Source of the DNA: Salinivibrio kushneri | GTDB lineage: Bacteria > Pseudomonadota > Gammaproteobacteria > Enterobacterales > Vibrionaceae | Length of the DNA: 64,000 nucleotides | Assembly: GCF_027286325.1 (NCBI RefSeq) | Contig: NZ_CP114588.1 | Coordinates: 62,001 to 126,000 of the forward strand | Reading direction: 5' to 3' | In this document: positions 1 through 64,000 of the stretch, in pieces | Layout: every line of letters starts with the position of its first letter | How positions within the stretch are numbered: the first letter of the stretch is position 1 | The notes under the pieces: generated by a model | The model's input: only the letters and a program-made list of their open reading frames with translations | What the model was told of the DNA's origin: nothing | Database searches by the model: none | Position numbers and translations under genes: made by a program

Positions 1-539
1 CCGAAATGGTGATTGAAAAAGCCAAGCGTTTGGTGGAGCACAAAAAAGACGTGGTTATCTTGCTGGACTCGATCACCCGTCTGGCGCGTGCTTACAACAC
101 GGTTGTGCCATCATCAGGTAAAGTATTGACCGGTGGTGTTGACGCCAATGCCTTGCACCGTCCGAAGCGTTTCTTTGGTGCGGCGCGTAATGTGGAAGAA
201 GGCGGCAGCCTGACCATTATCGCCACTGCGCTGGTAGACACGGGCTCTAAGATGGACGAAGTCATCTACGAAGAGTTTAAAGGCACGGGTAATATGGAAT
301 TGCACCTGTCCCGTAAGATTGCTGAAAAACGTGTTTTCCCTGCTATTGACTTCACCCGCTCTGGTACCCGCCGTGAAGAGTTGCTGACCAAGCCCGATGA
401 ACTACAAAAAATGTGGATCTTGCGCAAAATTGTGCATCCAATGGGCGAGCTGGAAGGCATGGAATTCTTGATTGGTAAATTGGCGATGTCCAAAACCAAC
501 AACGAGTTCTTTGATGCCATGCGTCGGCAAAACTCGTAA
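1..539 (+). CDS. rho: Transcription termination factor Rho (C-terminal part)
   Basis: This is the C-terminal part of the hexameric RNA-dependent ATPase that ends transcription of untranslated RNA. The frame is already open at the window edge, so the N-terminal RNA-binding domain lies outside. The visible part holds the Walker B stretch ([16 protein letters not shown]), the Q-loop/secondary RNA-binding segment around [14 protein letters not shown], the R-loop region and the conserved end [10 protein letters not shown]. Identity to known gammaproteobacterial Rho is obvious by eye. It is followed by its own hairpin terminator, so it is probably a single transcription unit. Confidence 0.98.
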
Positions 540-558
540 GTGGTGACGCAATAGTGTT

Positions 559-586
559 AAGCACTGCGCATTCGCAGTGCTTTTTT
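559..586 (+). terminator. Intrinsic terminator after rho
   Basis: A perfect 10-bp stem (AAGCACTGCG with CGCAGTGCTT) with a CATT loop is followed by six T residues, 20 bases past the rho stop codon. Confidence 0.9.
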
Positions 587-675
587 ATTGCTCAGCGCAT
601 ACCTAGCTCGCACAATACGAGTCACCAAGGAAAGGTGACGCAGGACGCGTGACACCGAAGATAGGATTGCAACGG

Positions 676-1695
676 ATGGCAAGACGTTTTCGCATCAAGC
701 TAGCAGCGATATGCCTAGGGATCGTGGGCTTTGTTTCCTCCACGGTATCGGCATCCAATGAGCCAGCGGCCGATGGGCAAATCGTAGCTCAGCCTTTTAT
801 TGAGCAAGTGTTAGATAAAGCCAGTACGGCGGATGCGATGCGTACTGCCTTTACCCTCCAAGCCAACGGCGATATCAATGCGCTTGAGTCACACATTCGC
901 CAGCTTCCTCCTCTGACGCGTGAGGCAACCTTGTATCGGCTGCTCTCTTCACCGTTGCGGCTTGATAACGAGAAATGGCGCGATTATCTCGTGACCTTAA
1001 GTCAGCAGCAGCCACACTTTCTGTTACGTCACCAACAAGACGGTTATTGGGTGACCACGCCTGCGTTTCATTACGCCGCCGCGGCGCGCAAGCAGCTTAA
1101 TCGCTACCGCCAGCAGCAATTAACCCAAGAGCTCGGCATGCTATTGAGCTATCGTCAGTTGGTCATTGCTGATTGGGTGAAACCTGATGAGGCCGATTAT
1201 GCGCGACGCCGTGATGCCTTGGTAAGCATGATTGCTGACTATGACGGCGATGGCTTAGCGTATCTGACCGATCAGTATCTTAATGATCCGACTTTAATGT
1301 GGATGCCAGACAACGCGATTTTAGCCGCGTTGGCACAGGCCACGGATCGTCCCGCGTTGTATGAAAGGTTATGGCGCCGAGGCACCGATCAGTATAGCCT
1401 CGCGGCTTTGCACGCGCTGCGTGAACGCGGAGCAGAGCCGTTTGCACTGCAGCAGATGATGGCCGCGGCCGATAACCCCTCGTTGCGTGGACCTGCGATT
1501 CGCCAGCTGGCCAACCTATCACCACTGCCTGCACCGGTTGCCGATTTTCTTCTGACACAACTGTCGCTACGACAAGGCAACCAAGTAGCGCAGCTGCTGG
1601 TGGAGGCGGGTAAAGGTGACTGGTTGAGTAGCTTACAAGATCAGTTAGGGCCGCTTGGGCAGCAGCACATTGCATCTGCGTTGTCGTCGCGCTAA
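676..1695 (+). CDS. Secreted or envelope protein of unknown function
   Basis: I do not recognise the family. The protein is 339 aa from the ATG at 676, which has an AGGA at 663-666. An in-frame GTG at 649 would add nine residues but is placed less well for a signal peptide. The N-terminus is a typical Sec signal (basic MARRFRIK, then a hydrophobic stretch, cleavage near STVSA). The mature part is helical-looking and rich in Ala, Leu, Gln and Arg, with repeated LxxLxxx(A/R) spacing resembling HEAT- or TPR-like solenoids. There are no obvious catalytic residues. It lies between rho and ubiD, 74 bases before ubiD. A proteobacterial solenoid scaffold in the periplasm is a guess. Confidence 0.8.
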   Translation: MARRFRIKLAAICLGIVGFVSSTVSASNEPAADGQIVAQPFIEQVLDKASTADAMRTAFTLQANGDINALESHIRQLPPLTREATLYRLLSSPLRLDNEKWRDYLVTLSQQQPHFLLRHQQDGYWVTTPAFHYAAAARKQLNRYRQQQLTQELGMLLSYRQLVIADWVKPDEADYARRRDALVSMIADYDGDGLAYLTDQYLNDPTLMWMPDNAILAALAQATDRPALYERLWRRGTDQYSLAALHALRERGAEPFALQQMMAAADNPSLRGPAIRQLANLSPLPAPVADFLLTQLSLRQGNQVAQLLVEAGKGDWLSSLQDQLGPLGQQHIASALSSR

Positions 1696-1769
1696 TGTCG
1701 AGCCTTTACCGATCCGGATACCGCTTAACTTGGTATCATAGAGGCGACCATTAACCCGTTGAGCCTGAT

Positions 1770-3239
1770 ATGAAACTTTCCGATCTGCGCGATTTCATTG
1801 ACTACCTTGAAGCTCAAGGTGAGCTAAAACGCATTACCCAGCCGGTTGATCCAGACCTGGAGATGACCGAGATTTGCGACCGCACCCTACGAGCGGGCGG
1901 GCCGGCGCTGTTATTCGAAAACCCAGTGGGGTATGACATCCCGGTGCTGGCGAACCTATTTGGTACGCCCAAACGTGTTGCCCTGGGCATGGGCCGAGAA
2001 GACGTGCTTGAGCTGCGCGAGGTAGGCAAATTGCTTGCTTACCTCAAAGAGCCTGAGCCACCCAAAGGCTTTCGTGATGCCCTCGATAAACTGCCCGTGT
2101 TTCGTCAAGTGCTCAACATGCCAGCGAAAACCGTGCGTCGTCCACGCTGCCAAGAGGTGGTGCTGAGCGGTGATGAGGTCGACTTGGATAAGATTCCGGT
2201 GATGCGCTGCTGGCCCGGGGATGTGGCACCCTTGCTGACCTGGGGGCTGACGATTACCCGCGGACCGAATAAAAAGCGGCAAAACCTCGGCATCTATCGT
2301 CAGCAAAAAATCGGCAAAAACAAAGTGATCATGCGTTGGCTGGCTCATCGCGGTGGCGCGTTAGACTTGCACGATTGGATGCAAGCCCATCCCAACGAGC
2401 CTTTTCCGGTCACCGTGGCTTATGGCGCTGACCCTGCCACCATTCTCGGGGCAGTGACACCGGTGCCTGATACCTTGTCGGAATACGCGTTTGCTGGCTT
2501 ATTGCGCGGCAGTAAAACCGAAGTGGCCAAGTGTATCAGCAATGATTTGGATGTACCGGCCAGTGCGGAAATCGTGATGGAAGGCTACATCGACCCCAAT
2601 GAATACGCGGATGAAGGGCCGTATGGCGATCATACCGGGTACTATAATGAGGTTGAGCGCCACCATGTGTTCACCGTGACGCATCTGACCATGCGCAAAA
2701 AACCGATTTATCATAGCACCTACACGGGGCGTCCACCCGATGAGCCCGCGGTACTGGGCGTGGCGCTGAACGAAGTGTTTGTGCCGATTTTGCAAAAGCA
2801 GTTCCCAGAGATTGTCGATTTCTATCTGCCGCCTGAAGGCTGCTCGTACCGTATGGCGGTGGTGACCATGAAAAAACAATACCCCGGTCATGCTAAGCGA
2901 GTGATGATGGGGGTGTGGTCATTTTTGCGCCAGTTTATGTACACCAAGTTTGTGATAGTGTGTGACGACGACGTCAACGCGCGTGATTGGAATGACGTGA
3001 TCTGGGCGATTACCACGCGTATGGATCCGTCGCGTGATACCGTGATGGTAGACAACACCCCGATTGACTCACTCGACTTTGCCTCACCTGTGGTGGGGCT
3101 GGGATCGAAAATGGGTCTCGATGCCACCAATAAATGGCAAGGGGAGACCGATCGCGAGTGGGGCACACCGATTGCGAAAGACCCAGAGGTCGTCGCACGT
3201 GTCGATGCGATTTGGGATGAATTAGGGATCTTAGACTAA
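1770..3239 (+). CDS. ubiD: 4-hydroxy-3-polyprenylbenzoate decarboxylase UbiD
   Basis: UbiD removes the carboxyl group from 3-octaprenyl-4-hydroxybenzoate in ubiquinone synthesis, using the prenylated FMN cofactor made by UbiX. At 489 aa it has the usual family length. Recognisable features are the start [22 protein letters not shown], shared with E. coli UbiD, the [16 protein letters not shown] stretch, and the [12 protein letters not shown] segment whose Glu (about residue 282) is the family's catalytic acid. The next gene encodes the flavin reductase Fre, a neighbour of ubiD in enteric bacteria. UbiA and UbiC lie about 30 kb away in this window. Confidence 0.97.
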
Positions 3240-3352
3240 TCCTATTGGAATGCGCTAGCATTCACCGTTAACGATAAAAACACAGCCCAAGGCGGTAGTG
3301 ATGCCGCCTCTTATAACCTCATCGGCTGTAGCAAAACGAACAGAGGAAAAGA

Positions 3353-4069
3353 ATGTCGATACTATGTGAAGTGACAGCCGTTGAGCCGTTGGCATGTCAC
3401 ACCTACCGCATTGTCCTAAAGCCACAGCAGGCGGTGAGCTACCAGCCAGGGCAATACGTGATGGCAGTGATGGGCGAAAAAGATAAGCGCCCGTTTTCGC
3501 TGGCGAGTAGCCCATGCCGTGAAGATGGTGCCGAACTCGAACTACACGTTGGCGCGGCAGACGAGAACCCGTTTGCGTTAGAAGTGGTTGAGAAAGCCAA
3601 AGCCGTGCTAGAAAGCGGTGAAGCGGGCTTTGAAATTACTGAGCCTGCCGGTGATGCTTGGCTACGTGATAGCGATCGCCCCCTGTTGTTGATTGCCGGC
3701 GGTACCGGTTTTTCTTACGTGCGCAGCATGGTCGATCACTGTATTAGTCAAGAAATACAGTCTCCAATCTTTATTTATTGGGGCGCGCGTACTCCTTGTC
3801 AGCTTTATGCCCATGATGAGATGCAAGCACTGACTGAGTCACATAGCAATATTACCTTCATGCCCGTGGTGGAGCAGGCTGAAGGCGAGTGGCGCGGTAA
3901 AGTAGGCAATGTATTAGAAGCGGTGATGGAAGATTTTGTCAGCCTAGGCGCTTATGACATTTATATCGCGGGCCGTTTTGAAATGGCAGGTGTGGCACGC
4001 GACATGTTCTGTAAAGAGCGTGGTGTGAGTCGTGATCACCTATACTCAGACGCGTTTGCCTTTATCTGA
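3353..4069 (+). CDS. fre: NAD(P)H-flavin reductase Fre
   Basis: Fre reduces free FMN, FAD and riboflavin with NAD(P)H in the cytoplasm. The products serve ferric iron reduction, ribonucleotide reductase activation and, in luminous relatives, luciferase. The protein is 238 aa, close to the usual 233-237. It has the flavin-binding RPFSLASSP motif near residue 45 and the nicotinamide-binding [11 protein letters not shown] motif near residue 117, in the ferredoxin-NADP reductase fold order. The ATG at 3353 follows GAGGAAAAGA. It sits 113 bases after ubiD and ends in a strong hairpin shared with the opposing gene. Confidence 0.96.
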
Positions 4070-4093
4070 TTAAGTCTTTTTTCTCGGGTAAGT

Positions 4094-4124
4094 AAACAGG
4101 CAGGGATTTCCCTGCCTGTTTTAT
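4094..4124. terminator. Bidirectional terminator between fre and the EamA gene
   Basis: An 11-bp perfect stem (AACAGGCAGGG with CCCTGCCTGTT) is closed by an ATTT loop. It has a T-rich right flank, and on the left only the AAA preceding the stem. It sits between two convergent genes. Confidence 0.85.
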
Positions 4125-4167
4125 ATTTAGGTGACTGAGATGTTGGGGCGGCCCACCGTGGTACGCC

Positions 4168-5067
4168 CTACTGTGGGGCGGCACTTCGCTGGGCGGCACT
4201 CCGCTGGGCTTCGACGCGGCGCTTTACCCAGGTTTGGTTAAACCACAGTGCGGCTAAAATTAGCACCCCGCCACTGAGTAAGGGCAGCAGATCCGCATCA
4301 CGGTTCCAGATCAATACATTGACCACAATGCCGGCTGGAATTAAGGCGTTATTCATCACTGCAAGCGCCCCCGCATTCACCAGCGTCGCTCCCTTATTCC
4401 AAAAGAAGTAGCCCAGCCCTGAGGCGATGGTGCCTAGGTAGATTAATACACCCCACTGGGTGGGTGTCGTGGGCAGTTTGTCACTGTTGCCCAGCAGGGC
4501 GAAAGCCAGCACACCCACCACTAAGGCGCCAAGATAAAACCATCCAAACACCGCATGCTGAGGCAATTGAGTGTGCTCTTTCTCAAGCAGGTATTTGTAA
4601 CCGACTTGGCCAATCGCAAAGCAAAGGTTCGCCCCTTGCACCACCAAAAAGCCGACCAGAAAATCTGGGTTGACGGTGGCATAGCGGATCACCACGGCGC
4701 CGAGCACCGCCATCGCGGCGGTGACCAGATACCACGCGCTAAACTGGCGCTTCAAGGCATCGTAAATCAAGGTGACGTAAAGCGGGGTAAAGACGGTAAA
4801 CAGCAGTACCTCTGGCACCGACAAAAATAAAAAGGACTGATAGAAAAAGCAGTACATAATGCCGAGTTGAAAGGCGCCGACCAACATCAGCTTGGCGGCA
4901 AACACTGGTTTTACTTGGCGAGGACGCAAAAAAGGCAAAAACACCAATCCGGCCAATACAATCCTCATCAGGACGGAAAAGTAACTGTCCACTTGGCCGG
5001 CGAGATACACGCCAATCAGGCTAAATGAAAAGGCCCACAGCAGTGTCACGCCGCTAAGATACCCCAT
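4168..5067 (-). CDS. EamA/DMT-family transporter
   Basis: Inner-membrane permease of the drug/metabolite transporter superfamily, 299 aa with about ten hydrophobic segments in two EamA repeats. The substrate cannot be told; related proteins export amino acids, amines or other metabolites. I chose the ATG at 5067 (MGYLSGVTLLWAF) because AAGGA precedes it and the first membrane span begins there; the open frame continues 43 codons further upstream without membrane character. The C-terminus carries a small duplication (AAQRSAAQRSAAPQ) encoded by two 15-bp repeats at 4178-4207, suggesting recent slippage. It is transcribed away from uspA with 150 bases between them. Confidence 0.88.
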   Translation of the reverse strand: MGYLSGVTLLWAFSFSLIGVYLAGQVDSYFSVLMRIVLAGLVFLPFLRPRQVKPVFAAKLMLVGAFQLGIMYCFFYQSFLFLSVPEVLLFTVFTPLYVTLIYDALKRQFSAWYLVTAAMAVLGAVVIRYATVNPDFLVGFLVVQGANLCFAIGQVGYKYLLEKEHTQLPQHAVFGWFYLGALVVGVLAFALLGNSDKLPTTPTQWGVLIYLGTIASGLGYFFWNKGATLVNAGALAVMNNALIPAGIVVNVLIWNRDADLLPLLSGGVLILAALWFNQTWVKRRVEAQRSAAQRSAAPQ

Positions 5068-5217
5068 GGCTTCGATTCCTTCGATAAAGTGATAAAAAGG
5101 GCAGTGTACCGTTTCGTCGCGGGGACGCAATCGGTTCGTCTTGCGTAAGTAAGAGTAGGCGATCGTGGAAGCAGAAGGCGGGATCGCCGCCTTCACAGGA
5201 AAGAAAGAGCGGTGCGG

Positions 5218-5643
5218 CTAGTCGCGGATAGGCACCATCAACAAATCGACCGGTGTTTTATTGAGTAATTGCTTGGTGGAGGACAGCAGTGAGCTCCAAA
5301 AATCCTGGTGGTGGCCGACCACAACCAGATCAATGCCCATGTTTTGAATCGACTCCGTGATTTCTTCGGCCAAATCGCCGCTGCTCACCAAGGTATGTGT
5401 CACGGCACTTTGCGCATCACTGGCCAGTTGATTGAGCTTTTGCTGCGCCTCTTCAATCACGCGATTACGCGATTCGACTAAGTTGATATCGATGAGCCCA
5501 GTGTAGAGCTCCGCATAGTTGACGTCGATATGCACCAAGGAGAGCTGGGCGTTGAGGGCACTGGCTAAGGCATCGGCTTTTTTGAGCAGGCGTTCACTGT
5601 CATCTGATAAATCGACAGCAACCAAAATATGCTTGTATGACAT
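5218..5643 (-). CDS. uspA: Universal stress protein A
   Basis: Small cytoplasmic alpha/beta protein induced by growth arrest and many stresses. It is 141 aa from the ATG at 5643, preceded by AAGGA; the E. coli protein is 144 aa and begins almost identically (M-YKHILVAVDLS). Shared landmarks are HVDVNY-like HIDVNYAELYTGLIDINL and VVVGHHQDFWS. The UspA subclass lacks the GxxGxxx(S/T) ATP-binding pattern, consistent with what is seen. It is divergent from ftnA across 221 bases, and uspB follows ftnA, so a ferritin gene sits inside the uspA-uspB neighbourhood. Confidence 0.96.
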   Translation of the reverse strand: MSYKHILVAVDLSDDSERLLKKADALASALNAQLSLVHIDVNYAELYTGLIDINLVESRNRVIEEAQQKLNQLASDAQSAVTHTLVSSGDLAEEITESIQNMGIDLVVVGHHQDFWSSLLSSTKQLLNKTPVDLLMVPIRD

Positions 5644-5864
5644 AGGGTTATCCTTTTTCTTCGAGGTTGTCATCGCAGTCTAGCGAGCTTGCGTATAAAA
5701 AACAGTCACTGTGATCGCATTCCGATCAACAATTCGACGATGACACGAGTCATAAATTCGATACAAGACTCGGTATCGATGCAGTTAGTCGGCGTGATCC
5801 GCTTGAAAACCAACGTGCTGCTGGTCAGAATGGCAGCTAACCCCAAATAAAGAGGATGTTTTAT

Positions 5865-6395
5865 ATGCTAGCACCTGCCATGGTTGACAGGCTCAATGAG
5901 CAGATCAATTTGGAGTTTTTCTCATCAAATCTATACTTACAAATGAGCGCTTGGTGTGAGGATCAAGGCTTCGAAGGAGCCGCGCGATTCCTGCATAAGC
6001 ACGCACAAGAAGAAATGCAGCATATGCAGCGCCTTTTTACTTACGTCAGCGAGACAGGGGCGATGCCTATTTTGGGTTCGATTGACGCGCCGCGTCATGA
6101 GTTCGCTTCACTGGGCGAAGTGTTTCGTGAAACCTATCAGCACGAGCGCTTAATAACGGAAAAGATTAACAGCTTGGCGCACGTTGCGTTTACCACGCAA
6201 GATTATTCAACCTTCAACTTCTTGCAGTGGTATGTGGCGGAGCAGCATGAAGAAGAGAAGCTGTTTAAAGGCATACTCGATAAGATCGAGTTAGTCGGCG
6301 AAGATGGTAAGGCTTTGTTCTTTATCGACAAAGACTTGGCATCGATGGCAGTTGAAGAGTCTACGTCAGTGATGGACGGCTCAGCAGGGCAGTAA
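5865..6395 (+). CDS. ftnA: Bacterial non-heme ferritin FtnA
   Basis: Ferritin subunits form a 24-mer shell that oxidises Fe(II) and stores iron as a mineral. From the ATG at 5865 the protein is 176 aa and aligns with E. coli FtnA from residue 1. The ferroxidase ligands are at the expected places: Glu17, Glu49/Glu50 and His53 (QEEMQH), with later Glu residues in [10 protein letters not shown] and AEQHEEEKL. An ATG three codons earlier (5856) overlaps the AGAGGA Shine-Dalgarno itself and is therefore unlikely. It sits between uspA (divergent) and uspB (52 bases downstream), linking iron storage with stationary-phase stress genes. Confidence 0.97.
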
Positions 6396-6406
6396 TCGAC
6401 TTACCC

Positions 6407-6441
6407 CTCCCTCTGAGCGCTATCCGGCGTAGCGGAGGGAG
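6407..6441 (+). promoter_or_regulatory. Hairpin covering the uspB ribosome-binding site
   Basis: CTCCCTC (6407-6413) is complementary to GAGGGAG (6435-6441), and inside it CGCTA pairs with TAGCG. A four-base bulge lies on one side and a seven-base loop closes the structure. The downstream arm is the purine-rich Shine-Dalgarno of uspB (ATG at 6448), so folding would hide it. There is no T-run, so it is not a plain terminator. That it regulates translation is my inference. Confidence 0.5.
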
Positions 6442-6447
6442 AGGTCT

Positions 6448-6795
6448 ATGAACGGTGATATCCTAATCGTGGCAGTATTTACCGTCACACTGATTAATTT
6501 CGCGCGCTACCTGTCTTCATTGCGCGCGCTGGTTGTGATGTTACGCGACGCCAATCCGCTGCTTTATCAGCAAATTTGTCGTGGAGATAACAACTTTTTC
6601 TCACTCTCACCCCAAGGCGATATCTCTCGGCAAAAACGCTTGTACCAATACATTCGCAGTCAGGAGTATCTGCATCACCACGATGAAGTTTTCGTGGGAA
6701 AATGCAACAAAGTACGCCACCTGTTCATCCTTAACGCTGCGCTGTCTGGTGCCTTGCTCGCGACCTTTTTTCTTGTCGCTTTTGCGGGCTGGTAA
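6448..6795 (+). CDS. uspB: Universal stress protein B
   Basis: Small inner-membrane protein of 115 aa (E. coli 111 aa) with hydrophobic segments at residues 4-24 and about 93-113 and a basic, histidine-rich middle. Shared landmarks with E. coli UspB are INFARYLSSLRAL, ANPLLYQQ, the SQEYLHHHDEVFVGKC stretch and LFILNAAL. In E. coli it is sigma-S dependent and needed for ethanol resistance in stationary phase; its biochemical role is unknown. It follows ftnA closely and could be cotranscribed, but the hairpin over its ribosome-binding site suggests separate control. Confidence 0.93.
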   Translation: MNGDILIVAVFTVTLINFARYLSSLRALVVMLRDANPLLYQQICRGDNNFFSLSPQGDISRQKRLYQYIRSQEYLHHHDEVFVGKCNKVRHLFILNAALSGALLATFFLVAFAGW

Positions 6796-6816
6796 GCGGA
6801 CGCCAACAAATTCGAC

Positions 6817-6847
6817 AAAATGCTGACCTCGGTCAGCATTTTTTTTG
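6817..6847 (+). terminator. Intrinsic terminator after uspB
   Basis: Stem TGCTGACC with GGTCAGCA, extended by AAAA/TTTT pairs, a two-base TC apex and a run of eight T residues. Confidence 0.9.
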
Positions 6848-6892
6848 TTAACCTGACGCCACTACTTGGATCACAGCGTAATTGAGGGAATC

Positions 6893-8014
6893 ATGCAAAG
6901 CCTACTCCAATGGTGGCAGTCGCTTCATGAGGCAGCGGCGTGGGAATGGATCTCTGATGTTGTCACGTTAACGGGCATCAGTGCCATTGCCTGGACGATT
7001 TGGCACGTGCTGGTTGGGCGGCTGAAAGCCTTAGCGGAAAAGACCATCACCCGCTGGGACGACATCATCTGGCCGGCGATCGACACGCCTTTAAGTGTGT
7101 TGATTTGGTTATGGCCAGCTTCTCATTCGCTCGAAATCATTGTCGATAATACCTTAGGCAATGTTTCACTCAGTTGGCTCACCTTGGTGCAAGATTTGGT
7201 GGTGATCTGGGTCATCATTTGGGTGCTGTTACGCCTGGTTAACAGCGGCGAGCAGGTGATGATTGAGACGAGCAAACGCGATCACACCACCATCAATACC
7301 TTGGGTAATGTGCTTCGTGCACTTTTTGTGTGCTTCGGGATGCTGTCCTTGCTCAAAAGCCTGGGGGTCAGTGTTTCTGGCCTACTGACCGTTGGTGGGG
7401 TCGGGGGTTTAATTGTTGGTTTTGCCGCCAAGGATTTGCTGTCGAACTTCTTCGGTGGGGTGATGATTTACTTTGACCGCCCGTTTAAAGTGGGTGACTG
7501 GGTACGCTCCCCTGATCGCAACATTGAGGGCACGGTGGAAAAAATTGGTATTCGCATGACGGTGGTACGCACCTTTGATTTGCGCCCTTTATACGTGCCC
7601 AACTCGGTATTCAGTAACGTAGTGGTGGAAAACCCCTCGCGGATGCTGAATCGCCGCATTTATGAAACCATCGGACTGCGCTACCAAGACGCCGATAAAA
7701 TCAGCGCGGTGATTGATGATGTGTATGCCATGCTTGAAGCCCACCCGGACATCGAGACGCGACAAACCTTGATTGTGAACTTCAACAGCTTTGGCCCACA
7801 CTCGCTCGATTTCTTTATTTACACCTTCACCAAAACGGTGAACTGGCAACGTTATCACCGCGTGAAGCAAGATGTGTTGCTGCAAGTGATTGGTATTATT
7901 CATCAGCACGGTGCGGATATTGCTTTCCCAACCCGTACGCTGCATATGGATCCAAGCATGATAGCTCAGGGCGCCGATGCCATGGTGCCGCCGCCTGAAG
8001 CGCAGGCGCGTTAA
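6893..8014 (+). CDS. MscS-family mechanosensitive ion channel
   Basis: Inner-membrane channel that opens under membrane tension and releases solutes on hypo-osmotic shock. It is 373 aa from the ATG at 6893 (GAGGGA upstream). There are about four to five hydrophobic segments, then the pore-lining TM3 with its glycine-alanine pattern (VGGVGGLIVGFAAKDLLSNFFGGVMIYFDRPF). The beta domain (VGDWVRSPDRNIEGTVEKIGIRMT) and cytoplasmic alpha/beta domain follow. It is larger than E. coli MscS (286 aa), nearer YbdG/MscM-type paralogues. The context of a salt-adapted genome fits. The exact subfamily is not assigned. Confidence 0.92.
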   Translation: MQSLLQWWQSLHEAAAWEWISDVVTLTGISAIAWTIWHVLVGRLKALAEKTITRWDDIIWPAIDTPLSVLIWLWPASHSLEIIVDNTLGNVSLSWLTLVQDLVVIWVIIWVLLRLVNSGEQVMIETSKRDHTTINTLGNVLRALFVCFGMLSLLKSLGVSVSGLLTVGGVGGLIVGFAAKDLLSNFFGGVMIYFDRPFKVGDWVRSPDRNIEGTVEKIGIRMTVVRTFDLRPLYVPNSVFSNVVVENPSRMLNRRIYETIGLRYQDADKISAVIDDVYAMLEAHPDIETRQTLIVNFNSFGPHSLDFFIYTFTKTVNWQRYHRVKQDVLLQVIGIIHQHGADIAFPTRTLHMDPSMIAQGADAMVPPPEAQAR

Positions 8015-8090
8015 ATCGCGCTTGCCGCTCACGTGCGGGCTGCTACAATGCCGCTCCCACAGGGTGAGCAGATAATAAACAGGTAAGCGT

Positions 8091-9275
8091 GTGACTGAGT
8101 ATGATGTAATTGTGATTGGCGCCGGTGCGGCAGGATTGATGTGTGCGGCACAAGCCGGCCAACGTGGCCGCCGCGTTTTGGTGGTGGATCATGCCAAAAA
8201 GCCGGGCCGCAAGATCCTGATCTCGGGCGGCGGACGCTGCAATTTCACCAACTATGACGTCACCGCCAATAACTTCCTGTGTGAAAACCCGCACTTCGTC
8301 AAATCCGCATTGGCGCAATACAGCCAATGGGACTTTATTGGTCTGGTGGCCACCCATGGCGTGGCCTATCACGAGCGTGACCACGGCCAGCTATTTTGTG
8401 ATGACAGCGCTAAAGATATCGTTAACCTGCTGTTGGCTGAATGCGACCAAGCCACCATCAGTCAACGCTATCGCTGTGAAGTGCATGATATCGTGCAAGA
8501 AGAAACCGGCTTTCGCCTTAAACTCAATGGTGAGCCGGTACGCTGCCAGTCGTTGGTGGTCGCCACAGGCGGCCTTTCGATGCCCAAGCTTGGCGCCACC
8601 CCCTTTGGTTACCAACTTGCCGAGCAATTTGGCCTAAAAGTGCTGCCCACTCGCGCCGCCTTGGTGCCGTATACCTTGCACCAAGAAGACAAAACGCGCT
8701 TTGCCGATATTTCCGGGGTGTCGGTGCCATGTTCGATCACCACTGAGTCTGGGGTGTGCTTTACCGAGAATCTGCTCTTTACCCACCGCGGCTTATCGGG
8801 ACCAGCGGTATTGCAAACCTCCTCGTTTTGGCAGCCGGGTGAAGCGGTCACCATCGATTTACTCCCCAGTGAGTCGCTAAAAGACGTGCTGGTGGCGATG
8901 CGTGATAAGCATCCCAACCAAACCTTAAAAACCTCACTGTCTCGCCTATTCCCCAAACGCTTGGTCGAGGTCTTGATTGCGCGCGATAGCTTGCCAGATA
9001 AACCGCTCAAACAGCTCGATGACAAGCAGCTCGATCAACTTCATCACTACTTTCACCAGTGGTCTATTGCCCCAAACGGCACTGAAGGTTACCGCACCGC
9101 AGAAGTGACGCTTGGTGGGGTAGATACCCACGCAATTTCCTCGAAAACCCTTGAAGCGCGAGATATTCCCGGCCTGTATTTTATCGGTGAAGTGCTAGAT
9201 GTCACCGGCTGGCTCGGCGGCTATAACTTCCAATGGGCTTGGAGCTCCGGCTGGGTAGCTGGGCAGCATGTATAA
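8091..9275 (+). CDS. yhiN: YhiN/HI0933-family FAD-dependent oxidoreductase
   Basis: Predicted flavoprotein of 394 aa starting at a GTG at 8091. It shows the FAD dinucleotide-binding loop GAGAAGLMCAAQAG near residue 10, then GGGRCNFTN, which marks the HI0933/BaiN family, and a C-terminal FAD-contact stretch (IPGLYFIGEVLDVTGWLGGYNFQWAWSSG). The reaction in this subgroup is unknown; gut relatives called BaiN act on bile acids, but that should not be transferred here. In E. coli yhiN also lies near pitA-uspB-uspA, so the neighbourhood is conserved. Confidence 0.92.
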   Translation: MTEYDVIVIGAGAAGLMCAAQAGQRGRRVLVVDHAKKPGRKILISGGGRCNFTNYDVTANNFLCENPHFVKSALAQYSQWDFIGLVATHGVAYHERDHGQLFCDDSAKDIVNLLLAECDQATISQRYRCEVHDIVQEETGFRLKLNGEPVRCQSLVVATGGLSMPKLGATPFGYQLAEQFGLKVLPTRAALVPYTLHQEDKTRFADISGVSVPCSITTESGVCFTENLLFTHRGLSGPAVLQTSSFWQPGEAVTIDLLPSESLKDVLVAMRDKHPNQTLKTSLSRLFPKRLVEVLIARDSLPDKPLKQLDDKQLDQLHHYFHQWSIAPNGTEGYRTAEVTLGGVDTHAISSKTLEARDIPGLYFIGEVLDVTGWLGGYNFQWAWSSGWVAGQHV

Positions 9276-9857
9276 ATGTGCTGTGACAATAAGGTTTTCC
9301 TGAAAAAGTCGTGTGTTCTATTTTTCGAGAAAAGCTTAAAAAATACATTCAGTACTTCTATGAGCGACACTGCATATATCGCAGCCATTAGCTATGTGTC
9401 GCTGATATTTTTTGAAAAACAACGAAATAAATGCAAGACGTGTCTGTTTAAAAATTAGATTAACACCAAAAGGTGCGAGTTAGATAATGCTTGTTATGTA
9501 ATTAATAATAATGTCGATGGAAAAATCGCAAACATATTCCAAGTTTACTGTATGTGGAGTGAAATTCGCATGCAACCCTTTAGTATGTCAATGAAATACA
9601 TAACACATCTCCGTTTAAGTTGATAGAAAATATGTTTTTTATTTCGTTAAACTGTATTCATATAGCGCGACCCGTCTAAACCATCACTACACACTAAACC
9701 TGAAGAGAGGATTTCTTTATTTTAACGGTTGAGCCTGGCGTAATGCTAAATAACTTCAGGTGTTTTATTTTTACATTTAATGAATAAGAAAGATTTTCAT
9801 ATAAAATATCTACTCACCCTATAAAGTATGCGCTGACATAGTATTTAAGGATGAAGC
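9276..9857. other. AT-rich gap of 582 bases without a convincing gene
   Basis: The base composition drops sharply from the GC-richer yhiN. A 60-codon frame at 9276-9458 has no Shine-Dalgarno, begins at the yhiN stop and looks like no known protein, so I leave it out. An 8-bp inverted repeat (AGCGACAC 9363-9370, GTGTCGCT 9396-9403) with a 25-base spacer is visible. The last part presumably carries the promoter of the two accessory genes that follow. I see no terminator for yhiN and no mobile-element ends. Confidence 0.6.
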
Positions 9858-10682
9858 ATGAATAAAAACGTTATTTTTATAGCGGTTAGTTTAAGTATCC
9901 CGCTGGTAGCACATGCGATGGAGCCATGGAATAAAGATACTGTTTACAATTCGGGTGACCTAGTCACTCACCATGGAGAGTCATTTGTATCTTCTCATTG
10001 GACACAAGGAACTGAGCCAGTAGTAAATGATATCTCTTGGGATGGTTGGATTCACATCAATGCATATACGATTGACAACTATGAGCATGAAACACCTTAT
10101 GCAGGTGGTTCAGTCGTGAACTTTGAAGGAGATATTTACCTAGCTAAATGGTGGGTTCAAGGAGAGTACCCTTCTAAGTCTGGCACTTGGCGTTTACTCG
10201 ATGATTTAGAACCATCTCCAGACCCAGACCCAGACCCAGACCCAGACCCAGATTTAGACCCTAAATCCCCTGAGGCAATTGTGGGAGTGGATAAAGATAA
10301 CAATGGAGTTCGCGATAGTTACGAAGTGGCTGTAACAGAGGCGTATCAAAACCCCCAAATTGTTCAGCTGGCCATTAACCTCGGTCTTGAGTATACCGAT
10401 ATCAATGAAATTGCGTTTGATAAATCCATCCAGCTGTCAGTTGAGGATGCGACTAAAAAGTACAACGAAATTTTGGTTTTGGAAGAGTGTGCAGAGGAGT
10501 TGCTGAAAACAGGTGTTGTTGAAATGACGCCACTAGAGCTGCATACCGATACCTTGTACAGAGCGTTAACCTACCGAAATGGAAAAGAGCGTATTTTCGA
10601 GCAGATGGAGCACGATCTTGATGCGGTTTTGACGATTGATCAACCGTGTGTAGGGACAATGGCAGAGGAGGCGGTTAAATGA
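9858..10682 (+). CDS. Secreted protein with two chitin-binding-like modules and a calcium-loop helical domain
   Basis: A 274-aa protein of a kind I cannot name. Residues 1-20 are a Sec signal ending AHA. Two tandem modules of about 45 aa follow (about 21-67 and 72-114). Each has the CBM5/12-like pattern of an aromatic start, VY..GDLV or GGSVV, F(V/I)...WWxQG.P and a closing W. A (PD)6 linker at residues 121-132 leads to a C-terminal domain of about 140 aa. That domain opens with a DxDNNGxxDxxE calcium loop (DKDNNGVRDSYE) and continues as amphipathic helices with two cysteines. The stop overlaps the start of the next gene by 4 bp (ATGA), implying translational coupling. Composition is AT-richer than the flanks. 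Chitin binding is inferred from the module pattern only. Confidence 0.8.
   Translation: MNKNVIFIAVSLSIPLVAHAMEPWNKDTVYNSGDLVTHHGESFVSSHWTQGTEPVVNDISWDGWIHINAYTIDNYEHETPYAGGSVVNFEGDIYLAKWWVQGEYPSKSGTWRLLDDLEPSPDPDPDPDPDPDLDPKSPEAIVGVDKDNNGVRDSYEVAVTEAYQNPQIVQLAINLGLEYTDINEIAFDKSIQLSVEDATKKYNEILVLEECAEELLKTGVVEMTPLELHTDTLYRALTYRNGKERIFEQMEHDLDAVLTIDQPCVGTMAEEAVK
10218..10253 (+). repeat. CCAGAC hexamer array encoding a (PD)6 linker
   Basis: Six in-frame copies of CCAGAY (five CCAGAC, one CCAGAT) code for alternating Pro-Asp between the binding modules and the C-terminal domain. Such hexamers can gain or lose units without breaking the frame. Confidence 0.95.
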
Positions 10683-11761
10683 AAAAGCTCGCGACTATTC
10701 TTGGTTTGATGTCACTATTTTATGCTAGTACGAGTGCGGCTCAGTGTGAAGTTAACGTTGATAAACTCCAACTTGTCTACATCAACGGAATGTTTACTTC
10801 TTCAGAAGCGGCTAAGCAAAACGTGAATGCTTTGAATCGATTCCAAGACAAATATCTTTATACTTTTGAAAAGGCATCGGGCGTCGAATATTCCTATAAC
10901 TACTCGGAGACACTTTTGTTGCAAATAGCTGAGGTTGCTTTTCATAAAATGACCGATGAGCAATATGAAGCTGGCTACGGGAGATTCTTGAATCGACTTG
11001 TTAGCGGTAAGGATGTTTCGGTTTTGGAAGATGCTGCCGAGATGCTAGCTTGGTTCTACAGTACCGTCATTGAAAAAGTTGATTCATTAATGCAAGAGTA
11101 TGACTACACTGCGGCTGAAAGGGTCGTGGAGAGCCAAGTTGGAAAGTGTGCTAGAACAGTATTAGTTACTCATTCACAAGGTAACTTCTATGGGAATGCG
11201 GTTTATACGAGTGTGTCCTACTCCTATGTCTATCCCAATCAAGCTGCACTGTCGGATTATCCTATGCTCGGTTATATGGGTATAGCTAATCCAACTTATA
11301 GTGTTGGGGGCTATTACGGGCAGCAGGTGCCAGAAATTGCCAAAACGTTCACTAATGCGAATGACTTGATTATGTTGGCAGTACGTTTAGCATACGGCGC
11401 AGTTCCTTCAGATTCGGTATATGCGAATCTACTATCTGATCCTACTGGGCATGGCCTAGAAGTTGCGTATCTTAAGAACCGCGGCGCGCCTGTTATCGCT
11501 CAGCGAATTATCGATACAGTTAATGGCTTGACGCCATATCCTATGTTTGAGCAACACCGAGTATCGTCTTCGGCCATTTCTAATATTGGCTACTCAGAGA
11601 TCTCACACATGTTGGATGTGCGTTTTAAATATGGTGGTGGCTACCGTTACTATGATGTCCCAGGACACATTGGGAACACTTTTATCAATGCATCGAGTCA
11701 TGGCACTTATTTTAATGAATTCATTAAAGACCAGTATGCTTATGAAAAAATAGAAGGTTAG
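10679..11761 (+). CDS. Secreted alpha/beta hydrolase with a C-terminal KTSC domain
   Basis: A 360-aa protein with a Sec signal (cleavage near STSAA-Q). The middle looks like a lipase-type alpha/beta hydrolase: a strand with YINGMFT near residue 34 as a possible oxyanion loop, a nucleophile elbow THSQGN with Ser166, and plausible acid and base at Asp229 (NANDLIML) and His258 (TGHGLEV). The last 65 or so residues match the KTSC domain pattern (ISNIGY...LDVRFKYGGGYRYYDVP...F..ASSHGTYFNEFIKDQY). KTSC domains are widespread, short and of unknown function. The start overlaps the stop of the preceding gene by 4 bp, so the two products are probably made together and exported together. The substrate is unknown; the triad assignment is by eye. 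Confidence 0.82.
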   Translation: MKKLATILGLMSLFYASTSAAQCEVNVDKLQLVYINGMFTSSEAAKQNVNALNRFQDKYLYTFEKASGVEYSYNYSETLLLQIAEVAFHKMTDEQYEAGYGRFLNRLVSGKDVSVLEDAAEMLAWFYSTVIEKVDSLMQEYDYTAAERVVESQVGKCARTVLVTHSQGNFYGNAVYTSVSYSYVYPNQAALSDYPMLGYMGIANPTYSVGGYYGQQVPEIAKTFTNANDLIMLAVRLAYGAVPSDSVYANLLSDPTGHGLEVAYLKNRGAPVIAQRIIDTVNGLTPYPMFEQHRVSSSAISNIGYSEISHMLDVRFKYGGGYRYYDVPGHIGNTFINASSHGTYFNEFIKDQYAYEKIEG

Positions 11762-12097
11762 GAGTAGGTTTCACTACGGAAACCTACAGAGGTGTTTACT
11801 TGCTTTTGTGTTGTTTGCAATAAACGGCATACCATAAGCGATGGTTGGTTTATGTGATCTTTATTCTAAATATTCTCTAGTTGACTGTTTTTTGTCTAAA
11901 AAATGGCAATCTTTGTTGCGCGCTGTTACATTAGCGCGCGCTTGCCATGTCGGATAAAAATTATCCGGCGCTGTGAACCCGCGACGCGCAGGATGGGCTC
12001 GCGGTACCCTAGGGACGGGGTGACGGCTGTTCACTATTGCTACCTCGGTTATCGGGGAGTTTGGAATTAACCTGTCGTTGCTTTGAGAGCCGTTCCC
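11762..12097. other. 336-base gap with inverted repeats; structured leader of the chemoreceptor gene
   Basis: The left part is AT-rich like the accessory genes; from about 11918 it becomes GC-rich. Visible inverted repeats are ATGGCAA (11903) with TTGCCAT (11942) enclosing GCGCGCT/AGCGCGC, then CGGATAA-AAA-TTATCCG (11951-11967), CCGCGA/TCGCGG (11979-12004) and CCCTAGGG (12007-12014). No T-run follows any of them. I compared the region with the GEMM-I cyclic-di-GMP riboswitch and could not match its conserved core. Confidence 0.45.
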
Positions 12098-13978
12098 ATG
12101 CAGTTATCACTAAAACAAAAATTAATTGGGGCATGCTTATCTGCTGTATTGCTGATGGCCGCCTTTCTCACCTGGCTTGCTGTAAGCCAAATTCAAGCCC
12201 AAACCCAGTCGAGCATCTATAGCCGCGTCAGTGGTATCGCCGATGCGGCGACCGAATCGATCAGCGGTTGGGTGCAAATCCGTGCTGATATCACCAGTGC
12301 CTTTACCGATTACACCAGCAGTAGCCATCGTGTGAGCTATTTACAGCAAGCGCGTGAGGCCGGTGGGTTTGACGATATCTATTATGGTACTCCTCAAGGC
12401 GCCATGTATCGCTCGCGCCCAGAACGCAACCGCGATGATTATGACCCTCGCGTCCGTCCGTGGTACAAGCAAGCCGTGAGTGCAGGTAGCCCGATTATTA
12501 CCACTGCTTACAGTGATGCGATTACCGGTGCGATGCTGGTGACCTTGGCCGAGCCCGTACGTCGCAATGGCGAATTGATGGGTGTGGCGGGCGCAGATGT
12601 GTTGATTGACCAGCTGATCCGTGACGTGACCCAACTAAAAGTGGGCAAAAATGCGAACGCGATGCTGTTAGGCGCCGATGGCACCTTCCTCGCCCACAAA
12701 GACAAAGCACGCTTGCTAAAGCCGTATCGTAGCCTGTCTCCTGAGCTGAATGAAAACCGCGTGCGTCAGGCGTTGGCACAGCAATCGCTGGTGGAACTGC
12801 CTGTCGATGGGGTTGATAAACTGTTTTATTTTGCCTCGGTTCCTAACACTGATTGGGTACTGGCCATTGAGTTGGATAAGCGCACCGAATACGCCAGCCA
12901 GCGTGATACCTTGTTCAATCTGGTGTTAACCGCGGCGGTGATCACTTTGTTGGTGGCCGGTGCCGTGACGTGGTTGATGCACGTGTTGTTCCGTGACTTG
13001 CTCAATGTGTCCGCTGCGCTAGAAGAAATTGCCTCCGGTGAAGGGGACTTAACCCAGCGCCTTGAGCCACACAGCAATGATGAAATTGGCAAACTTGCCA
13101 ACAACTTCAACCGCTTTGTCGGCAACATGCATGCCATGGTGTCGCATTTGCGCCAGCTGTCTGGCTCGCTCAAGCAACAAGCCGAGCTGACTGCGGCACA
13201 AGCCGAAGAGCGCTCTACCCGTATTGGTCATCAGCAAGATGAAATCAATATGGTGGCGACCGCTATCCATGAAATGGCCTCGGCGACCCAAGATATTGCC
13301 GGCAATGCCGATAACACCGCGCGCACCGCCCAAGAGACCGAAAGCGTTGCCAATGATGGCGGCCAGCAAGTGGAGCAAAGTAAGTACTCGATTACCGAGC
13401 TTGCCCGTGAAGTGGAAGCGGCGACCGGTGTGATTGGCGAGCTGGATCAGCATGCGCACAGCATCACTAGCATCTTGTCGACCATTCAAGAAGTGGCCGA
13501 GCAAACTAATCTGCTGGCGTTGAATGCCGCGATTGAAGCAGCACGCGCCGGTGAGCATGGCCGTGGCTTTGCGGTAGTGGCCGATGAGGTACGGATACTG
13601 AGCCAGCGCACCCATGCCTCAACCACCGAAATTCAGCAGATGATTGATACCTTGCAGCAGGCAACTGGTCGCGCGGTGACCATGATGCAAGATAGCCAGC
13701 AACGTGCTAATGCCAGTGTGGAAGATGCCAGCGCGGCGAACGAAAGCTTGAGCCAGATTGTTGCGGCGGTGAGCCAGATTAGCGATATGGCTACCCAAAT
13801 TGCGTCCGCAGCGGAAGAGCAATCGAGCGTCACCGCGGAGATCACCCGTAACTCAGAGGGCATTCGTGATGTGTCCAATGAGCTATCGACTGAAGCGGAT
13901 GAAGCCGCGCGTCAAGCCGCGACGTTATCCGAGCTTTCTCATAGCCTTGAGCAAGAGATCAGCCGCTTTAAGCTGTAG
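12098..13978 (+). CDS. Methyl-accepting chemotaxis protein with dCache sensor
   Basis: Transmembrane chemoreceptor of 626 aa. TM1 is at about residues 9-31, a periplasmic double-Cache sensor at about 35-270, TM2 at about 272-296, then HAMP and a long coiled-coil signalling domain. The CheA/CheW-binding tip is [20 protein letters not shown] onward, about residues 465-498. In the sensor, the pattern [12 protein letters not shown], followed by SDAITGAML and GVAGADV, resembles amino-acid-binding dCache domains, so an amino-acid ligand is possible. There is no C-terminal CheR-tethering pentapeptide; it ends SRFKL. The ATG at 12098 is preferred to an upstream TTG. It is a single gene closed by a terminator. 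Confidence 0.95.
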
Positions 13979-13994
13979 CCGATAAACGACGTAA

Positions 13995-14034
13995 ACGCCG
14001 AGCATGGCAACGCGCTGTGCTCGGCGTTTCTTTG
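13995..14034. terminator. Terminator after the chemoreceptor gene
   Basis: Stem ACGCCGAGCA (13995-14004) pairs with TGCTCGGCGT (14018-14027), with a 13-base loop and a T-rich tail TTTCTTTGTT. It lies between convergent genes. Confidence 0.8.
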
Positions 14035-14035
14035 T

Positions 14036-14725
14036 TCACGTGTTTGGTGTCAGCACCTTGGGGGCGGGGAGCGGTGTGGTGTGATGGTGGCGATCGGCCT
14101 CGTAGCACTCGATAAAGTGGGCAAGAAAATGGTCCAGCTGCGTGGCGGCGTTTACGTCGCCTTGGCTTCGTAGTAATGCACTCACCGCTTCACTGGTACA
14201 CAGGTGTCCCGGTGGCTGGTTGCGCCTAAGCGTATATAGTGAGGCGGCTGTCGACGGCAAACTGACCCGTGGCAGACGATTGAGCCACGGACTTTTATTG
14301 AGCATTTTTCGCGCCTGCTGCCAGGTTGCATCCAGCACCACAAACTGTAACGGCGCACAAGGTGCATTGGTGGCGGCTAACGTCTGCGTGCAAGAAACTG
14401 ACCTATCCGCGCAAGAGGCAGACCGAACCGCGTCAGCAAATAGTCTATCGGCGGGGACGGCATCATCACTGGGAAACAACAACCAAGGTGATACATCACC
14501 GCGCGCCCAGCTGTCGAGCAAGGCTTGCGGCGGGTGTTTGCGTTGCCAAATCTCTATCTGAGTGTGGGGTAGCGCTGCTTTAACCAATTTGCCGGTGTTG
14601 GATTGGCGCGCCGCTTCGTTTTCATGCATCACCAGCACGCATTGCAATTGGCTTTCCAGCGGCCAATAGCAGTGACAGATACAGTGATAGGTAAAACCGC
14701 ATTGGCGGCAGGGCAAACGGGCCAT
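14036..14725 (-). CDS. tapT: DTW-domain tRNA-uridine aminocarboxypropyltransferase
   Basis: Family of E. coli TapT (YfiP), which transfers the 3-amino-3-carboxypropyl group from S-adenosylmethionine to U47 of some tRNAs (acp3U). The protein is 229 aa. The N-terminus carries a cysteine cluster (CRQCGFTYHCICHC, residues 6-19) typical of the metal-binding start. The family motif appears as LDATWQQARKML at about residue 128, and the C-terminal part holds the helix SEAVSALL. Its middle (about residues 85-115) is unusually rich in Ser, Ala and Cys and looks like a local insertion. Confidence 0.88.
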   Translation of the reverse strand: MARLPCRQCGFTYHCICHCYWPLESQLQCVLVMHENEAARQSNTGKLVKAALPHTQIEIWQRKHPPQALLDSWARGDVSPWLLFPSDDAVPADRLFADAVRSASCADRSVSCTQTLAATNAPCAPLQFVVLDATWQQARKMLNKSPWLNRLPRVSLPSTAASLYTLRRNQPPGHLCTSEAVSALLRSQGDVNAATQLDHFLAHFIECYEADRHHHTTPLPAPKVLTPNT

Positions 14726-14812
14726 CAGACTCTCCTCAAGGTGTCAGGTCGTTATTGTGCGCAAGTCCGACAAGGAATGCGAGCCCGCGTGCCACGGTCG
14801 CGCGCGTCTGCG

Positions 14813-16318
14813 TTATTCTTCTCCCAATACCGCCCCTTGTTGGGTGGCATAGATGCCATCGGCAAACAAGGTGGTGTCTGAGCCATCTGGTTTGGGCGCG
14901 CGAGGCGCAGTGCTGGGGTTGAGCGGATAACGCTGCCCATCAAATCGCATCACATGGTGGCCGGCAGGCGCACCGCCACCACCGACCGGCACGACCAAAT
15001 CATGCCAACCCTGGCTTTGGCTGCGTGCTAATAAAAGGGGCACATGCACCAGTGTCATGCGGCTATTAAACTGCCAGCCTTGCACGTCGCCTTTAAACAC
15101 CAATAAGGTGCAGCCGCCACTGCCACAGCTGTCGGTCAAAACCAATAGCTCAGGTTGCCCGTCTTGATTGAGGTCGTGGGTAAGCCAGCGATAAGTGAGT
15201 GGGCCGGTTTGGCCGTTATCACTAAGGTAATCTTTGAGTGCTTGTTCAACGCGCGGGTTTTTCTCGGCGCTGCCTTTAATACCGGTTTGGTTCGATACGT
15301 TCACGGCATCCCCAACTTTGAGCCTTAGCGTTAACCCCTCATGACCCAGTGAATAGGTGTTGCCATTAAAGGTTTCCTCGGAGGCGGTGAGGGTAAACCC
15401 GTTACGTGTATATATGCGCTCAGACACCACCATTTGCTCACCACTGCGGGTAGTGAGCACTTGGACTTGATTGTCCCCGATCGGCTGCCAAATCCCGGTT
15501 TCTTTGGTCACCGTTTCCCCTTGCGGGTGGTAGGTGGTGATGGCGCTATGATCAGGCAGCAAAGTCAGTTGTGTGGTCAGTGTCGGTTGGCCGGGCGACT
15601 GGCTGGTACCTTGGTACTCACCGGCCCAATGCTGACTGGTATCTACCGAAGGCAAGATCGCACACCCTTGGTATGTGCCTTTCGCCGTTTTCAAACGTGC
15701 TTGCCAGCCATAGAGGGTGTTGGCGCTTTGTTGGCAGGCTTGCGCGCTAAGCGTTAAAGCGGCTTGTTGGGCGCGGAATTGTGCTTGGTCTTGGCTCATG
15801 CTTTGTCCGCTGAGCGGGCGCTCTTGTGAGTCTTGCTCGCTTTCCCAAGCTAGGTGCCCTTGGCCGACGGCCGCCGACCACGTGGTAGGGGTCTGGCCTT
15901 CTGCCAAGAGTGTATTGCGAGGTTGCGCGCACCCTTCTAGCTCGCTGGTGAGCATATTTAAACGTGTCATGGTCACCGCGGCAGGGTAATCGGCACTGTA
16001 TCCGCGGCGTGACACCGGTGTGAAGTAGCCCTCAAATTCACTGTATACCGGCCCGGCCTGCTGGGATAAGGTCGCGCGTTGATCGGCGGTTAAATCAAGC
16101 CAATATTGCTTTTGACTGCCGCACGGTGTGAAGCTTGCTGTTTCGGGACTGACAGAGATTTGGCCGGTTTGCATAAAAGGCTGCGGCGTATGAACCAGAC
16201 CCGTGTCAATCTTGTCGCTACGGTGCCCCAGCTCTACGGGGCCCGAAGGACTGCTGCTACAAGCTGCGAGAGTCAGAATACTGACCGACGCGATAATAAG
16301 AGGGCGAAGAGATGGCAC
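14813..16318 (-). CDS. Large envelope lipoprotein, NlpE-like middle
   Basis: A 501-aa protein with a clear lipoprotein signal: hydrophobic stretch then LAAC with the lipid-attachment Cys near residue 20, followed by SSSPSG, which favours outer-membrane sorting. After residue 40 comes a segment with FTPCGSQKQYWLDL and a second Cys region (LEGC, ACQQSANTLYGW, YQGCAILP). This is followed by a GEYQGT...LTLLPDHSA beta stretch that recalls NlpE-type lipocalin modules. The C-terminus has a calcium-loop-like DLNQDGQPELLVL and a Cys pair (CGSGGC). I do not know its function. It is monocistronic or leads into tapT 87 bases downstream. Confidence 0.82.
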   Translation of the reverse strand: MPSLRPLIIASVSILTLAACSSSPSGPVELGHRSDKIDTGLVHTPQPFMQTGQISVSPETASFTPCGSQKQYWLDLTADQRATLSQQAGPVYSEFEGYFTPVSRRGYSADYPAAVTMTRLNMLTSELEGCAQPRNTLLAEGQTPTTWSAAVGQGHLAWESEQDSQERPLSGQSMSQDQAQFRAQQAALTLSAQACQQSANTLYGWQARLKTAKGTYQGCAILPSVDTSQHWAGEYQGTSQSPGQPTLTTQLTLLPDHSAITTYHPQGETVTKETGIWQPIGDNQVQVLTTRSGEQMVVSERIYTRNGFTLTASEETFNGNTYSLGHEGLTLRLKVGDAVNVSNQTGIKGSAEKNPRVEQALKDYLSDNGQTGPLTYRWLTHDLNQDGQPELLVLTDSCGSGGCTLLVFKGDVQGWQFNSRMTLVHVPLLLARSQSQGWHDLVVPVGGGGAPAGHHVMRFDGQRYPLNPSTAPRAPKPDGSDTTLFADGIYATQQGAVLGEE

Positions 16319-16412
16319 GAAAAACTCCTTGTACTGAGCGAAAAGAGAGGCTTGCGCCTTGAATGCGGGCAGGGCAAGATTGCCGCCATCATCCGGTTAA
16401 GAGCAAGCTAGC

Positions 16413-16868
16413 ATGAGTTATTGGTTATTTAAAACAGAGCCAGATACCTTTTCGATAGACACACTAAAGCAGCAAAAGGTTTCATGTTGGGAGGGCGTAC
16501 GCAATTACCAGGCACGTAATATGTTGCGTGATGAGGTAAGCGTTGGCGATGACGTGTTGATTTATCACTCCTCGTGCAAACACGTCGGTGTGGTAGGCGT
16601 CGCCACAGTCGTGCGCGCGTGTTACCCCGATCATACTCAGTTTGAGCCACAAAGCGGCTACTTTGACCCGAAAGCCACGCCTGAAACACCGCGTTGGTTT
16701 ATGGTGGATGTGGAATATCAGCGTCATTTGCCACTGATTAAATTGGCTGAAATGAAGCAAAACCCGGCTCTGGCTGAGATGCCTTTGGTGAAAAAAGGTA
16801 ACCGGCTGAGTGTGATGCCGGCTACCGCAGCGCAATGGCAGGCAATCTTGGCGATGGCGGGGGAATAG
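16413..16868 (+). CDS. EVE-domain protein
   Basis: Cytoplasmic 151-aa protein that is a single EVE domain, a PUA/YTH-like fold that binds modified bases in nucleic acid. Marks are the start YWLFKTEPDTFSID, the WEGVRNYQARNMLR segment with the base-stacking aromatic, the GDDVLIYHSSCKHVGVVGVA strand pair, and WFMVDVEYQRHLPLIKL. Single-domain members are common housekeeping-like genes in gammaproteobacteria. Their exact target is not established. It is divergent from the lipoprotein gene. Confidence 0.92.
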   Translation: MSYWLFKTEPDTFSIDTLKQQKVSCWEGVRNYQARNMLRDEVSVGDDVLIYHSSCKHVGVVGVATVVRACYPDHTQFEPQSGYFDPKATPETPRWFMVDVEYQRHLPLIKLAEMKQNPALAEMPLVKKGNRLSVMPATAAQWQAILAMAGE

Positions 16869-16891
16869 TGCATCGCAAGCTGCTGCCTGTA

Positions 16892-16908
16892 GGCCCACCC
16901 TGTGGGCC
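16892..16908. terminator. Short hairpin between convergent genes, possible weak terminator
   Basis: A perfect 7-bp stem GGCCCAC/GTGGGCC with a CCT loop lies between the stop codons of the EVE gene and yigL. It has no T-run on either side, so termination is uncertain. Confidence 0.35.
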
Positions 16909-16915
16909 AAACCGC

Positions 16916-17725
16916 TTAGGACAGGTTGTCTAACAGATGGGCTTTTAAGTAGCGTGCCACCGCCTCATCAGCGTGACTGCCAATAATGGCTTTATCTGAG
17001 AGGGTGGCTTTGACACGTGCTTGGGCGGTGGCCATCACCAAGCCTTGCCCAGCGGCGCGCAACATTTCCACATCATTCATGCCATCACCAAAGGCGATAC
17101 AGTCGGCCAAATTGAGCTGATGGCGACGCGCCACTTCCTCCAACGCCGCGCCTTTAGACACCCCATTGCCCATGACCTCCAGACAGAATGGCGTCGAAAA
17201 TGCCACGCTGACTTTCTCGCCATACTGGGATAAAAACTGGTGCTCGTATTTGAGTAAGTGGTCGTGATCGTGGCGAATAAAGAAAATCTTCGCGATGTTA
17301 TCGACGGGTGGATTATCTACATCAAACTCCTTGGCGTTAAAGCCGGAGTCTTTGTGATAGCGGGCGAGCTCTTCATCCATTTTGCTCAGCAGCCAGTCAT
17401 TATCGCGATACAAATGAATGGTGACGGTCGGGTCGTGTTTCACCTCATTGATGAGGTTGGCGACAATCTCAGGGTCAACATTATGCTGGAAGACTAAATT
17501 GTCATCACTGTCATGCACGCGCGCGCCATTGGAGGTGATCATGTATGCAGGAATGCCAACGGTCTCACGAATGCTCGCTACATCAACATGATGACGCCCA
17601 GTGGCAAACACAAAGTGGATGCCTTGCTGGTACAGTTGTTCCAATACCTGTTTGGTATAAGGCGCGATACTGTGCTCTGGGGTGAGCAGGGTACCATCTA
17701 GATCGGAAGCGACGAGTTTGTACAT
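16916..17725 (-). CDS. yigL: HAD-family sugar/pyridoxal phosphatase YigL
   Basis: Cof-type HAD phosphatase of 269 aa. Nucleophile motif I is DLDGTL with Asp8 and Asp10, motif II includes ITSNGARVH, and motif IV is GDGMNDVEML. The sequence matches E. coli YigL along its length (FVFATGRHHVDV, SFSTP-CLEVMGNGVSKG), an enzyme active on pyridoxal phosphate and sugar phosphates and known to relieve glucose-phosphate stress. Two adjacent ATGs exist; the second (17725) is better spaced from GAGG. It follows pldB on the same strand with 101 bases between, the same pair as in E. coli. Confidence 0.94.
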   Translation of the reverse strand: MYKLVASDLDGTLLTPEHSIAPYTKQVLEQLYQQGIHFVFATGRHHVDVASIRETVGIPAYMITSNGARVHDSDDNLVFQHNVDPEIVANLINEVKHDPTVTIHLYRDNDWLLSKMDEELARYHKDSGFNAKEFDVDNPPVDNIAKIFFIRHDHDHLLKYEHQFLSQYGEKVSVAFSTPFCLEVMGNGVSKGAALEEVARRHQLNLADCIAFGDGMNDVEMLRAAGQGLVMATAQARVKATLSDKAIIGSHADEAVARYLKAHLLDNLS

Positions 17726-17826
17726 CATGTCCTCATTAGTTAGGCGATCACAATCACAGTATGCTTGAGTTTACTGCAACTGACGATGGTGAAAAAGGGA
17801 ACCCTCTCACTGATAGATTTCCGCTT

Positions 17827-18846
17827 TTAACGTTGGCACTGAGTTTGAAAAAAATCATCAATGGCCACGAACGCCGCCGAGCGATGCGTATCCGATTCAA
17901 ACAAGATTTCGTGCTGAGCCCCCTGGAAAGACTGCCATTGGCTGGGCTGTTGTGCTTGCTGACGTAAAAAGTGAAATTGGCCCATCGCGGGGTTCGATAC
18001 GATTTGGTCATCACTGGCTTGGCAGATCAGTGTGGGGGTGGTGAGCTGCGGCGCGATTGTCAGGCAGCGCTGGGCCGCCGCCATTCCCTCGGCAATCCAA
18101 CGTGCACTCGGCCCGCCAATTTGTAACTGAGGCTGATTGATGTAGAGCTGGCGAAACCAGGCGTAGCGTGCGCGTGAATGGGTTAAGCGGTTTTGCTCAA
18201 AGGGCACATGACGATAGCCGACTTGGCCGGGACCAAAGCGTGGTGGATGTTGATAGCGCGCTAGCGAGCGGCATAGCCAAGGTGCGATACGCCCAAGCCA
18301 GGGGTTGACTTGCACGCCAAACATCGGCGCGGTCATCGCAAGGCCGTCTATCGCATGGGGAAATTGATGCGCATAAAGTGCAGCAATCGCTCCGCCCATG
18401 GAGTGGGCGAGCATGAACGTTTGGTCGTATTGCCGATGTGCGCCAATAAATTGCATAAAAGTCGCCAGATCAGTGACATAGTCGTCAAAGCGTTCGACAT
18501 GCCCCAGATCGCGCGGCTTGATCACTAGCCGCTCGGACAAGCCTTGGCCGCGGTGATCAAAGCTGTAAACGTCATAGCCCATCTGCACGAGATCATAAAA
18601 GATCTCTTGATACTTCATCACGCTTTCAATCCGGCCATTGACTACCACTACCGCTTGCGTGTTCTGCGGACGGGTAAAGCTGCACCAGTGTAACCGCAAC
18701 CCACCTTCACCGTGGAAGTAGCCTTGTTCACGCTGGTGCCAAAACGGTGTTATGTGGTGCTTAAATGCGTCGCTCAGCACTGCTTCACGGGCGAGAGAGT
18801 GCGCGTCAAAAGCCGGCTGATCCTTACTGTCGGCGAGATCTGTCAT
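17827..18846 (-). CDS. pldB: Lysophospholipase L2 PldB
   Basis: Alpha/beta hydrolase of 339 aa that hydrolyses lysophospholipids at the inner membrane. It shows the strand and oxyanion region VVVVNGRIESVMKYQE, FDHRGQGLSERL near residue 97 and the nucleophile elbow LAHSMGGAIAAL with Ser near residue 149. A late Asp (CQASDDQIV) and a His (FQGAQHEILFE) complete the triad. The pairing with yigL downstream supports the name. It lies downstream of the AbgT gene on the same strand, separated by a terminator. Confidence 0.93.
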   Translation of the reverse strand: MTDLADSKDQPAFDAHSLAREAVLSDAFKHHITPFWHQREQGYFHGEGGLRLHWCSFTRPQNTQAVVVVNGRIESVMKYQEIFYDLVQMGYDVYSFDHRGQGLSERLVIKPRDLGHVERFDDYVTDLATFMQFIGAHRQYDQTFMLAHSMGGAIAALYAHQFPHAIDGLAMTAPMFGVQVNPWLGRIAPWLCRSLARYQHPPRFGPGQVGYRHVPFEQNRLTHSRARYAWFRQLYINQPQLQIGGPSARWIAEGMAAAQRCLTIAPQLTTPTLICQASDDQIVSNPAMGQFHFLRQQAQQPSQWQSFQGAQHEILFESDTHRSAAFVAIDDFFQTQCQR

Positions 18847-18935
18847 CTTGGTTTACCATCACTGAGATAGGCTTACTATAACCGTCTTAAAGGATGGATG
18901 AAAATGACACTTGTGGGAAAAGCGCCGCGCCAAAA

Positions 18936-18962
18936 AGAAAAGGCAAGCGCGAGCGCTTGCCT
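18936..18962 (-). terminator. Terminator after the AbgT transporter gene (minus strand)
   Basis: A perfect 10-bp stem AGGCAAGCGC/GCGCTTGCCT with a GA apex. On the minus strand it is followed by TTTTCTTTTT. Confidence 0.88.
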
Positions 18963-18981
18963 TTACAACGAATAACGAGAG

Positions 18982-20580
18982 TTACTGGTTGAAGTTGTAG
19001 TAGGTTTCTGCACCAGGGCCAACTGGCAGGCCGAGTACGAATACCCATACGTAGAATAGGATGCTCCATCCCACCATAAAGATCATTGAGTAAGGCAACA
19101 TGGTGGCAATCAAGGTACCAATCCCAAGATTTTTTACATAGCGGCACGCCACCGCCAGAATCAGCCCAAAGTAGCTCATCATCGGCGTAATAATGTTGGT
19201 GACTGAGTCGCCAATCCGATACGCCGATTGAATGGTTTCTGGGGCATAACCGACCAGCATCAACATCGGCACAAAGATCGGGGCAGTGATCGCCCACTGC
19301 GCTGATGCCGAGCCGACCGAGAGGTTAATCAGGCCACACATCAAGATGAAGGCAAAGAATAATGCTGGTCCTGTTAAACCGATAGTTTGCAGAAAGTCAG
19401 CACCGCCGACGGCAATCACTTGGCCAAAGTTGGTCCATTTAAAGAACGCCACAAATTGCGCCGCGAAGAACACCAGCACGATATACATGCCCATGGCGCT
19501 CATCGACTTAGACATCGAATCAATCACGTCGCGGTCGTTATTGATGGTGCCGACGGTGCGGCCAAACACGATACCTGGGACGGCAAAGAACACCATAATA
19601 AAGGCAACAATCCCTTTCAAAAACGGCGAGCCTGCCACCTCATTGGTCTCGGGGTGACGCAGTGGTCCCCATTCAGGGACGATGGTGAGCGCTAAAATAC
19701 CGCTGACAATCAGCACCGCAATGCCTGCGTTACGCAGGCCGCGCTTCTCGTCGTCATTTAGCTTGCTTGCAGAGGCGGCGGCGACATCTTCAGAGGCTTG
19801 GCTGTGGTCATACTGACCGAGCTTAGGCTCGACAATCTTATCGGTGATCCACGCACCAACAATAGCAATGAAGAAGGTAGAAACGAACATAAAGTACCAG
19901 TTCATTTCGGGCCCAACGATATAGTCTGGGTCAATCATTTGCGCGGCTGACTCGGTGATCCCCGACAGCAAGGGGTCAACCGTGCCCAGCAATAAATTGG
20001 CTGAATAGCCGCCGGATACGCCGGCAAACGCCGCGGCAAGCCCAGCCAATGGATGACGGCCTAATGAGTGGAAAATCATCGCCGCAAGCGGGATTAACAC
20101 CACATAACCGAGTTCTGAAGCCGTATTCGAGATAATACCGGCAAACACGATAGTAAAGGTCACGGTACGACGCGACGCGCTCATCACTAGACCGCGCATC
20201 GAAGCGGACAGCAGCCCGGAGTGCTCTGCAACCGACACACCGAGCATGGCGACCAGCACGGTGCCGAGTGGGGCAAAGCCGGTAAAGTTTTTCACCAAAT
20301 TAGTGACGATCATTTGCAAGCCTTCGGCATTGAGCAGGCTTTGCACATAAATCATGCCATCAGCCGCGCGCCCTTTAGCACCCTCTGGGCGAGGGTCAGC
20401 GACAGACACATCAAAGTAGCCAGCGACACCCGAGGCGAGCAGGATAGCGACACAGAAAATCGCGAATAACGTCACTGGATGAGGGAGCAGGTTACCGAGC
20501 CATTCGACGGTATCGAGAAAGCGCGTAAACAGTGTGCGCTTGTGCGGCCCACCTTGTTGCTCTGTGGTACTTGAGTGCAT
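18982..20580 (-). CDS. AbgT/MtrF-family transporter
   Basis: Inner-membrane transporter of 532 aa with roughly ten to twelve hydrophobic segments plus two re-entrant loops, as known for AbgT and MtrF. The start is soluble and basic, then FLDTVEWLGNLLPHPVTLFAIFC. Family landmarks are GFAPLGTVLVAMLGVSVAE, SNTASELGYVVLIPLAAMIF, GVSGGYSANLLLGTVDPLLSGIT and IGDSVTNIITPMMSYFGLI. Known members take up p-aminobenzoyl-glutamate or export p-aminobenzoate and antifolates. No abgA/abgB amidohydrolase genes are adjacent, so the substrate is open. Confidence 0.93.
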   Translation of the reverse strand: MHSSTTEQQGGPHKRTLFTRFLDTVEWLGNLLPHPVTLFAIFCVAILLASGVAGYFDVSVADPRPEGAKGRAADGMIYVQSLLNAEGLQMIVTNLVKNFTGFAPLGTVLVAMLGVSVAEHSGLLSASMRGLVMSASRRTVTFTIVFAGIISNTASELGYVVLIPLAAMIFHSLGRHPLAGLAAAFAGVSGGYSANLLLGTVDPLLSGITESAAQMIDPDYIVGPEMNWYFMFVSTFFIAIVGAWITDKIVEPKLGQYDHSQASEDVAAASASKLNDDEKRGLRNAGIAVLIVSGILALTIVPEWGPLRHPETNEVAGSPFLKGIVAFIMVFFAVPGIVFGRTVGTINNDRDVIDSMSKSMSAMGMYIVLVFFAAQFVAFFKWTNFGQVIAVGGADFLQTIGLTGPALFFAFILMCGLINLSVGSASAQWAITAPIFVPMLMLVGYAPETIQSAYRIGDSVTNIITPMMSYFGLILAVACRYVKNLGIGTLIATMLPYSMIFMVGWSILFYVWVFVLGLPVGPGAETYYNFNQ

Positions 20581-20830
20581 GGGATTGGTCTCCTTGGTTG
20601 TACTGCATTTCCCGTCTATGGGAAAAGGAGGTCGAATGTTAATTGTTTTTTAAATGAAATAGCAAGATTAAAAGCTAGTTATTGAACCTAAAACTCGATC
20701 TATGTGCTGTGAAAAGGGCGAAAAAGTAACATCTTTGACTGGATAATGACTTTAACGGACATCAATTGACGGGAAGTTGGCGTATGATGGATGGATGCTC
20801 GGACCGGTAACGGGTTAAAAGTGTTAACAA

Positions 20831-21841
20831 ATGCAACAGACTAAAACACAGACACATATTGATTACCTCGACCTATTGCGCGTCCTCGCCGCTTTTTTCG
20901 TGGTGGCGATTCATGTACTCGGCCCGTATCGGTTTCAAATCGGTGATATCGCGCTGAGTGACTGGGTGGTCGCGGTAGGACTAAACAGTGCAAGTCGCTG
21001 GGCGGTGCCGATTTTTATTATGATTTCAGGCTTACTGCTGCTCTCGTCGACGCGCCCTTTCAGTTTGCGCCACTTTATTCGTCGCCGCGTGATGAAGGTG
21101 GTGATTCCTTTTCTGGTATGGTCGTTCGCTTTTGCGTGCCTGTCTGGACTGACGCCGGATGGTTTTTCGTGGCAGACCTTCATTGAAACGCTCGAGGCGG
21201 CGCCTGACCATGAAACCTATTATCACCTCGGTTTTTTCTACTATTACATCCCGTTGCTGCTATGGGTGCCCTTGCTACGCCCGTTACTGCCACGCATACC
21301 GCCATGGTCAGTGCCGTTAATTGGCATGGTGTGGATAGGCGTCACGGCTTGGTATTTAACCGGCGCGGATGGCTGGTGGCGGAATGATTTTATCCTTTAC
21401 GGAGGCTACTTATGGCTCGGCTACTGGCTACACCAAGCGCCACGAGCGTTGTCACTGTGGTGGGGACTGGGCTTGCTGGCGTTGGGAATGACCGAGTATC
21501 ACGTGTTAACCACCAGCGTCGCGCATCAGCGATATATTACCGAAGGGTGGCTGTCGTATACCACGGTTAATACGGTACTGATCAGTGCCGCCCTGTTTTT
21601 GGCGGTGAGGCAATGGCGAGCGGGGAAAGCAACCCCACCGTGGCTGGCAACCTTGAGCCGTTATAGTCTCGGAATCTACCTGATTCACCCAGTGTTTCTT
21701 TGGCCCGTGCGTGCTTATTGGCCCACCTTATCGCCCGCACTGGTTTGGATCCCCCTGCTGACGCTGTATGCCTTTACGGGGGCAGCGCTGACCACTGCCG
21801 CACTCCAGCGATATCGCGCGACTGCTTGGTTGGTGCCCTAA
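20831..21841 (+). CDS. Membrane acyltransferase, acyltransferase-3 family
   Basis: Integral membrane O-acyltransferase of 336 aa with about ten transmembrane segments. The start has the family signature DLLRVLAAFFVVAIHVLG, whose Arg and His (about residues 17 and 28) are the conserved active-site pair. It is followed by AVPIFIMISGLLLL, RRVMKVVIPFLVWS and the C-terminal SRYSLGIYLIHPVF. Its closest known look-alikes are WecH/OafA-type enzymes that acetylate surface glycans. No polysaccharide genes are nearby, so the acceptor is unknown. The ATG has only a weak ribosome-binding site. Confidence 0.92.
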   Translation: MQQTKTQTHIDYLDLLRVLAAFFVVAIHVLGPYRFQIGDIALSDWVVAVGLNSASRWAVPIFIMISGLLLLSSTRPFSLRHFIRRRVMKVVIPFLVWSFAFACLSGLTPDGFSWQTFIETLEAAPDHETYYHLGFFYYYIPLLLWVPLLRPLLPRIPPWSVPLIGMVWIGVTAWYLTGADGWWRNDFILYGGYLWLGYWLHQAPRALSLWWGLGLLALGMTEYHVLTTSVAHQRYITEGWLSYTTVNTVLISAALFLAVRQWRAGKATPPWLATLSRYSLGIYLIHPVFLWPVRAYWPTLSPALVWIPLLTLYAFTGAALTTAALQRYRATAWLVP

Positions 21842-21985
21842 ATGATGACACTTTTGGCGACAACAGTGGTCATAACTGATTGAATGTAATATGACAGGAT
21901 CAGATCGCAATCATGAAGCCTGATGCCCCTAAATGGTATAAAAACCACCATACTCACAAGGTGGGAGCCGGTAAGGAGAAACACC

Positions 21986-22345
21986 ATGGATGACGTTGCA
22001 GTCGTGATTAAGCACAGTAAGCGCTTAGAAAGCTTGCTACGAGAGCACTATCACGCCGAAGGGAAGGGGCTCCATCAGCTCATCGACAGTAGCCAGAAAC
22101 GCCTGCCGCATGATGTGATCAAAAAATTGCGTTTCGTCGCCACCATTCGCAACAAGGTCGTCCACGAAGACGGGTATGAGGTGGACGACATTCGTGAATT
22201 CATATCAGTGAGCAAGTATTGTGAGTCAGAATTAGTGCCGCGAAGCAACCGGTTGATTTGGCGGCTTGCCGCGGGTCTTATCCTGTTGTTTACCGCTGGG
22301 GCAATTGGTTTTTATGCGCAAGTGTGGCCGCAATGGAGCGGCTAG
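21986..22345 (+). CDS. DUF4145-like protein with a C-terminal membrane anchor
   Basis: A 119-aa protein from the ATG at 21986, which has AAGGAG nine bases upstream; upstream in-frame codons lack one. Residues 1-85 are helical and carry the pattern ESLLREHYHAEGKGLHQLID...LPHDVIKKLRFVATIRNKVVHEDGYEV. The IRNxxxH motif is characteristic of DUF4145/HEPN-like helical domains. Residues 91-112 form one transmembrane helix near the C-terminus, leaving a very short tail. HEPN relatives include RNases; here the canonical RxxxxH (RNKVVH) is present, but RNase activity is inference only. No partner antitoxin gene is adjacent. Confidence 0.7.
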   Translation: MDDVAVVIKHSKRLESLLREHYHAEGKGLHQLIDSSQKRLPHDVIKKLRFVATIRNKVVHEDGYEVDDIREFISVSKYCESELVPRSNRLIWRLAAGLILLFTAGAIGFYAQVWPQWSG

Positions 22346-22482
22346 GCGTCAGGTTATTATCTGTCACCTCACGGTTAGCGATGCGATTTTTTTAAACTGG
22401 ATCTTGTTCTCATCAAGGGATGCTGGACATCTGCCCAACGCGGCATAGACTTGGCGTCCTTGTCTTGAAAGGAATGATACTC

Positions 22483-23118
22483 ATGTGGAGCTGGTTCGCT
22501 GTCTGTTGTTCTGGACTGCTGCATATCTCCGCAGCCTACCGGGGCCCGCGTTGGCAGTTTTATCTTTTTAAACCGCTGACTATTGTGATGCTCATGGCGA
22601 TAGTGGGTACCCACATTAGCGCTTCTCATTATGCGCAATGGGTGTTCGTCGCGTTGTTGTTCTCCGTGGTGGGTGATGTCTTTTTAATGCTCCCCAAAGA
22701 CAGATTTGTGCAGGGGTTAACCAGTTTTCTACTCGCCCATCTTATCTATATCTTCGCATTTTGGGCACAGTTTGATGGCCATATGGTGTGGTGGTTGCCT
22801 GCCATGCTATCGGGGCTGGGCATTATCGTCTTTCTTTTACTGCTCCCAAACTTGGGCCAGCTCGCGCTGCCTGTGGCCGTGTATATTGCCGTGATCACCC
22901 AAATGGTATGGGCGGCGGGTGAATATTGGCTCAATACCCACTCGCCCGCGGCGGCGCTCGCATTGGCCGGCGCGATCAGCTTTATGGTGTCAGATACCGT
23001 GCTGGCGTTTGCCCGCTTTAAAGGTGAGTTTCGCCCCGCACAAGCGATGGTGATGTCGAGTTACTTTTTCGCGCAAGCACTGATCAGTGCCTCGGTGGTG
23101 ATCGCCCAAGGAGGGTAA
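22483..23118 (+). CDS. yhhN: YhhN/TMEM86-family membrane protein (lysoplasmalogenase-like)
   Basis: Integral membrane protein of 211 aa with about eight hydrophobic segments. The eukaryotic relatives TMEM86A/B cleave the vinyl ether of lysoplasmalogens; the bacterial role is unsettled. Family marks are FYLFKPLTIVMLM, SVVGDVFLMLP, GLTSFLLAHLIYIFAF and GAISFMVSDTVLAFARF, in the usual order with conserved acidic residues inside the membrane. I chose the ATG at 22483, nine bases after AAGGA; an ATG at 22474 directly abuts that site. Its place next to rsmD-ftsY is shared with E. coli yhhN. Confidence 0.88.
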   Translation: MWSWFAVCCSGLLHISAAYRGPRWQFYLFKPLTIVMLMAIVGTHISASHYAQWVFVALLFSVVGDVFLMLPKDRFVQGLTSFLLAHLIYIFAFWAQFDGHMVWWLPAMLSGLGIIVFLLLLPNLGQLALPVAVYIAVITQMVWAAGEYWLNTHSPAAALALAGAISFMVSDTVLAFARFKGEFRPAQAMVMSSYFFAQALISASVVIAQGG

Positions 23119-23120
23119 GG

Positions 23121-23420
23121 ATGGAAAAAGTCTATCAAGCGATGAATACACTGGAGGCCCATAGCTTAAAAGGCCTGTTATCTAGCCATCACATTGAGTG
23201 TGTATTGAAAGGCGAGGCGCTGAGTGCGGCCGTGGGCGAGTTACCTGCCGATGTACAAGGCGTGACCTTATGGGTTGCGCCAGAAAACGTCGCTCAAGCA
23301 AGGCAATTACTCCAGGCGTATGAAGAGCAAAGCGAGACGCACTGGGTATGCCAACACTGTGGAGAAGAGAACGCCGGCAGTTTTGAACTATGCTGGCAAT
23401 GCCAGCATAGTCGCGAGTGA
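23121..23420 (+). CDS. DUF2007-domain protein with a zinc ribbon
   Basis: A 99-aa cytoplasmic protein. Residues 1-68 match the DUF2007 pattern (VYQAMNTLEAHSLKGLLSSHHIECVLKGE, then VTLWVAPENVAQARQLLQAYE), a small signal-transduction-like fold related to P-II proteins. Residues 76-95 hold a four-cysteine ribbon, CQHCG and CWQCQ. It starts two bases after yhhN ends, so the two are probably cotranscribed. The last codons contain an 11-bp perfect inverted repeat. Function unknown. Confidence 0.85.
   Translation: MEKVYQAMNTLEAHSLKGLLSSHHIECVLKGEALSAAVGELPADVQGVTLWVAPENVAQARQLLQAYEEQSETHWVCQHCGEENAGSFELCWQCQHSRE
23387..23411. repeat. Perfect 11-bp inverted repeat at the end of the DUF2007 gene
   Basis: ACTATGCTGGC and GCCAGCATAGT are separated by AAT, inside the last codons of the gene and facing the convergent yhhL end. 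There is no T-run; it may stabilise the 3' end or act as a Rho-independent pause, which is a guess. Confidence 0.6.
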
Positions 23421-23423
23421 GTG

Positions 23424-23690
23424 CTACATCATATGCTTGCGGCGAATATCGAGCAGCGCAAAGATCCCAAAAATCAGGATTGACCATTTTTCCCAGCGCG
23501 TCATCGCGATTTTATCGCCAAACGCGCCCAAGAAAATCAGCATTTGTAGCCCGTGCATGACCAGCAAAAAGCCCGTCATAATATAAAGCGCCATGGCGGC
23601 CACACCCGGAAATGGATGGACAATGTTAGCCAGTAAGACCACCCAAACAAAGGCGATGGCCGCTTTGGCGAGTAAAATTAATCCTTTCAT
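23424..23690 (-). CDS. yhhL: DUF1145 membrane protein YhhL
   Basis: Small inner-membrane protein of 88 aa with three hydrophobic segments (about residues 3-23, 30-50 and 68-82). The ATG at 23690 begins MKGLILLAKAAIAFVWVVLLANI; the longer open frame upstream overlaps rsmD out of frame and is not credible. It lies 10 bases after rsmD, the same order as rsmD-yhhL in E. coli, so it is cotranscribed. Function unknown. Confidence 0.85.
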   Translation of the reverse strand: MKGLILLAKAAIAFVWVVLLANIVHPFPGVAAMALYIMTGFLLVMHGLQMLIFLGAFGDKIAMTRWEKWSILIFGIFALLDIRRKHMM

Positions 23691-23700
23691 TGCGTTTCTC

Positions 23701-24312
23701 TTATGCCTTGTCGTTGAAATATAGACGGAAGTTGACTTGTCCGGCACGCTTTTCACGGTGGCAGTGCCAGTGCGCGGGGACGTGATAATCATCCAGCTCA
23801 CTTTCCGCTTCAACGTAAATGCATGCCCCAGGTGCGAGCCACCCGTTGTTTTCTAGCGCGGTCAAGGTGTCGTTAAGTAACCCTTGATGAAACGGGGGAT
23901 CGACGAAGACCACATCGAATGGGCCGTTTTGCGGCGGCGCGGCGAGAAGCGTTAGGGCATCGGTGCTGTCTACTTGCGCATTCTCTGCGCCAAGCTGCGC
24001 GAGGTTATCTCGCAGTTGCTTAGCTGCTGCGGGGTTTTTTTCACAAAACTGCGTCCAAGCTGCACCGCGAGAGAGGGACTCAAACCCCAGTCCGCCACTG
24101 CCCGCAAACACATCCAAGCAGCGTGCCCCTGGTAAATAGGGTGCCAGCCAATTAAATACGGTTTCTTTTACCCGGTCTGTGGTCGGGCGTAACCCTTGTG
24201 CGTCTTGTACCACAAGCTTACGGCCACGCCAGCGGCCAGCAATAATACGAACAGACCCAGCCCCACGAGAGCTGTGAGCCGATGAAGATTTGCGGTTGGC
24301 GCGTTTAACCAT
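23701..24312 (-). CDS. rsmD: 16S rRNA (guanine-966-N2)-methyltransferase RsmD
   Basis: Methylates the exocyclic amine of G966 in 16S rRNA on the assembled small subunit. The protein is 203 aa. The order is a basic N-terminal tail, RIIAGRWRGRKL, RPTTDRVKETVFNWL, the SAM-binding motif I CLDVFAGSGGLGFESLSRGA (about residues 69-88), and the N-methyltransferase catalytic motif DPPF near residue 142. It is divergent from ftsY with 87 bases between, an arrangement shared with E. coli. Confidence 0.96.
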   Translation of the reverse strand: MVKRANRKSSSAHSSRGAGSVRIIAGRWRGRKLVVQDAQGLRPTTDRVKETVFNWLAPYLPGARCLDVFAGSGGLGFESLSRGAAWTQFCEKNPAAAKQLRDNLAQLGAENAQVDSTDALTLLAAPPQNGPFDVVFVDPPFHQGLLNDTLTALENNGWLAPGACIYVEAESELDDYHVPAHWHCHREKRAGQVNFRLYFNDKA

Positions 24313-24399
24313 AGATTTTTTGACCGTAAAGAAGGTGATAGACTATGCCGATTCGGTATTGAGCCGCTGATTGTATCAAGCATGCTTTAGGATTTGCCA

Positions 24400-25902
<1,503 letters not shown>

Positions 25903-25904
25903 CC

Positions 25905-26573
25905 GTGATTCAGTTTCAGCAGGTAAGTAAAGCCTATCGGGGCGGTCGTCAGGCGCTGCAAAAAGTCAGCTTTGAGCTTCCCAAAGGGGATATGGCGCTG
26001 TTAACCGGCCATTCTGGCGCCGGGAAAAGCACGCTGCTGAAACTGATCTGCGCCATTGAACGCCCCAGCGATGGGCAAATATATTTCAATGGCCATGATA
26101 TATCCCGCATTCCGCGCCAAGATATACCGTTTTTGCGGCGTCACTTGGGGATCATTTTTCAAGACCATAACCTGCTGATGGACGCGACGGTTTACGAGAA
26201 TGTGGCGTTGCCGCTGCGTATTGAGCAGCAGCCAGAAGGTGAAATCAAAAAACGCGTGTCTGCGGCGTTAGATAAAGTGGGGCTGTTGGATAAAGCGCGT
26301 TGTTTCCCGATTCAGCTATCAGGGGGCGAACAGCAGCGTGTTGGGATTGCCCGGGCGGTGGTGAATCGCCCGCAAGTGCTGTTGGCGGACGAGCCGACAG
26401 GAAATCTCGATGCCGCGTTGTCAGCGCAAATCATGGAGCTTTTTCGCCTGTTCAATCAAGTGGGCGTGACCATTCTCATGGCGACTCATGACACCAGCTT
26501 GCTTGAGCAATATCGTCATCTAAGGCGCTTTGACCTTCAGCAAGGCAGCTTGGCGGAGGTGGGGCATGGCTGA
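25905..26573 (+). CDS. ftsE: Cell division ATP-binding protein FtsE
   Basis: ATPase of the FtsEX complex, which sits at the division ring and activates periplasmic peptidoglycan hydrolysis through EnvC-type partners. It is 222 aa and starts with GTG at 25905, preceded by GGGAGG. Walker A is GHSGAGKS, the signature is LSGGEQQRVGIARA, Walker B is VLLADEPTGNLD, and the switch His is in ATHD. The start MIQFQQVSKAY matches E. coli FtsE. The 3' end overlaps ftsX by 8 bases. Confidence 0.97.
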   Translation: MIQFQQVSKAYRGGRQALQKVSFELPKGDMALLTGHSGAGKSTLLKLICAIERPSDGQIYFNGHDISRIPRQDIPFLRRHLGIIFQDHNLLMDATVYENVALPLRIEQQPEGEIKKRVSAALDKVGLLDKARCFPIQLSGGEQQRVGIARAVVNRPQVLLADEPTGNLDAALSAQIMELFRLFNQVGVTILMATHDTSLLEQYRHLRRFDLQQGSLAEVGHG

Positions 26574-27504
26574 ATCTTTCATCCAAACGCAAAAACGCCA
26601 CGCATTAACCGCCTGGCAGGATCTGTTTCAACGCCCGATGGGGAATCTGCTCACCTTGATGGTGCTAGCGGTTGCACTGTCGTTACCCGCCACGTTCTAC
26701 CTATTAGCCAAGAATGTGGTGGCAGTGAGTGCGCAGTGGCATAGCCCTGCCGAGATCAATGTGTTCTTAACCCCCGATCAGTCGTCGCAACAAGGTGAAG
26801 CGTTGGCAAAGCAGCTGGGTGACTGGCCCGCGATTGATAGCATTGAGTACATTTCGCCCGACCAAGGGATGGCATCGTTAAAACAGCAGCGAGGCTTTAA
26901 CCAAGCGGTGAGCTTGCTTGATCGTAATCCACTGCCCGCGGTGTTGGTGGTGGTTCCGGATGTGACCAGCGCCGACGGAGAGGAATCCGCTTCGTTGTCC
27001 GCCCGCGTAGAAGCCTTATCTGAAAAGCTTGCGGCATTAGCTGAAGTGGATGAAGTACGGTTAGATACCGACTGGCTGGCACGGTTGGACGCGATTAAAA
27101 CCTTGGCGGTCACGCTTGCCTGGCTTTTTTCCGGGTTGATGCTAGCCGCGGTGGTGTTATTGGTGGGTAATACCTTGCGTTTGCAGGTGCTGCACCATCG
27201 TGCACGGATCCAGGTGATGAAAATGGTGGGGGCCACCGACAGTTTTATTCTCCGCCCTTATCTTTATATGGGGGCGTGGCTAGGTGTGCTAGCCGCGGTA
27301 CTCGCTTGGCTACTCACGGCGTTAAATACCTGGATGATGGATGGGGCGGTGCGACAATTCGCACAGCTTTATGACAGTCCCTTCACCCTCAGCGGACTGA
27401 ATTGGGATGAATCTTTGCTATTATTAATGGCGTCAACCTTATTAGGGGTGTTGGCAGCATTACTGGCAACGCGCCGACATTTAAAAGAAATTGAACCTGT
27501 GTAG
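26566..27504 (+). CDS. ftsX: Cell division protein FtsX
   Basis: Membrane subunit of FtsEX, 312 aa from the ATG at 26566, which overlaps the ftsE end by 8 bases; upstream frame lies within ftsE. Topology is a cytoplasmic start, TM1 (residues about 24-48), a large periplasmic domain (about 49-185) and three TM segments (about 186-210, 238-260 and 284-305), the standard FtsX plan. GATDSFILRPYLYMGAW is a conserved FtsX stretch. It is the last gene of ftsYEX, with rpoH 121 bases downstream. Confidence 0.96.
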   Translation: MAESFIQTQKRHALTAWQDLFQRPMGNLLTLMVLAVALSLPATFYLLAKNVVAVSAQWHSPAEINVFLTPDQSSQQGEALAKQLGDWPAIDSIEYISPDQGMASLKQQRGFNQAVSLLDRNPLPAVLVVVPDVTSADGEESASLSARVEALSEKLAALAEVDEVRLDTDWLARLDAIKTLAVTLAWLFSGLMLAAVVLLVGNTLRLQVLHHRARIQVMKMVGATDSFILRPYLYMGAWLGVLAAVLAWLLTALNTWMMDGAVRQFAQLYDSPFTLSGLNWDESLLLLMASTLLGVLAALLATRRHLKEIEPV

Positions 27505-27625
27505 GGGTAATACGGTCATAAACCCACAACACACAGATAAAGGCTTGCAGTTTGCCCCTGCTTGGGTATATTTTTGCATGCTTAATCAGCAATTCGGTCT
27601 TCGACGATTCGGAAACGAGGTTTGA

Positions 27626-28489
27626 ATGACAAAAGAGATGAACGCATTGGCACCGATTGTTCAAGATAACATCGACGGTTATCTGCAAGCGGTAAACAGC
27701 CACCCTATGCTCAGCGCTGAAGAGGAGCATTCGCTGGCCGAGCGTCTCCATTATCACGGTGATTTGGAGGCGGCGAAGTCGCTGATCTTATCTCACTTGC
27801 GTTTTGTTGTTCATATCGCCCGTGGATACACCGGATACGGTCTCCCGATGGCAGACTTGGTACAAGAAGGCAACATTGGCTTGATGAAGGCGGTGAAGCG
27901 CTTCAACCCAGAGGTTGGCGTGCGCCTCGTGTCCTTTGCTGTCCATTGGATCAAAGCTGAAATTCACGAGTACGTATTGCGTAACTGGCGTATCGTTAAA
28001 GTGGCAACCACCAAAGCGCAGCGTAAGCTCTTCTTTAACTTACGCAAAAACAAAAAGCGCTTAGGTTGGTTTAATAACGACGAAGTGAATATGGTCGCAG
28101 AACAACTCGGCGTAGAAGCGTCTGAGGTCCGCGAAATGGAAGCTCGGTTGGCCGCACAAGATGCGACCTTTGAAGCGCCGGCGAATGCCGACGATGAGCG
28201 CGAAAACGGTCCAATGGCCCCTGTGTATTATCTGGAGGACAAAACCTCCGATATTGCCGCCTCGTTAGAAGCGGAGAACTGGGAATCACACGCCAATCGC
28301 CGTTTGGCCAGCGCACTCTCGGCACTGGACGAGCGCAGCCAACATATTGTTCGCTCGCGTTGGTTAGACGATGATAAAGCCACATTGCAAGATCTCGCGG
28401 ATCATTACCAAGTGTCGGCGGAGCGTATTCGTCAGCTTGAGAAGAACGCGATGAAAAAACTGAAACAAGCAATGGGTGATGCGCTGTAA
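27626..28489 (+). CDS. rpoH: RNA polymerase heat-shock sigma factor RpoH (sigma-32)
   Basis: Directs transcription of heat-shock genes. It is 287 aa, close to E. coli (284). Region 2 includes [37 protein letters not shown] and the promoter-melting stretch [38 protein letters not shown]. The RpoH box [15 protein letters not shown], which separates sigma-32 from other sigmas, is present. Region 4 helix-turn-helix is [27 protein letters not shown]. It follows ftsX as in enterics. The 5' coding region may form the known thermosensor structure, but I did not fold it. Confidence 0.98.
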
Positions 28490-28510
28490 GCGCGCAGCAA
28501 CTCAAAGATG

Positions 28511-28535
28511 AACCGGCCATGAGGCCGGTTTTTTT
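28511..28535 (+). terminator. Intrinsic terminator after rpoH
   Basis: Perfect stem AACCGGCC/GGCCGGTT with an ATGA loop and seven T residues. Confidence 0.92.
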
Positions 28536-28808
28536 ATGCCTATCGAATGGATGAACAGAATGATATTAAAAAGTTATTCACAGCTTATCCTGGATCCTTA
28601 CTACATCTAGTGGATCCAAACTAACGATCATCGCTTATCAACGCAATCCACACCTTTTTCCACAGTCGATCAAAAAACGCACGGTGCTCGTTTGGTGACG
28701 CAGACGCATGTGCGCAAACTCAGGTACAATGCAGGCTCACCGTGAGGAGCACGTTATCGCCGTGTGACGTCAGTTGGGAATAACTTTGTGAGTGAAGAGG
28801 TAAAAGGT
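28536..28808. other. rpoH-glpE gap with two DnaA boxes and four GATC sites
   Basis: TTATTCACA at 28574-28582 fits the strict DnaA-box consensus TTATNCACA, and TTTTCCACA at 28656-28664 fits the relaxed TTWTNCACA. Between and beside them lie two GGATCC palindromes (TGGATCC at 28591 and 28611) and two further GATCs (28626, 28668). An 18-base element at 28631-28648 recurs at 46990-47007. Such DnaA-box plus GATC spacing recalls DnaA-titration or reactivation sites; function here is inferred. The right end must hold the glpE promoter. Confidence 0.5.
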
Positions 28809-29147
28809 ATGGATCAGTTTGCACACATCTCTGTGACCGATGCGTGGGAAATGCTGCGTGATGATCAGCAAAATGCAGTATTAGTCGATATTCGCGATCC
28901 GCAAACATTTCAGGTTGCTCACCCTCAAGATGCGTACCACCTGACGAACGACACCTTGGTGGCGTTTATGGATCAGGTTGACTTTGATCAGCCGGTGCTG
29001 GTGATGTGTTATCACGGTATTAGCAGTCAAGGGGCGGCACAGTATTTGATCAACCAAGGGTTTGATGCGGTATACAGTGTCGATGGCGGCTTTGAGGCGT
29101 GGCAGCGCCAAGCGTTGCCTACCGCGTCGGGTATCGATCTTAAATAG
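28809..29147 (+). CDS. glpE: Thiosulfate sulfurtransferase GlpE (rhodanese)
   Basis: Single-domain rhodanese of 112 aa that moves sulfane sulfur from thiosulfate to thiol acceptors such as thioredoxin. The active-site loop is [11 protein letters not shown] with catalytic Cys67, followed by the family end [13 protein letters not shown]. The start [16 protein letters not shown] matches E. coli GlpE; an upstream in-frame start would add 15 residues without homology. It is followed after 21 bases by glpG, as in the E. coli glpEGR operon. Confidence 0.95.
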
Positions 29148-29168
29148 TGATCATCAATAGGACACGTG

Positions 29169-30005
29169 ATGCAAAAACTTGCGGTACTGCCAAATGCGCG
29201 CTTGGCACAGGCGTTTGTCGATTATGCGGCGGCGCATCAGGTTAGCCTTGAGCTTGCCCCCGAGCCAGACGCACAAGTGGCGATTTGGTTAGTCAACGAT
29301 AACGACAAGGCGTGGGTGGATAGCGAGCTGGAACGATTTATCGCTGATCCCATGCACAGTCGTTATCAAGCGGCGTCTTGGCAAGTGGCTGAAACCCGTC
29401 ATGCTCGTTTTCATTATCCGTCAGCCGGGTTATGGCAAACCGTTAAAGATAAGTCTGGCCCGGTCACCCTGATGGTCATGGGTGCCAGCGTGGTGTTGTT
29501 TGCACTCATGACGCTCGGTGGGTTTGAGGTCGTCGTGCGCAGCTTGCTGTTTCCGGCAGACAGTGAACAGCGCTGGCAGCTGTGGCGTCTATTCAGCCAT
29601 GCACTGCTGCATTTTTCTGCGTTGCATATTATTTTCAACTTACTCTGGTGGTGGGTGCTTGGTGGCCGGATTGAGCGCCTCGGCAGCAGCAGTAAGCTGG
29701 TTCAAATCTTTCTATTCGCGGCGCTTTTCTCTGGGTTAGGCCAGTATTGGCTGGAAGGGCCTTACTTTGGTGGTCTCTCGGGCGTGGTTTACGCACTGTT
29801 AGGCTATCTGTGGTGGATGACCTGGTTGGCGCCATCGCGTGGTCTCACGGTGGAAAAGGCGTATGTTGTCTTTATGCTGGCGTGGCTGGTGATTGGTTTT
29901 TTCCAACCGATGGGCATGAACATTGCCAATATGGCGCATTTATTTGGTCTGATCATCGGCTGTTTGCTGGCGCTTTGGGATGCGAAACGTCATCCATCGG
30001 GTTGA
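29169..30005 (+). CDS. glpG: Rhomboid intramembrane serine protease GlpG
   Basis: Inner-membrane protease that cleaves transmembrane helices. The protein is 278 aa from the ATG at 29169 (AGGA six bases upstream; a GTG one codon earlier is less likely). An N-terminal cytoplasmic domain of about 90 aa precedes six membrane segments. Catalytic Ser204 lies in GGLSGVVYAL and His257 in NMAHLFGL, three residues shifted from E. coli Ser201/His254. HALLHFSALHIIFNLLWWWVLGG is the conserved L1/TM2 region. Cotranscribed with glpE; a terminator follows. Confidence 0.97.
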   Translation: MQKLAVLPNARLAQAFVDYAAAHQVSLELAPEPDAQVAIWLVNDNDKAWVDSELERFIADPMHSRYQAASWQVAETRHARFHYPSAGLWQTVKDKSGPVTLMVMGASVVLFALMTLGGFEVVVRSLLFPADSEQRWQLWRLFSHALLHFSALHIIFNLLWWWVLGGRIERLGSSSKLVQIFLFAALFSGLGQYWLEGPYFGGLSGVVYALLGYLWWMTWLAPSRGLTVEKAYVVFMLAWLVIGFFQPMGMNIANMAHLFGLIIGCLLALWDAKRHPSG

Positions 30006-30044
30006 AAGGGGTCTAACTATGGTGGGTTTATCCGCCGTTGATGT

Positions 30045-30073
30045 AAAAAAGAGCAGGTATCTGCTCTTTTTTT
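30045..30073 (+). terminator. Intrinsic terminator after glpG
   Basis: Stem AAAAAAGAGCAG/CTGCTCTTTTTT with a GTAT loop, followed by more T. Confidence 0.9.
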
Positions 30074-30112
30074 GTTCGTAAGCGCAATTTTATTGCGTCA
30101 GATCTATGTTTT

Positions 30113-30176
30113 TATGTTCGCTTTCACGGTTTTCACTTTCATTTTAAGTAATTATTCCACTCGTTGAGCGAACACG
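30113..30176 (+). promoter_or_regulatory. Possible GlpR operator half-sites upstream of glpT
   Basis: ATGTTCGCT at 30114-30122 and its inverted counterpart AGCGAACA at 30067-plus-100 (30167-30174) each match one half of the E. coli GlpR operator (ATGTTCGWT/AWCGAACAT), 44 bases apart. Their adjoining halves are poor. The repressor gene glpR is just downstream of glpT, which makes the idea reasonable but unproven. Confidence 0.4.
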
Positions 30177-30251
30177 AAAAATTACTTGCTCATTTCTTTG
30201 ATTTTTATCCTTTTATAAATCCATCGCGTACATCTTACTGAGGACCCTCTC

Positions 30252-31613
30252 ATGTTTGGAATCTTCCGTCCGGCTGCTCACCGGCAAAGATTGCCCCAAG
30301 CGCAAATCGGTGACACCTACACTCGATTACGTTGGCAATTGTTTATTGGGATTTTTATCGGCTACGCCGGTTATTATCTCGTGCGTAAAAACTTTAGTTT
30401 GGCTATGCCGTATTTGATTGATGAATATGGCTTTAGCCGTGGCGATTTGGGGGTAGCCCTGGCCGCTGTCTCGATTGCTTACGGTTTATCAAAATTCTTA
30501 ATGGGCAGTGTTTCAGACCGCTCAAACCCACGTTATTTCTTAAGTGCTGGCCTGTTAATGTCATCGCTGGTGATGTTCAGTTTTGGTTTTCTGCCTTGGA
30601 CAACCAGCAGCATTACCATCATGTTTATCCTGCTGTTTATCAACGGTTGGGTACAAGGCATGGGCTGGCCCGCTTGCGGGCGTACCATGGTGCACTGGTG
30701 GTCACGGAAAGAGCGTGGTGAGCTGGTGTCTGTTTGGAACGTGGCGCACAACGTCGGGGGTGGTTTGATTGGGCCGCTATTCTTGCTTGGCTTGTGGCTA
30801 TTCAATGATGACTGGCGTGCTTCCTTCTATGTCCCGGCGTTTTTTGCCGCACTGGTTGCTGTGTTTATCTGGCTAACCCTTCGCGACACCCCACAATCGT
30901 GTGGCTTGCCACCGATTGAAGAGTATAAAGACGATTACCCGGAAAACTATGACGAGGAAGCGTTCGAGAAAGAGATGACTGCTAAAGACATTTTCGTCAC
31001 CTATGTGATGAAGAACCGTCTGCTATGGTACATCGCGATTGCTAACGCGTTTGTTTATTTGATTCGTTATGGCGTACTCGATTGGGCACCGGTTTATCTC
31101 GATGAAGCCAAAGGCTTTACCGTGGACAAATCCTCTTGGGCCTACTTCCTCTATGAATGGGCAGGGATCCCTGGCACCTTACTGTGTGGTTGGATGTCTG
31201 ATAAGTTCTTCAAAGGGGCGCGGGCGCCTGCCGGTGTACTGTTTATGGTGCTGGTGACCGTGGCAGTGTTGGTATACTGGTTTAACCCAGCTGGTAACCC
31301 AGGCATCGATATGGTCGCGCTGGTGGCGATTGGCTTCTTAATTTATGGGCCGGTGATGTTAATTGGTCTGTATGCGCTGGAGCTGGCACCGAAAAAAGCA
31401 GCGGGCACCGCGGCAGGCCTGACCGGCTTATTCGGCTATCTAGGTGGCGCGGTTGTCGCGAACATCGCGCTTGGTTACACCGTGGATCACTTTGGCTGGG
31501 ACGGTGGCTTTATGCTACTCACCGGAGGGTGTGGGTTGGCCATCTTCTTCTTGTGTTTAGCATGGGTCGGGGAGCATCGTGTGCGTCGTGACACAGCTGT
31601 GCACGCTGCCTAA
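30252..31613 (+). CDS. glpT: Glycerol-3-phosphate:phosphate antiporter GlpT
   Basis: Major facilitator of the organophosphate:phosphate antiporter family, 453 aa with twelve membrane segments. It has the E. coli GlpT-like start ([15 protein letters not shown]) and [18 protein letters not shown] containing the phosphate-binding Arg (about residue 45), the [14 protein letters not shown] loop between TM2 and TM3, and [19 protein letters not shown], the family signature. It also mediates fosfomycin entry in relatives. It has its own promoter region (about 180 bases) and terminator, placing it between glpEG and glpR, which are contiguous in E. coli. Confidence 0.97.
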
Positions 31614-31656
31614 ATGATCTGTCTTGGCATCGCCTAGTGGCTATGCGTAAACTAGG

Positions 31657-31685
31657 AAGCCCTCGTGATCGCGGGGGCTTTTTTT
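31657..31685 (+). terminator. Intrinsic terminator after glpT
   Basis: Nine-bp stem AAGCCCTCG/CGGGGGCTT (one G-T pair) with a TGATCG loop and a run of T residues just before the glpR Shine-Dalgarno. Confidence 0.85.
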
Positions 31686-31700
31686 GTAAGGGGAGAAGCA

Positions 31701-32495
31701 GTGAAGCAAAACAAACGTCATCAGCAAATCATTGATCTGGTTAAATCACAAGGATACGTGAGCACGGAAGACTTGGTTGAGCGCTTCAATGTCAGCCCGC
31801 AAACCATTCGACGCGATCTTAACGAGCTGGCTGCAGAGAACCATATTCGTCGCCATCATGGTGGTGCGACAGTGCCATCCAGCTCTGAAAATACCGCGTA
31901 TGCCACCCGTAAAGTGCTTCAGCAGCATGAAAAAGACACCATCGCCCAAGCGCTTGTCCAACACATTCCCGATGGCGCTACCTTGTTTATCGACATTGGC
32001 ACCACACCTGAAGCAGTGGCACGGGCATTGTTAGATCACCAAAACTTGCGGGTAGTGACCAATAACTTGAATGCTGCCGCGATCCTGATGCCAAAGCAGG
32101 ATTTTACGGTGATTATTGCTGGCGGCGAAGTACGTAACCGCGATGGCGGGATTGTCGGTGAGGCCACACTCGACTTTGTCTCTCAGTTTCGGCTCGACTT
32201 TGGCATTCTTGGTATCAGTGGTATTGATGATGACGGCTCACTGCTGGACTTTGACTACCATGAAGTGCGGGTGAAAAAGGCGATCTTAGATAATAGTCGC
32301 TGTGTGATGTTAGCGGCAGACCACACCAAGTTTGGCCGTAATGCCATGGTAAACCTAGGGAATATCACCCAGCTTGATATGGTGTTTACTGACGCCACGC
32401 CACCGGCGCAGATCCGTGACATGCTGAGCGCGCAGGGTAGCCACCTTGAGGTGATTAGCCACCCTGAGTCAGTCGCTGACGTCACCGCTGAGTAA
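31701..32495 (+). CDS. glpR: Glycerol-3-phosphate regulon repressor GlpR
   Basis: DeoR-family repressor released by glycerol-3-phosphate, 264 aa. The GTG at 31701 follows AAGGGGAG and gives a start aligned with E. coli GlpR (VKQNKRHQQIIDLVKSQGYV). The N-terminal winged helix contains VSTEDLVERFNVSPQTIRRDLNELA. The C-terminal sugar-phosphate domain has DIGTTPEAVARALL and the near-identical block AGGEVRNRDGGIVGEATLDF. The gene ends abutting the convergent FliL-like gene with no spacer. Confidence 0.97.
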   Translation: MKQNKRHQQIIDLVKSQGYVSTEDLVERFNVSPQTIRRDLNELAAENHIRRHHGGATVPSSSENTAYATRKVLQQHEKDTIAQALVQHIPDGATLFIDIGTTPEAVARALLDHQNLRVVTNNLNAAAILMPKQDFTVIIAGGEVRNRDGGIVGEATLDFVSQFRLDFGILGISGIDDDGSLLDFDYHEVRVKKAILDNSRCVMLAADHTKFGRNAMVNLGNITQLDMVFTDATPPAQIRDMLSAQGSHLEVISHPESVADVTAE

Positions 32496-32912
32496 TTATT
32501 GGTATAAGTATTTAGTGAATAATAGGTCGGTGAGCATACGGCGATTGGTTTCGGCTAATAAGTGCTCGTTGACCTTTTCTAGACACTTTTTCCGAATTGT
32601 CTCTCGGCCAGACAACGACTTAATCTGAGTGGCGGTTTGTTGGTTCAAGGTTTCAATAATCACATCGCGGATCAGCGGAGAGTGGTACTCAAGCTCACTA
32701 ATCAGTTTGGGGTTATCGACCATCAGCTCCACTTTTATCTTAATAAAGCCCAGTCGGCGACCTTCGGTCACGTAGTTGGTGGTGATCTCAGGCTCCAAGG
32801 AATAGTAACTGTATTTGGGGTTACCCTCCCCCTCTTCTTGTGCATGGACTGCTGCGCTGAGCCAGAAAAAAAGGCTCAACACGACCATTAATAGGGGTTG
32901 TTTTTTACTCAT
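32496..32912 (-). CDS. FliL-like secreted or membrane-anchored protein
   Basis: A 138-aa protein from the ATG at 32912, with a hydrophobic N-terminus that reads as a signal peptide ending VHAQ. The mature part resembles the periplasmic FliL/stomatin-like domain: YYSLEPEITTNYVTEGRRLGFIKIKVELMVDNP, then LIRDVIIETLNQQTATQIKSLSGRETIRKKCLEKVN. It lies outside any flagellar operon, beside ubiC as in Vibrio genomes, so a flagellar role is uncertain. Divergent from ubiC with 157 bases between. Confidence 0.85.
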   Translation of the reverse strand: MSKKQPLLMVVLSLFFWLSAAVHAQEEGEGNPKYSYYSLEPEITTNYVTEGRRLGFIKIKVELMVDNPKLISELEYHSPLIRDVIIETLNQQTATQIKSLSGRETIRKKCLEKVNEHLLAETNRRMLTDLLFTKYLYQ

Positions 32913-33069
32913 AGTGGCCCAGTAATTCCGTTCATGGTGTGATAGGAGTAGGCCGAGCGCATTCTCCAAACGCAACCAGCCTGATACAATTACCAGCCGA
33001 GTATAGCAACATTGTCCACCCCTTAGCGGTAAGGACAGGCGAATTTTGCGCGATGTGGCACAGGAAACA

Positions 33070-33612
33070 ATGTCGGAATTAAATCATACCTATTTAGAGG
33101 CGCTGCAAACAGCACGCTGGGAGCGACCAGATATTGCGGCGCTAAAGCGCACCGCAGAGGGCAGTTGGTTACTCGAATCGCACTCGATGACGGCGAGGCT
33201 AAAGCGCCACTGTCATGACTTTGACGTCGATGTGGTTGCTGTTTATCAATTAACCCCAGACAAACTGACCGACAGCGAAATTGCGCTGATTGGCCAAGAG
33301 GCGTGTGTGGTGCGCGAAGTGGTATTAAAAGGTGATGGGCTTCCTTGGCTGTGCGCACGCACCCTGATGCCCGCTTCAACCTTAGAAGGGCAAGGGGGAC
33401 ACTTGCATGCCTTGGGCACCGAGCCATTAGGTCAACATGTGTTTAAACAGCGCGCCTCACGCCGTGATGCGATTGAAACCGCTAATGTGGTGTGCCTGTC
33501 CCATCAGTTGCATGCGCGTCGCTCTCGTCTTTGGCTCCACAATCGGCCGATGTTAGTGGCGGAACTGTTTCTGCCAGACTCCCCTGTGTATGGAAAGGAG
33601 ATCCCTGCATGA
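33070..33612 (+). CDS. ubiC: Chorismate pyruvate-lyase UbiC
   Basis: Converts chorismate to 4-hydroxybenzoate and pyruvate, the entry step of ubiquinone synthesis. From the ATG at 33070 (AGGA just upstream) it is 180 aa. Conserved segments are [37 protein letters not shown] with the active-site Arg, the [11 protein letters not shown] turn and [14 protein letters not shown] near the end with its Glu. A TTG eight codons upstream is possible but unneeded. The stop overlaps ubiA by 4 bases (ATGA). Confidence 0.94.
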
Positions 33613-34463
33613 GCGCAAAACTGGCTGCCTTTGGACAGCTGGCCCGTCTAGACCGGCCTATTGGCACGTTACTGCTGTTATGGCCAACGCTATGGGCTTT
33701 GTTTTTAGCAGCGGATGGCCTACCGCCAATATCAACTTTAGTGGTCTTTGTGCTCGGTGTATATATGATGCGTGCTGCAGGTTGCGTGATTAATGACTAC
33801 GCAGATCGCCACGTCGATGGCCATGTTAAGCGCACCAAAGACAGGCCCTTACCGGCCGGACTGATCAGCGAAAAAGAGGCCATTGGCTTTTTTATCGCGT
33901 TGGTATTGGGCGCTTTTTTGCTGGTGCTGACCCAAAACCGTTTGACCATTCAATTGTCTTTTGTCGGTGTTGCACTGGCGTTTGTTTACCCTTTTATGAA
34001 GCGCTACACCCATCTGCCTCAGTTAGTATTGGGGCTGGCGTTTAGCTGGGCGATCCCGATGGCGTTTGCGGCGGCGCAAAATGCGCTGCCACCAGTGGTT
34101 TGGTTGCTGTTTCTGGCGAACATTTGTTGGACCATCGCTTACGACACCTTATATGCCATGGTCGACAGAGACGATGACGTTAAAATTGGCATCAAATCGA
34201 CCGCCATTTTATTTGGCCGCTGGGACAAAGCGGCAGTGGGTGGCTTGCAATTGCTCACCCTAGGGCTGCTGATGCTCGCCGGGCAGTGGTTAGCGCTGTC
34301 GCCAGCCTATCAGTGGAGCCTATTGGCCGCCTTTGCTTTGTTTGTCTATCAGCAATACCTCGCCAGAGAGCGCGAACGAATGGCGTGCTTCAAAGCCTTT
34401 TTGAACAATAACTATGTCGGCCTAGTGATTTTTATTGGTGTATTGCTAGGTGTATACGGTTAG
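33609..34463 (+). CDS. ubiA: 4-hydroxybenzoate octaprenyltransferase UbiA
   Basis: Integral membrane prenyltransferase that joins the polyprenyl tail to 4-hydroxybenzoate. It is 284 aa (E. coli 290) with about eight to nine transmembrane helices. The two aspartate-rich motifs that hold Mg-diphosphate are clear: [20 protein letters not shown] (about residues 63-82) and [17 protein letters not shown] (about 182-198). It is translationally coupled to ubiC by a 4-base overlap and ends in a bidirectional terminator. Confidence 0.97.
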
Positions 34464-34485
34464 CCGAGTTTGAAAAAAGCATGAT

Positions 34486-34525
34486 AAAAAAGGCGCTCCT
34501 TGGTTTGGTAAAGCGCCTTTTTTGA
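34486..34525. terminator. Bidirectional terminator between ubiA and plsB
   Basis: AAAAAAGGCGCT pairs with AGCGCCTTTTTT around a 14-base loop; A-run on the left and T-run on the right serve both convergent genes. Confidence 0.88.
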
Positions 34526-34556
34526 TCAGGATTGATTGATGAACGGACGGTTTCGC

Positions 34557-37007
34557 TTAGCTTTTGTCCGCCTTGTGCGTACCTAGTGGCTGATTAAGCA
34601 CCGCTTGAATGGTCAATTGCACTTCCGGTGAAATTAACTCGCACACTAAATTGTTCAGTGCGGCGATACGCTCGGCATTGGCTTTGGCATCATCATCGAG
34701 ATAGCCTTGCTCACGGAGTGTATCGACGAAGGTGCTAAATACGCCTTTATCAAAAAACTCAGGTGCATTAATACCGTGTAAGCGGCTCAGGCGCTGCGCC
34801 AGCATTTGGCTGTGTTTTTCCAAATCGCGCTTATCAATGTGCGGCTGGTGGCTGAATAAGGTGAGCGTAATCGCGTAGCGCTGCAGCGTCTCGGCAATGG
34901 TACGCCCCAGCAATTGCAGTTCACCGAGCTTCGCCTTGTTCATAGTCACTTTGCCATCGTCACAACACAGTAGCGACTGATCGTGCATCGCATGTAGCAA
35001 GGCATCGAAATAGCTTTCGAGTCCCGCGTCATCAAAGCTCATAAAGAGCTCGGCTTTGAGCAAGGGATACAGCTGCTGCACGCAAGCCCGCAAACCCGAT
35101 TGGCTGATTGACTGGTGGGTCACCAATATTTGTGCGATCAGCGATGGCAGCGCCACCAGATGAATCACATTGTTGCGGTAGTAAGTCATTAAGATGGCTT
35201 GTTGGCGATCCAAAGAAATCACTTCACCCATGGTGTCTTTTTCGACAATCAGTTTGTTGAGTGATAACGCGTGATCGACCAAATCCGCCGGTGAATCTTG
35301 AGGGACACTGCTGCTTGGCGAGTAAGGCGCTTGCGTTAACAAGGCCTTATACACACCCAGTTGTGTTTCGAGTGCCTCACGGCTTAAGGCGCGCTGACGC
35401 GAGGCCAGCAACGCGGTGGCACATAAGTTGAGGGCGTTAGTGGCCGCCGCATCGTTAATGTGGGTCATCACCTTGGTGGCCAAATCGCTGACGACTGGGT
35501 TCATCCACGCTGGCTTTTGTGGCTCGATCGGATTGACGTAGTCATGCCAGTCAGGGACTTGTTCATTAAGGTGCTGATTGAGTGCAATGGGCTCGCCAAA
35601 GTTAACGTAACCGAGGCCATAATTACGCAGTTTGCGCACGATACCTAGCACCTGGCCAAAGCTTTCTTTCTCTTTGCGTTGGCCTTGAAGTTCTTTGGCG
35701 TAGGTGTTGACCTCCATCACGTGCTCGTAGCCGATATAGACAGGCACCAAGGTAATGGGGCGCTGTTGACCGCGAAGCATCGCTTGCAAGGTCATGGCGA
35801 GCATGCCCGTTTTCGCTGGCAGTAAGCGGCCTGTGCGAGAGCGGCCTCCTTCGGCAAAGTACTCGACCGAGTAACCTCGGGCAAATAGCTCGGCCAAGTA
35901 CTCGCGGAAAACGGTGGAATACAGGCGGTTGCCCTTAAAGCTACGACGAATAAAGAAGGCACCACCACGGCGGAACAAGGGTCCGGCCGGGAAGAAGTTG
36001 AGGTTCACACCAGCGGCAATATGCGGCGGTACCAAGCCCTCTTTGTATAACACGTACGAAAGTAGCAGGTAATCCATGTGCGAGCGGTGGCAGGGCACGT
36101 AGACAATCTCGTGGCCATCTTGCGCCAATTGACGCACACGCTCGGCGTTGTTGACATGAATGCCTTGATAGAGCTTGTTCCACAGCCAAGTAAGAATGCG
36201 GTCACTGTAACGAATCAAACGATAGGAAAAGTTGGCGGCGATCTCTTCCATCATATCGACCGCTTCTTTACGGACTTTCTCCACCGAAACGTCACGGCTT
36301 TGCGCTTCGTCGTGTACCACTTTATCGATGGCTTTCGACGCAAGCAGTCGCTTAAACAGCAAGCCACGGTTGGGCAAGCGCGGCCCTGAAGCGGCAAGCT
36401 TTTGGCGCGAGAAGTGGATCATTGCCACCCGCGCCAGTTTATGGGCGATGGCTTGGTCGGTGCCGTGCCTGTCGGCCATATAACGCAGCGACACCGCCTG
36501 GCTGATACGCACCATGCCATCCCGGCCACGAGTAAGAATGGTCCACAGCTTCTCGGGGCCATTCATTGCGCGCAAAATAGCTTGGTGGCGCTGGGTTTCA
36601 TTGCCCGGATCGCGCTGCCAAAGCACCGAGGCAGGCACGAGTTGAATATCTAGCTCGCTATCTTGTCGGTGTAAATGGAGTAAGTCTTTAAAATGCGCGA
36701 GCGAGCGTGCAGGCAGATCGTCATCGCCGGAAAACACCTTGCGTCCGTGGCTAATAAACACGTAGCGCGGCAAGGTGACATCGCCAATGGTCAAGGGCGT
36801 TAACGGATCGGGAAGCCCTTGACGCAGACACGTACGCCGTAAGGTTAATAAATCGGAATGAGACCGAAACGGCAACACATACACGATGGGCCGTGCGAGT
36901 GACAGATTAAGCTGTTCGACCGGTTCAGAGGGAATACATTGGGTTTTTACCCAGGCAGAAAGCGGCAAATTCAATAGCTTGTAATAAATCTTTTGCCAGA
37001 GCGCCAT
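34557..37007 (-). CDS. plsB: Glycerol-3-phosphate acyltransferase PlsB
   Basis: Inner-membrane enzyme that acylates sn-glycerol-3-phosphate at position 1, the first step of phospholipid synthesis. The protein is 816 aa (E. coli 807) from the ATG at 37007; the frame extends 38 codons further upstream but without homology or a good ribosome-binding site. Acyltransferase block I is [15 protein letters not shown] (the HxxxxD motif), block II is [15 protein letters not shown], block III is [14 protein letters not shown] and block IV is [11 protein letters not shown]. It is divergent from lexA, and ubiA-plsB-lexA order is conserved in the group. Confidence 0.97.
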
Positions 37008-37176
37008 GATTGTCAGTGCCTCAAATTCAAAATGCGCGCCAAGGATAGCAGAAAAGTGCCGCGAACTTGCAAACAAAGGTCGAGATTTACCGCTCTCCTG
37101 CGTGCAATCGGCGGCGTTCACGAGAATGCGATCCGCTTCTCGTGCGCATAATTAGTGCTTTTCAAGCCGTAGATTA

Positions 37177-37212
37177 CTGGATATACTCACAGTTAACTGT
37201 ATAAAAAGACAG
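37177..37212 (+). promoter_or_regulatory. Two LexA (SOS) boxes upstream of lexA
   Basis: CTGG-N8-ACAG at 37177-37192 (one mismatch) and CTGT-N8-ACAG at 37197-37212 (perfect core) lie in tandem within 45 bases of the lexA start. E. coli lexA has the same two-box autoregulatory layout. Confidence 0.92.
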
Positions 37213-37220
37213 GTAAGAGC

Positions 37221-37847
37221 ATGAAGCCGTTAACCGCGAGACAGCAACAAATCTTCGATTTGATTAAAGCCCACATTGAAGAAACAGGAATGCCCCCGAC
37301 CCGCGCCGAGATCGCCCGTCAATTGGGGTTTCGTTCCGCGAATGCCGCAGAGGAGCATTTAAAAGCCTTGGCCCGTAAAGGTGTGTTGGAAATCATTCCA
37401 GGGGCATCACGTGGTATTCGTTTGATCAGTGAAGAAGAAGTGGTCACGCCCGAAGAGCAAGGGCTGCCCTTAATTGGTCGTGTCGCCGCCGGTGAGCCAA
37501 TACTGGCGCAAGAGCACGTCGAAAGCCACTATCAGGTCGATCCTGCTCTGTTCAAGCCCAATGCTGACTTCCTGCTTCGTGTCAATGGGATGAGCATGAA
37601 AGACATCGGTATTCTCGACGGTGATTTGCTGGCGGTACACAAAACGCAAGATGTGCACAACGGCCAAGTGGTGGTTGCCCGTGTCGATGACGATGTGACC
37701 GTGAAGCGTCTTGAGAAAAAAGGTTCGCAAGTGGTGCTTCATGCTGAAAACGACGAATTTATGCCAATTTCGGTGGACTTAACCGCACAATCGCTGACTA
37801 TTGAAGGCGTCGCTGTGGGCGTGATCCGTAATACCGACTGGATGTAA
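37221..37847 (+). CDS. lexA: SOS repressor LexA
   Basis: Represses DNA-damage genes and cleaves itself when RecA is activated. It is 208 aa. The N-terminal winged helix has [27 protein letters not shown]. The self-cleavage bond is Ala90-Gly91 in GRVAAGEP, and the catalytic dyad is Ser125 (NGMSMKD) and Lys162 (VTVKRLEKK). All are in the expected positions. It carries its own SOS boxes. In E. coli, dinF is cotranscribed with lexA; here dinF is 9.2 kb away. Confidence 0.98.
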
Positions 37848-37924
37848 TCTGGACCTTGGCGGGCGATAGCGTCCGCCATTGGAACGCGGTTAAAAAAACA
37901 CCTTTGCATTCTTGCTCAGTTAAA

Positions 37925-37939
37925 CGATAATTATTATCA
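37925..37939. promoter_or_regulatory. Fur box upstream of the methyltransferase gene
   Basis: CGATAATTATTATCA contains GATAAT-T-ATTATC, a perfect 6-1-6 inverted repeat that fits the 7-1-7 Fur consensus TGATAATNATTATCA except for the first base. It lies 28 bases before the chosen start. Confidence 0.75.
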
Positions 37940-37967
37940 TCAGTGATTATCGTGTGTGGAGGTGTCC

Positions 37968-38762
37968 GTGCGTACTCAACAGCATTCTGTTCCCAGTAAG
38001 CTATTTAAGCCAATGTGGCTGCGCAGTCGTGAGAGCCTGACTGACGACGGCGTGATCTATGATCCCATGGCGGCTGCCGCTTGCCAGGGGTGCGTGTTGC
38101 AACCTGAATGTGACTGGCACAACCTAGATCAAACCCAGCTTCTCTATGCCACGCTGACCAGCCAATGCGATGGCATCGTAAAACAATTCTTAGCCCAGCA
38201 TCCCACTGCGTGGATTATTAACGTGGGTGGCGGACTCGATACCCGTTTTTACCGACTAGATAACGGCCGCTGTCGCTGGTTGGAAGTGGACGTGGACGAG
38301 ACCCTGCTCTGGCGAGAGCGCCTCTTTCATACCAGTGAGCGTTTTCGCATGGTGCAAGGTTCGGTAAAGCAGCTTGATTGGCTGGAGCAACTGGCGGTGC
38401 CTGCTGGTCATCCCACCATGCTGATTTGCGATCAAGCCTTGCTAGAATGCACTAACCAAGAAATTTCTGCCTTTTGCCACCACATTAGCCGTTATTTCCC
38501 TCAACTTGAGGCTTGTTTGGTCTTGGCGGGGGATAAATGTCATACCCGAATGGGTCAAAAACTCGGCTGTGAGCGCTATCAACACGGATTCACCGATCCC
38601 AGAATGGCGATCATTAATGCGTTACCTTGGGCGTGTCGCGTGGAAGAAAAATCTCCGCTCGATAAGCCGTGCCCACGGTGGCGTCTATGGCAGCGTGCAC
38701 TGGCAGCGATGCCTCGCTATCGCCTCCGCTTTACGCCGGTGGTGCTACATATCGAAATCTGA
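37968..38762 (+). CDS. LCMT-family class I SAM-dependent methyltransferase
   Basis: A 264-aa cytoplasmic enzyme of the leucine carboxyl methyltransferase/TcmP-like group, which methylates carboxyl or hydroxyl groups of small molecules. The GTG at 37968 is chosen since GGAGG lies five bases before it. Features: YDPMAAAAC, the SAM-binding strand IINVGGGLDTRFYRL (about residues 83-97), the acidic VDVDET loop and LICDQALLECTNQEI (about 151-165), the usual post-motif for this family. It is cysteine-rich at the N-terminus (CQGCVLQPEC), possibly metal-binding. A Fur box suggests iron-dependent repression. Substrate unknown. Confidence 0.85.
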   Translation: MRTQQHSVPSKLFKPMWLRSRESLTDDGVIYDPMAAAACQGCVLQPECDWHNLDQTQLLYATLTSQCDGIVKQFLAQHPTAWIINVGGGLDTRFYRLDNGRCRWLEVDVDETLLWRERLFHTSERFRMVQGSVKQLDWLEQLAVPAGHPTMLICDQALLECTNQEISAFCHHISRYFPQLEACLVLAGDKCHTRMGQKLGCERYQHGFTDPRMAIINALPWACRVEEKSPLDKPCPRWRLWQRALAAMPRYRLRFTPVVLHIEI

Positions 38763-39029
38763 TGCCATGGAGCCCCCTGCTTACTGTGTTGAGCATCAGT
38801 ATGTGCTTGGCATCACAATCTTTTTCCCTCTGTTTTTTTGTCCTTTGGGCAAACCTCTCCTAAATTGAATGTAAATAAAACGTTAATGAATGTGACCAGC
38901 TGTATCGAGGTTTTTCCTTAACGACGGCTTGCTGATATCGCTACTCTGACCGCTATCACAGCGTGCGACGTTGATATGTGGCGACAAGCAGTAAGGCTTT
39001 GCATTGATGCCGTGAGGCAGGAGGGAGCC

Positions 39030-40181
39030 GTGCTGAGGCACCAACGACGAATCCTAGCGCTGAGTTTAATAATGTTCAGTGGCGGTGCAGTAGCCACAGA
39101 GCGCGAAGGCTGGAATCTCACCCAAGGGGTGACGGCCATCAGCCAGCAGGTGTATGACCTGCATATGACCATTTTCTACATCTGTGTCGCAATTGGCGTA
39201 CTGGTGTTTGGGGTAATGTTTTGGGCCATCATCCGTCACCGTAAATCCAAAGGCGCGAAGCCTGCCTCATTCCATGAAAGCACCAAGGTAGAAATTGCGT
39301 GGACGCTCGTGCCGTTTTTGATTTTGGTTGGTATGGCGATTCCGGCCACCCAGGTGTTACTTGATATGGAAGACACCACCGAGCCGGAGCTCACGGTGCA
39401 GGTCACGGGCTCACAATGGAAGTGGCATTATCGCTATTTTGACCATGACGTTGCCTTCTTTTCACTGCTTGCCTCCAGCCCCGAACAAATCCGCAATGAA
39501 AGACAAAAGCGCGACACCTATTTGCTCGAGGTTGATCAGCCGTTGGTGTTGCCAGTCGGGCGCAAGGTGCGTTTTTTAATCACCTCACAAGATGTGATTC
39601 ATTCGTGGTGGGTGCCCGCCTTTGCGGTGAAGAAAGATGCTAACCCCGGTTTTATTAATGAGGCGTGGACCAAAATTGATAAGCCCGGCATTTATCGCGG
39701 CCAATGTGCAGAGCTGTGTGGTAAAGACCACGGCTTTATGCCGATTGTGGTGATTGCCAAGCCGCAAGAGGAATTTGATGCTTGGGTGCAAAAAACGGCC
39801 CTAGCACAGCAAAAAGCGCGCGAAGAGGAGCAACGCTTGCTGGACATGGAAATGCCGATGGATGAGCTGATGGCGCTTGGCAAACAAGTGTATGACAGCC
39901 GTTGTGGCATGTGTCATCAAAGCGAAGGACAAGGGATGCCGGGTGTGTTCCCCGCGTTGGCCGGCGCTGAGATTGCCATTCAACCGGATAGGTTGGTCGA
40001 TCATATTGATATTGTCGTCAACGGCAAAGCAGGTACCGCCATGCAAGCGTTTGGTCCGCAATTGTCGCTCAAAGAATTGGCGGCGGTGGTGACCTATGAG
40101 CGTAATGCGTGGGGCAATGACACCGGTGATACCGTACAAGCTGCGCAAATCAACGCGGTAAAGTCAGGTGAAGATCTTTAG
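39030..40181 (+). CDS. coxB: Cytochrome c oxidase subunit II with fused cytochrome c domain
   Basis: Carries electrons from cytochrome c to subunit I; the fused heme domain makes it caa3-type. It is 383 aa from the GTG at 39030, which has a strong AGGAGGGAG; an upstream ATG at 38976 has none. Signal peptide (cleavage near GAVA-T), two membrane helices (about 43-63 and 85-105), then the CuA cupredoxin domain with CAELCGKDHGFM (Cys226, Cys230, His234, Met237). A charged linker leads to heme-binding CGMCH at residues 292-296 with a distal Met downstream. It heads the cox cluster. Confidence 0.96.
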   Translation: MLRHQRRILALSLIMFSGGAVATEREGWNLTQGVTAISQQVYDLHMTIFYICVAIGVLVFGVMFWAIIRHRKSKGAKPASFHESTKVEIAWTLVPFLILVGMAIPATQVLLDMEDTTEPELTVQVTGSQWKWHYRYFDHDVAFFSLLASSPEQIRNERQKRDTYLLEVDQPLVLPVGRKVRFLITSQDVIHSWWVPAFAVKKDANPGFINEAWTKIDKPGIYRGQCAELCGKDHGFMPIVVIAKPQEEFDAWVQKTALAQQKAREEEQRLLDMEMPMDELMALGKQVYDSRCGMCHQSEGQGMPGVFPALAGAEIAIQPDRLVDHIDIVVNGKAGTAMQAFGPQLSLKELAAVVTYERNAWGNDTGDTVQAAQINAVKSGEDL

Positions 40182-40190
40182 GAGCGCGTG

Positions 40191-41792
40191 ATGACAGATA
40201 CTACCCCAGATACCTTGCATGACGATCATCACCATAAACCGCGTGGGATCATGCGTTGGGTGTTGACCACCAACCACAAAGACATTGGCTCCATGTATCT
40301 GATTTTTAGCTTCACCATGTTCTTACTGGGTGGGGCGATGGCGATGGTGATCCGTGCTGAGCTTTTCCAGCCCGGCTTGCAACTGGTTGAGCCTAACTTT
40401 TTCAACCAAATGACCACAGTACACGGTTTGATCATGGTGTTTGGCGCGGTGATGCCTGCGTTTACCGGTTTGGCTAACTGGATGGTGCCGATGATGATAG
40501 GGGCGCCGGACATGGCGCTGCCACGAATGAATAACTGGAGCTTTTGGATCCTGCCGTTTGCGTTCTTACTGCTTATTGGTTCCTTGTTTATGGAAGGCGG
40601 CGGCCCTAACTTTGGCTGGACGTTTTACGCGCCGCTGTCGACCACTTATAGCCCAGACAGTACCGGCCTGTTTGTCTTTGCTCTGCATATCATGGGGATC
40701 AGCTCAATCATGGGGGCCATCAATGTGATTGTCACCATCACCAATATGCGTGCGCCGGGCATGACCTACATGAAAATGCCGCTGTTTGTTTGGACGTGGC
40801 TGATCACGGCTTTTTTGCTGATTGCGGTAATGCCGGTATTGGCAGGGGCAGCCACCATGGTGCTTACCGATAAGTACTTTGGTACCAGCTTTTTTGATGC
40901 CGCGGGGGGCGGCGATCCTGTGATGTTCCAGCATATTTTCTGGTTCTTTGGTCACCCCGAGGTCTACATCATGATTTTGCCCAGCTTTGGCATTATCTCG
41001 GCCATTGTCCCAGCGTTTTCACGTAAGCGCCTGTTTGGCTATAGCTCGATGGTGTATGCCACCGCCTCGATCGCGGGGTTAAGCTTTTTGGTATGGGCGC
41101 ACCATATGTTCACCACCGGGATGCCTGTGTTTGCCGAATTGTTTTTCATGTTCTGCACCATGCTGATCTCGGTGCCGACTGGGGTGAAGGTCTTTAACTG
41201 GGTCGCCACCATGTGGCGAGGATCCTTGACCTTTGAAGTGCCCATGTTGTTTGCAATTGCCTTTATTGTGCTGTTCACCATCGGCGGGTTTTCGGGCTTG
41301 ATGCTGGCGATCACGCCGGTCGATTTTCAGTATCACGATACCTATTTTGTGGTCGCGCATTTCCACTATGTGCTGGTTTCGGGGGCGGTGTTCTCGATTA
41401 TGGCCGCGGCTTACTACTGGCTCCCCAAGTGGACCGGCCATATGTTTAATGAAACCTTGGCCAAGTGGCACTTTTGGTGCTCGGTGATTTCGGTCAATGT
41501 GCTTTTCTTCCCCATGCACTTTCTGGGACTGGCGGGGATGCCACGCCGGATCCCTGATTATGCGCTGCAATTTGCGGACGTGAACGCCATTGTCAGCATC
41601 GGTGGCTTTGCCTTCGGTTTATCGCAACTGATCTTCTTGGTTGTGGTGGTTAAGTGCGCACGTGGTGGTGCACCAGCAGCTGCCAAGCCGTGGGATGGCG
41701 CGGAAGGTCTGGAGTGGACCGTGCCTTCACCGGCACCGTATCACACCTTTGAGACACCACCGGATCTGAAGGAGGTGCGCGATGGCCACTGA
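40191..41792 (+). CDS. coxA: Cytochrome c oxidase subunit I
   Basis: Catalytic subunit with heme a and the heme a3-CuB oxygen-reducing centre, also pumping protons. It is 533 aa with twelve membrane helices; the ATG at 40191 has AGGAG six bases upstream. Conserved blocks: TTNHKDIGSMYLIF, the heme a ligand in TTVHGLIMVFGAVMP, FWFFGHPEVYIMILPSFGII (CuB His and the cross-linked Tyr), WAHHMFTTGMP (two CuB His) and YHDTYFVVAHFHYVLVSGA (heme a3 and a His). The D-channel start is NWMVPMMIGAPDMALPRMNN. It overlaps ctaG by 11 bases. Confidence 0.98.
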   Translation: MTDTTPDTLHDDHHHKPRGIMRWVLTTNHKDIGSMYLIFSFTMFLLGGAMAMVIRAELFQPGLQLVEPNFFNQMTTVHGLIMVFGAVMPAFTGLANWMVPMMIGAPDMALPRMNNWSFWILPFAFLLLIGSLFMEGGGPNFGWTFYAPLSTTYSPDSTGLFVFALHIMGISSIMGAINVIVTITNMRAPGMTYMKMPLFVWTWLITAFLLIAVMPVLAGAATMVLTDKYFGTSFFDAAGGGDPVMFQHIFWFFGHPEVYIMILPSFGIISAIVPAFSRKRLFGYSSMVYATASIAGLSFLVWAHHMFTTGMPVFAELFFMFCTMLISVPTGVKVFNWVATMWRGSLTFEVPMLFAIAFIVLFTIGGFSGLMLAITPVDFQYHDTYFVVAHFHYVLVSGAVFSIMAAAYYWLPKWTGHMFNETLAKWHFWCSVISVNVLFFPMHFLGLAGMPRRIPDYALQFADVNAIVSIGGFAFGLSQLIFLVVVVKCARGGAPAAAKPWDGAEGLEWTVPSPAPYHTFETPPDLKEVRDGH

Positions 41793-42309
41793 GTCCGCGC
41801 GCTCCGTGCGCCGCTTACTGCTGCTCGCCGTGGCGATGTTTGGCTTTGCGTTTGCCTTAGTGCCTTTGTACGACGTGTTCTGTGAAGTCACTGGGATCAA
41901 TGGCAAAACCGATAATGAGGTCGCCGCATCCAGTGCGGGTATTGACCAAGACCGCTTGGTGACTGTCGAGTTTATTGCCTACACCAACCCAGGGATGCGC
42001 TGGACGTTTGAGCCGCAAGTTAATCAGATGCAAGTGCATCCTGGTGAGACCCATACCATCAATTACCTAGCGACCAACAATGCGCGTTATGACACGGTAG
42101 GCCAAGCGGTGCCTTCGGTCTCGCCGGGATTGGCGGCACAGTACTTTAATAAAATCGAATGTTTTTGCTTTAACCGTCAGCCACTGCCGCGTGGTGAGGA
42201 TGCCTCCTTACCGCTTATCTTCTACGTGGATCCCGAGTTGCCGGATGATATTAACCACTTAACGCTGGCTTACACCTTGTTTGATGTGACTGCCAGCGCC
42301 AAAGAATAA
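41782..42309 (+). CDS. ctaG: Cytochrome c oxidase assembly protein CtaG (Cox11)
   Basis: Membrane-anchored copper chaperone that delivers CuB to subunit I. It is 175 aa: a short basic N-terminus, one membrane helix (about 11-29) ending in VPLYDVFCEVTGINGKT, and a periplasmic immunoglobulin-like domain with the copper-binding KIECFCFNRQPL motif (CFCF, about residues 131-134). It begins inside the end of coxA, so coupled translation is expected. Confidence 0.97.
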   Translation: MATESARSVRRLLLLAVAMFGFAFALVPLYDVFCEVTGINGKTDNEVAASSAGIDQDRLVTVEFIAYTNPGMRWTFEPQVNQMQVHPGETHTINYLATNNARYDTVGQAVPSVSPGLAAQYFNKIECFCFNRQPLPRGEDASLPLIFYVDPELPDDINHLTLAYTLFDVTASAKE

Positions 42310-42319
42310 GGAGGCGCTC

Positions 42320-43186
42320 ATGGCGACGCCTGAACGTTACTATGTCCCTGCGGCGAGTATTTGGCCGATTGTTGGTGCGGTGGCGCTGTTCCTGATTGCC
42401 GCTGGCGCAGGCGCCACGGTGGGTGGCTTGTTTGGTGGCAACGGCCCTTGGTTGTTGCTGGCAGGCACTGTGCTTATTTTGATTATGCTCACCGGCTGGT
42501 TTCGCGACGTGATCCGCGAATCTATGCAAGGGCTGTACTCGGCGCAAATGGACCGTTCTTTTCGCCAAGGAATGAGCTGGTTTATTTTCTCTGAGGTGAT
42601 GTTTTTTGGCGCTTTTTTTGGTGCGCTCTTTTATGCCCGTTTTATCGCTGTCCCGTGGCTCGGTGGTGCGAGTAACAATGCGATGACCGCAGAGGTACTC
42701 TGGCCGGATTTTGTCGCCCAGTGGCCACTCACTTTAACCCCGGGCGGGATTGAAACCACCGCGATGCCGGCGATGGGGCTGCCCTTGCTTAACACACTGA
42801 TCCTACTGACCTCGTCGGTCACGCTCCATATTGCCCATACCGCGATTGAAAAAAATCAGCGTGAGCGATTGAAAGGCTTTTTACTGGTGACTGTGCTGCT
42901 TGGAGCACTGTTTATGTTCTTTCAAGGCGAAGAGTATGTGCACGCCTATCAAGAAATGAATCTGCGTCTCGACTCCGGGGTGTATGGCAATACCTTTTAT
43001 CTATTAACTGGCTTTCATGGTCTACACGTGACTTTGGGCACCATCATGTTGTTGGTGGTGTGGCTACGTGTGATGCGTGGGCATTTTAGCCCTGAGCATC
43101 ACTTTGGCTTTCAAGCCAGTGCCTGGTATTGGCACTTTGTCGATGTGGTCTGGCTATGCCTGTTTGTCTTTGTGTATATCTTGTAG
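42320..43186 (+). CDS. coxC: Cytochrome c oxidase subunit III
   Basis: Stabilises subunit I and its proton uptake path. The protein is 288 aa with seven membrane helices. Landmarks: RDVIRESMQG in the first loop, RQGMSWFIFSEVMFFGAFFGALFYARF with the buried Glu, EYVHAYQEMNLRLDSGVYGNTFYLLTGFHGLHVTLG and the terminal WYWHFVDVVWLCLFVFVYI. It follows ctaG by 10 bases and completes coxB-coxA-ctaG-coxC. Confidence 0.97.
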   Translation: MATPERYYVPAASIWPIVGAVALFLIAAGAGATVGGLFGGNGPWLLLAGTVLILIMLTGWFRDVIRESMQGLYSAQMDRSFRQGMSWFIFSEVMFFGAFFGALFYARFIAVPWLGGASNNAMTAEVLWPDFVAQWPLTLTPGGIETTAMPAMGLPLLNTLILLTSSVTLHIAHTAIEKNQRERLKGFLLVTVLLGALFMFFQGEEYVHAYQEMNLRLDSGVYGNTFYLLTGFHGLHVTLGTIMLLVVWLRVMRGHFSPEHHFGFQASAWYWHFVDVVWLCLFVFVYIL

Positions 43187-43187
43187 C

Positions 43188-43394
43188 TCAGTAAGGGCGC
43201 GGGTTGGGGGCAATCCAGCCCATGGAGAGCGCAATCAGCAATAACACGAAGACAACCACGGAAAACAGCACACGCCGACCGAGATAACGCGATAAAGGCA
43301 CGGAACTATCGCCTTTTAGGAGTACCGGCAAGGCACGAAAGAGGTTAAACAGAATAAAAACCAGTAAGCAAATCAGAATAGCTTTGACCAACAT
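43188..43394 (-). CDS. DUF2909 twin-transmembrane protein
   Basis: Small membrane protein of 68 aa with two hydrophobic helices (about 3-21 and 43-62) separated by a basic loop (LLKGDSSVPLSRYLGRR). It resembles the DUF2909 proteins found in cytochrome oxidase clusters of gammaproteobacteria. It lies on the opposite strand, between coxC and surf1, with its stop one base after the coxC stop and its start 26 bases before surf1. Role unknown; oxidase assembly is a guess from location. Confidence 0.75.
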   Translation of the reverse strand: MLVKAILICLLVFILFNLFRALPVLLKGDSSVPLSRYLGRRVLFSVVVFVLLLIALSMGWIAPNPRPY

Positions 43395-43420
43395 AGCGCT
43401 CCTTAGCGCAATAGGTAATC

Positions 43421-44146
43421 ATGAAACAAGGACGGCGAATGGGGTTTCTGATATTGACTGTGGTTGTGGTCTTGCTGCTCGTCAAGTTAAGCCACTGGCA
43501 ATGGACGCGTGGCGAGCAAAAAGCCCAACACCTGGCACAGTTTGAGGCCAATCAAGCACCGGAATCGCTCTCAGGCACGGTGCAAAAAGGGCAATACCTG
43601 GCGATCGATGGCCAGTTTCGCCCCGAGTTTGCCGTGTGGCTCGATAATCAGACCCACCAAGGTCGCGTAGGCTATCGCCTTTTTCTTCCCTTTGTACCGA
43701 GCCAGCAGTCATCGCAATGGTGGCTGGTCGAATTAGGCTGGATAGCCGCGCCTGCACTGCGCCGCTTGCCGGCGGTGCCCGCGTTGGCATCGCGCTACCA
43801 GTTGTCTGGCTTTATTGATACACCGTCCAAGCGGGTGGTGCTCAAGAAAGAAACGGCATCGCATAAGTGGCCCGCTCGGGTGCAGCGCATTGACTTACAA
43901 GCACTGAAAGCCCAACTGACAACGCTGAATACGCAGTGGCTGATACGGACAAAAACATTGGTCGATCTGTCAGCGCCGAGCCAGGATGCCTTGGCGCAAG
44001 CGGGGATAACGCCGGTGTGGCAGCCGGTGGTGATGCCGCCTGAGAAACACTATGGCTATGCCTTGCAGTGGGCGTTAATGGCGCTCGCGGTCAGTATTGG
44101 CGCGGGCATCTGGTGGTACAAAACTAAACAGAGGGAAGCGGTGTGA
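43421..44146 (+). CDS. SURF1-family oxidase assembly protein
   Basis: Assists insertion of heme a into subunit I. The protein is 241 aa, with a membrane helix at about residues 7-23, a periplasmic domain and a second helix at about 211-231, the standard SURF1 topology. Motifs: HWQWTRGEQKAQHLAQFE, the conserved GQFRPEFAVWLDNQTHQGRVGYRLFLPF strand pair, WWLVELGWI and the C-terminal PPEKHYGYALQWALMAL. The next gene starts within its last codons. Confidence 0.94.
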   Translation: MKQGRRMGFLILTVVVVLLLVKLSHWQWTRGEQKAQHLAQFEANQAPESLSGTVQKGQYLAIDGQFRPEFAVWLDNQTHQGRVGYRLFLPFVPSQQSSQWWLVELGWIAAPALRRLPAVPALASRYQLSGFIDTPSKRVVLKKETASHKWPARVQRIDLQALKAQLTTLNTQWLIRTKTLVDLSAPSQDALAQAGITPVWQPVVMPPEKHYGYALQWALMALAVSIGAGIWWYKTKQREAV

Positions 44147-44664
44147 AAGGACGCATGACGCTCGTGGCTTTGATTGGCATCTTTGTCCTGCCCGTGGTGG
44201 TGGCGAAATTGGTGTTGGAGCAAAGTTGGTATGAAAAAGGGGTCACCAATTACGGACAGTTTCTCACTGAGCCGGCGACCTTGAATTGGTTACCTGAGCA
44301 AGGCCAGTGGCGGTTGATTTATCGGGTGCCAGAACAATGTGATTCGGTGTGTGAGCAAGCCCTGTTTCAGTTAACACAAATTCCGATTGCGGTCGGTAAA
44401 GAGCGCGATCGGGTCAGCAGCGTGGCACTGACGAGCTCCGCCCCGAAAGCGCCGGAGGTACTGACATGGCAAACCTTGACCACCGAACAAGCGCAGGTGT
44501 GGCAGCAGCAAGCGTTTGATAAAAATACCATTTATCTTAGCGACCCGATGAATAATGTGGTGCTGGCCTATCCGGTCAGTGACGATAAAACGAAGTGGGT
44601 CGCGCAAGGCAAAGGCTTATTGCGCGATCTCAAACGGCTTCTCAAGTTGTCTAAGGTAGGCTGA
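44143..44664 (+). CDS. Sco-like membrane-anchored protein with a CxxxC motif
   Basis: A 173-aa protein in the oxidase cluster, GTG start at 44143 overlapping the surf1 stop. One N-terminal membrane helix (about residues 5-23) anchors a periplasmic domain. The segment WRLIYRVPEQCDSVCEQALFQL resembles the thioredoxin-fold region of SCO1/SenC copper chaperones, where CxxxC binds copper. The later Sco histidine cannot be located convincingly, so it may be a diverged thiol reductase rather than a true copper chaperone. It sits between surf1 and ctaA, and no separate sco gene is in the cluster. Confidence 0.75.
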   Translation: MKGRMTLVALIGIFVLPVVVAKLVLEQSWYEKGVTNYGQFLTEPATLNWLPEQGQWRLIYRVPEQCDSVCEQALFQLTQIPIAVGKERDRVSSVALTSSAPKAPEVLTWQTLTTEQAQVWQQQAFDKNTIYLSDPMNNVVLAYPVSDDKTKWVAQGKGLLRDLKRLLKLSKVG

Positions 44665-44666
44665 TT

Positions 44667-45689
44667 ATGGCAACGCGTCACTACCAACTCGCCGTCTTAT
44701 CGACACTGATACTGGCCGTGCTGGTGGTCGGGCTCGGCGCGTATACCCGCCTCACTGAAGCGGGGCTTGGTTGCCCAGATTGGCCCGGATGCTATGGCCA
44801 TTTAGGGGTGCCGGCCAGTGAAAGCGCGCAATCGGTCGCCATGTCGCGTTTCCCAGATGCGCCAATTGATATCAATAAAGCATGGAATGAAATGTTACAC
44901 CGCTACGTGGCGGGCACGTTAGGGCTGGCGATTTTTGCGTTGGCGTGGATCAGCTGGCGACGTCCCGATTATCAGGCGTTGCGACCACTGACCACCTTGC
45001 TCAGTGTGGTCGTCATCACGCAAGCCGCCCTAGGGATGTGGACCGTGACTTTAAGTTTAATGCCGGTGGTGGTGATGGCGCACTTACTCGGTGGTTTCAC
45101 CACGGTGTGCTTGCTGGCTTGGCTGGCGGTGGTGGCAGGTGCGCTCCGACTGCCTGTGTTTTCGATGTCGTCATCCGCGCGCCGCGTGGGCACGTTGGCT
45201 TTGGTCGCGGTGATTGTGCAAATCGGACTCGGCGGCTGGACCTCCGCCAACTATGCCGCCACTGTATGCACTCAGCTTCCTATCTGTGAAAGCCCATGGT
45301 GGCAGCTTTTCACCCCTTCCGCCTTTCATCCCGTCAGTCCTCTTAGCGAAACCTATCAGTTTGGCGTGCTGAACCATGCCGAGCGGGTGACCATTCATGC
45401 CACGCACCGTCTCGGTGCCATGGTGGTCACCGCATTAGTACTTGCTTGGGCATGGATGCTGTGGCGTGCTGGGGCGCGTGCGCTGGCAATGAGTGTCAGC
45501 GCCGTGTTGGCGATTCAAATTACGTTAGGGGTGACCAATGTGGTCGCGCTACTGCCGCTGAGTGTAGCGGTGGCGCATAACCTCGGTGGATTGTCGCTAT
45601 TGGCCACATTACTCCTCACCCGATTTTTATGTCTTTCACCGTCGACCCGACAAGGAGCCCGTGATGGCACAGTTTCAACGTACCGCTAG
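44667..45689 (+). CDS. ctaA: Heme A synthase CtaA (Cox15)
   Basis: Oxidises the C8 methyl of heme O to give heme A. It is a 340-aa membrane protein with eight helices in two pseudo-repeats. Each half has conserved histidines: [11 protein letters not shown] and [13 protein letters not shown] in the first, [19 protein letters not shown] and [13 protein letters not shown] in the second. [12 protein letters not shown] near the start and [14 protein letters not shown] between the halves supply the paired cysteines. The C-terminus overlaps ctaB by 26 bases. Confidence 0.96.
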
Positions 45690-46566
45690 TGTTTCGACGC
45701 CTGCTGGCGCCAGTTGGCGAGATTATTATGAGCTGACCAAACCGCGTGTGGTTGCCATGTTGCTTCTCACCGCGTTGGTGGGGATGTGTTTAGCCACTCC
45801 CGGCTGGCCGCCGTGGTCGGCGGTGCTGGTGGGATTGTTTGGCATTGGTGCACAAGCCAGTGCCGCGGCGGTGTTTAATCACGTTATCGACTGGAAAATT
45901 GACACGAAAATGCAGCGCACCCGCCATCGCCCCGTTGCCGAGGGACGAGTCAGTCAAGGCGCCGCGTTGGCCTTTGCGGTGGGGTTGATGGTGAGTGGTT
46001 TTATTGCCTGTTGGTGGCTGAATCCGCTCACCGCTTGGCTAACGTTTGCTAGCCTGGTCGGGTATGCGTTGGTGTATACCCAATGGCTTAAACCTGCGAC
46101 CCCGCAAAATATCGTGATTGGCGGGTTAGCCGGTGCAATGCCGCCTTTGCTGGGCTGGACTGCGGTGACCGGAGAGCTTCACGCCCACGCGCTGCTGCTG
46201 GTGATGATCATTTTTACTTGGACGCCGCCTCACTTTTGGGCGTTAGCGATACATCGCCGCCATGACTATGCCAAAGCCGATGTGCCGATGCTCCCTGTCA
46301 CTCACGGGGTAGGATTTACCCAGACCATGGTCTTGCTTTACACCTTATTGCTGGTGGTGGTAGGAATTTTGCCTTGGTTGACCGGGATGAGTGGTTGGCT
46401 GTATCTGGTGGGGGCGACCACGTTAAATCTGGTCTTTGTCGGGTACGCTTGGCGACTGAAAACCCAGTCGCAAAAAGGCATCGCGTGGCAGACCTTTAAG
46501 TTCTCGATATGGCATATCTTCGCGACCTTTGTGGTGCTCCTTGCCGACCACGCGTTGCGCTATTAA
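45664..46566 (+). CDS. ctaB: Heme O synthase CtaB (protoheme IX farnesyltransferase)
   Basis: Attaches a farnesyl group to heme B, producing heme O for CtaA. The protein is 300 aa with nine membrane helices, UbiA-superfamily. The ATG at 45664 follows AAGGAG. The first prenyl-binding motif is [20 protein letters not shown] (about residues 73-92), the second is [19 protein letters not shown] (about 198-216). [21 protein letters not shown] is the classic start. It ends the oxidase cluster, so the cell can make its own heme A from this locus. Confidence 0.97.
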
Positions 46567-46570
46567 GGGA

Positions 46571-46819
46571 CTACTTTAGCCCTTGCGCCGACAGCACGGT
46601 GGCTTTATCGGCGACAAAAGACACTTTGATGTGTTTACCATCACCGCCCCACACACAGTGGGTCAGGCCCATGGTGTCGTCGCATTGGCTCGGCTCGCCA
46701 ATATGGCTCACAACCACGTCATAGCTCATGCCGACTTCAAGTTGATCATAGTTTTGCTTGGTGACTTTCGAGCAGCCCGCTAGCAATACCACCAACACAC
46801 AGGCAAAAAACACACGCAT
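46571..46819 (-). CDS. Small DUF3862-like/SmpA-fold lipoprotein
   Basis: An 82-aa lipoprotein from the ATG at 46819 (MRVFFACVLVVLLAGCSK, lipid Cys near residue 16), preceded by AAGGA at the right distance; an ATG two codons earlier touches that site. The mature part, NYDQLEVGMSYDVVVSHIGEPSQCDD, has the BamE/SmpA-like pattern also found in DUF3862 proteins. It is convergent with ctaB, four bases after its stop. Function unknown. Confidence 0.85.
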   Translation of the reverse strand: MRVFFACVLVVLLAGCSKVTKQNYDQLEVGMSYDVVVSHIGEPSQCDDTMGLTHCVWGGDGKHIKVSFVADKATVLSAQGLK

Positions 46820-46858
46820 AACCATTCCTTATTCATTCAGTGTTGAGGGCAGTTGACC

Positions 46859-46919
46859 CAGTGCAACTGACGCAGTGTAACTGACGCAGTGTAACTGGCG
46901 CAGTGCAACTGACGCAGTG
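46859..46919. repeat. Four tandem 14-bp repeats upstream of dinF
   Basis: CAGTGYAACTGRCG is repeated four times (46859-46914) and begins a fifth time. Units differ only at the C/T and A/G positions. Each contains CAGTG and AACTG half-palindromes. The array lies in the 258-base gap between the small lipoprotein and dinF. Confidence 0.9.
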
Positions 46920-47077
46920 GGCTGCCGCTCGTCGATTAGATTGCCGTAATGGTACACTGCTGCACCGATAAGGGCTACCGCTTACCACGTCGCTTATCAA
47001 CGCAATCGTGCGCTTTATCAAAAACGATACGTCATCATGACGGATTGAGTGTAATTCAAACTTCAGAATGAGGCAGT

Positions 47078-48418
47078 ATGTGGCAGTCTTTAACCCAGCG
47101 TGAGCTTCACTGGCGGGTCTTATCGCTGGCTTTACCCATGGTGATCTCCAATATCACTGTTCCCTTGCTAGGGTTAGTCGATGCTGCGGTGATCGGCCAT
47201 TTAGAGCATGCGTGGTATTTAGGTGGTGTGGCGGTTGGCAGCACCATGATAAATGTCACCTTTTGGCTGTTGGGCTTTTTGCGTATGGCGACCACCGGGT
47301 TTACCGCGCAAGCCTATGGCGCGAATGATAACCGTGAGCTGGCGGCCACCTTTGTGCGTGGGGCGACCTTGGCGGGCCTGTTGGCTGCGCTATTAATCGC
47401 ACTGCATGTGCCTATTTTAGAGGGGGTGATGCACGTTAGTGATGCCAGCGCCGAAGTGAAACATTACGCGAGCCAGTACTTCTCCATTCGGATCTTTAGT
47501 GCGCCGGCGACCTTGATGAACTTGGTGATCATGGGCTGGCTACTGGGGGCGCAAAATGCGCGTCAGCCGATGTGGCTGCTGATCGTGGTCAACAGTGCCA
47601 ATATTGTCCTTGATTTGCTGTTTGTGGTCGGTCTCGATATGAAAGTGGAAGGGGCCGCGGCGGCAAGTGTGGTTGCCGATTATCTCGGCCTCATGCTGGG
47701 GCTCTATTTTGTCAAAGGCATCTGGCAGTCGCGTCAGTTACCGACCGTTCGGTCGGTATTTGAGCGCGGGCTAACTGGGATGAGCCGTTTGCTAAAGCTT
47801 AATCGAGACATCTTTTTACGTAGCCTTAGCTTGCAGTTGGCCTTTACCTTCATGACCTTCCAAGGGGCGACACTTGGTGACGAGATTGTGGCCGCCAATG
47901 CGGTGTTGATGAGCTTTCTGATGCTGATTTCCTTTGCGATGGACGGCTTTGCCTATGCGATGGAGGCGATGGTGGGTAGAGCGATTGGCGCACAGAGCAA
48001 GTCTGCGTTGTTAGTGTCACTCATAGGCAGCACATTTTGGTCGTTGGTGATTTGTTTGGCGATCACGCTGGCATTTGGTGTGGCAGGCCGTCACATCATT
48101 GCGTTGATTTCCAATATTGAGGTGGTGCGTGATCAAGCGGCGCGTTATTTACCTTGGCTAGTGGCTATGCCTTTGGTGTCGATGTGGTGCTTTTTGCTCG
48201 ATGGTATCTTTATTGGTGCGACACGGGGTAAAGACATGCGCAATGGGATGTTCGTCGCCACCGCGGGCTTTTTTGCTGCATGGTGGCTAGCGCAAGATTG
48301 GGGCAATCACGCCCTGTGGTTAGCGATGCTTACTTTTATGGCGCTAAGAGGGCTCAGTCTCGCGGTGTGCTTTGTGTACCATTGGCGACGAGATAGCTTT
48401 TTTGACGTCACACACTGA
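47078..48418 (+). CDS. dinF: MATE-family efflux transporter DinF
   Basis: Inner-membrane cation-driven exporter of the DinF branch of MATE proteins, 446 aa with twelve helices. Marks: HWRVLSLALPMVISNITVPLLGLVDAAVIGHL, GFLRMATTGFTAQAYGA (DinF-typical) and DGFAYAMEAMVGRAIG in the second half. E. coli DinF relieves oxidative stress and bile-salt damage and is coexpressed with lexA under SOS control. Here I see no CTGT-N8-ACAG box upstream, so SOS control may be lost. The ATG at 47078 has a weak GAGG site. Confidence 0.94.
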   Translation: MWQSLTQRELHWRVLSLALPMVISNITVPLLGLVDAAVIGHLEHAWYLGGVAVGSTMINVTFWLLGFLRMATTGFTAQAYGANDNRELAATFVRGATLAGLLAALLIALHVPILEGVMHVSDASAEVKHYASQYFSIRIFSAPATLMNLVIMGWLLGAQNARQPMWLLIVVNSANIVLDLLFVVGLDMKVEGAAAASVVADYLGLMLGLYFVKGIWQSRQLPTVRSVFERGLTGMSRLLKLNRDIFLRSLSLQLAFTFMTFQGATLGDEIVAANAVLMSFLMLISFAMDGFAYAMEAMVGRAIGAQSKSALLVSLIGSTFWSLVICLAITLAFGVAGRHIIALISNIEVVRDQAARYLPWLVAMPLVSMWCFLLDGIFIGATRGKDMRNGMFVATAGFFAAWWLAQDWGNHALWLAMLTFMALRGLSLAVCFVYHWRRDSFFDVTH

Positions 48419-48427
48419 GACCTATCA

Positions 48428-48458
48428 ACAAAAAACAGGCCAGTTGGCCTGTTTTTTG
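48428..48458. terminator. Terminator between dinF and nfuA
   Basis: AAAAAACAGGCC pairs with GGCCTGTTTTTT around an AGTT apex; A-run and T-run serve both convergent genes. Confidence 0.9.
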
Positions 48459-48477
48459 CGATAAGAGACGGCGTTTA

Positions 48478-49062
48478 TTAGTAATAAGAATGATCGCCAC
48501 GCGCGTGCTCGGTCACATCACGCACGCCGTTTAGCTCGCCGCTGAACTCAGCCAGCAACTGCTTTTCGATCCCTTCTTTTAAGGTCACGTCCACCATCGA
48601 GCAGCCATTGCAGCCGCCCCCGAATTGCAAAATCGCCACCGCATCATCGGTGATTTCAATCAAGTTCACATGGCCGCCATGGCTGGCAAGCTGTGGGTTA
48701 ACTTGGCTTTGAATCACGTAATCAACACGCTCCATCAAAGGCGCATCGGAGGCCACTTTCCGCATTTTCGCGTTCGGTGCTTTCAGCGTCAGCTGTGAGC
48801 CCATTTTATCGGTGACAAAGTCGATTTCCGCTTCGTCTAAAAATGGCAGGCTCATCTCATCGATAAAGGCCGAAAAGCCGTTGAACTTAAGTTCAGTATC
48901 GCTGCTTTCTATCGCTTCGGGCGGACAATAAGAAACACCGCACTCGGCGTTTGGCGTGCCTGGGTTAACCACAAACACGCGAATATTGGTGCCCTCGGGC
49001 TGCTGCTCAAGCAGCTTCACAAAGTGGCTTTGTGCATTTTCTGAAATATTGACTTCTGACAC
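48478..49062 (-). CDS. nfuA: Fe-S carrier protein NfuA
   Basis: Receives and hands on 4Fe-4S clusters under oxidative stress or iron starvation. It is 194 aa from the GTG at 49062 (E. coli 191 aa); the open frame upstream has 25 residues without homology. The degenerate A-type domain at the N-terminus includes [24 protein letters not shown], and the Nfu domain ends with the cluster ligands CNGC in [23 protein letters not shown]. The order nfuA-gntX-bioH is conserved with E. coli. Confidence 0.97.
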
Positions 49063-49173
49063 GACAAATACCTGACTAATCCAGTGTGTTTTATACAGTG
49101 TACTCCGGTTTGCGTTGGCTATCACCCCTTGAAGCATGTGGCTACTTTCTGCGCATGGATAGCACGCTTTCCG

Positions 49174-49911
49174 TTAGGGTAGATCGGTACGTGCCAAGCA
49201 GTAAACATCGATCGTTTCTGCGCCGGCTCGTCGCAATAATCGGCACAGCTGGGACACCGTTTGCCCGGTTGTCACCACGTCATCAACAATCGCCACGTGC
49301 GAACTTGGCAGCTCACCGCTGATCGCAAACGCGTTTTTAAGATTAGATAGCCGTGCCTGTCGGCTTAAACCTTGCTGTGGCGCTGTATGGCGGCTTCGGG
49401 CTAAAACGTTATCGACGACGTGAGTATCCAGGTAGTCGGCGAGTGCCCAGGCTAAATGCATACTTTGATTATATCCGCGCTGCCAGCGTCGCCGCCAATG
49501 GAGTGGAACAGGCAGCAGTACGGGCGCGGGCGAATGAATTCGCTCACTTAACTGGCGGGCAAAAGGCATCGCCAATTCAAAGGCCTGTTGGTATTTAAAT
49601 GCATGGATAAGCTGCGGCAGCGGATCCTCGTAGGCGCTGATCGCGACCAAACGGTCCCATGCTGGAGAGTGGCTAAGGCAGACACCACAGCGTGTCTGTG
49701 GTGTAGGGACCGGTAGGCCGCAACATTGGCATAGACAATAAGCGTAGTGCGCATCCCAGCAGGCGGCACAGCATAAAGCCGGGGTGGCACCCTTGGGTCC
49801 GGCATCCAATGACAAGTGGCAAACTGGACACTGAGAGGGCAAGAGTTTGCCTCTCCAATGGGTGAGTAAACGCGTGAAGCGCTGTGGTGCGATTGCTGAT
49901 ATCATAGGCAC
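49174..49911 (-). CDS. gntX: ComF/GntX-family phosphoribosyltransferase-like protein
   Basis: A 245-aa protein. The N-terminal half carries cysteine pairs of a zinc ribbon (CPVC, CCAAC, CLCQCCG, CGVC). The C-terminal half is a type I phosphoribosyltransferase fold with PVPLHWRRRWQRGYNQS and the PRPP loop VAIVDDVVTTGQT. Family members take part in DNA uptake in naturally competent bacteria (ComF), and the E. coli copy is called GntX. Given competence in Vibrionaceae, a DNA-uptake role is plausible. Two nearby ATGs (49911, 49905) are possible starts. Divergent from bioH with 33 bases between. Confidence 0.92.
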   Translation of the reverse strand: MPMISAIAPQRFTRLLTHWRGKLLPSQCPVCHLSLDAGPKGATPALCCAACWDAHYAYCLCQCCGLPVPTPQTRCGVCLSHSPAWDRLVAISAYEDPLPQLIHAFKYQQAFELAMPFARQLSERIHSPAPVLLPVPLHWRRRWQRGYNQSMHLAWALADYLDTHVVDNVLARSRHTAPQQGLSRQARLSNLKNAFAISGELPSSHVAIVDDVVTTGQTVSQLCRLLRRAGAETIDVYCLARTDLP

Positions 49912-49944
49912 CTTGATTGAAAAGCAACCAAGGCAGTGTAAAGC

Positions 49945-50724
49945 ATGGCGTTATGTGATTGGCAATCTCACGGGCAAGGTCCCGATCTGGTTCTCATTCA
50001 TGGTTGGGGAATGAACAGCGCTGTCTGGTCAATGTTGCTCCCTTATTTGACGGCGCACTACCGTGTTCACTGTGTTGACCTGCCGGGTTTTGGCGACAGT
50101 GCCTACCAACCGGATCTTGATATCGAGAAACTGGCACAAGTGTTGCTTAAAGAATCACCAGCGCATGCAACTTGGATAGGTTGGTCACTGGGCGGATTAG
50201 TGGCAACACAAGCCGCACTTTTATCGCCACAGCGCGTGACTGGATTGGTCACTATCGCCAGCTCACCCAAGTTTGTTGCAGAGCCAGGGTGGCGTGGGAT
50301 CAAGTCGGCGGTACTCACCGACTTTGCCGACCAGCTTGAGCGCGATTTTTCGCAAACGGTGGAGCGTTTTATGGCGCTGCAAGCCATGGGGTCACCCACG
50401 GCAAGAAAAGATGTGAAAGCGCTCAAGCAAGCGGTGTTCTCGCGACCGGCGCCTGACCCTCGCGCGTTGGCGGATGGCTTGGCGATGCTGGCCACCACGG
50501 ATCTGCGCCAGCAGTGTGAGGCGATTTCCGTACCGTGGTTGCGGTTATACGGGCGGCTAGACGGTTTAGTACCCGCGTCGGTGGCGGAAGCTGTCTCTGC
50601 GTTAGCGCCTCGCTCGCAATGTGAGGTATTCGCACACAGTGCTCATGCCCCCTTTGTGACGGAGCCTGACGAAGTGGTGGACAAACTACTTGCCTTTTTA
50701 GGCACAAACTTGCCGCCCAAATAG
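49945..50724 (+). CDS. bioH: Pimeloyl-ACP methyl ester carboxylesterase BioH
   Basis: Removes the methyl ester from pimeloyl-ACP, closing the BioC/BioH route to biotin. It is a 259-aa alpha/beta hydrolase with HGWGMNSAVWS (oxyanion region), GWSLGGLVA with catalytic Ser81, LYGRLDGLVP with the acid and HSAHAPFVT with His234, matching E. coli BioH. No other bio genes are adjacent, which is normal for bioH. Confidence 0.96.
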   Translation: MALCDWQSHGQGPDLVLIHGWGMNSAVWSMLLPYLTAHYRVHCVDLPGFGDSAYQPDLDIEKLAQVLLKESPAHATWIGWSLGGLVATQAALLSPQRVTGLVTIASSPKFVAEPGWRGIKSAVLTDFADQLERDFSQTVERFMALQAMGSPTARKDVKALKQAVFSRPAPDPRALADGLAMLATTDLRQQCEAISVPWLRLYGRLDGLVPASVAEAVSALAPRSQCEVFAHSAHAPFVTEPDEVVDKLLAFLGTNLPPK

Positions 50725-50822
50725 TGTGCGCTGATCGTTTTTTGGTAGAATTGACTAAATCCTGTCATGGTTCTGCCGATAAGTTAACTATGTCACTTGC
50801 TCTGACATTAGGAGAGACCATA

Positions 50823-51182
50823 ATGAACGTAGGTAACGTTGGGCAGTCTCAGGCGTATCATCAGCAAACGATGAAGCCAAAAGCGCCGACACAACCGCAA
50901 CAAAATGCGGACAACGCGGCCAAAGACACGAAAGCAGCCAAGGCTGCTGAGACGCTTTCCGCTGCCGAGGCAGCAAAAGAAAGCAAAGATGTGAAAGCAG
51001 CGAAAAACGCTGAAGGTGTTAAAAAGCCAGAAGAGAAATCATCGGTTGAATCCTTTACCTATGGTGCGTTGGGCATGGACCACCCGGAAAAAGTGAAAGA
51101 AAACGATGATACGGCCTACAGTGCGGGACAATTTTTGTCTGCGCTGGGCACAATAGGCACCATACTCGCGGTTGTCGTCTAA
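50823..51182 (+). CDS. Small Lys/Ala-rich protein of unknown function
   Basis: A 119-aa protein from the ATG at 50823 (AGGAGA eight to ten bases upstream). Residues 1-75 are low complexity, rich in Lys, Ala, Glu and Gln (KAAKAAETLSAAEAAKESKD) and probably disordered or coiled-coil. Residues 76-100 (SSVESFTYGALGMDHPEKVKEN) look conserved, and the C-terminus (FLSALGTIGTILAVVV) is hydrophobic and could insert in a membrane as a tail. I do not recognise it. It lies between bioH and another small gene and seems lineage-restricted. Confidence 0.75.
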   Translation: MNVGNVGQSQAYHQQTMKPKAPTQPQQNADNAAKDTKAAKAAETLSAAEAAKESKDVKAAKNAEGVKKPEEKSSVESFTYGALGMDHPEKVKENDDTAYSAGQFLSALGTIGTILAVVV

Positions 51183-51246
51183 ACTGTAAGGAGACGAGGC
51201 CGCACTGACAATTAGGCCTTCAGCTGATGTTGGGAGGTAGCATCAG

Positions 51247-51720
51247 ATGAATATATCGCCAGCAAGCGTCAGTATCCCAACTGTCGCGCCATCGGTGAAC
51301 CCGCCAACGGAGCAAGTTGCGCGGGATAATCGCATGCGCGAAAAAATTGTTCCCACCAAGCAAGCCCCAGAGCCAGAACACGGCAAAGCGGCGACCGATC
51401 AAGGCAAGCAGCTCGGCCGCTCATCCTGGGATCCGTCACAACACCCTAATTATTCGCTCGACTACAGTCGCGAGTCCTTGTCCGACGCTGATTATGACGG
51501 TGCGAACATTGCCGGGCGTGTTGATGCCATGGCGCGTACCGAGCCGGGGGAGCAAGCACGTAAAGACAACGGCTACCCGCTGGGGTTGAAAATGCCGGAA
51601 GAAGTGCTGGAGAAAGTCGAAGAGCTGAAAAGGTTCGAGCAAACGCGTGCAGTGGTTGCGATGCGCTATCAGCAAGCGACCGTGGCGAATATGCCCTCAG
51701 AAGTGCTGATTGTGATTTAA
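51247..51720 (+). CDS. Uncharacterised hydrophilic protein
   Basis: A 157-aa protein preceded by GGGAGG. No signal peptide or membrane span. The first third is Pro/Val/Gln-rich (SIPTVAPSVNPPTEQ) and disordered-looking; the middle is polar with aromatic pairs (SSWDPSQHPNYSLDYSRESLSDADYDGANIAGRVDAMA); the end is helical (MPEEVLEKVEELKRFEQTRAVVAMRYQQATVANMP). Similar small proteins occur beside bioH/tex in Vibrio, sometimes mislabelled as Lon protease; no protease motif is visible here. It follows the preceding small gene by 64 bases. Confidence 0.72.
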   Translation: MNISPASVSIPTVAPSVNPPTEQVARDNRMREKIVPTKQAPEPEHGKAATDQGKQLGRSSWDPSQHPNYSLDYSRESLSDADYDGANIAGRVDAMARTEPGEQARKDNGYPLGLKMPEEVLEKVEELKRFEQTRAVVAMRYQQATVANMPSEVLIVI

Positions 51721-51757
51721 ATGGTGTTCATGACGCCATGCTGAGAAAGCCCACGAT

Positions 51758-51792
51758 GAAAAAGCCCCACGATGTTGCGTGGGGCTTTTTGG
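51758..51792. terminator. Bidirectional terminator between the small gene and tex
   Basis: AAAAAGCCCCACG pairs with CGTGGGGCTTTTT (C/G closing pair) around a short loop; A- and T-runs flank the stem. Confidence 0.9.
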
Positions 51793-54090
51793 TTAGGAGC
51801 GCTTGGCGCGGGCAAAGGCATCGGCCATGCTGCCCATTGCGGCGGGTTTGTCCTGGCGTTTTTTCGGACTTCTCTCACGCGGCTTAGGGGCGGCTGCTGG
51901 GGGTTCGCTAGCAGCCGGCGTATCGTCAAGGCGCATCGATAACCCAATTCGCTTGCGCGGCGCATCCACCTCCATGACTTTGACTTTCACCACGTCCCCG
52001 GCTTTGACCACGTCGCGGGGATCACTAATAAAGCGGTTCGATAGCGCGGAGATGTGCACGAGGCCGTCTTGGTGGACGCCGATATCAACAAATGCACCAA
52101 AGTGCGTGACGTTAGTGACCACGCCTTCGAGTTGCATGCCTGGTTTTAAGTCACTGATCTGATTCACGCCCTCGGCAAAGGTCGCGGTTTTAAACTCAGG
52201 GCGCGGATCGCGGCCTGGCTTGGCCAGCTCGTTCAATACGTCGGTGACCGTGATCTGTCCAAAGGTCTCGGTGGCATAATCGCTTGCGTTTAAGCTTTGT
52301 AGCATACCCGCATTGCCCACCAAGGCATCGATGGCTTTGCCGGTCTTTTGGGCGATTTGTTTAACCAAAGGGTAGGTTTCTGGGTGGACACCTGAGCGAT
52401 CGAGTGGGTTCGCGCCATCCATCACCCGTAAAAAGCCAGCGCATTGCTCATAGGCTTTCGGGCCAAGGCGCGGGACCTTCAGTAAGGTTTTACGATCGCC
52501 AAATCGGCCATTTTCGTCGCGAAAGGCAACAATGTTTTGTGCCATGGTTTGGCTAAGGCCTGCCACCCGGGTGAGCAGTGGTGCGGACGCGATATTTACA
52601 TCGACCCCTACGGCGTTTACACAGTCTTCCACCACCGCATCAAGCTTTTTCGCCAACTGGTGTTGAGAGACATCATGCTGATACTGACCGACGCCAATCG
52701 ACTTAGGATCAATTTTAACCAGCTCGGCGAGAGGGTCTTGCAGGCGGCGGGCGATAGAAACCGCGCCACGTAGCGAGACATCGAGGTCGGGAAATTCTTT
52801 GGCTGCCAGCTCTGACGCCGAATAAACCGAGGCACCGGCCTCACTGACCATCACCGTTTGAATGCTTAAGTCGGCTTGTTTGAGCATGGTGGTGACAAAG
52901 TGTTCGGTTTCACGTGAGGCGGTGCCATTGCCGACCGCAATCAAGTTCACGCTGTGGCGGTCAATAAAACGGCGTAGCGTTTTACTCGCCCCATCAATAT
53001 CGTGTTTAGGTGCGGTGGGATAAATAGTGGCGGTGTCGAGCAATTTGCCCGTACCATCCACCACCGCCACTTTACAGCCGGTACGCAGGCCTGGGTCAAT
53101 GCCCATGGTGCAGCGAGGGCCAGCCGGTGCGGCCATCAATACATCTTTTAAGTTGGCCGCAAACACATCAATAGCGTCATTTTCCGCACGCTCTTTCAGG
53201 TTGGCCATGAACTCGGTCTCAAGATGCATTAAGATTTTGACCCGCCAAGCAAAGGCAATGACTTGTTTGCGCCAACGATCTGCCGGTGCGGTGCCCAAAG
53301 ACAGCTGGTAGTGTTGAGCAATCATGGTTTCGCACACGCTTTGCTTGCTGTCTGGTGCTTGGTCGGGATCGGCAACCAGCGCTAGCTGTAACACGCCTTC
53401 ATTGCGACCACGTAACATCGCCAGCGCGCGGTGAGAGGGCACCTTGGCTATCGGCTCTTGGTGGGCAAAGTAGTCTTTGAACTTGGCACCGGCTTCTTCT
53501 TGGCCGGCAACCACGGTGGCGCGCAGCACTGCATATTGCTTAAGGTACTGGCGCAGCGTCTCTAATAAGCTCGCATCCTCGGCAAGGCGCTCCATCATAA
53601 TCGCGCGGGCGCCATCCAGCGCGGCTTTAGTGTCGGCGACGCCCTTTTCAGCATTGATATATTGCTCGGCAAGCGCGTCAGGGTTGTGCGAGGCGTCTTG
53701 CCATAAGGCCTCGGCCAAGGGGGCGAGGCCGGCCTCAATCGCAATTTGGCCTTTGGTTCGGCGCTTGGGTTTGTAAGGCAGATAGAGATCTTCTAAGCGG
53801 TTTTTACTCTCCGCGGCGAGAATATCGCTGCGCAAGCTGTCGGTGAGTTTGCCTTGCTCGTCAATCGATTTCAGGATGGTATCGCGCCGGGCATCCAATT
53901 CGCGCAAATAGACCAAACGGCTCTCAAGGGTGCGCAACTGCGAGTCATCCAGCCCTTGGGTGGCTTCTTTTCGGTAGCGGGCGATAAAGGGAACCGTGTT
54001 GCCATCATCAAGTAATTCAACCGCTGTTTTGACTTGGCCTGGCGCCACATTGAGCTCGTGCGCCAGGGTGTGTGTAATAGATGTGTGCAT
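51793..54090 (-). CDS. tex: Transcription accessory protein Tex
   Basis: RNA-binding protein of 765 aa related to eukaryotic Spt6, involved in transcription and stress tolerance. The ATG at 54090 follows AAGGAAAC. Domain order: N-terminal helical bundle ([29 protein letters not shown]), YqgF/RNase H-like fold ([23 protein letters not shown]), helix-hairpin-helix repeats ([30 protein letters not shown]), and an S1 domain ([31 protein letters not shown]), then a basic disordered tail ([14 protein letters not shown]). It is E. coli YhgF. GreB lies just upstream on the same strand. Confidence 0.97.
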
Positions 54091-54181
54091 GTGTTTCCTT
54101 TTCTCTACAAGCACGGCAGGGGAACGCCCTGCCAAGGGATAGCATTTTTGACCGCGATGGGGACGAAGGTTCCGTCAGGTG

Positions 54182-54676
54182 TTACTGAGCGTCGCTGTCA
54201 CTGGGCTTTGGGTAGGTAATGGTATTCACAAACCATTGCTTTTCGCCTTCAGGGGTTGAGACCACCACTTCGTCATCAACGGCTTTTTTTAATAGCGCAC
54301 GGGCCATGGGGGCATCGATAGAAATGTAATCTTTGCGTTCATAAATCTCATCAGGGCCAACAATTCGAAATTGCTTGGTGTCGCCGGCTTCGTTTTCAAT
54401 TTCCACCCAGGCGCCAAAAAAGACCCGTCCTTCTTGCTCGGGCGCGTAATCGACAATGGTTAAGTCATTGAGGCGTTTACGCAGATAGCGAACACGGCGG
54501 TCTATTTGACGTAACAAACGTTTGTTGTAGGTGTAGTCTGCATTTTCTGAGCGATCACCCAAACTGGCGGCCCAGCTGACAATTTTGGTCACTTCTGGGC
54601 GCCGTTCGTGCCACAGGTGATCGTGCTCGGCTTTGAGCGCGTTAAACCCTTCTCGGGTCACCAATTTGGTTTTCAC
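54182..54676 (-). CDS. greB: Transcript cleavage factor GreB
   Basis: Rescues backtracked RNA polymerase by stimulating transcript cleavage. It is 164 aa from the GTG at 54676, which follows AAGGAGAGG at the right distance and gives a start (VKTKLVTREGFNALKAEHDHLW) aligned with E. coli GreB. The coiled coil ends in the acidic tip LGDRSENADYTYNKRLLRQIDRR, and the globular domain has RVFFGAWVEIENEAGD and ISIDAPMARALLKK. Upstream in-frame ATGs are not supported. Divergent from ompR. Confidence 0.96.
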   Translation of the reverse strand: MKTKLVTREGFNALKAEHDHLWHERRPEVTKIVSWAASLGDRSENADYTYNKRLLRQIDRRVRYLRKRLNDLTIVDYAPEQEGRVFFGAWVEIENEAGDTKQFRIVGPDEIYERKDYISIDAPMARALLKKAVDDEVVVSTPEGEKQWFVNTITYPKPSDSDAQ

Positions 54677-54897
54677 GTTACCTCTCCTTTCGCTAGCCAT
54701 TCGGCGTCGCGCGATATAACCTTGTCCAGGAAAGTACAAGAAGCGGGCAAACTTGTCGAGGCAACACTCGGTAACAATTTACCCCTCGCTTGGCGGCAGA
54801 CAAACACGCGGTCTGAAAGAGAACTGTGGCAAAATTCAGTATGATATACGTGACGGCCAATCGATGGCCGGGCAACGATCAGCATTGAGGGCTTAGC

Positions 54898-55614
54898 ATG
54901 CAAGAGAACTATAAAATTCTAGTGGTGGATGATGATATGCGTCTGCGCTCGCTACTGGAACGCTACCTGACCGAGCAAGGTTTTCAGGTACGCAGTGTCG
55001 CCAATGCCGAGCAGATGGATCGCTTACTCGCGCGTGAAGCCTTTCACCTAATGGTGCTAGATCTGATGTTGCCGGGTGAAGATGGCCTGTCTGTGTGTCG
55101 CCGTTTGCGTCAAGCGAATAACCAATTGCCGATTTTGATGCTGACCGCGAAGGGCGATGAGATTGATCGCATTGTCGGTTTAGAAGTCGGTGCCGATGAT
55201 TACCTACCCAAGCCTTTTAACCCGCGAGAGCTATTGGCGCGGGTACGCGCAGTATTGCGCCGGCAGACCATTGAAGCGCCAGGCGCCCCGAGTGCAGACT
55301 CTACCACGGTGACCTTTGGCGAGTTTCGTCTCAACCTCGGCACCCGGGAAATGTTTCGCAATGATGAGCCCATGACGCTCACATCCGGCGAGTTCGCGGT
55401 GCTTAAAGCCTTGGTCACCAATGCGCGCGAGCCGTTATCACGTGACAAGTTGATGAACATGGCGCGTGGCCGTGAGTATTCGGCGATGGAGCGCTCGATT
55501 GATGTGCAAATCTCGCGTTTGCGTCGGATGATAGAAGAAGACCCGAGTAAACCGCGTTATATCCAAACCGTATGGGGGCTCGGCTACGTATTCGTGCCAG
55601 ATGGAGAGGTGTAG
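54898..55614 (+). CDS. ompR: Response regulator OmpR
   Basis: DNA-binding regulator of osmolarity and envelope genes. It is 238 aa; the receiver domain has VVDDDMRLR, phospho-acceptor Asp near residue 55 in [13 protein letters not shown], the Thr in MLTAKG and Lys in [17 protein letters not shown]. The winged-helix domain includes [56 protein letters not shown], near-identical to enteric OmpR. It is followed by envZ after two bases. Confidence 0.98.
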
Positions 55615-55616
55615 CG

Positions 55617-56942
55617 ATGCGGATGTCACCGCGGACTAACTTTGCACGTACCTTGTTTATCTTGGCTGGCTTGTTAATTGCCAGCCAAGTTTTTTCTTAT
55701 CTGACCATCGTCAATTATGCCTTGCTGCCCAGTTTGCAGCAGTTCAACAAAATCCTCGCCTTTGAAGTGCGCCTGATGCTGGAGGAGGACTGGTACCTCA
55801 AAGACGGTGAAGTGCTTCATCTTGGTGAACCTGTGCGGCGGCAATTGTTGGAGCAGATTGGCGTCACCTTGCATGCGCCCAATAGTGAGCAAGCGGTGGC
55901 GTTTAAAGATGCCATGGAAATTGATTATTTAAGCGAGCATATCAGCGAGGAGTTGGGCACCCAAACCGAAGTACGCTTGGTCAGTGGTGAAGACAGCTAC
56001 GTGCTGTGGCTGAAGTTTGACCAGATTGATGACTTTTTAATGCGGATCCCGCTTTCCGAGCTGCATCAAGACGATTTTGCCCCTTTGTTTCAATACAGCT
56101 TAGTGATTGCTTTGTTGGTGATTGCGGGCGGGTGGCTATTTATCAAGATGCAAAACCGCCCACTTGTGGCCCTTGAGCGCGCGGCGTTAGATGTGGCAGA
56201 TGGCCGTTTTCCCGATCCTGTGCCGCCACGAGGGGCGTCAGAAATTCAGGCGGTGACGGTAGCATTTAATAAAATGTCAGCGGGTATCCGTAAGTTGGAA
56301 GAAGACCGCGCCTTGCTGATGGCAGGGGTTAGCCATGATTTGCGCACGCCACTGACGCGCATTCGCCTTGCCACTGAAATGATGTCATCGGATGATGCCT
56401 ATTTGGCCGATAGCATTACCGAGGACACCGAAGAGTGTAATGAAATCATCAACCAGTTTATGGATTACTTGCGCGCCGTGCAGCAGCAAGACCCTGATCC
56501 TGTCGACTTAGCGAGCATTTGCCGCGATGTGGCGAGTAATCAGCAACAAATGGGGGTCGATATTGATCTCGACCTAGGGGCATTGCACGGAGAGTTATTT
56601 GCTAACTCGGTAGCGTTAAAGCGTGCGGTGACCAATTTGGTGGTTAATGCGGTGCGATACGGCCATGGTTGGGTCCGTCTCGGTTGTGGCAGCAATGCCG
56701 ATCACACCTATCAGTGGGTGGAAGTGGAAGACAATGGCCCGGGGATCGAGGCGAGTTTAGAGAATTCGCTATTTCAACCTTTTACCCGCGGTGACACCGC
56801 TCGTGGTAGCGAAGGGACAGGCTTAGGGCTGGCGATCGTGAAACGCATTGTGGAACAACTTCACGGTGATATTCGCTTGTCGTCACGCACTGAAGGTGGG
56901 TTAAGAATTCAAATGACGTTTCCTGTGGGCAATAAAAAATAA
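55617..56942 (+). CDS. envZ: Osmosensor histidine kinase EnvZ
   Basis: Inner-membrane kinase/phosphatase of OmpR, 441 aa from the ATG at 55617 (GGAGAGG upstream). TM1 is about residues 13-36, a short periplasmic domain about 37-155, and TM2 about 158-176, then HAMP. The dimerisation/phosphotransfer H-box is [21 protein letters not shown], with His near residue 240. The ATPase domain has [10 protein letters not shown] (N-box), VEDNGPGIE (G1) and [13 protein letters not shown] (G2). It is coupled to ompR as in other gammaproteobacteria. Confidence 0.97.
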
Positions 56943-57042
56943 CGTCCTTGTGTGCGTGTGACCACGTTTTTGGCCGCGGAAGTCGCGGAAACAGGGGGGT
57001 AGGCCATACTGTCATAGAGACTCAATACACTGGGAAACGGCC

Positions 57043-57438
57043 ATGCGTTTATCGCTAGACAGTCAGGATCCGACACCTAAATTTCAGCAGCTGATTGACC
57101 AAATTCAACGGCATATTGCCAGCGGCACCCTCTACCCCGGTGCGCGACTTCCCTCGGTGCGGCAACTGGCCAAAACATTGGCGATGAACCCAATGACGGT
57201 GTCGCGCAGCTATCAACAATTGGCCGACGAAGGCTGGCTTGAGCGTTTACCCGGTGTGGGTATGCAGGTGAGTGAAACCATGCGCCCGGCTGAGCCCGAG
57301 CAGCGTTTGCACTACGTTGAAGGCGCACTGGCGCACTTTATTCAGGCGGCCAGTGAAGCGGGATACAGCAAGTCAGAAACTATGGCGCTGATCATGACGC
57401 ACTGGGAGCGTTACAGCGCCGATCAGGCATTAGAATAG
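57043..57438 (+). CDS. GntR-family regulator, YtrA type
   Basis: A 131-aa repressor-like protein. The winged helix-turn-helix at residues 8-76 has FQQLIDQIQRHIASGTLYPGARLPSVRQLAKTLAMNPMTVSRSYQQLADEGWLERLPGVGMQVSE, the GntR signature. The tail is short, as in YtrA-type regulators, with a helical dimerisation extension. Such regulators normally sit beside an ABC transporter they control; none is adjacent here. The 3' end overlaps the convergent recG end by 16 bases. Confidence 0.9.
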   Translation: MRLSLDSQDPTPKFQQLIDQIQRHIASGTLYPGARLPSVRQLAKTLAMNPMTVSRSYQQLADEGWLERLPGVGMQVSETMRPAEPEQRLHYVEGALAHFIQAASEAGYSKSETMALIMTHWERYSADQALE

Positions 57439-59501
57439 TGGGTTTTATGCCCCAGCCAGCGGCGAATAATCGCTTGAGCATGTTGTGGGTAGTGTTGATG
57501 TAAGTGCGTGGCCAGTTTTTGCACTTCAGGGATCAGCCCCTGATCTCTGACCAAGTCAGCAATCTTAAACTCAGCCAGCCCAGTCTGGCGGGTGCCGAGA
57601 AGCTCGCCGGGTCCACGAATATCGAGATCGCGCTGCGCAATCACAAAGCCGTCATTGCTATCGCGCAGCACCCCAAGCCGCTGACTGGCGGTTTTGGATA
57701 AAGGGGCATGGTAAAGCAGTACACAATGACTGGCGACGGAGCCACGGCCGACACGGCCACGCAACTGATGTAGCTGGGCGAGTCCGAGCCGCTCGGGGTT
57801 TTCAATGATCATCAAACTGGCATTGGGCACGTCTACACCCACTTCAATCACCGTTGTCGCCACCAATAACTGTAACTCGCCTTGCTTAAACGCTTCCATT
57901 ATCGCTTGCTTTTCTGCCGCTTTCATTCGCCCGTGAACCAAGCCAATTTTCAGGTTGGGGAGGGCTTCTTTAAGCGCGGTGGCTGTGTCTTCGGCGGCTT
58001 GCGCTTCTAAGGCGTCGGACTCCTCAATCAAGGTACACACCCAATACGCTTGTCGACCGGCTGCACACGCGGCACTGACGCGGGCGATGATATCGTCGCG
58101 GCGGGTGTCGGGGACGGCGACGGTTTGGATGGGGGTGCGCCCTGGGGGTAATTCATCGATGACGGACGTTTCAAGATCCGCATAGGCGGTCATCGCCAAG
58201 GTACGGGGAATGGGGGTCGCGGTCATGATAAGCTGGTGCGGGTGGGCGCCTTGCTGCTCGCCTTTCTCTCGCAGCGCGAGACGTTGGTGAACGCCAAAGC
58301 GGTGTTGCTCATCAATAATCACCAACGCTAGGCTGTCGAAGTGGACGCTCGCTTGAAACAAAGCATGGGTACCGACCACCATTTTCGCTTCGCCGTCAGC
58401 GATGCTTGCTAGGGTTTGCTCCCGCGCTTTCCCTTTTAGCTTGCCGGCCAACCAACCGACTTGAATGCCCAGTGGCTCGAGCCACTGAGCGAAGTTAGTG
58501 GCGTGTTGCTCGGCCAGTAGCTCGGTCGGTGCCATCAACGCGACTTGATGGCCTTGTTCAATGGCTTGCAAGGCGGCGAGCACGGCGACCAAGGTTTTAC
58601 CTGCACCCACATCGCCTTGCACGAGGCGCATCATTGGAAACGGCTTGGCCAAATCTGCGCTGATCTCGCTCACCACTCGGGTTTGCGCGCCGGTGGGAGT
58701 GAAAGGCAAGTTGTCTAACAGACGCTGCCCTAATGACTGACTGGGCGCGAGGGCAAAGCCTTTCACTTGTTGGGCATGATGACGCACAGACAGCATCGAC
58801 AGATGCTGGGCAAGAAGCTCTTCAATGATCAAGCGTCGCTGAGCAGGGTGTTGCCCTGCTAGTAAGTCTTCCAACACGGTCTCGGGCGGCGGACGATGTA
58901 AAAGGTGTAATGCATCGCGCAGCGAAAGCTGTCTATCGTATAAGCCCTCGGGTAGCAGCTCGTCGACGCCACTTTTGTCTAACAAAGCCAGGGCTTGATC
59001 GGTCAGGCTACGCAGCGTCGCTTGGCGCAGCCCCTCCGTCGTGGGATACACGGGGGTGAGGGTTTCTTCCATCACCAGTTCGGTGGGCTCAGAAAATACC
59101 TGATACTCGGGGTGAATGATCTCCAGCCCGTGCTTTCCGCGTTTGAGCTCGCCGTAGGCTTTTACTTGCTTGCCTACCGCTAAACTGTTTTTCATCGCGG
59201 CATTAAAATTGAAAAACCGCAGCGTTAACGCGCCGCTGCCATCTTGCACTCGGACGGTGAGCATCCGGCGACGGCCAAACACGGTGTCATTGTGGGTGAT
59301 TTCCCCTTCGATGGTGGCATGTTGACCCGGTAAGAGACTCGCGACCGGCCACACACGAGTGCGATCTTCATAACGATAAGGCAGGTGAAACAATACATCC
59401 TGCACCGTATGCAGGCCTATTTTCGCCAGTTTTTCCGCCATTTTGCTGCCAACGCCACTTAAGGTATCAACAGTCACCGCACTTAGCATCGAAGATCGCA
59501 T
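57423..59501 (-). CDS. recG: ATP-dependent DNA helicase RecG
   Basis: Branch-migration helicase that reverses stalled forks and processes R-loops. It is 692 aa from the ATG at 59501 (E. coli 693). The wedge/OB domain is LGKIGLHTVQDVLF-like at the start (IGLHTVQDVLFHLPYRYEDRT). Helicase motifs follow: I GDVGAGKTLVA, II IDEQHRFGV, III MTATPIPRT and VI QLRGRVGRG. Its stop overlaps the stop of the YtrA-type gene. It is the last gene of the gmk-rpoZ-spoT-trmH-recG group, 38 bases after trmH. Confidence 0.97.
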   Translation of the reverse strand: MRSSMLSAVTVDTLSGVGSKMAEKLAKIGLHTVQDVLFHLPYRYEDRTRVWPVASLLPGQHATIEGEITHNDTVFGRRRMLTVRVQDGSGALTLRFFNFNAAMKNSLAVGKQVKAYGELKRGKHGLEIIHPEYQVFSEPTELVMEETLTPVYPTTEGLRQATLRSLTDQALALLDKSGVDELLPEGLYDRQLSLRDALHLLHRPPPETVLEDLLAGQHPAQRRLIIEELLAQHLSMLSVRHHAQQVKGFALAPSQSLGQRLLDNLPFTPTGAQTRVVSEISADLAKPFPMMRLVQGDVGAGKTLVAVLAALQAIEQGHQVALMAPTELLAEQHATNFAQWLEPLGIQVGWLAGKLKGKAREQTLASIADGEAKMVVGTHALFQASVHFDSLALVIIDEQHRFGVHQRLALREKGEQQGAHPHQLIMTATPIPRTLAMTAYADLETSVIDELPPGRTPIQTVAVPDTRRDDIIARVSAACAAGRQAYWVCTLIEESDALEAQAAEDTATALKEALPNLKIGLVHGRMKAAEKQAIMEAFKQGELQLLVATTVIEVGVDVPNASLMIIENPERLGLAQLHQLRGRVGRGSVASHCVLLYHAPLSKTASQRLGVLRDSNDGFVIAQRDLDIRGPGELLGTRQTGLAEFKIADLVRDQGLIPEVQKLATHLHQHYPQHAQAIIRRWLGHKTHYSNA

Positions 59502-59539
59502 CCGTTTCTCTACTGATTCACTCTGGCTCGCGTGTCGGG

Positions 59540-60241
59540 CTAACGTGGATGTTTGGCCGACTGCATCTGTGCCCACCACGCCTCGTCGGCCACAATTTGA
59601 CCGTGTTCATCTAGGGGCGGATAAGGCAAGCCTTTTTGTTTTGCCACGCGGGCAAGCACCGGGTGACCACGCTCGAACAAAATGTGGTGAACCTCGTGGT
59701 CGGGCAAGCGTGTCTTATCCAACTGGTACATGCCAGCCGCTTGGCGTTGGCGCTGTGCTTCGTACAAAATCAAGGCACTGGCCACTGACACATTGAGTGA
59801 CTGTACCATACCCACCATAGGAATGAGGATGTCTTGGTCTGCTTTATCCAGTGCTTCGCGACTGATGCCTTGTTTTTCTTGCCCCAGCACGATGGCCGTC
59901 GGACGGGTGTAGTCAATCTCGCGAAAATCGACCGCGGTATCCGATAAGTTGGTGACTAACACCTGCATCCCTTGGGCGTGCATGGTCTCAAAGGCTTCTT
60001 CCGTGGTGTTGTGAGTCACCACATCTATCCAGTTACGCGAGCCGGCCGATGTGCCACCGAGGGTGCGCATCTTGGTGCCCTCTGGCCACACCGCATGCAT
60101 GCGGTGGACTCCCACGGCGTCGGCAGTGCGAATGATGGCGGAAATATTGTTGGGCTTGTGAACTTGCTCCATGCAGACAGTGAGATCAGGCTGGCGTTGG
60201 GCCAAGACCTGATGAATGCGTTCAAAGCGTTCAGGGGTCAT
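59540..60241 (-). CDS. trmH: tRNA (guanosine-18-2'-O)-methyltransferase TrmH
   Basis: SPOUT-class enzyme that 2'-O-methylates G18 in the D loop of tRNAs. The protein is 233 aa. Motif 1 is HKPNNISAIIRTADAVGV with the catalytic Arg, motif 2 is VLGQEKQGIS, and motif 3 is IPMVGMVQSLNVSVASALILYEA, forming the trefoil knot that binds SAM. The C-terminal extension (LPDHEVHHILFERGHPVLAR) is TrmH-typical. It follows spoT, as in enterics. Confidence 0.96.
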   Translation of the reverse strand: MTPERFERIHQVLAQRQPDLTVCMEQVHKPNNISAIIRTADAVGVHRMHAVWPEGTKMRTLGGTSAGSRNWIDVVTHNTTEEAFETMHAQGMQVLVTNLSDTAVDFREIDYTRPTAIVLGQEKQGISREALDKADQDILIPMVGMVQSLNVSVASALILYEAQRQRQAAGMYQLDKTRLPDHEVHHILFERGHPVLARVAKQKGLPYPPLDEHGQIVADEAWWAQMQSAKHPR

Positions 60242-60264
60242 GATTCAATTCCGTCAATAACAGG

Positions 60265-60297
60265 CAAAAAACGGTGACGCCCGCCAAAAGGCGGGCG
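60265..60297 (-). terminator. Hairpin terminator between spoT and trmH (minus strand)
   Basis: A perfect 8-bp stem CGCCCGCC/GGCGGGCG with an AAAA apex. On the minus strand a GTCACCG spacer and then TTTTTT follow, so it may terminate or attenuate readthrough from spoT into trmH. Confidence 0.6.
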
Positions 60298-60321
60298 ACA
60301 GGTAATGATGGGTTGGGGCAC

Positions 60322-62421
60322 TCAGTTTTTCTGGCGGCTCACTTTCACCACATTAGGCATCACGCGAAGGCGGCGCATAATGTTGGCCAAATGCACTCTG
60401 TCTTTGGTCGTTAAGCGAACAAAAATGGTGTACAGGCGACCATCGCGCTCCTCGGTGGTTAACCCTTGGATATTGGATCCGGTTGCGGCGATGGTATTGG
60501 TGAGGTCGGCCAATGCCCCCTGGTGGTTTTGCATATCCACGCGTACCCGGGTGCTGAACTCTTGCTCAAAATCGTCCGCCCACTCGACGGGCATATATTT
60601 GTCCGGCTCTTGGCGGTGGCCGCGGATGTTAGCACAGGTTTCACGGTGGATAACCAAGCCTTTACCTGGGCTGACATGGGCAATGATCGGGTCACCTGGG
60701 ATCGGACGACAGCAATTGGCATAAGTCACCAAGATGCCATCGGCACCACGAATCGGCATTTTACCCTCGGTGGGGGCAGCCGGGTCTTGGTCAAGCAGGC
60801 GACGTGCAATCACCACGCTCATGAGTTCGCCAAGGCCAATCGACGCGAGTAAGTCGTCGCTGGTTTTTAGCTTCAAGTCACTCAATACTGCGTCAACGCG
60901 CTCAGGGTCGATATCCGGGAGGTTTTGCTCTCCAAGCGCATGATTGAGCAGGCGACGCCCTAAGGTTACCGACTCTTCACGACGCATGGTTTTTAGCACT
61001 TGACGGATTTTTGTCCGTGCCCGCGCCGTGACCACATAGTTGAGCCAAGCGGCATTCGGACGCGCCCCCGGAGCGGTGATAATCTCAACCGTTTGACCAT
61101 TTTTGAGCGGCTGGCTCAGCGGATAAGGCTGACGGTTAACCCGCGCGCCGACACAGGTGTTGCCCACATCGGTGTGGACGGCATAGGCAAAGTCGACCGC
61201 GGTCGCATCGACAGGCAGCTCGACAATCCGCCCCTTGGGGGTAAAGACGTACAGCTCGTCGGGGAAGAGATCGGATTTAACGCTCTCGATAAACTCAAAC
61301 GAGCTGCCTGCGCTTTGTTGCAGCTCGATGATGTTCTGCATCCAACGTTGCGCCCGTTTTTGCGCGGTGGTGCCAGAAGGCCTGTCGGCGCCACTTTTAT
61401 ACGCCCAGTGTGCAGCAACCCCTTTATCTGCCATTTGATCCATGTCTTCGGTACGAATTTGTACTTCAACCGGGACACCGTGCGGACCAATCATAGAGGT
61501 GTGCAGTGACTGATATCCGTTGGCTTTGGGCACCGCGATATAGTCTTTGAGCCGGCCTGGGCGTGGCTTATACAAGTTATGCATTTGCCCCAGCACGCGG
61601 TAGCAGGTATCGAGATCACCCACAATCACCCGAAACGCGTACAAATCCATGATGGTGTGGAAACGCTGCTCTTTATTCTTCATCTTGTTATAGATGGAGT
61701 AGAGGTTTTTCTCTCGGCCCAGTACACGGGCTTTAATCCCCGCATCTTCCAGGCGGCCTTCAATTTCCGCATGGATTTTTTGGATCATTTCTTTGCGGTT
61801 ACCCCGTGCCTGCGCGATCACCTTTTTAAGCACGCGGTAGCGATTGGGGTACAAGGCTTCAAAACCGAGCTCTTCCAGCTCGACTTTTATATTATGGATA
61901 CCCAGACGATGGGCGAGGGGGGCGAAGATTTCTAGCGTTTCACGGGCAATACGGCGCTTTTTATCTGGGCGGAGGGCGCCCAAGGTACGCATATTGTGGG
62001 TGCGGTCACTCAGTTTTATCAGGATCACGCGAATGTCATGGGCCATCGCCATGACCATTTTGCGAAAGTTCTCGGCCTGGGCTTCTTTACGGTCGCGAAA
62101 TTTAAGCTTATCAAGCTTAGACACCCCGTCGACCAAATCGGCCACCACATCACCAAAGCGTTGCTGCAGGTCCTCTTTGGTCACCTCAGTGTCCTCAATG
62201 ACATCATGCAGCAATGCCGCCATCAGGGTTTCACAGTCCAAGCGCATTTCCGCTAAGATACGTGCCACCGCGATGGGGTGAATGATATAAGGTTCGCCGG
62301 TTGAGCGAGTTTGCCCGTCGTGGGCATCCCTGGCTACTAGGTAGGCTTGCCGAAGCGCTTCAAGCTGCGACTCCGGCAAATACTGGCTAGCAACTTCTTT
62401 CAGGCTATCAAATAGATACAA
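60322..62421 (-). CDS. spoT: Bifunctional (p)ppGpp synthetase/hydrolase SpoT
   Basis: Makes and, mainly, degrades the stringent-response alarmone. It is 699 aa (E. coli 702). Order of domains: hydrolase HD domain with HPIAVARILAEM and LLHDVIEDTEVTKEDL (about residues 47-85), synthetase domain with FRVIVGDLDTCYRVLG, KDYIAVPKANGYQSLHTS and EVQIRTEDMDQMADKG (about 233-345), TGS domain (VFTPKGRIVELPVDATAVDFAYAVHTDVG), a helical/zinc-finger part with YANCCRPIPGDPI and an ACT domain at the end. It follows rpoZ by 27 bases. Confidence 0.98.
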   Translation of the reverse strand: MYLFDSLKEVASQYLPESQLEALRQAYLVARDAHDGQTRSTGEPYIIHPIAVARILAEMRLDCETLMAALLHDVIEDTEVTKEDLQQRFGDVVADLVDGVSKLDKLKFRDRKEAQAENFRKMVMAMAHDIRVILIKLSDRTHNMRTLGALRPDKKRRIARETLEIFAPLAHRLGIHNIKVELEELGFEALYPNRYRVLKKVIAQARGNRKEMIQKIHAEIEGRLEDAGIKARVLGREKNLYSIYNKMKNKEQRFHTIMDLYAFRVIVGDLDTCYRVLGQMHNLYKPRPGRLKDYIAVPKANGYQSLHTSMIGPHGVPVEVQIRTEDMDQMADKGVAAHWAYKSGADRPSGTTAQKRAQRWMQNIIELQQSAGSSFEFIESVKSDLFPDELYVFTPKGRIVELPVDATAVDFAYAVHTDVGNTCVGARVNRQPYPLSQPLKNGQTVEIITAPGARPNAAWLNYVVTARARTKIRQVLKTMRREESVTLGRRLLNHALGEQNLPDIDPERVDAVLSDLKLKTSDDLLASIGLGELMSVVIARRLLDQDPAAPTEGKMPIRGADGILVTYANCCRPIPGDPIIAHVSPGKGLVIHRETCANIRGHRQEPDKYMPVEWADDFEQEFSTRVRVDMQNHQGALADLTNTIAATGSNIQGLTTEERDGRLYTIFVRLTTKDRVHLANIMRRLRVMPNVVKVSRQKN

Positions 62422-62448
62422 ACGGCCTGTCCCTGATAAATGCAGCGT

Positions 62449-62721
62449 TTAACGTTGACCAGAAATGGTGCTTACCGCGGCCATTTCAGCGGCTTCTTGC
62501 TCTTGCTTTTCCTGACGCTCACGTGCGTCGAGGACTTCTTTGTTGATCAGTCCTTCTTCAACTTCACGCAAAGAGATCACTGTGTACTTGTCGTTTTCTT
62601 CTGCAACGAGGGCATCTTTGCCGCCGGTTTGCATTTGACGGGCGCGGCGAGCCGCAACCAGAACGAGATCGAAGCGGTTACCAATTTTTTCAACGGCGTC
62701 TTGAACAGTTACGCGTGCCAT
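62449..62721 (-). CDS. rpoZ: RNA polymerase omega subunit
   Basis: Small core-enzyme subunit that helps assemble beta' and forms part of a ppGpp site. It is 90 aa with the standard start [31 protein letters not shown] and the [19 protein letters not shown] segment. It lies between gmk and spoT, the enteric order, so one operon is likely. Confidence 0.98.
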
Positions 62722-62835
62722 GAAGGACTCCAGCTATGTCATCAATAGGTCATTCAAAATGACCGAAAAGTATACAAAAGGCCGCGACCTATTGCCAGCC
62801 TTGGCTGGGGCAATGGTCACGTCTCAATGTGGTGG

Positions 62836-63840
<1,005 letters not shown>

Positions 63841-64000
63841 ATGGAAGGTACACCCGATTTGTATCCCTCACGCGTCAATGGAAAAGAAACCCTCTCCCCA
63901 CGTCTAGACCCTGTTGTGTACGGCAGTGCGCAGCCAGAGGTACCGCATAGTTTAAGCCAGCACGAGCTGGATACGTTCGAGCGCCAAGGCTTTCTGGTTA
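63841..64000 (+). CDS. ectD: Ectoine 5-hydroxylase EctD (N-terminal part)
   Basis: First 53 codons of a non-heme iron, 2-oxoglutarate-dependent dioxygenase that turns the compatible solute ectoine into 5-hydroxyectoine. The N-terminal pattern DLYPSRVNGKE...RLDPVVYG followed by SLSQHELDTFERQGFLV matches EctD proteins; the iron-binding HxD...H lies beyond the window. The ATG at 63841 has AAGGAGG eight bases upstream. No ectABC genes are visible on this side, so ectD may be separate or start a cluster to the right. It supports a halophilic lifestyle. Confidence 0.88.
   Translation, partial: MEGTPDLYPSRVNGKETLSPRLDPVVYGSAQPEVPHSLSQHELDTFERQGFLV

What the first reader, a model, noticed from the sequence alone, without database searches (positions are those of the whole stretch)
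9858..11761. Coupled pair of secreted proteins: chitin-binding-like partner and KTSC-tailed hydrolase
Two genes overlapping by ATGA both have Sec signals. The first has two CBM5/12-like modules, a (PD)6 linker and a calcium-loop helical domain. The second joins a serine hydrolase core (Ser166 in THSQGN, likely Asp229 and His258) to a KTSC domain. I know no described system with this make-up. A chitin-anchored esterase with a dedicated binding or folding partner is one reading; the helical C-terminal domain could be the contact surface.
Basis: partly seen in the sequence, partly recalled or inferred. Interest (0 to 1): 0.72.

Follow-up and report, generated by a model that had tools for sequence, protein, structure and literature searches.

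The report
Secreted hydrolase with an obligate partner
Two overlapping genes make an exported enzyme (a lipase-like serine hydrolase) and a dedicated exported partner; the enzyme occurs in many bacterial groups, is never found without the partner, and neither the pair nor its two core domains has a name yet.

Summary
Gene A (9858-10682) has two CBM5/12 modules, a (PD)6 linker and a helical domain with an EF-hand-like loop. Gene B (10679-11761) has a Ser-Asp-His hydrolase core and a KTSC tail. They overlap by ATGA and sit in a 2.58-kb insertion that three same-genus genomes lack. The reading needs revision. The conserved unit is A's C-terminal domain plus B's core; neither matches Pfam, and A's domain has no solved relative. 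Chitin-binding modules and KTSC are lineage-specific additions. Of 80 related loci from many phyla, 78 have A directly upstream of or fused to B; the other two begin at contig ends. A and B are fused into one protein in four lineages. In 328 Vibrionaceae genomes B occurs in 47, all of which have A, while A occurs in 99. B decays while A stays intact, and A forms arrays of diverged copies beside one B. I therefore favour A as a cognate exported binder that restrains B (immunity- or prodomain-like). A foldase/anchoring subunit, like the Lif-lipase pair, is the close rival, and the fusions favour it. Substrate and direct A-B contact are untested.

The parts
9272..11852 (.). Insertion carrying the pair; G+C about 0.42 against about 0.53 in the flanks
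   Evidence: Three same-genus genomes join window bases 9271 and 11853 directly; composition
9469..9701 (+). Scar of a deleted third gene: upstream region and first ~95 bases of a secreted endonuclease/exonuclease/phosphatase-family gene that is intact in L016 and L017
   Evidence: 74% identical to L016, then a jump of about 1.1 kb; Pfam of the intact gene
9858..10682 (+). Gene A, exported partner protein, 274 aa
9858..9917 (+). Likely Sec signal peptide of A
   Evidence: read from sequence
9918..10064 (+). CBM5/12 module 1
   Evidence: Pfam PF02839; aligned modules
10068..10199 (+). CBM5/12 module 2 (AKWWVQG motif)
   Evidence: Pfam PF02839; PDB sequence match to chitinase CBM
10218..10253 (+). 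(PD)6 linker
   Evidence: sequence; longer in the near-identical L016 copy
10257..10679 (+). Conserved A domain (helical, two conserved Cys), the part shared by the whole family
   Evidence: alignments A2 and A7; no Pfam or PDB match
10290..10316 (+). EF-hand-like loop D-K-D-N-N-G-V-R-D
   Evidence: near-invariant positions in 45 sequences
10679..11761 (+). Gene B, exported serine hydrolase with KTSC tail, 360 aa
10679..10741 (+). Likely Sec signal peptide of B
   Evidence: read from sequence
10784..10792 (+). N36-G37-M38, likely oxyanion-hole segment
   Evidence: conserved in 63 sequences; role inferred
11168..11185 (+). Nucleophile elbow THSQGN, Ser166
   Evidence: invariant, strand-turn-helix in model
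11363..11365 (+). Asp229, catalytic acid (inferred)
   Evidence: invariant
11450..11452 (+). His258, catalytic base (inferred)
   Evidence: invariant
11564..11737 (+). KTSC domain
   Evidence: Pfam PF13619; Foldseek 7x8c and 4rgi, E about 1e-6

Best explanation
A and B are a two-component exported module. B is a Sec-exported serine hydrolase, probably lipase/esterase-like. A is its cognate exported binder: the helical domain of A grips B's hydrolase core and restrains it in or near the producing cell, in the manner of an immunity protein or a prodomain working in trans. A's N-terminal modules decide where this happens (outer-membrane lipoprotein, membrane helix, or, in the window, CBM5/12 modules that can bind chitin-like glycans). 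Shown: both proteins, their domains, obligate linkage of B to A, natural A-B fusions, loss of B with retention of A, arrays of diverged A copies. Inferred: direct contact, restraint of B, lipase/esterase activity, harm by free B.
For: A lies directly upstream of or fused to B in 78 of 80 loci; the other two begin at contig ends. In 328 Vibrionaceae genomes all 47 with B have A, while 52 have A without B; 14 shared genomes would be expected if independent. Loss is one-sided: among 60 A loci 23 lack B and 11 keep only B fragments beside an intact A; six of the loci found through B show the same, and only one (L087) has a broken A beside an intact B. A forms arrays of diverged copies beside one B: five in L168, whose alleles differ most in the C-terminal half (70-79% nucleotide identity) while the spacers are 91-99% identical. 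A-B fusions that lose B's signal peptide arose in four lineages, and the fusion model has pTM 0.81, which suggests packed domains. Catalytic residues are invariant.
Against: Fusions are hard to square with a permanent inhibitor unless it is released or cleaved. The 60 A loci were taken from the best A hits, which favours intact A. B is longer than A, so it breaks more often by chance. No toxicity or inhibition was tested. Solitary A could serve another protein. B's variable part is its C-terminus, unlike classical polymorphic toxins. The interface could not be inspected, as no coordinates or PAE were given.
Confidence: 0.42

Rival explanations
1. [quoted passage not shown]
For: Same layout as Lif (envelope anchor, low-complexity linker, helical domain) in many relatives (PMC7046727). 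Dedicated chaperones beside type II substrates are a known class, and lipB can lie upstream of lipA (PMC4713064). Four fusions keep A's lipobox or N-terminus and drop B's signal peptide. A type II secretin gene is present in the genome.
Against: Many genomes keep A without any B and arrays collect diverged A copies beside one B, which a chaperone does not need. No lipase-chaperone family appears among the Pfam matches. The window's A has a CBM pair in place of a membrane anchor.
Confidence: 0.35
2. One reading: a chitin-anchored esterase; A's CBMs deliver B to chitin, where B removes esters from chitin-bound material.
For: CBM5/12 above the Pfam cut-off; CBM on A occurs only with KTSC on B, in loci from marine gammaproteobacteria and one MAG assigned to Desulfuromonadales.
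Against: CBMs were gained once, late, and are absent from most of the family; nothing ties the enzyme to chitin. It may describe where this subgroup acts, not what the pair is.
Confidence: 0.13
3. A and B are linked only because a mobile cassette carries them together and do not interact.
For: The locus moves: exact insertion, 99% identical B in another genus next to a transposase, plasmid copies.
Against: Linkage of the same two domains with the same order across phyla, four fusions and one-sided loss are not expected. The third gene of the cassette, by contrast, is lost freely.
Confidence: 0.05

Closest known systems
Lipase-specific foldase Lif with lipase LipA/LipB (Pseudomonas, Burkholderia, Acinetobacter)
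   Same: Adjacent genes; exported serine hydrolase plus dedicated envelope partner with anchor, linker and helical domain
   Different: No sequence match to Lif; A is much shorter, has an EF-hand-like loop and a likely disulfide, always lies upstream, often occurs alone or in arrays, and is sometimes fused to B
CpaB-CpaA protease/chaperone pair of Acinetobacter (PMC4713064)
   Same: Membrane-anchored dedicated partner beside a type II substrate
   Different: Different client (metallopeptidase), different domain, partner downstream
Phospholipase effectors with lipoprotein or periplasmic immunity proteins (Tle-Tli of type VI secretion; from memory)
   Same: Lipase-like hydrolase with cognate exported partner; orphan and tandem partner genes
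   Different: B has its own Sec signal and no type VI adaptor; A-B fusions occur
KTSC domain proteins (PF13619; 7x8c, 4rgi)
   Same: B's tail has this fold and sequence
   Different: Here the KTSC domain is an addition to an exported hydrolase in one clade
CBM5/12 chitin-binding modules
   Same: Two modules in A, second with AKWW motif
   Different: No chitinase attached; serve a non-enzymatic partner

Membership tests
CBM5/12 (PF02839) | Profile match above the curated cut-off | tested here: met
   43.4 bits against 26.2, two stretches
CBM5/12 (PF02839) | Binds chitin | not testable with these tools
   needs a pull-down
KTSC (PF13619) | Profile match and fold | tested here: met
   63 bits against 25; Foldseek E about 1e-6 to 7x8c and 4rgi
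Alpha/beta hydrolase superfamily | Ser-Asp-His in order, Ser in a strand-turn-helix elbow | tested here: met
   invariant in 63 sequences; secondary structure of the model
Alpha/beta hydrolase superfamily | Fold match to solved members | tested here: inconclusive
   For B the best non-KTSC hits are cutinases, E 0.02, target TM 0.36-0.49; the fusion's core hits are mostly lipases/esterases, E 0.03 or worse
Lipase-specific foldase (Lif) | Sequence family membership of A | tested here: not met
   no lipase-chaperone family among Pfam matches of window A or those listed for 45 A domains; no PDB sequence match
Lipase-specific foldase (Lif) | Needed for the hydrolase to fold | not testable with these tools
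   needs expression with and without A
Effector-immunity pair | Hydrolase never without the partner; partner often alone or in arrays | tested here: met
Effector-immunity pair | Hydrolase harmful, partner protects | not testable with these tools
   needs expression tests
Known anti-phage defence genes | PADLOC model match | tested here: not met
   no hit for A or B

The most novel reading that the evidence does not exclude
A new cross-phylum class of Sec-exported hydrolase effectors whose cognate antidote, a previously undescribed calcium-loop helical domain, works either in trans as an anchored protein or in cis as a fused prodomain, and spreads as an immunity gene of its own.
Probability: 0.33. 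Interest if true: 0.78.

Novelty: new variant of a known kind. Interest (0 to 1): 0.62.

Why it matters
It joins two unnamed domains into one obligate unit found from Vibrionaceae and Deltaproteobacteria to Deinococcus and candidate-phyla (CPR) bacteria, on chromosomes and plasmids, where genes are now annotated 'hypothetical'. It makes a clear question testable: does A restrain B or build it? Either answer gives a new dedicated-partner family for secreted hydrolases, and natural fusions provide a ready single-chain version for structural work.

Tried and rejected
Chitin anchoring as the main function: rejected as the core reading because the CBMs are a late addition. Phage gene: no full-length relative in annotated phages and a single viral contig carrying the CBM/KTSC type. 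Known defence gene: no PADLOC match. A known fold for A: no Pfam, PDB-sequence or Foldseek match. RNA element in the island: no Rfam hit. A hidden remnant of the third gene at protein level: none; found only as a DNA scar. Paper searches for the KTSC domain, the bare motif HSQGN and a KTSC/chitin/lipase-chaperone combination found nothing on this pair. Co-divergence of A and B over 106 pairs (Spearman 0.54) was not used as evidence of contact, because linked genes co-diverge anyway. Positive selection in the array: not supported (dN/dS 0.14-0.41 for the distinct copies); the diversity looks like recombined old alleles.

Full report
Observation. Two ORFs at 9858-10682 and 10679-11761 overlap by ATGA. 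A has two CBM5/12 stretches above the Pfam cut-off; B has a KTSC domain; neither the helical part of A nor the core of B matches Pfam or NCBIfam. The AlphaFold2 model of B is good (pLDDT 85.6, pTM 0.85), with Ser166, Asp229 and His258 at the places expected of an alpha/beta hydrolase. Foldseek finds KTSC structures for the tail and only weak cutinase/lipase-like matches for the core. The triad distance itself was not measured, because coordinates are not exposed.

Setting. The pair lies in an A+T-rich stretch. Three same-genus genomes join window bases 9271 and 11853 directly, so the insertion is 9272-11852. In three others the flanking flavoprotein gene is followed by unrelated DNA, so the site looks like an insertion hotspot. 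B is 99% identical in a genome of another genus, where a transposase lies beside it. That copy has a third gene upstream, a secreted endonuclease/exonuclease/phosphatase-family protein, intact in L016 and L017, broken in L019, L020 and L023, and reduced in the window to a scar at 9469-9701.

Family. A profile of B cores was used for one scan of 84,980 species genomes. Of 80 loci, 78 have an A domain directly upstream on the same strand or fused to B; the other two begin at contig ends. Record titles include Vibrio, Pseudoalteromonas, Shewanella, Ferrimonas, Endozoicomonas, Zetaproteobacteria, Desulfuromonadales, Thiotrichales, Bdellovibrionota, SAR324, Fibrobacteres and candidate-phyla (CPR) bacteria; many are MAGs, so single assignments may be wrong. 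Plasmids of Aeromonas and Comamonas carry the pair, and B homologues lie on Cupriavidus plasmids; nearly all are annotated as hypothetical proteins. A's conserved part is about 130 residues with G-x-D-x-D-x-[DN]-G-x-R-D-D and two cysteines. What precedes it varies: lipobox, membrane helix, HYR repeats, or two CBM5/12 modules. B's tail varies too: KTSC, DUF2135-like, propellers and others. All loci with CBM on A have KTSC on B, and on the tree CBM was gained once and KTSC once or twice.

Fusions. In L047 (SAR324), L083 and L105 (sulfur-oxidizer relatives) and L218 (Deinococcus aetherius plasmid) A and B are one protein, with A first and B's signal peptide gone. Four changes are needed on the tree. 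A model of the L047 fusion, with A and B relatives supplied as unpaired rows, has pLDDT 84.4 and pTM 0.81. That value suggests a defined domain arrangement, but no PAE was available. The fused model's core again resembles lipases and esterases weakly; the A domain has no match.

One-sidedness. In 328 Vibrionaceae genomes A occurs in 99 and B, intact or broken, in 47, all among the 99; 14 shared genomes would be expected if independent. Among 60 A loci, 26 have an intact B, 11 keep only B fragments, and 23 have none. In the two B-derived sets six loci have a broken B with intact A and one (L087) a broken A with intact B. The A loci were the best-scoring hits, which favours intact A, and B is longer, so the counts overstate the bias somewhat; the genome-level test is free of the first problem. 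Extra A copies occur beside B (L055, L063, L092, L095, L169). L168 has five A genes before one B. Its spacers are 91-99% identical while the C-terminal halves of the A genes are only 70-79% identical at DNA level, and each of the first four copies is followed by the first nine bases of B's coding sequence and then unrelated spacer. This looks like stored, diverged A alleles.

Mechanism. B's dependence on A, the fusions and the common layout show a functional unit. The one-sided loss and the A arrays fit an antidote or inhibitor better than a chaperone. The fusions fit a foldase, prodomain or anchor better than a plain immunity protein. A prodomain-like binder, which can both shape and restrain its enzyme, as subtilisin prodomains do (general knowledge), would reconcile both, and I give the restraint reading a small lead (0.42 against 0.35). 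In the window the CBMs may place the complex on chitin or a similar glycan. A type II secretin gene is present in the genome, so export across the outer membrane is possible. Substrate is unknown.

Comparison. Lif and CpaB are dedicated, membrane-anchored partners of type II substrates (PMC4713064; PMC7046727). A works possibly like them but is not a Lif by sequence.

Noticed in passing
window 9469-9701; L016 9174-10274; L017 4817-6142: A third gene of the cassette, a secreted EEP-family nuclease/phosphatase, is intact in two relatives, decayed in others and reduced to a DNA scar in the window.
   Followed up: partly
window 9271/11853; L206, L210: The site between the flavoprotein and chemotaxis-receptor genes is empty in three relatives and holds other DNA in three; by eye L206 has a restriction-enzyme-like protein and L210 an ABC-transporter-like protein.
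   Followed up: partly
L168 2381-6145: Five tandem A genes before one B; spacers nearly identical, C-terminal halves of the A genes strongly diverged; a nine-base stub of B's coding sequence follows each of the first four copies.
   Followed up: yes
L063, L092, L055, L095: Extra A copies flank a single B in Pseudoalteromonas, Ferrimonas and Zetaproteobacteria.
   Followed up: partly
L097, L106, L086 and other CPR loci: CPR members pair a membrane-anchored A with a very large B (about 700-1360 aa) with Ig-like and other repeat-rich tails and a shorter hydrolase core.
   Followed up: no
L057: A pair in a MAG labelled Candidatus Pacearchaeota, an archaeon; may be misbinned.
   Followed up: no
window 11900-12083: Hairpin-rich leader (GCGCGCTGTTACATTAGCGCGC) before the chemotaxis receptor gene, also present in L205; no Rfam hit at the gathering score.
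   Followed up: no
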